From: a virus
DNA: 36,550 bases
Strand: one strand, 5' to 3'
IMG/VR virus record: IMGVR_UViG_3300025073_000109
Location: 1 to 36,550 of that record
Part shown: one piece after another, positions 1 through 36,550 of the stretch
Position numbering within the stretch: the first letter of the stretch is position 1
Layout: the number at the start of each line of letters is the position of its first letter
Notes under the pieces: model-generated
Seen by the model: only the letters and a program-made list of their open reading frames with translations
Databases searched by the model: none
Told to the model about the DNA's origin: nothing
Made by a program: the position numbers and the translations under genes

Positions 1-2
1 AT

Positions 3-33
3 GGGGCAGATATTATATATCTGTCCCTTTTTT
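3..33 (+). terminator. Intrinsic terminator at the left edge
   Basis: An 11-bp stem pairs 3-13 with 17-27, including one G-U pair, around a 3-nt loop. It is followed directly by six T residues at 28-33. This is the textbook shape of a rho-independent terminator acting on plus-strand transcription arriving from left of the window, so the late genes starting at 173 would be insulated from upstream transcription or begin a new transcript here. Confidence 0.8.
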
Positions 34-41
34 ATTCCCCG

Positions 42-144
42 TTGATAGTGCAGATACTATCAATCCCCCATAGGTCACGATCTATGGGAACTAAATGGGA
101 GAACAGGCTTTAGTCAGGGGCGATCAGGCTGCGGCCTTCGCCCC
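42..144 (+). other. Structured non-coding leader with three stem-loops
   Basis: Three perfect hairpins follow the terminator. Positions 42-49 pair with 56-63 (8 bp, 6-nt loop). Positions 67-73 pair with 82-88 (7 bp, 8-nt loop). Positions 117-123 pair with 138-144 (7 bp), with a further 4-bp inner stem of type AGGC/GCCT. No convincing coding frame crosses the region. It lies just upstream of the packaging genes, so it could be a pac/cos-type recognition region, an RNA leader controlling late transcription (compare put-type antitermination RNAs), or a small RNA. The stems are seen directly; all functions are inference. Confidence 0.55.
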
Positions 145-172
145 ACTCCCAATCTTCCAGCCGTGAGGCCGT

Positions 173-496
173 ATGGTACGTCTCAAAAAGCTGTCCAGGG
201 CAAAGCTCGATTCGTTCAACAAATCAGATAAACAGCGCATGACGCGCAATCCCACGGTTCGCGTTGCCGAAGTCAAAGCGGTAGAAGCCAAGCGACTCGA
301 TACACACTGGACTAAATGGACTCCCGAAGAAGCGTACAAAGAACTCCTCAAGACATGCGGTGCAGCCGGGCCGGATTATGTCGCCAATCTGTTGCCGTTT
401 ATCCAGGAACAGAAGCGGATGTACACAGGGCAAACTTTTGGGGAACTGAAAGACAACATTGCCAAAGACTACAGCCAGTTCTATCTCTCATATTAA
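173..496 (+). CDS. Hypothetical protein; small terminase subunit candidate by position
   Basis: This is a 107-aa basic, mostly helical protein (Lys/Arg-rich N-terminus, acidic-helical middle). Its ATG follows a GAGG motif with 5-nt spacing. It overlaps the terminase large subunit frame by 38 bp, and a small terminase subunit is usually encoded exactly here. I do not see a clear helix-turn-helix, and the protein is short for a TerS, so the assignment rests on position only. It could equally be an unrelated late leader protein. Confidence 0.6.
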   Translation: MVRLKKLSRAKLDSFNKSDKQRMTRNPTVRVAEVKAVEAKRLDTHWTKWTPEEAYKELLKTCGAAGPDYVANLLPFIQEQKRMYTGQTFGELKDNIAKDYSQFYLSY

Positions 497-2054
497 GCTC
501 AAGGCTAAGACTAAAGAAGCAATCTGTTATTTATATGAGGTCTGGCAAAATTCCCGGATAACCCTGTACCCGTATCTTGCTTTGCCGCAGGCTCCGCAGA
601 TACACGAATCGACCAAGCGCGTCAAGACGCTGTTTGGCGGCAACAGATCGGCCAAGACCAATACCTTTGCGCCGGAAGTTGCCATGCGTGTGCGGGGCAA
701 GCACTACTGGCAGGATGTAAGGCGGCCTCCGATACAGGTGTGGGTGCTGTCAGCCGACCTCGATACTTCAAGGACAGTGCAGAGGAAAGCGCTGCTGGAA
801 TGGCTGCCGCCGAATGAAATAGCCCGAAGCGTCTGGAATAATCAGGAAAGACTGATCGAGCATATCAACGGTTCGCAAATCCATTTCAAGAGTTACAAGC
901 AGGGTTTCGAGCAGTTTCAAGGCCGGAAGATCGACATAGTATGGTTCGACGAGGAGCCGCAGGACCCGCAGATTATCGACGAATGCGAAGTCCGGCTTCT
1001 GGACCGGCAGGGGTTGCTGCTGATCTCCTGTACGCCGCTTCAGGGCTACACGATGCTGTTCTATCGTGTGATTAAGAACGAGCAGGACGACGAAGAGGTA
1101 GTATATTGGCATTTCTGGATGGAGCATAATCTCTACATCCCGTATGCCGAAATACTCAGGTTCCAGCGGAAGTACGCGAAGGACCCCGCGAAGCTGGCAA
1201 GCCGTATGCACGGCGAGTTCGCTCTTTCCAGCGGAACGATCTACGGCAACTACTTCAATCCGCCGTTCCATGTTCTGACGGAAGAAAAGAAAAAAGAAAT
1301 AGAGTCCCGCCGAATTTCCGAGGGCTGGGAGGTATTCAGGGCGATAGACCCGTCTTTCGCTACTTATGTTTGCAACTGGTATGCGATCTCTCCCGAAGGG
1401 GATGTATATTGCTACCGGGAAAAATACTGGCACAATAAATCAATCAGTGAAATAGCCTTTGAAATCAATACCCATAGTTGGGGCGAAAAGATAAGCTTTA
1501 CCGTTTGCGGGGCGCACGGCGGCGACACGGCCTCGATTCTTGAACTGCCGCGACACGGCATACAGGTTATCAAGGCTACGGACTATTACCCGAACCTGAC
1601 TGGACCGGAGAAATCTCACGTTCTGGCGGGCATTTCGCGTGTGCAAGAATGGTTATTGGGTATCCCTATCGAACAGGAGCGCTATGTCAACATTGCGAAA
1701 TGCCCCGCCTGTTTTTATTCAGTCAGGGTAGATGTACGCAAGCCGTATTGCCCCAAGTGCAGCACGAAAATGGAAACTGAAAGGCAGAAGCCGGGGAGGA
1801 AAAAATACCTGTTCTTCTACCCGGACTGCAAACTGACTCTTGACGAAGTTCAATTATACAGATGGAACGAAAAACAGACCGAGCCGGTTGAGGAACACTG
1901 CGACGCATGGAGCGCCCACAGGTACGCCATGAGCACGTTTCCCGCGCCGCGTATCCCGGAAGAAAAACTGCCGAAATTCTCAATCGGCGCGTTTCTACAG
2001 GAATCTAAAATTAATCGCTTACGCAAGCAACGACTGTACATTGGAGGCAACTGA
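459..2054 (+). CDS. terL: Terminase large subunit with internal zinc ribbon
   Basis: DNA-packaging ATPase and nuclease, about 531 aa. Walker A is GGNRSAKT at residues 60-67, Walker B is IDIVWFDEE at 158-166, and the coupling motif SCTP is at 190-193. The C-terminal RNase H-like nuclease shows acidic residues in AIDPS (D297), GGD (D356) and CDAW (D482). Between the second and third nuclease motifs sits a CPAC...CPKC four-cysteine zinc ribbon (415-434), which is unusual. The start is uncertain: no ATG precedes Walker A. TTG at 459, inside the upstream gene, is used here and has only a weak SD; another non-ATG start slightly downstream is possible. The stop overlaps the next ATG (TGATG). Confidence 0.96.
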   Translation: MPKTTASSISHIKLKAKTKEAICYLYEVWQNSRITLYPYLALPQAPQIHESTKRVKTLFGGNRSAKTNTFAPEVAMRVRGKHYWQDVRRPPIQVWVLSADLDTSRTVQRKALLEWLPPNEIARSVWNNQERLIEHINGSQIHFKSYKQGFEQFQGRKIDIVWFDEEPQDPQIIDECEVRLLDRQGLLLISCTPLQGYTMLFYRVIKNEQDDEEVVYWHFWMEHNLYIPYAEILRFQRKYAKDPAKLASRMHGEFALSSGTIYGNYFNPPFHVLTEEKKKEIESRRISEGWEVFRAIDPSFATYVCNWYAISPEGDVYCYREKYWHNKSISEIAFEINTHSWGEKISFTVCGAHGGDTASILELPRHGIQVIKATDYYPNLTGPEKSHVLAGISRVQEWLLGIPIEQERYVNIAKCPACFYSVRVDVRKPYCPKCSTKMETERQKPGRKKYLFFYPDCKLTLDEVQLYRWNEKQTEPVEEHCDAWSAHRYAMSTFPAPRIPEEKLPKFSIGAFLQESKINRLRKQRLYIGGN

Positions 2055-2974
2055 TGAACCGCTTTAAAGCTGTACTGGCAATAACCGCTCTCTGGACAAG
2101 CGCCGCGCTGGCCCAGCAAACGCTGCAATCCACTGTTTATTTTCCTACCGGCCAGAATGTTCTGCGAGTTCATTCTACCGAGGGATATCTAGGCTGGAAA
2201 AACAGCATAGGGAATGTGGCCCTGTTTACGACTCTGAACGCCAATCGGGACTCGCTTCAGGAACAGCAATGGTCGGTGGTTGTGACTCGCCAATTAAGTC
2301 TCCCGCAGCACAGGTACGAAGTGATTGTTACTGGTATTCCATTCGACCCTCTGCAAACGATAATTTATAAAGACACGATTGATCTTGGCGCAACCGGGGC
2401 ACAATTTGCCGTTCCTGATAGAAACACAAGACAGACGGTAGGTAATAGTCCATTCCCCTTCAGTCAGGACTCAATCTTTAGTATTTGGGTTAGAGAGGAT
2501 ACTCTTTACAACGGAGATAAAACCGAAATCCTATTTACCAGATTTGTTCCTGTAGCCGGATCAACCACCGGAGAAATCAATTCTATTCCGGCGGATTTCT
2601 TTGATACGCTGACAGTAGCAGACGACGACACCATGAGTGGCACGAATGATACAACCTATACGCGGGCTTTCCCTGTTGTTCGCAACGCCAACGTAGGTGT
2701 CTTTATCGACATGGTTCCAATCACCGGCACAGGTGACACCCTGGCCTTAGCTCTACAGTTTAAGCGCAACGGCTCGAATAGCTGGTACGGCGGTCCCGGC
2801 GGCAAGGTCAGGGTCTTGCAGTCCGTGGTAGCGTTTAATGATTCAACCTATGCTTTGACTATACCGGCTGATTCGCTCATGGTGGCCGATTCTGTCCGGG
2901 TAGCGCAAATATCCCTGGTTGATAAAGGCCGTAATATTATCAAGCGGTTCTTTGTAAAATACTTCTCGAAGTAA
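2054..2974 (+). CDS. Exported beta-rich protein with Sec signal peptide
   Basis: This is a 306-aa protein I do not recognise. Residues 1-20 are a clear signal peptide (basic start, hydrophobic core, ALA cleavage site before QQ). The rest is beta-rich, with many Asp-Thr and Asp-Ser pairs and no cysteines in the mature part. The ATG overlaps the terL stop and has a GGAGG SD seven bases upstream. It is followed by the spike-like gene, which also has a signal peptide. It may be a virion appendage or a protein placed in the host envelope. The family is unknown. Confidence 0.85.
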   Translation: MNRFKAVLAITALWTSAALAQQTLQSTVYFPTGQNVLRVHSTEGYLGWKNSIGNVALFTTLNANRDSLQEQQWSVVVTRQLSLPQHRYEVIVTGIPFDPLQTIIYKDTIDLGATGAQFAVPDRNTRQTVGNSPFPFSQDSIFSIWVREDTLYNGDKTEILFTRFVPVAGSTTGEINSIPADFFDTLTVADDDTMSGTNDTTYTRAFPVVRNANVGVFIDMVPITGTGDTLALALQFKRNGSNSWYGGPGGKVRVLQSVVAFNDSTYALTIPADSLMVADSVRVAQISLVDKGRNIIKRFFVKYFSK

Positions 2975-2992
2975 CCGGGAAAAGGGCCGACA

Positions 2993-5095
2993 ATGCGAAA
3001 ATGGTTTTTTGTCTTTCTGATATTGTTTTGCTACGGCAGTGTCTTTGCGACTACCATTGCCAGAGTTAAGACATGGGGGACGCGGGAAACACTCAGCGCG
3101 AATGACCTGAATGCGGAGTTTGATAACGTTATCAACTTCCTCAACGGGTCAATTACGTTAGTCAATATTGACTCGACTATTCGCTACCGCATGGACACCC
3201 TGGATGTCAACTATGGCTTGCGGTTCGGGACTGGTACGCCTGCCGCGACATCAGGCAATGTTTTTTGGGGCAATGGCAGTCTGTTTATTTCCGTCAGCCG
3301 GGATTCAGCCGGGATAGTTACTAAAACGGGTACGCAGTCTATCGCCGGGAAAAAGACTTTTACCGATTCGACCCTGCTGACCGGGCCTATGATGGTATCC
3401 GGCGAAGGCACGATTACGAACCATGTCTGGTTCTATATACTCCCAAAAGCCGCCGATTCGCTACTCGTTCCCTCGGTCAGAAACCAGTTTGTCACTAAGT
3501 TTTGGATTGACAGCCTGCGAACACAATTCGAGGGCGAAATGTACGACAGTGCTGCGGCTGTCGTTACCGTCAACAACGGCATAATCCGGCCTGAGTTTGC
3601 CGACAGCGCAAGGCGATTCGTTAAAGATACTTTACTATTATTCTTCCCGATTGTCCAGAATACCATTGAGGATTCGCTTAACAACAATATCAGGAATGCC
3701 GCGTTACTGACTTTCACTGGTGACAGGGTTCGTGTACAGGATACTCTCGAAGTACAGAAGATACTGGATGCGGATACGCTTTACAGTTCCACGACTATCA
3801 ATTTCTTCAAAGATAATGTGACCATTGCGGATACACTGACAGTCAATAAGATAGCCGACATTGACACGCTGTTATCCAGCCTGAACAAGATTTACGTCAA
3901 AACGGCCTTGCAGGTAAAAGATTCCATTCTGGTTGGAACGGCCAATATATTGGATGTTATTTCAGACAGTATCGCCGCACATCCGGCTGGTGCGGATGTT
4001 ATTGACTCGGTTGGCTATTCATTTGTGATTGGCCGGTCCGGGGCGGTAAACTACCTATTGTCTGGCGCGGATTCAGCCAACCTCAAGATCGCCCTCGACA
4101 CGGCTTTTGTGAAACTGGCGGCAAACGGCGGGACGATATTTATCAAGGGCGGGGTGTATGCAAAGGCCGGAACGGACACCCTGCGGTCGAGTACCAAACG
4201 CATTGTGATTAAAGGTGAGCCGGGGCGGACGATTATCTATTGCACCGGGGCGGACTATGAGTTTTTCGACACCCTGAATGTTGGAAAGCTCTGGATAGAG
4301 GACGGCATTGAGTGGGATGGAACCGGGGCCTCACTCGGCCTCATTCGTACCGGGACTACCGCCCTGACTTCTGGGGACAGCGTTTTGGTGAAGGACAACA
4401 TTTTCAGGAACTTCTCCAGCACATCCGCCACCATGTTCGCCACGGATGACTCGACAAACGCCTGGCGGATCGAGCACAACATTTTCCGCAACTGTTATAT
4501 GACTAAATTTTCCGGGTTGGAGTCCAAGATTAGTGATAACGAGAATACCGCCGCCGGACGATATGGATTTTCGGTAAACCTTGGGTACAACCAGGTGACC
4601 GGAAATACGATTGTCGATTTTGATTCGTGCGGAGTGTACCTCGAAAAATTCGAGACTCCCGATCAATACAGGCAGCCCTCTGTGGTGTCTGGAAACTATA
4701 TCTACCGGACAGCCAAGAAACTGACCGCTTTTGGAATTATAATACAAGGGAGCGCCAACCACGTGGCCCCGGCGGTTATTGCAAACAATATTATCGGCGG
4801 GCACGACACCAACTACAATACGGACAGCCTGGGAACTGGCATATATATAAACGAATCTCTGAGTGATGTTCATGGCAATACTATCAAACTGGTAGTTACC
4901 GGAGTTACGTTAACCAGCCGCGGTGATAATGTTTCTGTTGCGAACAACATATTCAGAACCTGTACTACCGGGATATCTATTTTAACTGGCGCTACGAAAA
5001 GCGGGCACTCCGAAAATTGGTTTCAGGGTGTTGACACAAACGTCTCTGACGCTGGGACTACTACCGTTAACGGCGATACGCGAGATTTGGACTAG
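2993..5095 (+). CDS. Tail spike/fibre-like protein with right-handed beta-helix and signal peptide
   Basis: This is a 700-aa protein. Residues 1-19 look like a Sec signal peptide ending VFA. The next part contains a segment typical of tail fibre N-termini (W-GTRETLSANDLNAEF), then a long Asp-Ser/Thr-rich beta region. From about residue 360 to 690 there are repeated beta-helix rungs with recurring N-x-I/G-N-x-I patterns (for example SGNYIYRT and VIANNIIGG), like pectate-lyase-fold tail spikes that bind or cut surface glycans. No catalytic residues can be assigned by eye. An N-terminal signal peptide is odd for a tail protein assembled in the cytoplasm. Confidence 0.82.
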   Translation: MRKWFFVFLILFCYGSVFATTIARVKTWGTRETLSANDLNAEFDNVINFLNGSITLVNIDSTIRYRMDTLDVNYGLRFGTGTPAATSGNVFWGNGSLFISVSRDSAGIVTKTGTQSIAGKKTFTDSTLLTGPMMVSGEGTITNHVWFYILPKAADSLLVPSVRNQFVTKFWIDSLRTQFEGEMYDSAAAVVTVNNGIIRPEFADSARRFVKDTLLLFFPIVQNTIEDSLNNNIRNAALLTFTGDRVRVQDTLEVQKILDADTLYSSTTINFFKDNVTIADTLTVNKIADIDTLLSSLNKIYVKTALQVKDSILVGTANILDVISDSIAAHPAGADVIDSVGYSFVIGRSGAVNYLLSGADSANLKIALDTAFVKLAANGGTIFIKGGVYAKAGTDTLRSSTKRIVIKGEPGRTIIYCTGADYEFFDTLNVGKLWIEDGIEWDGTGASLGLIRTGTTALTSGDSVLVKDNIFRNFSSTSATMFATDDSTNAWRIEHNIFRNCYMTKFSGLESKISDNENTAAGRYGFSVNLGYNQVTGNTIVDFDSCGVYLEKFETPDQYRQPSVVSGNYIYRTAKKLTAFGIIIQGSANHVAPAVIANNIIGGHDTNYNTDSLGTGIYINESLSDVHGNTIKLVVTGVTLTSRGDNVSVANNIFRTCTTGISILTGATKSGHSENWFQGVDTNVSDAGTTTVNGDTRDLD

Positions 5096-5106
5096 GAGAA
5101 AACTTT

Positions 5107-5475
5107 ATGCGACATATTGTCATGCTTTTACTCTTGTCCGTAACTGGACTTTACGGTGCCCAGCGCATGGGTGATACGTTATGGGTCAAGCGGCAGAGAC
5201 CCGATGACCGCACAGCGCAATTAGTGATACTGCCGGGATGGAGTATGGTTTCAAGTAATCCGAGTGATCCAACCTGTCGCAAGGTCAATGTTACCTGTCA
5301 AGTTCTTGTTCGGGACAGTCTTGGTGATGTGGTTGCGATAGAAAAGCGGATACGGATTTTTGGTATGGACACCAGCAAATGCGAGATCAAATTTACAACG
5401 CAAGACACTATCCCATCGGACTTCAAAGAAGGCAAGTTCAAATTGGATGTTGAAGGCAAGTTCAAGAAGAAGTAA
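5107..5475 (+). CDS. Small exported protein with signal peptide
   Basis: This is a 122-aa unrecognised protein. Residues 1-18 are hydrophobic and end in YGA, consistent with a signal peptide. The mature part is beta-like, holds three cysteines (a possible disulfide plus one), and ends in a lysine-rich tail. The ATG follows AGGAG at good spacing, 11 bp after the spike gene. It is the third consecutive gene with a signal peptide, so the three may work together at the host envelope or on the particle. Function unknown. Confidence 0.8.
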   Translation: MRHIVMLLLLSVTGLYGAQRMGDTLWVKRQRPDDRTAQLVILPGWSMVSSNPSDPTCRKVNVTCQVLVRDSLGDVVAIEKRIRIFGMDTSKCEIKFTTQDTIPSDFKEGKFKLDVEGKFKKK

Positions 5476-5487
5476 CAGGGGAATGAT

Positions 5488-5742
5488 ATGCACCCGCTTT
5501 TGACGGTTGGTGGTTTAATCAAGCGCAATCTACTTCACCTTGCGGGTGGCATAGGTATTGGTCTGGCTGGCGGCAAGAAAGTTGTTGTACCGACTGCCGT
5601 GGCAATAGGTGCGAAAGAAGCAGCGGACCCACACCCGAAAGAGAACCATAAGCGTTGGTGGGTCAAGAGTGCGATTGATTGGTCGGCTTGGGTCGGCGGA
5701 ACTGCCATAGGGGCGCTTATCCGAAGGAAGATAAAAAAATGA
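5488..5742 (+). CDS. Small glycine-rich membrane-associated protein
   Basis: This is an 84-aa basic protein. Residues 16-45 form a glycine/alanine-rich hydrophobic stretch with glycine-zipper spacing. A second weaker hydrophobic stretch (about 64-78) precedes a basic RRKIKK end. The SD is AGGGG upstream of the ATG. It could insert in membranes. It is not in the usual lysis position, so calling it a holin would be unsupported. Confidence 0.7.
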   Translation: MHPLLTVGGLIKRNLLHLAGGIGIGLAGGKKVVVPTAVAIGAKEAADPHPKENHKRWWVKSAIDWSAWVGGTAIGALIRRKIKK

Positions 5743-6071
5743 TTCACTCCGGCCAACTACTGACAAAGCCAGCCGCGTTTGTTTTGCACTGCAAGCTGTG
5801 TGGTGGTTGGATCAGCGGCATGTTTCCAGGCGGAAGCCGTGTGCCCTACACTATTCCATGCCCGCGTTGCGGGGCTGGAGTGCAAGTTGGCGAATTACTG
5901 ACTCTCTTCGATGTTGAGGATGATTTTCGCGGGAAGTACACACTAGAACAACTGATAGGAGAATCGAATGAAAAAGATGCAAAGCAAGGGCAAGTCACAG
6001 AGCAAGATGATGATGGAAAAGAAAGAAATGATGATGAAGGGCAAGATGAAAGGCTCCGGCAAGTCCTGTAA
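5739..6071 (+). CDS. Zinc-ribbon protein with acidic tail
   Basis: This 110-aa protein starts at an ATG that overlaps the previous stop (ATGA). CKLC and CPRC, about 28 residues apart (near residues 19-50), form a four-cysteine zinc ribbon, followed by an acidic, glutamine-rich C-terminus. Its last 104 bp overlap another small reading frame (5968-6081) that has its own SD. The acidic tail may therefore be partly a by-product of the overlapping Lys/Met codons. The zinc ribbon part looks genuine; the role is unknown. Confidence 0.7.
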   Translation: MIHSGQLLTKPAAFVLHCKLCGGWISGMFPGGSRVPYTIPCPRCGAGVQVGELLTLFDVEDDFRGKYTLEQLIGESNEKDAKQGQVTEQDDDGKERNDDEGQDERLRQVL

Positions 6072-6081
6072 AAAGAAGTAG
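5968..6081 (+). CDS. Lys/Met-rich 37-aa basic peptide
   Basis: The ATG at 5968 is preceded by AGGAG with 6-nt spacing. The product is 37 aa and consists almost only of Lys, Met, Ser, Gly, Gln and Glu, with runs such as KMMMEKKEMMMKGKMKG and a KKK end. It overlaps the zinc-ribbon gene in another frame. The strongly positive charge suggests binding to nucleic acid or an acidic partner, but that is inference. It could be spurious; the SD and the following coupled small gene favour translation. Confidence 0.5.
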   Translation: MKKMQSKGKSQSKMMMEKKEMMMKGKMKGSGKSCKKK

Positions 6082-6087
6082 GTAATT

Positions 6088-6234
6088 ATGCCGACTCCGC
6101 GCAAGGGCGAGACAAGAGCGGCCTTTGTTAAAAGAGCCGTTCCAGTTATTAAGAAAGAGTACCCCGGCAAAGCTATACGGGCTGTACTAGGACAGGCATA
6201 CGGAATGTACGACAACGCAAAGAAAAAGAGATAA
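6088..6234 (+). CDS. Small basic protein upstream of portal
   Basis: The ATG at 6088 opens a 48-aa protein beginning MPTPRKGETRAAFVKRAV and ending KKKR. The pattern KGE-x-x-x-x-FV-x-R, followed by a helix ending in a Q-A-Y-G-M motif, resembles short phage proteins encoded next to portal or prohead genes (sometimes fused to them). A GTAGGT stretch gives a weak SD. It stops 2 bp before the portal start. Probably a small virion or assembly factor; the function is not established from sequence. Confidence 0.65.
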   Translation: MPTPRKGETRAAFVKRAVPVIKKEYPGKAIRAVLGQAYGMYDNAKKKR

Positions 6235-6236
6235 CT

Positions 6237-8348
6237 TTGGCGAGAAACTATGGACCGGATGAGGCGCGTTACGCGGCATTTATTTCTGAAGGCGAAGCCA
6301 ACCGCGAGAAAAATGCGGATGATTATAAGCGATGGCTCGGTTATCTGAAGAATAAATGTTCGCTTGCGGATTTTGAGAATCAGGACTTCCGGGCGTTTAT
6401 CAATCTGGCCTACATGAATTGGGCCAATCTCCGCCCGGCGATCTACTTCAAAAATCCGCAATTCAAGGCCGCACCTCGTCCGGGGTCTGGACAGGGCAGG
6501 TTAATGAGTGACGCTAACTTCGCGGCGGTTTTGATGGAGAATATTCTTACTTATTACCTGCACGAAAAGCGGACTAAGCGGGAATTTAAACTCTGTACTA
6601 TTGAAGCCCTTGTCTTAGGCATATCCGTATTCAAGCAGGGATATCATATCCCGACAAAGGACATTAAGAAAAAGAAACAGAATCTCAAGAAGCTGATGGG
6701 CTTATCCGATGCGATGGCATTCGACAGCGAAGAAGTCCAGACTGCTATTGCTAATCTTGAGGAAGCCGACAGGCAGGCGTTGGCTCTTGACGATATACCG
6801 GATAAGGAAACATGGTGGGGCAAGTGGACCTCGATCAGAAACCTATTGGTTCCGAGCGGCTACGGCACTTGGTTGTCGGAACAACCCTGGCTTATCGAGC
6901 GCATTGAGAAGCGTCTACCGGACGCGCACGATTCTTACCCGCGCATCAAGGACAGGAATATCGAGCCGACACTATCTTCCACCGGGGAGGACGGCAAGGC
7001 TGACACCTATCTGATCTACGAAATATGGGATTGGAACGAAAAGAAACTGGTACACTTAGTACCGGACAAAGAAAAGAAAACGATTGTAAAAGAGAACAGC
7101 TGGCCGCGTGGGCTGGAAAAGTATCCTTATGAGGAACTGAGATTGGGCACTGACGTACCCGGTGAGTTCTACCCGCAGCCGGACGCCAAGTATTACGAAA
7201 GGGTGATGAATGTTGTCAGCGAGACAATGTCCACCTCGGTCGAATATCTGAGGCGTTACAAGGCACAGTATTGGGATGAGGTGGGGCTGGACGAAGAAAC
7301 TAAGGCGATGATCGAAAATCCGGTGGATGGCTCGGTCATCACCGCCCGTAAGAAAATGCCTCAGTTAATGGATGTACCGAAGCAGACCCCGGACGCACAG
7401 AACGCGCTTAACAGGCTATTGACGTTCTCCGATCAGTTAGCTGGCGTAACGCGCACACGCAGGGGCACAGGAGCCAAGCTGACGGCTACTCAGGTGGAGG
7501 CCGAGGAAGCAGGACTCGATCTCAGGGAAGAGGAAAAGCGGGACAACTTAGAGGACTTCTTCACCAGTGTGGGCCGTACTCAGGCGCAACTCATTCAGAA
7601 GAACATGTCGAATGAGTTGATTGTAACGCTGTCGCCAAGAGAGGCCAAGGGCTTTAACCTTGCGAATCCGTGGCATAGTGTAAAACCTGAAGAGATTGAC
7701 GCCGAGCTTCTGATATGGGTAGTGCCTAATTCGTCCATAAAGGCGGATGTCCAGAATGACTCGCTGAATCTTGAAAAGTGGTTCAATCTTAGTTTCCCGA
7801 ATGCGGATATGATTGGGCTTGATAAGCGGGTATTGTGGCAGAAGTTTTCGGAGAAGAGCCTCAGAATATCCAGAGAGGAAATCGAAGAGGTTATGTTGCC
7901 GGAGCAAAGCCCGGACGCAATGGGGCTGGCTAAGTACGAGAATCAGATGTTCGTGCAGGGTATGGCGGTCAATCCGCCCGACCCGCAGGAACGCCACATG
8001 ATACATCTACAGGCACATCAGGGCCTATTGGATACACTGAATCCTGAGAAGATGCAGCAGACTTTAATCGGGCTGCAAGGCCAAGCGCAGCAGTATATAG
8101 GCCGCGCTGTCGTGCCGGGTGATATTGATAAAGGCATAGCGGAATTGAGACAGCGGATGCAACAGGCTCCGGCGATAGCCAACGCCTTGCAACAGCATAT
8201 AGCCGCGCACCAGAATTTTCAGAAGGGGGGAGCCGCAGGAGCGCCCGCCGGTCCGTTAAACTATAACTTAGCCGCTCAGAAACCTTCGGGAGGGACTACG
8301 ATCACAGGAGGTTCGACGAGGGCCGAACAACAGGGAGGTATGCAATAA
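6237..8348 (+). CDS. Portal protein
   Basis: A 703-aa protein, close to the size of P22-type portals (about 725 aa). It would form the dodecameric DNA channel at the capsid vertex. It has an N-terminal helical region, a central wing/clip-like part with many tryptophans, a stem-like helical region around residues 380-430 (T-G-A-K-L-T-A-T-Q-V-E-A motif, typical of portals), and a Gln/Ala-rich helical barrel-like C-terminus ending in Gly/Ala-rich sequence. The start is TTG; no in-frame ATG occurs until deep in the conserved N-terminus. It precedes scaffold and coat, as expected. Confidence 0.92.
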   Translation: MARNYGPDEARYAAFISEGEANREKNADDYKRWLGYLKNKCSLADFENQDFRAFINLAYMNWANLRPAIYFKNPQFKAAPRPGSGQGRLMSDANFAAVLMENILTYYLHEKRTKREFKLCTIEALVLGISVFKQGYHIPTKDIKKKKQNLKKLMGLSDAMAFDSEEVQTAIANLEEADRQALALDDIPDKETWWGKWTSIRNLLVPSGYGTWLSEQPWLIERIEKRLPDAHDSYPRIKDRNIEPTLSSTGEDGKADTYLIYEIWDWNEKKLVHLVPDKEKKTIVKENSWPRGLEKYPYEELRLGTDVPGEFYPQPDAKYYERVMNVVSETMSTSVEYLRRYKAQYWDEVGLDEETKAMIENPVDGSVITARKKMPQLMDVPKQTPDAQNALNRLLTFSDQLAGVTRTRRGTGAKLTATQVEAEEAGLDLREEEKRDNLEDFFTSVGRTQAQLIQKNMSNELIVTLSPREAKGFNLANPWHSVKPEEIDAELLIWVVPNSSIKADVQNDSLNLEKWFNLSFPNADMIGLDKRVLWQKFSEKSLRISREEIEEVMLPEQSPDAMGLAKYENQMFVQGMAVNPPDPQERHMIHLQAHQGLLDTLNPEKMQQTLIGLQGQAQQYIGRAVVPGDIDKGIAELRQRMQQAPAIANALQQHIAAHQNFQKGGAAGAPAGPLNYNLAAQKPSGGTTITGGSTRAEQQGGMQ

Positions 8349-8704
8349 TGACCTATGACTTTGAGTGTTCGGCATGTGGTAATATTGAAGAGCATTATGT
8401 TGCGACATTTGATTCCCGCGAGGATGAAATCTGCGGACAATGCGGAACGAAGATGCAAAGATTGGTTGCGAATAGTGCGCGAATAGAAATCTGGAAGCAT
8501 ACTCATATACCGGAGGTGGATAAAAATATTCATTTCCGTTCCATGAAACACGCCCGCGAAGTGGCGAGAGCAAAGGGGTTAAGAATCAATCAAGATTATC
8601 TAATGCCGTATGACTTGGAGTACAGGAAAAAAAACGAGGAACGCTTAATGCGTCAACCAGTCCAATTTGACATGGCAAAATCGCAAAGGAGGGCGACAGG
8701 ATAA
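8348..8704 (+). CDS. FmdB-like zinc-ribbon protein
   Basis: This 118-aa protein starts in a TAATG overlap with the portal stop. Its N-terminus matches the FmdB-type ribbon: MTYDFECSACG, then CGQCGTKM about 25 residues later, followed by a basic helical region. Such ribbons are common in phage genomes next to portal genes. The biochemical role is unknown; it may stabilise a structural complex or bind nucleic acid. Confidence 0.82.
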   Translation: MTYDFECSACGNIEEHYVATFDSREDEICGQCGTKMQRLVANSARIEIWKHTHIPEVDKNIHFRSMKHAREVARAKGLRINQDYLMPYDLEYRKKNEERLMRQPVQFDMAKSQRRATG

Positions 8705-8776
8705 ACAAGACAGATTATTACTTAGGTTTCTTTTCTTTCTGACAACAATAACGAATGACCTCATGAATCATTCGAC

Positions 8777-8811
8777 AGGCCGGTTGGAGCCAACCCTCCC
8801 CGGCCTTTTTT
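8777..8811 (+). terminator. Intrinsic terminator between portal block and scaffold
   Basis: Seven-bp stem AGGCCGG (8777-8783) with CCGGCCT (8800-8806), an inner TTGG/CCAA pairing and a run of six T at 8806-8811. A smaller hairpin, GAATGA/TCATTC, lies just upstream (8753-8758 with 8768-8773). Together they mark the 3' end of the portal transcript or a partial terminator that sets the ratio of portal to coat. The rest of 8705-8865 holds no convincing gene. Confidence 0.78.
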
Positions 8812-8824
8812 GTTGTCAATCATC

Positions 8825-8847
8825 TGAGGTCACAATTTGTGGCCTCA
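8825..8847 (+). promoter_or_regulatory. Near-perfect palindrome in the scaffold gene leader
   Basis: Eleven-base arms (8825-8835 and 8837-8847) are complementary apart from one T/G position, which still pairs as U-G in RNA. The palindrome ends 6 bp before the GGAG SD of the scaffold gene. It could be an operator for a DNA-binding dimer, or an RNA hairpin that protects the mRNA or controls scaffold translation. No good promoter hexamers are visible: a TTGTCA at 8813 has no matching -10. Confidence 0.5.
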
Positions 8848-8865
8848 ACAATGGAGTGTAGTAAA

Positions 8866-9681
8866 ATGGCAGACGAAACCGTGATGGACCCGGCACAGGA
8901 TCGCACCGTCGACAGCCAAGCCGGACAGACTGCGGCGGACTCGCAGGTTGCAACGGCCACAGCGCCGTCAGCAGTACCGATTGCAGATTATAAAAACCTC
9001 CAGTCTTTTGCGACCAAGACCTCTCAAGAATTGAAGGCTTTCAAGGAGGAGGCGGCCAAGAGGGATCAGGAGAATACCGCGAAACTTGCCAGGGCAGAGG
9101 AACTTGAGGAAAAGTTCAATCGTCTTGGAGAAGCTTTCGGTGCAACACCGCCCGCTGCGGCTAAACTCAGCCCGGAGCAGATCAAGGAATTGGACAACAT
9201 ACTCCAACAGACCCCGACCTACAGAACCCTGGCGGAGCAAAGCAAAACACAGCAGCAGGCACAGCAGACAGCGTCAGCAAGACAGCACGATATGGCGGTC
9301 AATGAAGCGGCGATTGAACTCACTAATCAGTTCAAGTTGACTGATGAACAGGGCGCGAACCTCAAGAAGTTTATTATGGAGGACCCCGCTATTGTGGGTG
9401 GGATACAAACCGCCGTGACTAAGGAGCAGGCTCTCAGAACCTTCAGGAATGCTTATAAAGCTTGGCATTATGACGAACTGAGCAAAAATGCAGTTGCGCT
9501 CGGAACTCAGCAAGTAGAGCAGAAACTCAAAGGCATGGAAGCCACTGCTTCGGTCGATCAGGGAGCGCCGATAGCTGCTGCCTCTGGCAATGCTGAAATC
9601 GCTTATGTTAAAGGCCAAGGTCTTGACGGAGTTTGGGACAGGATCGCGGCCAATGTACGACAAACTCACGGAATTAATTAA
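8866..9681 (+). CDS. Capsid scaffolding protein
   Basis: A 271-aa acidic, alanine/glutamine/glutamate-rich protein with a long predicted coiled coil (about residues 45-90) and a second helical region (about 100-215), directly before the coat gene; this is the classic profile and position of a scaffold. The ATG at 8866 has GGAG nine bases upstream. A GTG at 8839 in the same frame lies inside the palindrome and is not favoured. No protease domain is seen, so it is probably released rather than carrying its own protease. Confidence 0.82.
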   Translation: MADETVMDPAQDRTVDSQAGQTAADSQVATATAPSAVPIADYKNLQSFATKTSQELKAFKEEAAKRDQENTAKLARAEELEEKFNRLGEAFGATPPAAAKLSPEQIKELDNILQQTPTYRTLAEQSKTQQQAQQTASARQHDMAVNEAAIELTNQFKLTDEQGANLKKFIMEDPAIVGGIQTAVTKEQALRTFRNAYKAWHYDELSKNAVALGTQQVEQKLKGMEATASVDQGAPIAAASGNAEIAYVKGQGLDGVWDRIAANVRQTHGIN

Positions 9682-9697
9682 TCTTTAGGAGAAATTC

Positions 9698-10726
9698 ATG
9701 GCAACATCTCGCACCGTAACCTATGGTGCATTACTGACTACCACCTTCGAGAATACGGACAAGGTAGCTCACGATATAATCACTGAGTCTATGCCCGGCC
9801 TGTACTGGCTCTCCAAAAAGAGCCGCGTCAAGGCGGGCGGCGGGGATCATATCAGACGCAACGTTGCCGTAAGGTTCAACACCGATGGTGGAAGTTTCGC
9901 TACTGGTGATCGTATCACCGCTACCGACCAGAACCCGGTCGAACCCGCGAAATGGGAATGGGCGCAGTATGACAAGCCGACCATTTTCTTCACGGCGGAT
10001 GCGAAAAAGAACGCCGGTGCTGAACAGATCATCGACCTTGGCAAAGCGAAAATGAAGCAGACGCTCAATTCGCTGAAGAACGACATGGCCGGTGATTTCT
10101 ACAAGTCTGGCGGGGACAACAAGCTGACCGGCCTGAAGGCTTTCGCGGACGTGAACAACTACACGACCGATACCTATGGCGGCCTGTCAAGGGCGACCTA
10201 TTCGGATTGGCGTCCGTACTGCAAAGGTTCGACTGTCGGTGCGTGTTACACGACTACCGTTCCGACCGAACAGTTGCTCAACGCAATGCGGTTTGCCTTT
10301 ATCACCTGCGCTAACAAGGGTGATAATGGAGCGCCGGATTTTGCGCTGACCTCGATTCAGGGGTTTGACTATCTCGAACAGCGGGTAATGAACGCTCTGC
10401 GCGTTTATGATACCGAGGTTGGGGATATGGGCTTCGGCGGACTGAAGTTCAAAGGCATGACCGTTATGGCCGATCCGTACCTGAATACCACGGATGGCAC
10501 GAACCAGGGAACATCCGGCGAAACCATGTACATTCTCAACAGCAAGACTTGGGAATGGGTGACGCTGACCCCGGATATGAAGAACGGCTACGAAACTCGC
10601 GGGCCGATTGATCTTGAGGAACAGATCGGCAAGCGTTGGGATACTTACTTCATCGGACAGATGATTAACTCTGATCCTAGGGCCAACGCGGTACTGTACG
10701 GCATTACTGCCGTTGCAGCTTCTTAA
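9698..10726 (+). CDS. Major capsid protein (HK97-fold type)
   Basis: A 342-aa protein with AGGAG before the ATG, placed between the scaffold and decoration-like genes. Features typical of HK97-fold coat proteins: an N-terminal arm, a Lys-rich spine-helix region (DLGKAKMKQTLNSLKNDM, about residues 109-126), a mid-protein variable insertion (TDTYGGLSRATYSDW), and a conserved P/A-domain stretch LTSIQGFDYLEQRVM followed by FKGMTVMADPYL. The C-terminus is short and hydrophobic. The fold is inferred from pattern and position, not from alignment. Confidence 0.9.
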   Translation: MATSRTVTYGALLTTTFENTDKVAHDIITESMPGLYWLSKKSRVKAGGGDHIRRNVAVRFNTDGGSFATGDRITATDQNPVEPAKWEWAQYDKPTIFFTADAKKNAGAEQIIDLGKAKMKQTLNSLKNDMAGDFYKSGGDNKLTGLKAFADVNNYTTDTYGGLSRATYSDWRPYCKGSTVGACYTTTVPTEQLLNAMRFAFITCANKGDNGAPDFALTSIQGFDYLEQRVMNALRVYDTEVGDMGFGGLKFKGMTVMADPYLNTTDGTNQGTSGETMYILNSKTWEWVTLTPDMKNGYETRGPIDLEEQIGKRWDTYFIGQMINSDPRANAVLYGITAVAAS

Positions 10727-10743
10727 CGAAAGGAGAGACTAAC

Positions 10744-11496
10744 ATGGCTGGACAGGCTATTCTTAGTGCCAATGATGTCGCTCCCGTTACCGCTCTTGGC
10801 AGTACATACACAAGTTTCGATCTGGCAGGGCTGCTTGGTCCCCGGTCGTATGTGTATGTCCGCAATCAGGATTCGACTGCGTGGACGGCGGGACTGGCAG
10901 TACGCCAGCGCAGCGATCTGTTCGCTACTGAAGGCACGGCTCTAACCGCCGATTCAAACTCGACTGTTGGCCTGATTACCGACGCCTCCGGGCCGGGCGC
11001 TCCGTGGACAACCGCAGGCTATGTGCCGGACTCGATTGACCGTGTGCTGTACTGGCACGCCAGTGCAACACCGTCAAGTGTTTATTATGGTAAGGTTTAC
11101 TATAATAACACGGATATTGATTTCAACCTTGAGGACCTTCCGGCGGCTGCGATTTCCAACAGCGGGGCATATATCATCTGGCGTCCGTATGTCTTTGTTA
11201 AGACGGCGGCCAATGACACGCTTTCGGTTGGCGGTGTTTCTCAGTCCACAATCTCTACTCTGTATCATGGCTGGGTGCAGTATGCGGGCTTTGGGTACGC
11301 ATATCTGATCGGCGATACTACGGGCAACGGCGACGGGCTAGGCAGTATTCCGGGTGCGACGGCTGGTTATGCCAAAGGCGTGACCGCCGGGACCAACGAT
11401 GGATACGTCTATCTCTACGCGATGACCGATAACACTGCGGCTTCTCTCTATGCGCCGTGCATGATTGCGGCTCCGTACATGAAAACCATCGGCTAA
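10744..11496 (+). CDS. Decoration/head-fibre-like protein, paralog 1
   Basis: A 250-aa beta-rich protein beginning MAGQAILSAND, with AGGAG upstream. It is clearly homologous to the next gene: both share LGSTYT, GP-R-YVY-RN-DS, GLAVRQRSD, LYWHAS, YYGK, AAI-NSGAYI-W-PY, DTLSVGG and GWVQY-GFGYAY in the same order. Its place right after the coat gene suggests a capsid-decorating or stabilising protein, but the family is not recognised. Confidence 0.82.
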   Translation: MAGQAILSANDVAPVTALGSTYTSFDLAGLLGPRSYVYVRNQDSTAWTAGLAVRQRSDLFATEGTALTADSNSTVGLITDASGPGAPWTTAGYVPDSIDRVLYWHASATPSSVYYGKVYYNNTDIDFNLEDLPAAAISNSGAYIIWRPYVFVKTAANDTLSVGGVSQSTISTLYHGWVQYAGFGYAYLIGDTTGNGDGLGSIPGATAGYAKGVTAGTNDGYVYLYAMTDNTAASLYAPCMIAAPYMKTIG

Positions 11497-11508
11497 CAGG
11501 AGGCTATA

Positions 11509-12276
11509 ATGGCTGGACAGACAGTATTAAGCGCCAATGATTCCTCTCCTGTAACGGCGTTGGGTAGTACATATACGGACTTCGACTTCGAGACCCTATT
11601 AGGTCCGAGGGCTTATGTGTATATCCGCAACCATGATTCGAGCAACATGACGGGTGGACTCGCTGTAAGGCAGAGATCGGACATTCTCACCACCGAAGGG
11701 AGCGCCTTAACGGGTGATGCGAATACTGCTATTCCCCGTATTCTGGATGCCGATTTACCAGCACCGTTTACAACCGCAAGTTATATCCCGGATACACTCG
11801 ACCGGGCTTTGTACTGGCATGCCAGTGCCTCACCGACGAGCACATATTACGGGAAGATTTACATGAACACAACTACCGAGTTGTGGCTTGAGGACCCGCC
11901 CGCTGCGGCTATTACTAACAGTGGAGCTTATATTCCCTGGCTGCCGTATGCTTTTATCATAACGGGAGTCAGCGATACATTGTCCGTTGGCGGTATAGCG
12001 CAGAGCACTATCACGGCTGGTAACTACGGTTGGGTGCAGTATGGTGGATTCGGTTATGCCTATGTACTCGGCGGGGACAATGATGCCTCTGTCGCTGATG
12101 GGGTAGGTATTATCCCCGGTTCGGTTGCCGGTATGGGACAGGGCCGTACCGCTGGTACAGACGATGGCTATATCTACGGCTATCCAATGACGGATGAGAC
12201 TGCTTCGGAAGTTGGCATATATGTTCCGCTGATGATTGCGGCTCCGTATATGAGCCACTATCCGAATTACCCTTAA
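11509..12276 (+). CDS. Decoration/head-fibre-like protein, paralog 2
   Basis: A 255-aa tandem paralog of the preceding gene, with the same ordered motifs across the full length and roughly half or more of residues identical by eye. It differs in a longer C-terminal loop (GGDNDASVADGVG region) and the end MSHYPNYP. It starts 12 bp downstream of paralog 1 with AGGAGG as SD. The two may occupy different sites on the capsid or be swapped between particles. This looks like duplication followed by divergence. Confidence 0.82.
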   Translation: MAGQTVLSANDSSPVTALGSTYTDFDFETLLGPRAYVYIRNHDSSNMTGGLAVRQRSDILTTEGSALTGDANTAIPRILDADLPAPFTTASYIPDTLDRALYWHASASPTSTYYGKIYMNTTTELWLEDPPAAAITNSGAYIPWLPYAFIITGVSDTLSVGGIAQSTITAGNYGWVQYGGFGYAYVLGGDNDASVADGVGIIPGSVAGMGQGRTAGTDDGYIYGYPMTDETASEVGIYVPLMIAAPYMSHYPNYP

Positions 12277-12281
12277 CCAAG

Positions 12282-12299
12282 AGGGGCCGCAAGGCCCCT
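12282..12299 (+). promoter_or_regulatory. Stem-loop with GCAA tetraloop
   Basis: AGGGGCC pairs perfectly with GGCCCCT around a GCAA (GNRA) tetraloop, in the 36-bp gap between the second decoration gene and the adaptor-like gene. No U-run follows, so it is not a standard terminator. It may be an RNA stability or processing element. The only SD-like GAGGGG in this gap lies inside the stem and about 30 nt from the next ATG. Confidence 0.6.
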
Positions 12300-12312
12300 T
12301 AAATAAAACAAA

Positions 12313-13530
12313 ATGCCAAACTGGAATTTCAGAGAGCTTTACTACGGCGTGTGTGAGGATGTCCGGGATACGTCTTTGACTACCCTTGCGAAGCGCTGGG
12401 CGAATGAAGTGATTGACGATGTGATGACCCGCGAGTCTTGGAGCTTCTCCAAGCGGGAGGGCCATTTACTGACTACCGCCAATACGATGTTCTACTCGTT
12501 ACCGTCGCATTGGGATAACATATCGGACTTCCGGCAGAAAGATGCGCTGCGGAATATGGAACGAATGTCCGGGGCGCAGTTCCATGCGAGAATCGTCAAG
12601 CCGACGGCCACAGGTGAGCCTTATTGGGCGATCTATAACGGCATTGTCGGCTACTATCAGACCCCGGAGAGTTTGATCGGCCTCACCAGTACCAGTGCTT
12701 CGGATACGGGGTCGGTGACAGTTACCGGTATGTCGGGCGGCTGGGAGCAGAGCGAATCGGTAACGCTGACCGGGCTGACGATTGCCTATACAACCAAGAG
12801 ATATTCGCGTGTAATATCGGTTGTCGCCGGGTCTGCGGTGACAGGGACTATATCGGTTACAGATGATGCGTCAAGGGCACTGGCCTCTATTGCGGCGGCA
12901 GGGACTACAGCAACAATCAGTTCACAACCCGCCAGCTTGATCTCGTGCTCCAGTAGTTCAACGACAGATGATTTTACAACCGACACCGGGCAGTATTTGA
13001 GAATCCGGGGTTACAGCGGTGACGATGTGTTTCTGGAAGAAACTGTTGAGCTTGACGGAACGACAGCGGCGCTCTCTACCAATTACTACAATCGCATCGA
13101 AGAGATAGGCAAGTACGAAACATCTACCGGAACGATCACCTGTACGTCGAATGGCGGGAATAAGACTGTTGTCAAGATAGCGCCGAACCAACTCAAGGCG
13201 GAACATATCGAGGTCGGTTTTTACTCCGTTCCAAACGCGGCGTATGATATAGAAGTTCGCTACAGTGCACAGCCCAAGAAGATGATCGAGGACCACGACA
13301 GCTTCCACCCGATACCGACTAAGTATTTCAATGTCCTGAAAGACGGTGTGTTTGTAAAGGCGTGGAATTATCTCAAGTATCCCAACAAGGCCGCTGAAGC
13401 GAAGCAGTCTTACGAGTTTGGGCTTAAAACAATGTGGCAGGATGATTGCCGCCGGGTATCGACGAACACCAGAGTAAGGGCGTCAGACGAAGGGCGCGTT
13501 CTGTTTAACATTCCAAGGAACGCGGATTAA
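12313..13530 (+). CDS. Head-tail adaptor-like protein with inserted beta domain
   Basis: A 405-aa protein. The N-terminal part (1-120) and C-terminal part (about 290-400) resemble short-tailed phage adaptor/head-completion proteins: helical start, RWANEVIDDVMTRESWSF, then YSLPSHWD, and a C-terminal helical part with FVKAWNYLKYPNKAAEA. Between them (about 120-290) lies Thr/Ser/Gly-rich beta sequence like one or two Ig-like domains (VTVTGMSGGWEQSESVTL). The start ATG has no SD at normal distance. Its order after the coat block matches P22 gp4-type adaptors, although it is much longer because of the insertion. Confidence 0.65.
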   Translation: MPNWNFRELYYGVCEDVRDTSLTTLAKRWANEVIDDVMTRESWSFSKREGHLLTTANTMFYSLPSHWDNISDFRQKDALRNMERMSGAQFHARIVKPTATGEPYWAIYNGIVGYYQTPESLIGLTSTSASDTGSVTVTGMSGGWEQSESVTLTGLTIAYTTKRYSRVISVVAGSAVTGTISVTDDASRALASIAAAGTTATISSQPASLISCSSSSTTDDFTTDTGQYLRIRGYSGDDVFLEETVELDGTTAALSTNYYNRIEEIGKYETSTGTITCTSNGGNKTVVKIAPNQLKAEHIEVGFYSVPNAAYDIEVRYSAQPKKMIEDHDSFHPIPTKYFNVLKDGVFVKAWNYLKYPNKAAEAKQSYEFGLKTMWQDDCRRVSTNTRVRASDEGRVLFNIPRNAD

Positions 13531-15083
13531 TGCAGTCTCAGACTTATACAGATTTTTCGGGTGGCTTGAACAATAGGGCTAATCCTGCGGCTATCGCGGA
13601 GAATCAAAGCCCGCTTTGCTCGAATGTCGATCTCGATGAATATGGCAAGATACAAAAGCGCAGAGGAAGCAAGTATCTGTTTGGTACAGCCAAGTCTTCT
13701 CCGATAACTTGGCTCCAAGAGTTCCGACTGGCGAGCGGCACAACTAAGTTGCTTTATACCTCTGGTACGACTTTAAACGCCTGTGATATTGACGGAACAA
13801 ATGATACAGCTATAACCGGAGCGTTGACTTTAACCAGCGGCAAGAATGTCCTGTCCGATGCAACTTACTGTACGCTGTCGGGTGCACCTATAATTGTAGG
13901 TACAAATGATACAGATAATATATGGTATTGGACAGGCACGGGCAATGCGGCAGTATTATCTACACAGACTTATATGCCAACTGCGGCCAAATGCGTAGAA
14001 TTGTTACAGGATAGATTGATACTTGCTAATATAGTTGATCGAGGAAGCGGCGCAAGATATACGAATTACTTTACATGGTCGGCGGCTAACGACCCGACGG
14101 ATTGGGACACGGACGCCCACATTTTGATAGGTAGCGCCGAGGACCCGATAATAGCCGTGATTAAAGCCCAGAAGGCGATTGTAGTCCTGAAGGAACATTC
14201 AACGTGGCGCGTATATTGGGATTTAACTTTAGCAACTTTCGTGCCACAAATCATCAATCCCAAGGTTGGCTGTGCGGCGCGGAACTCGGTAGCCGCGTCG
14301 GTGAATGAAGTGTTCTTTCTATCGCAGGATGGAGTTTATCAGTATGACGGGCGCGGGACGGATGAAGAATCCCTAGTAAAGATTTCGGATAATCTTGAGG
14401 CTGAAGCGTGGGAAACCAACTGGCATACGGCGCGAAAAGACAAGGCTAATGCCGTTTTCTACCGGCCCCGGAACCAGTACCGGATATTCATAGCAGAGGG
14501 CGAAACGGCGGAAACAGCCGATGAAAACAGGACGTACTATGCCTATCATCCCAAGTTTCAGGCGTGGACTAAGGGAACGCACGAGGCAAATTGCAGTACG
14601 GTAGTGCAGGATGGTTCGAGATACAGACTCTATGTCGGCGATTATGACGGCCAGATTAACAGACTGGATTACTTCGATACGGACGATGGCGCCTATGTAG
14701 ATAACGATAATGGCTCGGCTATTTCGTCGCATTGGTACACCAAAGATCACAACATGGGGTATCCAAACCTCGATAAAGGCTGGGCGCAATTAACGGTAGT
14801 AATGTCCACGACCTCTACGGCGCAGACATTGGCCGTTACGCAGTTCAATGACTATGGCGATTACAGTACGGCGGACTCGCTTTCCATGCAGGCTCCCGGA
14901 GCCGTACTGGATGATTTTGTGCTTGACGTTGACAGGCTTGGAGGCGGCACGACTAAGAAAGCCTCTATGCCCCTGATGGGCTATTCCGATGTTACAAGGT
15001 TAAAGTTTGAGAACAATAACCTGAATGAACACTTTTCGATCTTAGGTTATTCGCTCAAATATGACCCGGCTGAATCATACTAA
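13530..15083 (+). CDS. Tail nozzle/stopper-like beta-propeller protein
   Basis: A 517-aa protein whose ATG overlaps the previous stop (TAATG). It begins with the pattern seen in many short-tail phage proteins of this position: DFSGGLNNRANPAAI, then N-VDLDEYGKIQKRRG. Repeated beta-blade-like segments follow (for example DRLILANI, IIAVIKAQKAIVVLKE, FFLSQDGVYQYDGRG), suggesting a propeller. In P22 order this is the gp10-like position, so a nozzle or gate under the adaptor is the best guess. Fold and role are inferred. Confidence 0.7.
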   Translation: MQSQTYTDFSGGLNNRANPAAIAENQSPLCSNVDLDEYGKIQKRRGSKYLFGTAKSSPITWLQEFRLASGTTKLLYTSGTTLNACDIDGTNDTAITGALTLTSGKNVLSDATYCTLSGAPIIVGTNDTDNIWYWTGTGNAAVLSTQTYMPTAAKCVELLQDRLILANIVDRGSGARYTNYFTWSAANDPTDWDTDAHILIGSAEDPIIAVIKAQKAIVVLKEHSTWRVYWDLTLATFVPQIINPKVGCAARNSVAASVNEVFFLSQDGVYQYDGRGTDEESLVKISDNLEAEAWETNWHTARKDKANAVFYRPRNQYRIFIAEGETAETADENRTYYAYHPKFQAWTKGTHEANCSTVVQDGSRYRLYVGDYDGQINRLDYFDTDDGAYVDNDNGSAISSHWYTKDHNMGYPNLDKGWAQLTVVMSTTSTAQTLAVTQFNDYGDYSTADSLSMQAPGAVLDDFVLDVDRLGGGTTKKASMPLMGYSDVTRLKFENNNLNEHFSILGYSLKYDPAESY

Positions 15084-15097
15084 TCCAAGAGGGCGAT

Positions 15098-15625
15098 ATG
15101 CTTCTCCAAGAATGGCGCTCCGATCCGCACGAGGCGTGGTTCAATCTTGTTTACATGATGTACGAAAGCAGTGAACAGTTCTTATGGCAAAAGACAATAA
15201 TAACGGATCAGTTACTTGGGAAGTTTCCGGCGGCGGATGTACTGTCAAGATGGGCAAGCGGCGCGAATCTAAAGTTTGGAATAATCAGCAATCGGTTTCT
15301 CGGTGTGGGAACGCTGTGCAGCTTAGACAGCGCCAATCATTCGGCGCAGATGAAAGTATTAATCGACCCGCGTATCGTTCCTAAGCCGTGGGAGATACAA
15401 GCTACAATCTGTAAAATGATTGATTATGCTTTTGAATCCGGCCTTGAAAGAGTGTATGGTTATCTGCCGTTGACCGGCAGTAAGGTTATGCGCTATTGGG
15501 AAAAGGTACTGAAAGAACTCGAAGCAAAAGAGATTATCAGGCGCGTGGGGATTGAGAAACATGCAATCCGAACATCCAAAAGACGAATTGGGAGAATTTT
15601 ATTTGAAGCTGTACGATCTAAATAA
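15098..15625 (+). CDS. GNAT-like virion-associated protein
   Basis: A 175-aa protein with GAGGG before its ATG. The middle and C-terminal parts follow a GNAT pattern: a beta hairpin with FGIISNRFLGVGTL, then VLIDPRIVPKPWEIQATICKMIDYAFESG as the acceptor-helix region, then RVYGYLP...SKVMRYWEKVL. The usual Q/R-x-x-G-x-G/A acetyl-CoA loop is poorly kept. GNAT-like proteins of this size precede internal virion proteins in several podoviruses (T7 gp13 belongs to a GNAT-clan family), so a structural role is more likely than acetylation. Confidence 0.68.
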   Translation: MLLQEWRSDPHEAWFNLVYMMYESSEQFLWQKTIITDQLLGKFPAADVLSRWASGANLKFGIISNRFLGVGTLCSLDSANHSAQMKVLIDPRIVPKPWEIQATICKMIDYAFESGLERVYGYLPLTGSKVMRYWEKVLKELEAKEIIRRVGIEKHAIRTSKRRIGRILFEAVRSK

Positions 15626-15637
15626 GGAAGTGCACTA

Positions 15638-18217
15638 ATGGCGAATTTGCTTGATATTTGGCCCGGCTATCAGAAACTCATCAACGAACCCGATTCGTGG
15701 ACTAAATATACACCAGCGGAACGGAAGTTGAAATATTGGGCCGGGTATCAACTGGCAATGCAGAAATACCCACAGTTCAAGGCTATGTCACAGGAACAGT
15801 TTCTCAATGATCCTTACACAGCCTTTCAAAATGTTGATCGGTATATCCAGAAACCGACGGCCAATGGAATACCCGATCCCAATGTTGAGCCGCTGACTAC
15901 AAAGGCAGCGAACTATGCCGCACCTGTTGTTAAGACGGAGCAACCCGTAACTCAGATAGTGGGAGCGACCCCGCAACAGCCTATATCGGCGGCTGATGCT
16001 TTGGCTGGAACTGGTACTACTTCCCCTGATATGGCGGCTGGTCAGCCGAGGGGAACAGGAAATATTAAGGGCTATGATGCTAATGGCAATCCGATTTACG
16101 AGTATAATGCTGACGGTACGGCCAATAACGCCACGGTTGTCTACCATAGCACGGATGAATTTGAACAGGCCAAGAAAGAACAAAACGATCAAGTTACCAG
16201 AGCTACCGTCACTAATGCACAGATGGGCGGAGATGTAAGCGGATCGGGTGCAACGCAATCTTTGAACGATGCTTCATGGTATTATGGTACTGGAGCGGAT
16301 TTTGCCAAGTACGGCAACTTCCCGTATGCTGCTGAAGATGAAGGCGGACGGACCTGGAAGCCCGGCGTTAATCTCGGACAGGAAGCGCAGAATCGCTACC
16401 TGGCGGGTGACCAATTCTTCCAGTGGTTGCCGAATGCGTTTCAGGCGGCAACTCAGGCTGTTCCGCAATCTGTTCCTACGCCTACATGGTCGAGCTTTTC
16501 ACAGGGCTTAACCGGCCCCGGTATGTGGGCCGCTGGTTATCCGCAGAATATTAATGTCGGCGGCAACGCTTTCCAGACGGGTCAGGCCCAGCAGGGCCAG
16601 CAGGCGCAGGGTGCTCAGTTCTCACCCTATAACACGACTGCGCCTTATGGATTCAGTCAGCAGCAGTACAACAAACAGCAGTTCCAGACTCCGTGGTATT
16701 CGGGACTATCTCAGACACCGTCTCAGGCCGGGACTCAGACCACAGGTGGCCCCTCTATAGCGGGAACGACTACAACCGATCAGGGTGGCCCTTCTCTTGC
16801 GGCTGTTAAACAGAAAGCCGACCCTAATGCGCCTCCGATTACAACGTGGCCTTTGAGTAACCGCTCTCAGATGAACACTCCGCAAGGGGTGAATAATCAG
16901 GCGGCGGGTCAGCCACAGTCTTACGCTTCTGCGTTCTCCAATGTCGGCAATCAGGCGCTTGGCAGTAACCAGTACGGCCAGTCAACGGTCAATCAACTGA
17001 GAGGACTTGCAAATCCGAATTACTATCAAGCTCCGACTAATACTTACGGTTCTCAGAATCTCAGGAATACTACGCAAGCTTATGCTCAGAATCCGGCTAT
17101 GGGTGCTGGCGGCAGGGCGCAAGCCACCGAAGGCGCGGTATCTAACACGGTTGCCGGGCAGTTAAATCAGAATCTTCGTAATGACCCGTTGTATGGACAG
17201 GCCCGGACGCAGTTATCTTCTCAACTTGGTGCAGGTTCGCCGGTCAATGCCATAACACAGCAGATTCAAAACTCATTGGGTCCGGTTGATGTCTATAACA
17301 AGCAGCTTCAGGATACACTGTATGCCGACCAGACCAGACGGCTCGACGAGGACTATACAAAACAGTTGCAAGATACGCAGGACTATTACAATTTTTACGG
17401 TCTTTCCGGTTCGAGCGCCGAAAAGAAGCAGATGGATTTACTGAAACAGAACGTGGACCGTCAGAAGCAGGACATAAGCAATACTCTGAACGCTCAGATG
17501 ATTCAGAAAGCCCAGACACTTGAAGGACAGAGGTTAGGCAATCTTACCGGAGCATTGACCGGCGTAAGCGGTACGCAACAGCAGGCTATCAACAGCGCGA
17601 TGGGGTTAATGGATTTGCCTGCCGCACAGCAGAGGGCGGCTGCCGGACTTGGGCTTGGACTACTCGGCCAGCAGCAGAGCGGCGCACAGAACGAATACGG
17701 TAATCTCATGGCGGCGCTGGCTGAAGCTCAAGGCGCTCAAGGACAGGCCGCTAATATTTCTCTCGGAGCGGCAGGCCAGAACTTTGCCAATACCGGACAG
17801 CAGGCTAATATTCTAGGTAGTCTGGCAAACCTCGGTATGCAGGGTTACGGTGCTGGCTCGGATACTTCACAGTGGCTTACGAATTACTTCGATCAGCTTG
17901 CTCAGACTCAGCGGGCTAATGCGGCGCAAGACTACACAATGGCGACTCAAGAATCCGCGACTCAGCAGCAGCAGCAGCAGCAGAACTACCAGAACTTGCT
18001 GCAACTCTTGGGCGTCGGGACCGGCCTGTACGATACTACCGGAACTCAGGGCTGGAACCAGATGAGGCTGACGGCTACCGATTTGGCGAACATGAGCCAG
18101 AATTGGAACCAACAGGCGGCGCAGAACTTGGCATCGAACAACTGGTGGCAACCGCTGTTAGGCGGACTGGCCTCAACCGCTTCAGCGGCGGCTGGCGCAC
18201 CGCGTTATTACAGTTAG
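15638..18217 (+). CDS. Large Gln/Ala/Gly-rich internal virion (ejection) protein candidate
   Basis: An 859-aa protein. The N-terminal 80 residues are helical and tryptophan/tyrosine-rich. The rest is low-complexity, rich in Gln, Ala, Asn, Gly, Thr and Pro, with segments such as QAQQGQQAQGAQF and a run of seven Gln near residue 780. A long helical part lies at about 545-700. It is followed by two more large proteins in the place where short-tailed phages encode ejection proteins. It may form a disordered or extended trans-envelope conduit. No enzymatic domain is visible. Confidence 0.68.
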   Translation: MANLLDIWPGYQKLINEPDSWTKYTPAERKLKYWAGYQLAMQKYPQFKAMSQEQFLNDPYTAFQNVDRYIQKPTANGIPDPNVEPLTTKAANYAAPVVKTEQPVTQIVGATPQQPISAADALAGTGTTSPDMAAGQPRGTGNIKGYDANGNPIYEYNADGTANNATVVYHSTDEFEQAKKEQNDQVTRATVTNAQMGGDVSGSGATQSLNDASWYYGTGADFAKYGNFPYAAEDEGGRTWKPGVNLGQEAQNRYLAGDQFFQWLPNAFQAATQAVPQSVPTPTWSSFSQGLTGPGMWAAGYPQNINVGGNAFQTGQAQQGQQAQGAQFSPYNTTAPYGFSQQQYNKQQFQTPWYSGLSQTPSQAGTQTTGGPSIAGTTTTDQGGPSLAAVKQKADPNAPPITTWPLSNRSQMNTPQGVNNQAAGQPQSYASAFSNVGNQALGSNQYGQSTVNQLRGLANPNYYQAPTNTYGSQNLRNTTQAYAQNPAMGAGGRAQATEGAVSNTVAGQLNQNLRNDPLYGQARTQLSSQLGAGSPVNAITQQIQNSLGPVDVYNKQLQDTLYADQTRRLDEDYTKQLQDTQDYYNFYGLSGSSAEKKQMDLLKQNVDRQKQDISNTLNAQMIQKAQTLEGQRLGNLTGALTGVSGTQQQAINSAMGLMDLPAAQQRAAAGLGLGLLGQQQSGAQNEYGNLMAALAEAQGAQGQAANISLGAAGQNFANTGQQANILGSLANLGMQGYGAGSDTSQWLTNYFDQLAQTQRANAAQDYTMATQESATQQQQQQQNYQNLLQLLGVGTGLYDTTGTQGWNQMRLTATDLANMSQNWNQQAAQNLASNNWWQPLLGGLASTASAAAGAPRYYS
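17963..17983 (+). repeat. CAG trinucleotide run (7 units)
   Basis: Seven consecutive CAG codons encode seven glutamines within the ejection-protein candidate. The run stays in frame with any change of whole units, so it could vary in length by slippage without inactivating the gene. Confidence 0.9.
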
Positions 18218-18227
18218 GAGAATCTAA

Positions 18228-19427
18228 ATGGCTTATCAGGGAGCATACGGTAATACCGCCATGCCACAGCAGACAGATGGTGGACATTGGTACGATATTC
18301 TGTCTAAGTTGCGGTCCGGCCTCAAGGGCGCTGGGCAGGGTATCGGACAGGGTGCTGGGGCTGTTGGACAAGGTGCGGCTTGGGCACTATCTTCAATCGG
18401 GCCGCAACTACCTGAGATTCTGAAGATACTTGGCTCAATCGGCAAGGGCGTGGGCCAGACCGCAACTATGGTAGGCCGTCAACTGCCTTATGCCGGGCCG
18501 CTGGTACAAGCCGGGGAATACGGTATTCTGAATGCGGTCGGCAAAGAAGATTCTCCGTGGGCGCAGGGGAACGCCTTCATACAGCGGGACAAGGAACAGG
18601 AAGCATGGGAAAAGATGACCGAACTGGCGAGGCTGGGAAAGGGGCTTGCTAATACGCAGACTGAACAGGTGAACGAGCAGAACAAGTGGGAACTGTCACA
18701 GAATCCGATGAAAGAACGAGACACCCTATTGGGGATTCAGAACAAAGAGCAGGAGTTACAGAAGGGCAAAATTGACATTGAGTCCGCGCAAACGAGACTT
18801 GCAAGTGATAAAGAAGCGCTTGCAAGATTAGAGGCAATAGCGAAAGACTACCCTTACAGTCAGCAAGTCCAAGACTTGATAAAAGAGGCTAAAGCCAAAA
18901 TAGCAAGCGAGGAGGCATTAGCTACGCAGCGGTTGTCTTATGCGGGTAAAAACCAAAGATGGGAACCGAGTGGCGGAAGGAATAATATCCCTAGTTGGAT
19001 CGAGACATCCGCAAAAGAATATGCCAAGACACATACGGCAGGTCTTAATCCATTAACTATTGATATTGCTGGCATACCGCAAAACTTACAAGTAGCTTTT
19101 GATGCTACTTATAAAAAGAAGTTCGATGAATTACTGAATACCTACAATCGCCAGAAAAGCGTAAGTGGCGGCTGGTCGATAATCCCGCAAGGCGGGGCAT
19201 CAACCTCAATGTCGGGAAACGCGGATGTTCAAGCGGGTGGAACGGCGGGCGCTCCGGGCGTAGATGAGCAGGTGCAGTTATTTTGGGAAAAGGTGCAAGG
19301 CGAAGGGATGGACCCGCAGGACTTATTGGGCCTGTTCATAACCGATGGAACCTTAGACCCAAGCAAGCCGGATGAAGCAGAAGTTATCAGGCAGATTAAA
19401 GAACAAATGGGAGCAATGGCTAAGTAA
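18228..19427 (+). CDS. Internal virion protein candidate, helical
   Basis: A 399-aa protein with TTAGGAG before its ATG. Residues 25-90 are Gly/Ala/Leu/Val-rich and could associate with membranes. Residues 105-235 are a long charged coiled-coil-like region (Glu/Lys/Gln-rich), and the C-terminus is acidic. It lies between two large ejection-protein candidates and overlaps the next gene (TAATG). A glycine-rich amphipathic N-terminus would suit insertion in the host envelope during DNA delivery. No family recognised. Confidence 0.62.
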   Translation: MAYQGAYGNTAMPQQTDGGHWYDILSKLRSGLKGAGQGIGQGAGAVGQGAAWALSSIGPQLPEILKILGSIGKGVGQTATMVGRQLPYAGPLVQAGEYGILNAVGKEDSPWAQGNAFIQRDKEQEAWEKMTELARLGKGLANTQTEQVNEQNKWELSQNPMKERDTLLGIQNKEQELQKGKIDIESAQTRLASDKEALARLEAIAKDYPYSQQVQDLIKEAKAKIASEEALATQRLSYAGKNQRWEPSGGRNNIPSWIETSAKEYAKTHTAGLNPLTIDIAGIPQNLQVAFDATYKKKFDELLNTYNRQKSVSGGWSIIPQGGASTSMSGNADVQAGGTAGAPGVDEQVQLFWEKVQGEGMDPQDLLGLFITDGTLDPSKPDEAEVIRQIKEQMGAMAK

Positions 19428-22354
19428 TGGCAATCACCCGCGAAATGATTTATGGCAAGCCACAGATGCAGCCCAATGGTGATCTGCCCGCTTCTTACGG
19501 GCCTACCATACGGGATTTGCTTGGGATGGCGCGTGGCGTTAAGCCCGAAATGGACGCGCAGGAATTGATCCGCATTGCCAATCTTGTAGGCCAAGGCAAG
19601 CGCAATATCACGATGTCGCAGAAATTGCAGGCGCTTGGTGGTGATCCTGAAAAGGCGATGAAACCTGCAATGGAAGAGCAGGGCGATCCGTCTGTCATAT
19701 CGAGAATTTTTAATGCACTCGACGTTGCTGGCGCTCCGGTGCGGTATGGCCTTGGTGAAGTAGCGGGTATGCCGCTTTATAATAAATCGGTCTATGGCGG
19801 TGACGGCAAGAGCAAGGTACAGTTCTCCGATATTATCCGTTATTTTCAAGACGCGGCTTTAGGTGGAAGTAAAGATACCGCTGGACAACGCTGGGCAAGG
19901 GGCGTTGGTGGTTTTGCCGGTGATGTTGCTACCGATCCGGTGAGTTTTCTTTCTTTCGGCGCTGGCTCCGGGGCAAAGATAGGCGGCAAGACATTGAGTA
20001 AGGCCGGGGCTAATATTGTAAAAAAAGCGGCTCCGACTTTTAATGCGGCCAAAGACAAGACAGCGGCAATGGAATCCGTAAAGGCAATGCTGGAACAAGC
20101 GGCAGGCAAAGGCGAAAAGGTTTACGCAACTTCCGGCACAAGATTATTCGGCCAGAAGATTGCGCCTGATCCGTTCTCCGCTATGGGCAAAGGTATTAAA
20201 AGTGGGTACAATACCCTCAAAGAATACGCCAATCCGGTCAACGCGGAAACAATGGGCCTTGGCCGCAAAATGGTTGGCGGAATTGTCAGTGGCGTTGAGG
20301 ATGTCGGTCGTGCAGTCAGTACAAAGTTTGGCCTGTCGGACGAATACCTTGATATGCGCCGGGCGTATGAGGATCAACTCAACTATGCCAATCTGAATAT
20401 CAAACAAGAAATGCAGGCTATATTCACGAAGGCTGACGGTAAGATGGCAAGCAGAAAAGAGCGTATTGCCATTGCCAAGTATATTGATGATCCGAGCCAT
20501 TTCTCAATCGCGCCTGACTTGAAACCCGTGGCGGATAATATCAAAAATAAGTTTACTCAGTTGGGCGAAAAATTAAAAGGCATGGACTTACTTGATGCCA
20601 CCAGAAGCGACTATATATCCCATAGTATCGGCAAAGGCTCGAAAGCCCTACCGAGATATTTGCAGATGGAAAAGACAGGCGGCAGGCTATCGCAGACCCT
20701 TGGCGGTGCAAGCAAAGAACGCTATTACGGAACGTTCTCTGAGCTATTCAAGGCACAGCCGGGATTGAAGTCTATCACGGAGCAAGATGCCGGTAAGATT
20801 CTTGGCCGCTATTGGGCCACTGCGGAAAAGAATATGGCCGCGAAGCAGTTTCTTGATAAGGTCGGCGGACTATCTCAGACAACCCAGGTTGGCGATGTAG
20901 CGCTGCGCACCCCGTTACAAGAGCGCATAGCAAGCGGACTGACGGATTTCCAAGACATAAAAGACATACCGATAAATATCGCCAAGGACTTAGCGCGGGT
21001 AGACAGTCCTAAGTATGTAAAAGGATTCATTGGGTACAGGCAGGCGCACTCCGCATGGAAGAACATGGTGACTACTTTCTCGCTTGGATTCCATGTAAGA
21101 AACTACGCCTCAAACCAGGTATTGAGTTCATTGGATGTCGGCAAGGAAATGCTCGATCCGAGGCTGTATCTGGATGCTATCGGCGTTCTCAATAAACGCG
21201 GCGGGAAGGTTGTGACCCGGCAGGGGCTTGAGTACAGCTATGATGATGTCCGCAAGCTGGCGGAGCAAAACGGTGTTATCGGTAGTAATTGGGGCAAGCC
21301 GTTTAATTCTATTTCCAGCGGGATACCTTCAATAGCTGGTAAACTTAACCCTATCACCTGGGGTAGAAACCTTGGCGGCAAGGTTGAAAACGAAGGCCGC
21401 ATGATTAACTTTATCGCCCATTTAAGGAAGGGTGATTCCCCGCTGGAGGCGGCCAAGGGCGTGGATAAAGCCCTGTTTAATTACTCCGATCTGACTAACA
21501 TGGACAGGGCTATTAAATGGGTTGTCCCATTTTTTACTTTTACGAAAAAACATGCTGAACTAACGGCGAAGACTTTGATTACCAATCCGGGACGGGTAAC
21601 AGCAGAGATACGCTTAGGTAAGAATATCGGTCAAGCTATTATAGGCGGGGATGAAGTATCGCAGGAGGACATGAAAGCATTGCCAGAGTTCTATCGGGAA
21701 GGATTGAAAATTGCCCGTTCAGTGGACAAAGGTACAGCGATTGAGATTCTTTCCGGGCTGGGTCTGCCGATTGAGGACTTGGAAGGCTACCCCATATTCA
21801 GCGGATGGCGGAGGCTTGGCGAGAAAGTAGTGGGACGCGGTACGCCTATTCTGAAGATTCCCGCAGAACTACTACTGGACAGGGACTTCTTCTTTGGTGC
21901 TCCATTACAGCCGGGCGGAGTGATAAGGCGGCCCGATGGTACTAACGCCGTAGCCTACAATAAAAGTTACCCGTTTATGAAGCTGGCTCCGCAGGCCGTT
22001 AAGGACTGGCTGGAATACGAAGAATTGCCCGGCAAGGACGGGAAGAGCCGTTATACGATTAATAGTTACAAGCTCAAGGGACTTGAAGCTGGCATGATCG
22101 CTCTTGCCGGAGTGTCCAAAGGCGTTACCGCGCCCCTGATATTCTCAAGGTGGTATCGGGATATTGGCAAAGTGACCGATACGTCAACGCCTTTAGTACC
22201 ACGCCTGCTTGACGCCTTGACCGGAGTGCGGACTTATGACCTGCCCGGAGCGTCTGATCTAAAAACAAGGGCGGCGCAAAGACGTATCCCGCAGGTGGGT
22301 AATTTACTGACTACCGCTTTATCAAAACAAGAACGCAAGCTGGGGATGAAATAA
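19427..22354 (+). CDS. Large internal virion protein with LPD38-like C-terminal region
   Basis: A 975-aa protein, the longest in the window. Glycine-rich amphipathic stretches occur around residues 140-200. Residues about 540-720 carry SLGFHVRNYASN, then a spacer, KVENEGRMINFIAHLRKGDSP, A-KGVDKALFNYSDLT and WVVPFFTFTKKH. This succession resembles the LPD38-type domain seen at the ends of large polyvalent phage proteins; the match is from memory of the pattern. No lytic transglycosylase or polymerase motif is visible. It probably travels in the virion and is ejected with the DNA. Confidence 0.68.
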   Translation: MAITREMIYGKPQMQPNGDLPASYGPTIRDLLGMARGVKPEMDAQELIRIANLVGQGKRNITMSQKLQALGGDPEKAMKPAMEEQGDPSVISRIFNALDVAGAPVRYGLGEVAGMPLYNKSVYGGDGKSKVQFSDIIRYFQDAALGGSKDTAGQRWARGVGGFAGDVATDPVSFLSFGAGSGAKIGGKTLSKAGANIVKKAAPTFNAAKDKTAAMESVKAMLEQAAGKGEKVYATSGTRLFGQKIAPDPFSAMGKGIKSGYNTLKEYANPVNAETMGLGRKMVGGIVSGVEDVGRAVSTKFGLSDEYLDMRRAYEDQLNYANLNIKQEMQAIFTKADGKMASRKERIAIAKYIDDPSHFSIAPDLKPVADNIKNKFTQLGEKLKGMDLLDATRSDYISHSIGKGSKALPRYLQMEKTGGRLSQTLGGASKERYYGTFSELFKAQPGLKSITEQDAGKILGRYWATAEKNMAAKQFLDKVGGLSQTTQVGDVALRTPLQERIASGLTDFQDIKDIPINIAKDLARVDSPKYVKGFIGYRQAHSAWKNMVTTFSLGFHVRNYASNQVLSSLDVGKEMLDPRLYLDAIGVLNKRGGKVVTRQGLEYSYDDVRKLAEQNGVIGSNWGKPFNSISSGIPSIAGKLNPITWGRNLGGKVENEGRMINFIAHLRKGDSPLEAAKGVDKALFNYSDLTNMDRAIKWVVPFFTFTKKHAELTAKTLITNPGRVTAEIRLGKNIGQAIIGGDEVSQEDMKALPEFYREGLKIARSVDKGTAIEILSGLGLPIEDLEGYPIFSGWRRLGEKVVGRGTPILKIPAELLLDRDFFFGAPLQPGGVIRRPDGTNAVAYNKSYPFMKLAPQAVKDWLEYEELPGKDGKSRYTINSYKLKGLEAGMIALAGVSKGVTAPLIFSRWYRDIGKVTDTSTPLVPRLLDALTGVRTYDLPGASDLKTRAAQRRIPQVGNLLTTALSKQERKLGMK

Positions 22355-22926
22355 TGGCTATAACTGCCGCTATGTTGCAAAAGGGTTGGACGCCGAAACG
22401 ACAGACTATTGACTTCGCGCCGATCAAGCAGACTCCTTTTGCGGATTATTGGGCCGGAGAACATGCGGCAACGAATGACCCTAATCTTGGGCCGTGGACA
22501 CCAGAGGAATATGAGAAATACAAATATACCAAAACAAGCGATTGGCTGAAGGAACATCCGAAAGACTATCAATCAAGCGATTTGTTGTCAAATTCGTGGT
22601 TAAGAGGGCTAACCAAAAATTCGCCAGCACAATCTATGAGCGGATTCGTCAGACCATTAGAGCACACGGTATTCGATGCAATTAAGAGTATTTCTGGTGC
22701 GGCCAAAAGCACTCCTGAAGCCATATCTAATATACCGAGTCAAGTCTTAAATCCGATATTGGATTCTGGAAAACAAATGATAAAGAATGTTCCTGATAAT
22801 ATAGACGCCGCCCTTAAGGAAGTTGACGATATATTGGGCGGTGCAAGAACGACATATATCTCCAAAGAAGCAAGGATGCAGAAGCTCCTACAGCAGATAT
22901 ATGAAATGATAGGTAAGAACAAATAA
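22354..22926 (+). CDS. Hypothetical late protein, possible minor virion component
   Basis: A 190-aa protein starting in a TAATG overlap with the 975-aa gene, so it is translationally coupled. It is mostly helical, with aromatic-rich residues 25-65 (FADYWAGEH, WTPEEYEKYKYTKTSDWL) and an amphipathic second half. It begins MAIT like its upstream neighbour. It has no membrane segment and no recognised domain. Its location between ejection proteins and the lysis cassette allows either assignment; a minor virion protein is my preference. Confidence 0.6.
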   Translation: MAITAAMLQKGWTPKRQTIDFAPIKQTPFADYWAGEHAATNDPNLGPWTPEEYEKYKYTKTSDWLKEHPKDYQSSDLLSNSWLRGLTKNSPAQSMSGFVRPLEHTVFDAIKSISGAAKSTPEAISNIPSQVLNPILDSGKQMIKNVPDNIDAALKEVDDILGGARTTYISKEARMQKLLQQIYEMIGKNK

Positions 22927-22941
22927 CCTCACGGAGCGCCC

Positions 22942-23214
22942 ATGAATGGCGAGGCATTAGAGATTATCAATGTACTGAACACACGGATGGACAACTTGCG
23001 GGTCGAACTGGCAAACGACATATCAGACTCCCGGAAGGAATTGCTGTCCAGCATAAGCACCTTAGAACGGCGAATCGCAGATAGAATCGCGGACGACCAG
23101 AAAGATCACAGGGCAATGAAACGGGGCTTGATCGGTGTTGGTAGTCTGGTATTCATATCTCTTGGGGCAAACGGCGGGCCTAAGTTGATTACATTGCTGG
23201 AGAGCTTACTGTGA
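22942..23214 (+). CDS. XhlA-like coiled-coil membrane protein, lysis cassette
   Basis: A 90-aa protein with CGGAG before its ATG. Residues 1-60 form a charged coiled coil (MDNLRVELANDISDSRKEL), then a basic KRG, then one hydrophobic segment (about 67-85). This matches the layout of XhlA-type proteins, which assist holins or anchor lysis proteins at the membrane. The next gene starts within its stop codon (GTGA). It could also be a spanin-like piece, though no signal or lipobox is visible. Confidence 0.66.
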   Translation: MNGEALEIINVLNTRMDNLRVELANDISDSRKELLSSISTLERRIADRIADDQKDHRAMKRGLIGVGSLVFISLGANGGPKLITLLESLL

Positions 23215-23633
23215 AGCTCCTACAGATAAGAACGGCACGGAGCGATGAAGGTACATTTGGACATTTAGTCCATAGGGACTTTCATCTGCACTCACTCGAA
23301 TTGCCTTGGCGCGACAATCAGCGCAGTATCTCTTGTATCCCCATTGGTATCTACACGGCCAAAGTGGATTCGACAGGCAAGTATCAATATTGGGAGATTG
23401 CGGATGTGCCTGATCGCGCCGAGATCGAGATTCATCCGGCAACATGGGCGGGCGATGTCTCTAAGGGATTCAAGTCTGACCTGCAAGGTTGTCTCTCTTA
23501 CGGCCTGCGGCGTGGCAGAATAGATAATCAGGAATGTATATTAGACTCAAGGGTTGCAATCGACCGCTTGAGGCAGTATATTGGTATAGAAGATTTTCAA
23601 CTTGAAATCATTGAACGCTTGGAGGTAGTATGA
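23211..23633 (+). CDS. DUF5675-like protein, candidate wall-active lysis enzyme
   Basis: A 140-aa protein with a GTG start overlapping the upstream TGA. Conserved features of DUF5675 proteins are visible: G-x-L near residue 17, SLELPWRDN (28-36), SCIPIGIY (41-48), VPDRAEIEIHPATWAGD (66-82) and LQGCLSYG (91-98). H75 and C94 are placed like the His and Cys of L,D-transpeptidase-type active sites. This family often sits in lysis cassettes, so it is the best endolysin candidate here. Catalysis is not proven for the family, and no other muramidase or amidase is visible. Confidence 0.72.
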   Translation: MKLLQIRTARSDEGTFGHLVHRDFHLHSLELPWRDNQRSISCIPIGIYTAKVDSTGKYQYWEIADVPDRAEIEIHPATWAGDVSKGFKSDLQGCLSYGLRRGRIDNQECILDSRVAIDRLRQYIGIEDFQLEIIERLEVV

Positions 23634-23803
23634 AGTGGTATCAATCCAAAACCAACTGGACTGTTATTATTACGGCGGTGGCGAATATAGTTTCTACCGT
23701 AACGGGCATCCAGCTGCCGGAGTATTTTAATGAAGTTATGGCCGGTATAGTTGTGATATTTCTGCGTCAGGGTGTTGCCAAGAGCGGCCCGGAGGGTAAC
23801 TAA
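23630..23803 (+). CDS. Holin-like two-segment membrane protein
   Basis: A 57-aa protein whose ATG overlaps the previous stop (ATGA) with GGAGG four bases upstream. The start MKWYQSKTNW, followed by a hydrophobic segment (11-28), a short loop (QLPEYFNEV) and a second hydrophobic segment (37-46) before a basic/polar tail, is the common layout of small phage holins. It would make membrane lesions that let the wall enzyme act at the end of the cycle. Confidence 0.76.
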   Translation: MKWYQSKTNWTVIITAVANIVSTVTGIQLPEYFNEVMAGIVVIFLRQGVAKSGPEGN

Positions 23804-23989
23804 ATGGCAAAACGCAAGTGGTGGCAGTATGTCCTCTTTTTTCTTCGTGCTGGTGCTAAAGCCGCCGAAGATGGTGACATAGGCTCTGGTAAGAAAACGG
23901 CCAAAGCGGGAGCCGTGGCCGGGGCAATACTAGACGAAACAGGAAAGATAATCAATGCCGAGGATACTGAACAAACGCCTCAGCCCTGA
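23804..23989 (+). CDS. Small lysis-region protein with amphipathic N-terminus
   Basis: A 61-aa protein whose ATG follows the holin-like stop without a gap. It has a basic aromatic start (KRKWWQYVLFFLRAGAKAA) that may insert in the membrane, then a Gly/Ala-rich stretch and an acidic tail. It has no SD of its own and probably depends on re-initiation after the holin-like gene. The family is not recognised. Confidence 0.66.
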   Translation: MAKRKWWQYVLFFLRAGAKAAEDGDIGSGKKTAKAGAVAGAILDETGKIINAEDTEQTPQP

Positions 23990-24065
23990 ACTGGTGAATC
24001 TGGTCGCTTATCTCACTATCGCCAGCTTGAGCCTTATTGTGTTCACAATGCTGATTCGGACTTGA
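23955..24065 (+). CDS. 36-aa single-pass membrane protein nested at the end of the lysis cassette
   Basis: The ATG at 23955 lies inside the previous gene in another frame, with AGGA ten bases upstream. The product begins MPRILNKRLSPE, followed by one hydrophobic segment to the C-terminus (about residues 13-33). The overlap and single membrane span recall nested lysis regulators, but there is no lipobox and the peptide is too short for a spanin. It is the last plus-strand gene before the convergent minus-strand set. Confidence 0.5.
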   Translation: MPRILNKRLSPELVNLVAYLTIASLSLIVFTMLIRT

Positions 24066-24108
24066 GGGTTTCCTACTGAATTGCGAACATGGAATTTATA
24101 ATCTATTT
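24066..24108. other. Convergent gap between plus- and minus-strand gene sets
   Basis: These 43 bp separate the last late gene from the last minus-strand gene. I see no GC-rich stem with a T-run on either strand, so termination here is not explained by an obvious intrinsic terminator. Confidence 0.6.
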
Positions 24109-24480
24109 TCACCTCTTGCCCTCTTCTATCTCTTGTAGGAACTTGTTCGCCTTTTCCAGCCAACCCACATGTTTACCTTGGAATGGCGGAGTATCATCAA
24201 TTAATTTAAGGGCCTCTTTTATAATGTCTATGGCCGCTTCAACGTTCTGATATTCAAAAAGCATCTTGCGTTCTGCAAATCTGCGACGCTGGTATTCATC
24301 TTGCCGTTGCCTGTTTAATTGATTATAAAGATCGCCCTTCTTGCCCAAGTGCCTATCTTTTAATGCCGCCAGTTCTTCTTGTGCCTCTATCAACTGTCGG
24401 ACAAATGTATCACACTGGTTTTCTTTTTGTTCCAGCGCAAGGGTGCATTCAGCTTTAAGTTCCTTGATGGTTTTTGTCAT
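24109..24480 (-). CDS. Coiled-coil hypothetical protein
   Basis: A 123-aa, highly charged protein with coiled-coil helices across residues 1-80 (KAECTLALEQKENQCDTF, QEELAALKDRH) and a second helical part ending EEGKR. The ATG overlaps the upstream stop (TAATG), so it is coupled. It is the terminal gene of the minus-strand array. No family recognised; it may be an adaptor or regulator that acts by protein contacts. Confidence 0.72.
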   Translation of the reverse strand: MTKTIKELKAECTLALEQKENQCDTFVRQLIEAQEELAALKDRHLGKKGDLYNQLNRQRQDEYQRRRFAERKMLFEYQNVEAAIDIIKEALKLIDDTPPFQGKHVGWLEKANKFLQEIEEGKR

Positions 24481-24701
24481 TATACCTCCGCCTTGAAGAA
24501 TCCTTCGGCTATAAGCCTTGCGCCGTTCTTGTACTCTCTGTAAATCTGCTTGCGATAGTCCGCGAATGATGTTCCGCCAATGTATAGGCTGTCAATAATC
24601 TTTCCATTACGGGAAGCCGTCAAGGTATTCCCGTTAATCACCTCGATATTATCATCCGCACTAAGGCTACTCGCCCAATACCTTAATTCACGAATCTTCA
24701 T
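24480..24701 (-). CDS. Hypothetical protein, 73 aa
   Basis: A short alpha/beta protein (MKIRELRYWASSLSAD start) with a central beta hairpin (VINGNTLTASRNGKIIDSLYIGG) and a helical end. It overlaps both neighbours by 1-4 bp. No domain recognised; it is listed because of SD spacing, coupling and a full-length clean frame. Confidence 0.65.
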   Translation of the reverse strand: MKIRELRYWASSLSADDNIEVINGNTLTASRNGKIIDSLYIGGTSFADYRKQIYREYKNGARLIAEGFFKAEV

Positions 24702-24949
24702 TTTGGCTCCTTTTTGGCTAACGACAACTTAACCATTCGATCTTTTTGTGGATAGAATCGTTTTTCGATCTGATCTATTACCTCTTCCAAGCAATAGCCA
24801 AGCGTAATACCTTCTTTCTCGCAAGAAAACCTTCCATCACCTCCAACATCATCGTACAATGTAAAAGACAGTCCTTTCTCTCCATAACTGTTTATGGTAA
24901 TCTTTCCCCAATTATGGGCAAGAACTTCTATAACCTTACTTACGTTCAT
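24698..24949 (-). CDS. Hypothetical protein, 83 aa
   Basis: A small alpha/beta protein, ITINSYGEKGLSFTLYDD in the middle and a Lys-rich C-terminus. The ATG overlaps the upstream stop (ATGA), with GGGGGGAAGA as SD. No family recognised. It belongs to the four-gene coupled unit 25323 to 24109. Confidence 0.65.
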   Translation of the reverse strand: MNVSKVIEVLAHNWGKITINSYGEKGLSFTLYDDVGGDGRFSCEKEGITLGYCLEEVIDQIEKRFYPQKDRMVKLSLAKKEPK

Positions 24950-25323
24950 TCTTCCCCCCGAATCAAAGAAAACAGGTCTTGTATGGCCCTGTATTGAGGA
25001 TTTAAAATGGCCGGGATGCCTTCAAAGATTAAGCCGAAAAGGCAACACAGAGTCATCGTTCCCATAGATAGGGCCGCAGCTCCAACTGGCATTTGCCAGT
25101 CTGAAAAACTGGACACTATATCATTTCCCATATGAATCCATGCCCCGGTAAGGGTTAGGGTTAAAATCAAGCCTATGATCGCGCTAATTAATAACGTCCA
25201 GCCTCGGATAACTGCTTCCCTGACTAGATACGGCCATGACTTTTCGCCAAGAGCACCCGCCCCTTGAATCAGTTCATCTAACTTCTCAACTACAAGCTTT
25301 GTTGAATCGCTCATATCGCTCAT
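24946..25323 (-). CDS. Two-pass membrane protein
   Basis: A 125-aa protein. The ATG at 25323 has a perfect GGAGGGAG SD; a TTG 45 bp further upstream is in frame but has none. A charged helical N-terminus (about 1-45) leads into two hydrophobic segments (about 47-66 and 80-108). The C-terminus is soluble. Such early phage membrane proteins are often involved in superinfection exclusion or host takeover, but that is inference only. Confidence 0.72.
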   Translation of the reverse strand: MSDMSDSTKLVVEKLDELIQGAGALGEKSWPYLVREAVIRGWTLLISAIIGLILTLTLTGAWIHMGNDIVSSFSDWQMPVGAAALSMGTMTLCCLFGLIFEGIPAILNPQYRAIQDLFSLIRGEE

Positions 25324-25371
25324 TTCTCCCTCCAACTTGTAAGGATCGCTTACAGGTTCAACTGTCAAGGA

Positions 25372-25554
25372 TTACTTGACTGTTGATATGTGAAGATTCC
25401 TACCATGTAGTCGCGGGTCCGACCAATCAATGATAAGGCTGCTGACTCGGTTATACATCGTGTCCACGGCAAGGACAGGTAGATTAAACGTGGGTGCATA
25501 ATAAGCATTAAGAGTCAAAAGAAATTCGAGAAGCAAGAAGTTACTACTCCACAT
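25372..25554 (-). CDS. Small protein with hydrophobic N-terminus
   Basis: A 60-aa protein beginning MWSSNFLLLEFLL, with a hydrophobic stretch over residues 5-20 that could be a signal anchor. It overlaps the end of the metallophosphoesterase gene by 11 bp and has AGAGG upstream. The remaining sequence is not recognised. Confidence 0.58.
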   Translation of the reverse strand: MWSSNFLLLEFLLTLNAYYAPTFNLPVLAVDTMYNRVSSLIIDWSDPRLHGRNLHISTVK

Positions 25555-26551
25555 AATAATCCTCTAATTGAAACAGATCAGGATGGTCTATCCACGTTCC
25601 GAGTTTGCCGTTCTTGATCCAAGCGAATCCATTGACCCACTTGTAATTTCCAGTATCCCGTTTATTATAGTAGAACACTTTCTCAGGATCGCAACCGCAG
25701 CCGAGACGGACTGCCAACTTGATCCCATCCAGACACACCCGCACCCCGTAATTGTGAACGTGGGTCCCGACGATGTGCATGTTGTGCTTATAAGCAAGTT
25801 TTTCCTCCGAGTTGGGCGGAATGTTAGTCATTACCGAGGGGTGGGTGATGCGGAATTTACCATTGATCGTACACCACGCATCGTTGTAGATAAACACCTT
25901 TTCGCCGGTCAGGAACGCCTTATACTCATGCCATGCACTGTCAGCCGCTTGTTCCTTCTCGGCCCGGACAATCTTCGTGTACTTCGCCAAGTCATCGTTC
26001 TGCATCATCATGCGCTTAATACGCTTCAAGAACTTGATGAGGCGTTCCTCGTGGTTGCCCCGCGTAAGATGTATCTCGTCAAACCAGCCGGTCAGCTTAT
26101 GCAACAAGTCGCGGCCAATCAGCAGTTCATCTACGCTATCAAACTGATCTCCACCGAAGTCAAACTTGGATAAGTCCTCAAAATCAAACCAATCCCCCGG
26201 TAGCAACAGTTTCTTGATGTTCAACTTCCGCGCCGTCTGAACCATTTTCTCCAGTGTGGGCCAGTGAACAAAGGGGCAATGACCGTCCGCGAATATCATC
26301 CAGTCACCCTCAAACTTCGGCGCGGTATTCCAGCGCTTCGGTACAAATTTACCGAGAACATCCTGGTAGTCATCGGCGGTTCTCTTGCGGCTACCGTCCC
26401 GCGTCCGGTAATCCTTAATAGTCGCCCTCGCTAAGTTGTAACTCTGCATAGCGGCTTCTACCCCATACGTTTCGGCGTAAAGAGCTACTTCGTGCATACG
26501 AGTGGTACTGGTCTGCGAATCATCGCGGTCAGCACGATATTTGACTGCCAT
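25544..26551 (-). CDS. Metallophosphoesterase with N-terminal HTH-like region
   Basis: A 335-aa protein of the calcineurin-like phosphoesterase superfamily with a full metal-ligand set: FADGHCPF (D89, H91), LPGDWFD (D120), TRGNHEE (N166, H167), ITHPS (H237) and GTHVHNYG (H264, H266). This predicts a di-metal phosphodiesterase or phosphatase. Residues 16-52 look like a helix-turn-helix (VALYAETYGVEAAMQSYNLARATIKDY), which may guide it to DNA. The gene is coupled to the dNMP kinase (TAATG). The substrate is unknown; phage relatives are proposed nucleases or DNA-repair factors. Confidence 0.88.
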   Translation of the reverse strand: MAVKYRADRDDSQTSTTRMHEVALYAETYGVEAAMQSYNLARATIKDYRTRDGSRKRTADDYQDVLGKFVPKRWNTAPKFEGDWMIFADGHCPFVHWPTLEKMVQTARKLNIKKLLLPGDWFDFEDLSKFDFGGDQFDSVDELLIGRDLLHKLTGWFDEIHLTRGNHEERLIKFLKRIKRMMMQNDDLAKYTKIVRAEKEQAADSAWHEYKAFLTGEKVFIYNDAWCTINGKFRITHPSVMTNIPPNSEEKLAYKHNMHIVGTHVHNYGVRVCLDGIKLAVRLGCGCDPEKVFYYNKRDTGNYKWVNGFAWIKNGKLGTWIDHPDLFQLEDYYVE

Positions 26552-27672
26552 TATTTATCTCCCTGTTCGGTTTCACAATCGCAACCGCACTGGCAATCCG
26601 GCTTCATGCCATGCAGGACGATTTGGGCAATGTGATCAGCTTGATAGTCGAGGTTGTTCAGGCTTGTATTATTCAGGACTACATAGTCCCAATTCCATGC
26701 TTTTATCGAGTCTAAATCTGTCTCACTGATGTCTGCCAGATCGGGACAGCCCCTTGCTTCGCGGACTTCGGATGTTGCATCCACGCGCACCATATAGAAG
26801 TCATTCTTTTTGAAGTGGTTATACTCGTTACGGAACCGACAATTCGGAATTATTGCATTCGGATTGCAAGGTAGCCGGTGTATCCAGTAGTCCGGTTCAG
26901 CCGCCCGTCTGCGCTGGCCGAGTTCAATCAACTCAGGCCGGAAATTTTCTTTGTTGGCGTTGATTCGCTCAAGCAAAGGGTCAAGGCCGTGCTCCGCGTA
27001 TTCTACCTGCCACTTTTCTTTCGCAAATTCTTCCAGCACGGCATCGCTAAATGACTCGACATGCCAAGGAGCGCCAAGTTTACCTGTCAACATCATAGCC
27101 AGTGTTGACTTGCCTGCACGCGCCTTACCGGAGATAGCGATACCGGCATACGGCTTGCGCCGATAGTTAGTTCCGTGTTCGGGGCACTCTGCGTGCGTAG
27201 TGCAGACAGAGGCGGGGTCATCTGGATCATCTTCGATAAAGTCCGGCATGCCGACTGCTTTCAGTTCAAGGCCGCACCAGCACTTTGCCACAGGTGGAGC
27301 AGGATATTCTATGGTATAAGATTCTAAAACAGGAGATTCAGGTTCGGTCGGCTTTTCTACCACTTGGTCGGAATCCATAGCCTTTGGCGTATAGATAAAC
27401 TTCGGCAGGGGCGTTGTCGAGATCGGAATATCCGAATTGGCTTCAATACTTTCTTCATCGTAAGTTAGTGGCTTTGGTATTGGTAAAAAATCTTCCAATT
27501 TCTCCCTTAATGTCGCATTATTGAACAAGCCGTAATCCAGCGGCAATTCTTCCCAACTATGGCGGCAACGCTGACAAGTCCGCGTAAGATACGCACCCAA
27601 GTAAAAAGTACCGATTCTATCGGCCGTCTGTCCGCACTTCGGGCAACTCGCATTCGGGTTATAGACTTTCAT
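26551..27672 (-). CDS. Deoxynucleoside monophosphate kinase with zinc-ribbon extensions
   Basis: A 373-aa protein. The C-terminal half (about 170-355) resembles T4 gp1-type dNMP kinases: Walker A GKARAGKST (182-190), FSDAVLEEFAKE, ELIELGQRRRAAEPDYW, IIPNCRFRNEYNHF, MVRVDA-SEVREARGC and a SETDLD...WDYVVLNN end. It would phosphorylate dNMPs for phage DNA synthesis. The N-terminus has a CPKC...CQRC ribbon (10-36) and a second Cys cluster at 131-163. The last residues are a Cys-rich CQCGCDCE tail. Such long zinc-binding additions are not part of the classical enzyme. Confidence 0.85.
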   Translation of the reverse strand: MKVYNPNASCPKCGQTADRIGTFYLGAYLTRTCQRCRHSWEELPLDYGLFNNATLREKLEDFLPIPKPLTYDEESIEANSDIPISTTPLPKFIYTPKAMDSDQVVEKPTEPESPVLESYTIEYPAPPVAKCWCGLELKAVGMPDFIEDDPDDPASVCTTHAECPEHGTNYRRKPYAGIAISGKARAGKSTLAMMLTGKLGAPWHVESFSDAVLEEFAKEKWQVEYAEHGLDPLLERINANKENFRPELIELGQRRRAAEPDYWIHRLPCNPNAIIPNCRFRNEYNHFKKNDFYMVRVDATSEVREARGCPDLADISETDLDSIKAWNWDYVVLNNTSLNNLDYQADHIAQIVLHGMKPDCQCGCDCETEQGDK

Positions 27673-28056
27673 TTAAGCCTCCACGCCGAAACGTTGGCAT
27701 AGTGCAAGGATAATAGCTTTCTTTAAAGGATATGCGTCAGCAAAAATATCACAAGCAATCAAATCAACGCGGTAGAATTGGCCGACCTCTTGTTTCTGTT
27801 CCTCGCTCCACGTTCCTGAAAAATAATCAATATCAAAACCATCATCGCCGCTCCATCGTTCCATTAGCGTGCTCAAACAGCCAATGCCCATTTCTTCCGG
27901 TTCGTACCATAGCCATCTTTCTACGTCTGCTTCGGGATCGGCAAAATTCTCAACCGCCACTTCCGTTCCATCCGGCAGGACCATGACCGTATAGCCATCA
28001 TCTTCGTTTTTTGCTTCAACGGCTCCTGCGGCCAGCCAAAACTTTTCGAGATTCAT
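27673..28056 (-). CDS. Acidic hypothetical protein, 127 aa
   Basis: The ATG at 28056 has AGGAG seven bases upstream and overlaps the stop of the upstream small membrane gene (ATGA). A longer in-frame extension to 28137 overlaps that gene entirely and lacks an SD. The protein is strongly acidic (MNLEKFW start, many Asp/Glu around 20-80), with a helical C-terminus. The acidity recalls DNA-mimic or anti-restriction proteins, but no family is recognised. Confidence 0.68.
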   Translation of the reverse strand: MNLEKFWLAAGAVEAKNEDDGYTVMVLPDGTEVAVENFADPEADVERWLWYEPEEMGIGCLSTLMERWSGDDGFDIDYFSGTWSEEQKQEVGQFYRVDLIACDIFADAYPLKKAIILALCQRFGVEA

Positions 28057-28196
28057 TGGGGTTCTCCTGCTCTTAGTAGTTTTACGAGCAAACCTATCGG
28101 CGCAACTGTCACCATCAGAATGGCTATTATAATCCATGCAATCAGTATAAATATCCAGTAGAGGATTATTTCTAATATATCAAATAAAAGTTTCAT
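28053..28196 (-). CDS. 47-aa membrane peptide
   Basis: The ATG at 28196 follows GGAGG. The product is 47 aa: an MKLLFDILEI start, a hydrophobic core over about residues 9-40 rich in Ile/Leu/Trp, and a short polar end LRAGEPQ. The stop overlaps the next ATG (ATGA), and the codons for AGEPQ contain that gene's AGGAG SD. It is clearly a membrane peptide by composition; the role is unknown. Confidence 0.68.
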   Translation of the reverse strand: MKLLFDILEIILYWIFILIAWIIIAILMVTVAPIGLLVKLLRAGEPQ

Positions 28197-28208
28197 TTGC
28201 CCTCCTTA

Positions 28209-28589
28209 TCAGAATGGCAGCGGTTCATCAGCCTTCGGTTCATCGGCAACTACTTCGTATGTCTCTCCATCAGCACCAACTACTATATCTTCTACTTTCT
28301 TGCCCTGTTCCGCACCTATCGTTACCTCAAATAGCACTATATTAGTATATAACTTGTCATTATACTTATTATACTGTATAGTTCCCTTGCCGCTGAAGTA
28401 GTCCCCTTTCTTGATGTTAGCCGCTATGATAGCTACTTCACCCCACGCTTGGCAGTTATGCCATTGAGTATATTGCTTGTTGCCCACGGCCACGGACCAT
28501 ATACATAGCTGCTTACCTTTGGCGGTTGTCCTGAACTCGGCGTCTTTACTTGCATGGCCGGTGATTTCTACCTTGCAAAAACCCGACAT
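28209..28589 (-). CDS. ssb: Single-stranded DNA-binding protein
   Basis: A 126-aa bacterial-type SSB. The OB-fold region (1-100) shows KVEITGHASKDAEFRTTAKG, ICIW-like SVAVGN, WHNCQAWGEVA and KGDYFSGKGTIQY. The C-terminus is acidic and ends DEPLPF, matching the SSB tip that recruits repair and replication proteins. It would coat phage ssDNA in replication and recombination. It has an AAAGG SD and follows a structured 150-bp gap after ruvC. Confidence 0.93.
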   Translation of the reverse strand: MSGFCKVEITGHASKDAEFRTTAKGKQLCIWSVAVGNKQYTQWHNCQAWGEVAIIAANIKKGDYFSGKGTIQYNKYNDKLYTNIVLFEVTIGAEQGKKVEDIVVGADGETYEVVADEPKADEPLPF

Positions 28590-28614
28590 TGGTTATCCTT
28601 TCTTGATAAAAGCA

Positions 28615-28671
28615 GGCGGCTGGCCGAATGTCCGCAACTTCGGTGCGGAATTTTATTCGGCCTGCGCCGCC
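28615..28671. other. Long nested stem-loop between ruvC and ssb
   Basis: Within the 153-bp gap between ruvC and ssb (28590-28742) three nested perfect stems are seen: 28615-28620 with 28666-28671 (6 bp), 28622-28629 with 28655-28662 (8 bp) and 28631-28636 with 28644-28649 (6 bp). Read on the plus strand, the tip contains a C(UUCG)G tetraloop if one A is bulged out. The rest of the gap holds two weaker hairpins (CCACG/CGTGG and ATATC/GATAT). No T-run follows on either strand. It could be an mRNA element of ssb, an antisense RNA or a protein-binding DNA structure. Confidence 0.55.
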
Positions 28672-28742
28672 GCGTCCACGCCCCGAAGTAACGTGGAGTT
28701 ATACCGACAATATCTGAACATGGATATAGTTCGTCTCGCCGA

Positions 28743-29267
28743 TTACCATGTTTTGAGTTTGGAATTTTCATCCAAAACAATAGCAAGAGCCAATGCTGAC
28801 CAAATATCCTTCACAACGCCTTCAAGCTTCTCCCCTTTGCGGGCCTCACCATATCTCTGCCTGATCGCTTGCCGAACATCCGCATCAGTTTTACATCCAC
28901 CCAAAGCTCCTTTGATTGTAGTACGGGCATAAAGCCTGACAGGAATTACGGTGGGAACAACAGCCATTTCGTATCCAGCGGCTTGAATCATGCTACCGAC
29001 AAAAAGAATAGTTTGAAACGTAGAACGGCCAACCGCATGTCCGTAACATTGAATCATTTCTATAGCAATTAGCTCAATGTCAATATTGATTATAGCCCGG
29101 CTAATGACATTGTGCATTTCTTCGTTGGGCAAGATTGCCTTATCGTCAATAGGCGGACCCGCTTCATCACCCATACCAGTATCAATAACAAAGTCATGGC
29201 GCTCTGTATCCCACATGACGTAAGCGCTTTGTTCCGAACCTGGATCAATCGCCAAGATTTTTGCCAT
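28743..29267 (-). CDS. ruvC: RuvC-like Holliday junction resolvase
   Basis: A 174-aa protein. The ATG at 29267 (MAKILAIDPG) has AAGGAG upstream; a longer frame upstream overlaps the previous gene and is not used. The RNase H-like fold residues are visible: D8 in LAIDPGS, E70 in LIAIEMIQ, and D154 in KDIWSALALA near the C-terminus (the usual second Asp of the last motif is Ser). KTDADVRQAIRQRYG is typical of phage RuvC. It should resolve branched DNA during recombination or before packaging. Confidence 0.87.
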   Translation of the reverse strand: MAKILAIDPGSEQSAYVMWDTERHDFVIDTGMGDEAGPPIDDKAILPNEEMHNVISRAIINIDIELIAIEMIQCYGHAVGRSTFQTILFVGSMIQAAGYEMAVVPTVIPVRLYARTTIKGALGGCKTDADVRQAIRQRYGEARKGEKLEGVVKDIWSALALAIVLDENSKLKTW

Positions 29268-29493
29268 TCTTCTCTCCTTCTTTCGCCAACGCTTTCTTGC
29301 ATTTTTTACATATACAATCGGGATTGTAGCCGCCCAACCTATCTGGCTCAATGAACGGACAGCCATAATCAGGTGCAATCTCCGTGCGGCCACAATAAGC
29401 CCGATATTCACAAACCAGAAAATCAGGCGCGGATGTCGCAGTAATGCCCGGTCCCGCGAAATCTTTAAGCAAATGCAACTTATCGTAGTACAT
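29245..29493 (-). CDS. Small cysteine-containing protein
   Basis: An 82-aa protein with AGGAG seven bases before the ATG. It has C28, C34 and C45 in the middle and CICKKC near the C-terminus, so it could bind zinc. The last 23 bp overlap the start of ruvC and supply its SD. Family not recognised. Confidence 0.62.
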   Translation of the reverse strand: MYYDKLHLLKDFAGPGITATSAPDFLVCEYRAYCGRTEIAPDYGCPFIEPDRLGGYNPDCICKKCKKALAKEGEKNGKNLGD

Positions 29494-29668
29494 TCTTTTC
29501 TCCTACTCTTGGCCTATGCCTTGTCCTCTCCTTGCCGTAGCCAGCCGGAGAACCGTTGATGTAAAGGTAGCCTTCGTGTTTGACAATCAGCAATGGCCGC
29601 TCCCGGAGTTCCTTCATCTGCTTGCGCCACGCTTCTGAGCTACACGGCCAACCATGTGGGTGTGTCAT
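29480..29668 (-). CDS. Hypothetical protein, 62 aa
   Basis: A basic 62-aa protein (MTHPHGWPCSSEAW start, a beta hairpin LLIVKHEGYLYINGSPAGYG, basic end). The ATG overlaps the upstream stop (ATGA). It overlaps the next gene by 14 bp, and its last codons include that gene's AGGAG. No domain recognised. Confidence 0.6.
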   Translation of the reverse strand: MTHPHGWPCSSEAWRKQMKELRERPLLIVKHEGYLYINGSPAGYGKERTRHRPRVGEKNVLR

Positions 29669-29895
29669 GTCCTTTTAATCCATTCCTGCCGGATAAGTTC
29701 CGCCATTAAGGCGGTAACGCAGTTAGTCCGTGCGACTATATCGTCGAGGTCTTGCAACTCTGAGTCGCTAATCGTAGGAATACAGCGTTCTTGTGCTGCT
29801 TTGTAACCTTGGTACATCCTTTGGTCAAGAAGTTTAGGAATTACAATTAAATCATAATCCCCTTCCTCTTCCCATTTATGAATGAAAAATTTCAT
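29665..29895 (-). CDS. Hypothetical protein, 76 aa
   Basis: The ATG at 29895 has AGGAG at seven bases. A competing ATG five bases upstream gives only two codons, and a longer in-frame extension has no SD. The product begins MKFFIHKW, has a beta-alpha pattern (DYDLIVIPKLL) and a helical C-terminus with one Cys. Not recognised. Confidence 0.62.
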   Translation of the reverse strand: MKFFIHKWEEEGDYDLIVIPKLLDQRMYQGYKAAQERCIPTISDSELQDLDDIVARTNCVTALMAELIRQEWIKRT

Positions 29896-29949
29896 TTCAT
29901 TTCTCCTTTTCCGCCCAGGATAGAAATTCTTCAACCGTTGGAAAGTGAG

Positions 29950-30366
29950 TTATTTTTGATCGGAAATACCATTGTGATACGCCGCGCCGTGACGCGTAAA
30001 TTCTATTTCATCATATTCTTCGATTTGCCTTAAAGTTCTTGTCCAGCTTCCCTCGAATCTTATCGCCCGATCATCTATAAAATATTTTGCTGGAGGCTTT
30101 CCGGGATTCTGATGGTCAAAAACAGGGGCATTGTTTATAAAATCATAAATAATTCCATTTCTTTCAAGCCACCTTTGAATTACCTCAACATTGCCTCTTG
30201 TACTAAAAACACAAATAGTAAATCCTTTCCCGCTCAAATGGAACATCGCTTCTTGCGCTCCCGGAATTGGATCGCCTATTACATCTGGCCCAAGCCAACC
30301 GTTATATTGAGCCAATGTACCATCAAGGTCAACGCATACCAAAGGCTTATTGCGATAATCGGTCAT
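29950..30366 (-). CDS. HAD-superfamily phosphatase
   Basis: A 138-aa protein with all four HAD motifs: VDLDGTLA (D13 nucleophile, D15), VFSTRG (S55), a Lys near residues 90-94 (NPGKPPAKY), and FIDDRAI (D98, D99). It resembles compact phage HAD proteins related to polynucleotide 3'-phosphatases or 5'-nucleotidases; the substrate cannot be read from sequence. Its ATG overlaps the upstream zinc-ribbon stop. Confidence 0.85.
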   Translation of the reverse strand: MTDYRNKPLVCVDLDGTLAQYNGWLGPDVIGDPIPGAQEAMFHLSGKGFTICVFSTRGNVEVIQRWLERNGIIYDFINNAPVFDHQNPGKPPAKYFIDDRAIRFEGSWTRTLRQIEEYDEIEFTRHGAAYHNGISDQK

Positions 30367-30494
30367 TTGGCCTCCTTTAATCTATTTATCAATTCCACCG
30401 CTCGATCAAGCGCACAGTTCCAGCAGAAGATTTCGCCATTGTAATTTTCGTAAGGCTCAGTCTTGATTTTTGCACCGCACTTAGAGCAGGTCAT
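30363..30494 (-). CDS. 43-aa zinc-ribbon protein
   Basis: A short frame with ATG at 30494 and AAGGAG upstream. The product begins MTCSKCGAKI and has a second CWNC pair about 20 residues later, giving a four-cysteine zinc site, then a helix (DRAVELINRLKEAK). The stop overlaps the HAD start, and the last codons (KEAK) spell its GGAGG SD. Confidence 0.7.
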   Translation of the reverse strand: MTCSKCGAKIKTEPYENYNGEIFCWNCALDRAVELINRLKEAK

Positions 30495-30631
30495 TTGGAC
30501 TCCTTGTAACAGGCAAAATTAAAACAAGCCACCGCGATCCATGCGCCCATCTCTGACCAATCTTTCATACTTGCATTTGCAATCGCCGCCAAGGCCGCGA
30601 GTATGGTTCCGACTAAAAATAAAGCCTTCAT
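30491..30631 (-). CDS. 46-aa membrane or exported peptide
   Basis: The ATG at 30631 has AAGGAGAGG upstream. Residues 1-20 are hydrophobic and end ANA, so they could be a signal peptide or a membrane anchor. A second hydrophobic patch (30-41) holds two Cys. The stop overlaps the next ATG, and the terminal KESK codons contain AGGAG for it. Function unknown. Confidence 0.62.
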   Translation of the reverse strand: MKALFLVGTILAALAAIANASMKDWSEMGAWIAVACFNFACYKESK

Positions 30632-30687
30632 TTCCTCTCCTTGTTGTAACTGGACGCCTACGGTGCGATTTAAAGCACGATCTATTT

Positions 30688-30981
30688 TCAGCCACCTTTG
30701 TGCCGCAGAGATACTTTGCGTTGACGTACCGCTTCCGTAGAAACCGTAGCAGGCGTATCCTCGACCATGAGGTGCTTTAATACTTCAACCTGGTCTGGCC
30801 GGTCAAGTTCTATTGCTTTATCGACTGCTTTTTGCAAGGTATCTCTTTTGCCCCTGAGTAACCTCTGGACACAATCAGAGCATACTATACTGGCTACGCC
30901 GTCCCCTACCCGACAAGGCCAGCGCTTCTTCTGGTAGAAGTTCCATGCGTGTTCGATGCCGCCGCAGAAGATACAGGTCAT
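30688..30981 (-). CDS. Zinc-ribbon hypothetical protein
   Basis: A 97-aa protein with CIFC at residues 3-6 and CSDC at about 34-37 forming a zinc ribbon, followed by a helical charged middle (LQKAVDKAIELDRPDQVEV) and a basic end. ATGA overlap with the upstream gene. Between its stop and the next gene (30632-30687) there is no coding sequence, only a weak GTGC/GCAC hairpin. Possibly a nucleic-acid-binding regulator. Confidence 0.68.
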   Translation of the reverse strand: MTCIFCGGIEHAWNFYQKKRWPCRVGDGVASIVCSDCVQRLLRGKRDTLQKAVDKAIELDRPDQVEVLKHLMVEDTPATVSTEAVRQRKVSLRHKGG

Positions 30982-31235
30982 TTCGAGTTCTCTTTATATT
31001 TCTTAGCTCTTTCTTCAAGCCAAGCCTTGTGTTGTTTTCTTTCTTCAATAGCCGATTCTAAGGCTTTTTCTATAGTCTTTCCTTCTCCGTATCCAACGGT
31101 CAAGTTGTGTTCATAATTAGGCAAAAATACTATCCATTTGCCGGACTTATGGCGGATGGTTATATCCTGGTATTTTCTATGAAATATTTTATCGGCAAAT
31201 CTCAAAAGAGCGATTGCGGTTTCTTCAATGGTCAT
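30978..31235 (-). CDS. Hypothetical alpha/beta protein, 85 aa
   Basis: Helical start (MTIEETAIALLRFADKIF), two beta strands (DITIRHKSGKWIVFLP), then a long Lys/Glu-rich helix. ATGA overlaps on both sides. It resembles many small early phage proteins of a beta-sheet-plus-helix type, but no named family is recognised. Confidence 0.63.
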   Translation of the reverse strand: MTIEETAIALLRFADKIFHRKYQDITIRHKSGKWIVFLPNYEHNLTVGYGEGKTIEKALESAIEERKQHKAWLEERAKKYKENSK

Positions 31236-31483
31236 TTTCCGTTTCTCCTGTGCTTCAGATCCAGCGCATGCACTGCTCTTCTGAGCGCGATGATCCGGCC
31301 AGTCCGGCGGCAGAATTGGTCAAGAGGGCTACAGTAGGCACGGCCAACTGCAAGTAGCGTTTCGCCATGTGGAGCATAAAGGCAGCACTCGGTTCGGTGA
31401 AGGGAATAATTGTACTCTATCTCTTCCACTCCCGCTTGTTCCAGTAGCGGAATCAGTTCGGGTATGTCAACTTTTCCGCGCAT
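31232..31483 (-). CDS. Hypothetical protein, 83 aa
   Basis: AGGAGG lies six bases before the ATG at 31483. The protein is alpha/beta with three Cys (CC at about 33-34, C51, C58) and a basic C-terminus ending RRNGK, whose codons carry part of the next gene's initiation region. Not recognised. Confidence 0.62.
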   Translation of the reverse strand: MRGKVDIPELIPLLEQAGVEEIEYNYSLHRTECCLYAPHGETLLAVGRAYCSPLDQFCRRTGRIIALRRAVHALDLKHRRNGK

Positions 31484-31918
31484 TTATTCCTCCTTAAACC
31501 ACCATTTTTTGTTATTGTCGTACTTCCAGTGCAGATCAAAGGTGTCGGCTACTCCGGTATTTTTGTTTCGATAAAGTACAGTCGCGGAAACCGAATCAAT
31601 CCAGTTGCCAGACCAGCCAAGCACCAGATGCTCGGTATAACCTATCCCTATGTCTCTGTGCGGCGGGTCGGACAGGTCTATGTCGCGCTGAAAGATTTGA
31701 GACACCAAGAAACGTTGCTCTCTTATAGAAACAAAGCCTTCGTCTGTGATGAAAAGAGTGTCCCGAAGCGTGTCTCTTACCGCCGGTTGCACAGGTTGAA
31801 TAACTTTGATCGTGCAGCCACCTATCCCCATTAGCCAACAGGTCGCAATAAGCGCCCCGATAGCAGCACCTAAATATAGCATGAATAAGCGTAGCTGTTC
31901 TGAACAGGCCCGGTTCAC
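31484..31918 (-). CDS. Lipoprotein or membrane-anchored protein candidate
   Basis: A 144-aa protein with a GTG start overlapping the upstream stop (GTGA) and a GGAGGGG SD. Residues 12-35 are hydrophobic and end in GIGGC, a possible lipobox with the Cys at residue 35. The mature part is beta-rich with Asp-Thr repeats (RDTLRDTLF) and many aromatics near the C-terminus (WKYDNNKKWWFKEE). A lipoprotein displayed at the membrane or outer membrane by an early phage gene could block superinfection; this is inference. Confidence 0.65.
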   Translation of the reverse strand: MNRACSEQLRLFMLYLGAAIGALIATCWLMGIGGCTIKVIQPVQPAVRDTLRDTLFITDEGFVSIREQRFLVSQIFQRDIDLSDPPHRDIGIGYTEHLVLGWSGNWIDSVSATVLYRNKNTGVADTFDLHWKYDNNKKWWFKEE

Positions 31919-32202
31919 TTCTTCCCCTCCAGCGCCTCGATTGCCTCCAGTAGTGCAATAACTACGCGCTCATAGAATCTGTTTCTCGGATGTCCGTAAA
32001 CCCAAACGGCATACTTGCGGATTCCCGCGTTATATCTTACGCTGAATGGCAGATTGTATTCTTCCATCGCCCGCCGAAGCCGTGGCTCCCAAAAGTCGGG
32101 ATCGGTTTTCTGCGTAAAAGGCATCACCGCAAGTTCTGACTCCCACTGCGGGCCGCAGCATTTAGCGGCGCGTTCGGCTTGTTCCTGCGTCAAGGCTTGC
32201 AT
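31915..32202 (-). CDS. Hypothetical protein, paralog of the gene at 33048
   Basis: A 95-aa protein that begins MQALTQEQAERAAKCC and contains DPDFWEPRLRRAM. These match LTQEEAERCQRAC and DPFFWRPRLEDRL in the gene at 33048-33407, and both end in a similar helix (EAIEALEG versus EAIESLAL). A beta middle part lies between. ATG in a TAATG overlap with the upstream membrane gene. The function is unknown; duplication within the array is clear. Confidence 0.68.
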   Translation of the reverse strand: MQALTQEQAERAAKCCGPQWESELAVMPFTQKTDPDFWEPRLRRAMEEYNLPFSVRYNAGIRKYAVWVYGHPRNRFYERVVIALLEAIEALEGKK

Positions 32203-32357
32203 TAGAACAAATCTCCTCTCTGCCAGATATGGCCGACCGTAAGATACTTTATCAGAACAAACAATCCGACCGGAATACAGACCAGTACGACAAGCAGAAA
32301 CCAGCCAATCAATTCATCTAAAAGCGATGCCCAAAGTTCAGACAAGAGTGCCTTCAT
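32202..32357 (-). CDS. 51-aa single-pass membrane protein
   Basis: The ATG at 32357 has GGAGGGG upstream, encoded by the end of the preceding gene. An amphipathic start (MKALLSELWASLLDEL) leads to a strong hydrophobic segment (about 17-38) and a polar end. The stop overlaps the next ATG (TAATG). Unrecognised. Confidence 0.68.
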   Translation of the reverse strand: MKALLSELWASLLDELIGWFLLVVLVCIPVGLFVLIKYLTVGHIWQRGDLF

Positions 32358-32635
32358 TTCCCCTCCGGGTCAGTCAACTCGGTTGTCACGGCAAGATTAG
32401 CACTGATTTCTGATAGTCGCGCTGCTTCTGCCGCTGCACCCTCATCGGAGTATCCTTTATGCTCTGATCTTGTTGCCAAGACTGTAATCCAAGCTTGCAT
32501 TGCCATCCCCTTGTACCACTGGCGGAGAGACATACCACAGTCCCACGTTTGGTTCCATTTCCCGTCGCGGGCAATCTCTTGTTGTCCAGGAAACGCTGGT
32601 CCTCCATCACGTCTCTTCATTTCCCCTCCGGGTCA
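32352..32635 (-). repeat. Duplicated gene-junction sequence
   Basis: The same 21 bp occurs at 32352-32372 and 32615-32635. On the minus strand it encodes the end of one gene (DPEGK and stop), the GGAGGGG SD and the ATG-AAG start of the next. Exact repetition around a whole gene could let homologous recombination delete or duplicate the gene between them. The interval given spans both copies. Confidence 0.88.
32354..32620 (-). CDS. Conserved small phage protein of the GGPAFP...GMSLRQW type
   Basis: An 88-aa protein with the start MKRRDGGPAFP and the later GMSLRQWYKGMAMQAW. This pairing of a GPAFP motif with GM-x-LR-x-W/Y is common in short early proteins of many unrelated tailed phages, whose function is unknown. 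The C-terminus is helical and ends DPEGK, whose codons are the SD of the next gene. Confidence 0.75.
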   Translation of the reverse strand: MKRRDGGPAFPGQQEIARDGKWNQTWDCGMSLRQWYKGMAMQAWITVLATRSEHKGYSDEGAAAEAARLSEISANLAVTTELTDPEGK

Positions 32636-33051
32636 AATGAGATTATGTAGTCAAAGTCCCACTTGGTTATTTCTGTGTCCTTCCCGGTTTGCAGATGTTT
32701 GACAGTAACCTTTTGTGGATTTATAGCCTTCTTTACGATATGCGCTCTGTTCAGCTTCGCCTCAAGGGAGTCGATCTTTTGCGTAAGTCGGAAAACCTTC
32801 CCGGCAAATATCTTAAACTGATCTATGTAAATTCTCTGATGCGTTGCTGTCGTGCTCTGTCGAGCCTCAAGAGAGTCCGCGCGGGCCTCTGCTTTTTGCA
32901 GTCTCACCAGTAGCGCCTCATCAATCTTGATAGAGGTTTCGTCAAATAGCTGCATCAGAGCAAGATTAGATTTCTCCGCCTGCTGCTGGGACATGACATC
33001 TGACGCTCCGGCCTGCAACGGCAGGAGTAGAAGTAGAAAAAAGAAGATCAT
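32617..33051 (-). CDS. Exported coiled-coil protein
   Basis: A 144-aa protein with a very hydrophobic N-terminus (MIFFFLLLLLPLQAGAS; cleavage plausible near residue 16), then a helical coiled coil with heptad-like leucines (about 25-100, including LVRLQKAEARADSLEAR) and a beta-like C-terminal part. It may act in the periplasm. The ATG follows GCGAGGGG from the end of the previous gene. Family unknown; the layout (signal plus coiled coil) recalls spanin-like or envelope-spanning proteins, but the gene is far from the lysis cassette. Confidence 0.68.
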   Translation of the reverse strand: MIFFFLLLLLPLQAGASDVMSQQQAEKSNLALMQLFDETSIKIDEALLVRLQKAEARADSLEARQSTTATHQRIYIDQFKIFAGKVFRLTQKIDSLEAKLNRAHIVKKAINPQKVTVKHLQTGKDTEITKWDFDYIISFDPEGK

Positions 33052-33407
33052 TTTCCCCTCGCCTTTTTTTGATCTATACCAGATTTAACCGGTTCCGTGG
33101 CGGCCAGGGCCAGGCTTTCAATTGCCTCGCAGAGTGCGGAGCATTCGTCTCTTGCGCCCGGCGGGGACACAACCGACAAGGTATTGACTGAAATGTGATA
33201 CAGGCCCTTGTAGCTCCGCTGGACTATCTCAACGCCATCCACCTTATTGACGGCATCGGCGACCTCTCTCAGCCTATCTTCCAGCCGGGGCCGCCAGAAG
33301 AAAGGGTCGTTTAAATTGACACGCCAGATAAGTTTGTTCCAGATGTCAACGGGCATTGCGCAGGCCCGTTGACATCTTTCGGCTTCTTCCTGCGTTAACT
33401 CACTCAT
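33048..33407 (-). CDS. Hypothetical protein, paralog of the gene at 31915
   Basis: A 119-aa protein with LTQEEAERCQRAC at the N-terminus, DPFFWRPRLEDRLRE in the middle and CEAIESLALA near the C-terminus, in the same order as the gene at 31915. It is about 24 residues longer, with an extra tail ending KKARGK. ATGA overlaps at both ends. Function unknown. Confidence 0.68.
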   Translation of the reverse strand: MSELTQEEAERCQRACAMPVDIWNKLIWRVNLNDPFFWRPRLEDRLREVADAVNKVDGVEIVQRSYKGLYHISVNTLSVVSPPGARDECSALCEAIESLALAATEPVKSGIDQKKARGK

Positions 33408-33721
33408 TCTCCCCTCGCTTTCTTGATCGCGGCCTGGGCCCGTTCTGTATCAACAAAACTCACGCTTTCCCACGACTCTGCTTCCTTAATATCTTCCAAC
33501 AGTTCTTCCAGCGCCTCGTAAAGCTCCGGCGCGGCAAACAGAAGATAGGCATTGGCATTGCGCTCTGCCATATCTCCATCGTGAAATCCATTTGCCGGAA
33601 GATGTGAGTTGGTTAAAGAGGCTATCGCCACGCCGTGTTTTTTAGGGTGCATTATCATACACGGTCCTTGAGCATCTTTCAGCATTTTCCACGGCCCCGG
33701 CGTAAACTTTGTCTCGCTCAT
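33404..33721 (-). CDS. Small phage protein of the TPGPW...APELYEAL type
   Basis: A 105-aa protein starting at the ATG at 33721 (MSETKFTPGPW), with GGAAGGG upstream; the longer in-frame extension runs into the previous gene. The pattern TPGPW at the start and NANAYLLFAAPELYEAL in the second half is widespread in early proteins of tailed phages. Its function is not known. The end KKARGE carries the next SD. Confidence 0.76.
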   Translation of the reverse strand: MSETKFTPGPWKMLKDAQGPCMIMHPKKHGVAIASLTNSHLPANGFHDGDMAERNANAYLLFAAPELYEALEELLEDIKEAESWESVSFVDTERAQAAIKKARGE

Positions 33722-34116
33722 TTTCCCTTCCTTTCCACTAAAAATTCCAGCGCCGCAAGCCACGCGGAGGACTCAGTATCACAAACTCTTGTTGGATACT
33801 CACGATCACGGCTGGCCTTAAATATAATACGATTGCTGTCAGTAACTCTCCCACCCCAATACGCCCAGTGGTATATAAACGAAAGCCCCAACTCTTTGCA
33901 CAGTTCTCGCACCTTGTCTCTGACGGCTTTTTCTCCAGCGGGAGATTCGAGCCAGACTTCCAAGTCTTTACCTACTACAAATCGTCCACCGGGAAGTGTA
34001 ATCTTCCAGCCTTCGGGACTAAACCAAAACGCTAAGAAGCCGTCCTGTTTCTCATACAGCCCCAGCGCCTCGGCGATCTGTTTTGATTGGTTTTTATCCA
34101 TTTTTTCTTTTTCCAT
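33718..34116 (-). CDS. Hypothetical protein, about 132 aa
   Basis: The start is uncertain: ATG at 34116 (MEKEKMDKNQ) or ATG at 34101 (MDKNQ); neither has a strong SD, and a TTG at 34143 is also in frame. The protein has an N-terminal helix, then a beta-rich Trp/Phe/Gly part (FLAFWFSPEGWKITLPGGRF), and a helical end with AWLAALEFLVERKGK. No family recognised. Confidence 0.6.
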   Translation of the reverse strand: MEKEKMDKNQSKQIAEALGLYEKQDGFLAFWFSPEGWKITLPGGRFVVGKDLEVWLESPAGEKAVRDKVRELCKELGLSFIYHWAYWGGRVTDSNRIIFKASRDREYPTRVCDTESSAWLAALEFLVERKGK

Positions 34117-34149
34117 ATAAATGATTGCGCTTCTTCGTCTCAATAGGAA

Positions 34150-34206
34150 TTAGAAGTTTTGGGCCGCGCCGATTACTGTCTTGAATTTATACTTTTCATT
34201 CGACAT
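34150..34206 (-). CDS. 18-aa minigene
   Basis: The ATG at 34206 sits seven bases after AGGAG, which is part of the upstream gene's last codons. The product is MSNEKYKFKTVIGAAQNF. Too short for domain analysis; it may be a leader peptide for the next gene or just a fortuitous frame. Confidence 0.3.
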   Translation of the reverse strand: MSNEKYKFKTVIGAAQNF

Positions 34207-34210
34207 TCTT

Positions 34211-34318
34211 TCACTCCTTCCGCGCTTTTACCGTAAGCACATAGAGCGCAAACACGATTAATAATAAGGCTAAAACTGGGAGTTGAAACCACTTAGCTGA
34301 CCAGATTATCCGCTCCAT
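34211..34318 (-). CDS. 35-aa single-pass membrane peptide
   Basis: The ATG at 34318 is preceded by GGAG and AGAGG. The product begins MERIIWSAKWFQ and has a hydrophobic segment over residues 12-30, then a basic end KARKE. The KARKE codons match the end of the preceding gene (QARKE) at DNA level over 15 bp. Unrecognised. Confidence 0.6.
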   Translation of the reverse strand: MERIIWSAKWFQLPVLALLLIVFALYVLTVKARKE

Positions 34319-34338
34319 CCTCTACTCCTTCCGCGCTT
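34213..34338 (-). repeat. Duplicated 15-bp SD-bearing gene end
   Basis: The 15 bp at 34213-34227 recur exactly at 34324-34338. Both copies encode the C-terminal RKE of a gene and hold the AAGGAG SD for the next one. The interval given spans both copies. Confidence 0.8.
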
Positions 34339-34582
34339 GGCGAGCGATGCATCTTGCCCGATTGAGCTTAGTTGCCAGTTGCACATGAAAATCACCATCA
34401 CATAGAGGAGGCTGACAGGTAGTCTCTATTTCATCCAGCGCATTCTCCAACTTCTCGACCTTGGCCTTGAGCGTTCTAATCTCGTTCTCGTAAGAAGTTG
34501 ACCCTTTGTCAATCGGTGGCAGTTCATGCTTCCACTGCGCGTTATTCTCGCAATCTCGCAACGGCTCGCTAAACAGACTCAT
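34322..34582 (-). CDS. Coiled-coil hypothetical protein
   Basis: An 86-aa protein with a charged N-terminus, a short coiled coil (EIRTLKAKVEKLENALDEI, about 35-53) and four Cys in total. It overlaps the upstream gene by 14 bp. Possibly a small oligomeric adaptor; unrecognised. Confidence 0.65.
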   Translation of the reverse strand: MSLFSEPLRDCENNAQWKHELPPIDKGSTSYENEIRTLKAKVEKLENALDEIETTCQPPLCDGDFHVQLATKLNRARCIARQARKE

Positions 34583-35378
34583 CTTTCTCCTCCACGATTC
34601 TTACTTGAGGTATGCCTTCGCCGGTATTGAGCGGATCACTCCAAGTTGAGTCGTCTGCTGAGTCAAGGCCGGAGAGAAGGGCGGCGGTCTTACAGCCTTT
34701 TGCGTGTTCCATGACACAGCCGCACTCCACACAAACACCAGCTCCCCTCCATTGATTGCGTTTAATCCAAATCGCCGCCTTTTCGAGCTCGGATTTCAAC
34801 CGCTCGATCTCCCCGCCGACATCTACGGTGGCGGTGCAGTCATGTTCATCATGCGCCCGCTTCCACTCGGCGTTCTCTGTCCGCAGGTCGGCAATTTCAG
34901 TGGCAAACTCCGACAAGTGCCAGTTCCAGTCTTTAAGATTTATCTCGTGCTCGTTTTTCAGCTTCTCGTTCTCGGCCCGCAGGTCTTTTGCTTCGGATAG
35001 GCTGCGAGATAATTCTCTATTTAAATGGTCAACTTCGTCCTCTTGATCGCGGAACTCCTCGACCTCCGCCCGCAGCTCCTTGACTTCCGTGCAGGTTAAA
35101 TGCCAGTTGTGCTCATAGTCCTTTGACTTCGCCTTTGCATCGCGCAGTTGATCCCGTAAACCACAAATACGCAGATTCAGGGCGAGCTTGGCTTTCTTCC
35201 TGAGTATGTGCAGGCGCTCGTAGTATTCATTCTCTTTCCGCAACGCCACGTCCTCGGCGTTTCGGGTTTCTGCAATCTGCACGATATGTTCCGATGTCGG
35301 TAAGGCTTCACCTACGAGGGCGGGATTAAAACCCAGCGATTTGTATAAACGCTGCATTTGTTCGGTCGAAAAGCTCAT
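34569..35378 (-). CDS. Long coiled-coil protein with C-terminal Cys motif
   Basis: A 269-aa protein. The ATG at 35378 has GGAGG eight bases upstream and overlaps the previous stop; the longer extension to 35456 is not needed. Residues about 50-185 are continuous coiled coil with internally repetitive blocks of the type LRAENEKLKNE / LRTENAEWKRA / LRAEVEEFRD. Residues about 205-225 hold CVECGCVMEHAKGC, a probable zinc site. It may form a rod-like dimer with a binding head. The repeats suggest growth by internal duplication. Confidence 0.72.
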   Translation of the reverse strand: MSFSTEQMQRLYKSLGFNPALVGEALPTSEHIVQIAETRNAEDVALRKENEYYERLHILRKKAKLALNLRICGLRDQLRDAKAKSKDYEHNWHLTCTEVKELRAEVEEFRDQEDEVDHLNRELSRSLSEAKDLRAENEKLKNEHEINLKDWNWHLSEFATEIADLRTENAEWKRAHDEHDCTATVDVGGEIERLKSELEKAAIWIKRNQWRGAGVCVECGCVMEHAKGCKTAALLSGLDSADDSTWSDPLNTGEGIPQVRIVEEKDESV

Positions 35379-35569
35379 TTTCCGGCCTCCTCTAATGCTT
35401 TGCGGGACATGTATATCTTCTCGCATTTTAGACAGACACCCGTGGTAGTTCTCCAATTCCTCATCGCCGACGCAAAGCCTTCATCAAAACATCCTCTGAT
35501 CGGATGGGCCAAGCCTTTTAGCCCGCAGGCCGTTCCATCGCTATCTTTAAACAGGTGGATGCACTTCAT
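35375..35569 (-). CDS. 64-aa cysteine-rich protein
   Basis: The protein starts MKCIHLFKD and carries C3, C15, C27 and a CLKC pair (about 46-49), fitting a small zinc-binding fold. ATGA overlap downstream and upstream. The end LEEAGK encodes the GGAGG SD of the next gene. Unrecognised. Confidence 0.64.
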   Translation of the reverse strand: MKCIHLFKDSDGTACGLKGLAHPIRGCFDEGFASAMRNWRTTTGVCLKCEKIYMSRKALEEAGK

Positions 35570-35973
35570 TCCTCGGCCTCCTCGATCAGCCGCTCGATGG
35601 CGGAGATAAGCGCCGTGCGAAGATCAGTGTCCTTCGCCTCGATTGCGTCATCATCCCACCAGGCGCTATTTATCTGGCGCAGACCCACCACAATTCGATG
35701 CACCCAATCACCCTTAATTCGATGCACCCAATCACCCTTGACAAGGCCATATTGCGTTGAAACTTCTACCTTGACACCATATCTCTTTCTTGCCAGCTCT
35801 TCCAGCCCTTTCCACAACACTTCGAGAGGGACCTCATCACCGGCGGGGTCGATATAGTTCCAGCCATTACAAACGGCGGACTTCACGCCGACCGTAGTGT
35901 CTCCGATAAAAGCCAAGTCCTCGTCATATTCAACGCCAAGGGCTTTATAAAAGCACTCAAGAGCGATTTTCAT
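35566..35973 (-). CDS. Hypothetical protein with internal tandem octapeptide
   Basis: A 135-aa protein with ATG at 35973 right after GGAGGGG; longer in-frame starts lie within the previous gene. The start MKIALECFYKALG leads to an alpha/beta body and an acidic helical end (SAIERLIEEAEE). It contains KGDWVHRI twice in direct succession, from a 24-bp exact tandem duplication. Otherwise unrecognised. Confidence 0.66.
   Translation of the reverse strand: MKIALECFYKALGVEYDEDLAFIGDTTVGVKSAVCNGWNYIDPAGDEVPLEVLWKGLEELARKRYGVKVEVSTQYGLVKGDWVHRIKGDWVHRIVVGLRQINSAWWDDDAIEAKDTDLRTALISAIERLIEEAEE
35692..35739. repeat. 24-bp exact tandem duplication
   Basis: Two identical 24-bp units (35692-35715 and 35716-35739) lie in frame inside the gene at 35566-35973 and encode an octapeptide twice. 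The lack of any mismatch suggests a recent event. An assembly artefact is possible. Confidence 0.92.
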
Positions 35974-36154
35974 TCCCCTCCTTGCAGAACAGGCGAAGCT
36001 GCTCCTGTAGGCGTTGAGCCTGAGATTTATCGACAATCACAAAGGCGCTCATGGGAATCTGCGGATCGCTTTGATCCTCTACCTCTAATTCGAGATACCC
36101 CCATCCGGTTTCGTCAACTCCGATCCACGATTTCGGGCCTAAGTAGATTTTCAT
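35957..36154 (-). CDS. Hypothetical beta-rich protein, 65 aa
   Basis: A 65-aa protein, start MKIYLGPKSWIGVDETGWGYLELEVED, then a helix with QAQRLQEQLRLF. It overlaps the next gene by 17 bp; the codons for EGNENRS carry the GGAGGGG SD and ATG of that gene. ATGA overlap upstream. No family recognised. Confidence 0.62.
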   Translation of the reverse strand: MKIYLGPKSWIGVDETGWGYLELEVEDQSDPQIPMSAFVIVDKSQAQRLQEQLRLFCKEGNENRS

Positions 36155-36426
36155 TTCCCGGCCTCGCTTTCCTTTTTCGGTCTTGCTTCATTCCAGCCCG
36201 CCTCTACCCGCTTCCACGCCTCTTTTTTGATTCTGTCCCTGGCCGTTTTAGACCAGCGGTTGACTATTGCCGTGTTGATCTTGGCGACGTCAATCCGTGG
36301 ATCGGGTTTGCCGTCAGTCAGAATTATCAGAGCCACGTAGTCGATGATAATATCTTCCTCGCTCATTGCGGGATCGGCGATTTCTTCTAGTATCCTTTTT
36401 CCGGGGTCAGTCCAGTTCAAAATCAT
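36151..36426 (-). CDS. Hypothetical helical protein, 91 aa
   Basis: The ATG at 36426 (MILNWTDPGK) has GAGG close upstream. The same frame is open to the window edge, so a longer protein is possible. The product is helical with an acidic first half and a Lys/Arg/Trp-rich second half (KKEAWKRVEAGWNEA), ending SEAGK in an ATGA overlap. Unrecognised. Confidence 0.6.
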   Translation of the reverse strand: MILNWTDPGKRILEEIADPAMSEEDIIIDYVALIILTDGKPDPRIDVAKINTAIVNRWSKTARDRIKKEAWKRVEAGWNEARPKKESEAGK

Positions 36427-36550
36427 CTTTCCTCGCTTTCCTTGATCGCGGGCTTGGTCAAAAGCTCGACCGCCCCTATTGTCATAACTTTGCGCTGGAT
36501 TTTCCCACCTTACCAGACTTCCCACACGGTTGCCGACCTTTGTATTCCAG
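36427..36550 (-). other. Right edge, coding status unclear
   Basis: No secure gene is seen. One frame is open across the whole stretch into the gene ending at 36151. Another holds a 20-codon frame (36423-36485) whose stop overlaps the ATG at 36426 as in the rest of the array. An upstream gene could continue beyond the window. Confidence 0.4.

Follow-up and report, generated by a model that had tools for sequence, protein, structure and literature searches.

The locus described here raises the question why a run of adjacent phage genes, placed between the terminase gene and the putative portal gene, should code for proteins with signal peptides, although, by the usual teaching, tailed phages assemble in the cytoplasm. 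The window, meaning the whole stretch of DNA analyzed, is the IMG/VR virus record IMGVR_UViG_3300025073_000109 (36,550 bases, positions 1-36,550), and the genes in question are gp1, gp2, and gp3, all of which sit between terL and the putative portal gene (Table 1). The first-pass annotation had ascribed signal peptides to these three neighbors, and this was confirmed, including the coordinates and the Sec-type anatomy. By a leader score that is our own heuristic (charged start, hydrophobic core, A-x-A-like site) and not SignalP, gp1, gp2, and gp3 are the sole qualifiers among the 54 called ORFs of the window (3/3 versus 0/51, p = 4e-5 in a post hoc test); in control contigs, 2.4% of the ORFs were leader-positive by the same heuristic. 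The predicted leaders are MNRFKAVLAITALWTSAALA in gp1, with cleavage before QQ, MRKWFFVFLILFCYGSVFA in gp2, with cleavage before TT, and MRHIVMLLLLSVTGLYG in gp3, with cleavage before AQ. The mature proteins would thus begin with QQTLQSTVYFPTGQNVLR in gp1 and TTIARVK in gp2. By the heuristic score the Sec features are clear in gp1, whereas gp3 has the weakest cleavage site of the three. Each leader ATG is preceded by a Shine-Dalgarno-like sequence, of which AAAAGGG in front of gp2 is the weakest. Within gp2, no ATG or GTG occurs between the leader and the fiber domain, and one TTG lies inside the leader.

Table 1. Positions of the features discussed in the text, in window coordinates.
Feature	Position	Remarks
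terL	459-2054	Terminase_6N match, 5.6e-11
Shine-Dalgarno-like site GGAGG	2043..2047 (+)	5' of the gp1 leader ATG
gp1	2054..2974 (+)	306 aa; predicted Sec leader, residues 1-20 (nt 2054-2113)
gp2	2993..5095 (+)	700-aa tail-spike-like protein
gp2 predicted leader	2993..3049 (+)	
gp2 fiber N-terminal domain	3050..3151 (+)	TTIARVKTW...DLNAEFDNVINFLN; common to many leaderless phage fibers
gp2 BppL_N-like motif	3314..3364 (+)	TGTQSIAGKKTF type, residues 108-124; E 2.6e-4, below Pfam cut-off
gp2 beta-helix-like stretch	4193..5062 (+)	Residues 401-690; PbH1-like motifs
Shine-Dalgarno-like site AGGAG	5094..5098 (+)	5' of the gp3 leader ATG
gp3	5107..5475 (+)	122 aa; predicted Sec leader, about residues 1-17
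Putative portal gene	6237-8348	Named from position and size only
FmdB-like zinc-ribbon protein gene	8348-8704	Between portal and scaffold genes
Paralogous 250-aa genes	10744-11496, 11509-12276	Adjoining, after the major capsid gene; without leaders
Tail nozzle/P22 gp10-like (Hc3) protein	13530..15083 (+)	Without leader; used for the tree

Behind its leader, gp2 consists of a fiber N-terminal (virion-docking) domain, a BppL_N-like motif, and a beta-helix-like part, in this order. Residues 20-53 (TTIARVKTWGTRETLSANDLNAEFDNVINFLN) are a phage fiber N-terminal domain with the pattern R-V/I-K-T-W...DLNAEFDN, which is shared with other phage loci at tblastn E-values down to 1e-10 and identifies gp2 as a fiber-type protein. 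The stretch from residue 401 to 690 contains 10 PbH1-like [VIL]xxNx[IVFYL] motifs compared with 1.4 in shuffled sequences (P < 2e-4), and residues 607-691 match the NosD family at an E-value of 3e-4, far below the cut-off of that family. Pfam yielded no beta-helix family for gp2 and a PDB sequence search no match, the periodicity seen by autocorrelation is weak, and single-sequence AlphaFold models of the gp2 C-terminus (pLDDT 29) and of gp1 (pLDDT 31) were uninformative and discarded. Of the earlier description of gp2 as a 700-aa tail-spike-like beta-helix protein, the tail-spike type hence stands on the docking domain, and the beta-helix fold is likely from its motifs. The mature part of gp1 is beta-prone and free of Cys, and that of gp3 contains three Cys. 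Relatives above noise were found neither for gp1 (viral contigs, phage records, PHROGs, Pfam, NCBIfam) nor for gp3 (viral contigs, PHROGs, Pfam, NCBIfam), and homology of either to a virion protein did not emerge in these searches. With adjacency and leaders as the sole links, both probably belong to one unit with gp2. Close relatives of gp1, gp2, gp3, and the MCP were absent from IMG/VR, as were those of gp1, gp2, and the portal protein from phage records; TerL retrieved distant phages only, and the records L043, L044, and L045 have no annotated fiber between terL and portal. Further downstream in the window, the two paralogous genes that share MAGQ.ILSAND..PVTALGSTYT probably code for decoration or fiber-like proteins.

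A pattern search of viral contigs yielded 40 loci with DLNAEFDN, and an alignment search yielded 55 viral and four bacterial-genome loci, which overlap in part with the contigs from the pattern search. At most IMG/VR loci the fiber domain starts at the first Met, as in MGATFSRVKTW or MANFGRVKTW. A leader precedes the domain in ten genomes, namely the window, L005, L011/L072, L014/L052, L033, L036/L063, L042, L060, L062, and L073 (L005, L011, L014, L033, and L036 stem from the pattern search; L042, L060, L062, and L073 were added via the alignment search). A positive n-region, a hydrophobic h-region, and an A-x-A-like site are found in gp2 and its nine relatives. In 10 of 10 leader-bearing proteins, cleavage at the putative site would leave the Arg of RxKxW preceded by 4 or 5 residues, and 32 of 33 distinct leaderless forms have 3-6 residues between Met and Arg. 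Removal of the leader would therefore recreate the leaderless N-terminus, as exemplified by ...SLFA/GATFSRIKTW in L062 versus a leaderless M/GATFSRIKTW. Among the leader-bearing proteins, identity is 33% in the leader and 74% in the domain; domain identity is also 74% among ten leaderless examples and 73% across the groups, all of these domain values being raised alike because the loci were selected by this domain. The leader-bearing protein of L060 is a tail fiber with a C-terminal Phage Tail Collar domain (PF07484, 1.1e-20; phrog_523, 6e-30), and owing to this domain and its tail-fiber family matches, the occurrence of a leader on a genuine tail-fiber protein is established at the sequence level. 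L042 has a leader-bearing and a leaderless fiber copy in tandem. In the relatives the fiber gene comes after the nozzle gene, and not between terL and portal as in the window. Taken together, it is well supported that the leaders are translated, that their anatomy is of the Sec type, and that they have been added as modules to a phage fiber domain. The first-pass annotation had held that homologs without hydrophobic N-termini would speak against export. Most gp2-domain relatives are literally of this kind, and they do not refute export because the pattern is that of an add-on module and not of absence. Two side observations concern the start of the fiber gene. In L055, L057, and L058, the fiber-domain gene (EDKFTSTISRVKEW...; at about 9042 of L055) has a good AGGAGG and no ATG, GTG, or TTG before the domain, so that ACG or ATA might serve as start. 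In L072, a homing-endonuclease-like gene (8333-8989) directly precedes the leader-bearing fiber.

In a tree of the nozzle protein from 54 phages, the presence or absence of the leader needs six changes, at least four of them on well-supported branches. The leader is present in a clade made up of L052, L033, L072, L005, and L073, beside which the window forms a long branch (support 88), and in a second clade leaders are scattered among leaderless sisters. As read from this tree, leaders have been gained or lost repeatedly. The fiber domain is rare in bacterial genomes, and a sample of nearly 800 from two phyla added a single new one; the leaderless relatives there occur in Deltaproteobacteria/Desulfobacteraceae and in one Gammaproteobacteria MAG.

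Leaders in these phages are not confined to the fiber. Leader-like genes account for 24 of 191 called genes in the leader-fiber contigs versus 11 of 454 in other contigs, and with the fiber excluded the figures are about 16/181 versus 11/454 (p = 7e-4, a value that is too optimistic because five of the phages, the 'LN' group, are close relatives). All five have a leader on the gene that follows the MCP gene, the latter being putative and named by position. L052 encodes a second leader-bearing fiber-like protein (LDSRYLKLSGSNANQNIS); another of its leader-bearing products is small and has a domain that is also found within leaderless L055 proteins. No leaders were found on the listed core and ejection-type genes of these contigs. 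The additional leader-bearing genes are appendage-like. At 15577-18025, the contig of L036 (L101) carries further genes with leaders (118 and 393 aa), accompanied by a lipoprotein-like gene, and at 2251-4356 it encodes several clustered ankyrin-repeat proteins. In L099 (974-3848) and L098 (15555-18104), large leader-bearing proteins occur (748 aa with an InlB B-repeat match, and 487 aa), and the fiber domain is leaderless. A need for disulfides as the general reason for export was rejected, as the mature parts outside L098/L099 mostly contain 0-2 Cys.

The first-pass annotation had suggested an export-based system; this is supported in part and is the best reading. In ten genomes the leader forms a module that stands ahead of a virion fiber domain; gp1 and gp3 offer no homologs for such a comparison. 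According to the model favored here, the gp2 tail spike, probably with gp1 and gp3 as partners, would be made as a Sec-exported pre-protein. The host Sec system would translocate all three proteins, signal peptidase I would remove the leader by a cut directly ahead of the virion-docking domain, and folding would take place in the periplasm or outside. Once a holin opens the inner membrane at lysis, the spikes would dock on the otherwise finished virion, and the particle would be completed outside the cytoplasm. We assign this whole sequence of events a probability of about 0.5. Its parts differ in strength: export and cleavage of gp2-type fibers are strongly suggested by the leader anatomy, whereas we infer docking on the virion and its timing at lysis, the docking because the domain is conserved and no other fiber candidate was seen in the window. 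In cell extracts, particles can acquire P22 tailspikes or T4 tail fibers after the fact, and late docking is thus feasible. Against the model, most relatives of the domain manage without export, so that the fold does not need it; the double copy in L042 would also fit a division of labor between a virion fiber and an exported fiber; and nothing links gp1 and gp3 to virions. A broader version is more tentative and falls short of even odds. In it, the core particle of some tailed dsDNA phages would be assembled in the cytoplasm, all appendages (spikes, second fibers, the product of the capsid-adjacent gene) would pass through Sec, and the virion would be finished in the periplasm or lysate. If the favored model is true, these phages would have a second assembly compartment, their spikes would fold under oxidizing conditions, and free spikes would be present in the envelope before lysis.

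Alternatively, the exported fiber or spike may have its site of action not on the virion but at the envelope of the host or in the surrounding medium, where it would mask or destroy receptors or degrade surface polysaccharide, the docking domain being kept by descent. Its action on receptors would serve superinfection exclusion or prevent re-adsorption to debris. Export would deliver the protein exactly there, the tandem copies in L042 fit a decoy plus a virion fiber, gp2, like many polysaccharide-cleaving spikes, has a beta-helix-like part, and export of envelope proteins encoded in the tail region is known from tailed phages, an example being lambda Lom (PMC12309495). However, the docking domain is equally conserved with and without a leader, cleavage restores the leaderless N-terminus, a second fiber was seen neither in the window nor in two pieces of the 35-kb contig of L036, and leaders also occur on other appendage-like genes, including neighbors of the putative MCP. 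As the main rival, an envelope function is less likely than the favored model, yet it retains real weight on account of L042 and of the known export of envelope proteins by phages. It is improbable that the leader stays uncleaved and either holds the fibers at the inner membrane as an anchor up to lysis or turns the membrane into the assembly site. A hydrophobic leader by itself cannot separate an anchor from a cleaved signal, and the cleavage site of gp3 is weak, but all ten leaders in front of the fiber domain have a signal-peptidase-type site at a matching distance from it, and the leaderless versions begin right at that position. That the leaders are annotation artefacts, with translation starting downstream, or random hydrophobic N-termini is largely refuted and very improbable, for although the start codons are only predicted and taken from single metagenomic contigs, Shine-Dalgarno-like sequences precede the leader ATGs, gp2 has no ATG or GTG between its leader and the fiber domain to start from, and the same layout recurs in ten genomes against a low control rate (2.4%). 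Of the three options raised at first, namely secreted enzymes, spikes attached outside the cytoplasm, and uncleaved anchors, the second is favored on account of the equal conservation, the restored N-terminus, and the lack of any further fiber candidate seen in the window.

Among known systems, the fibers and spikes of tailed phages (Collar-domain fibers, P22-type spikes) share with gp2 a docking-type N-terminal domain and probably a beta-rich C-terminal part. Those known so far have no signal peptide, and both their synthesis and their attachment take place in the cytoplasm, whereas gp2 has a Sec leader. Filamentous phages provide virion proteins with signal peptides, pIII and pVIII, which join the virion outside the cytoplasm as proposed for gp2. 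These phages, however, are membrane-extruded, contain ssDNA, and have unrelated proteins, whereas the phage described here is a dsDNA phage of the terminase/portal/capsid type. T5 exports the envelope protein Llp. Like gp2, Llp and lambda Lom are phage-encoded, have a signal peptide, and lie near tail or fiber genes; unlike gp2, they belong to the host envelope and lack a domain for docking on the virion. Lom in particular is an exported envelope protein encoded in the tail region (PMC12309495). Signal-peptide (SP/SAR) endolysins also use the host Sec system (PMC8951688) as gp2 would, but are lysis enzymes and not fibers. For the proteins of one study, the absence of signal peptides was read as a sign that they come from phages (PMC6199706). 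If the model holds, a signal peptide on a phage gene would be no argument against a virion protein. A literature search, with most subscription journals outside its scope, retrieved no report of signal peptides on tail fibers. Both parts, the fiber domain and the Sec leader, are known, and it is their combination that appears to be new.
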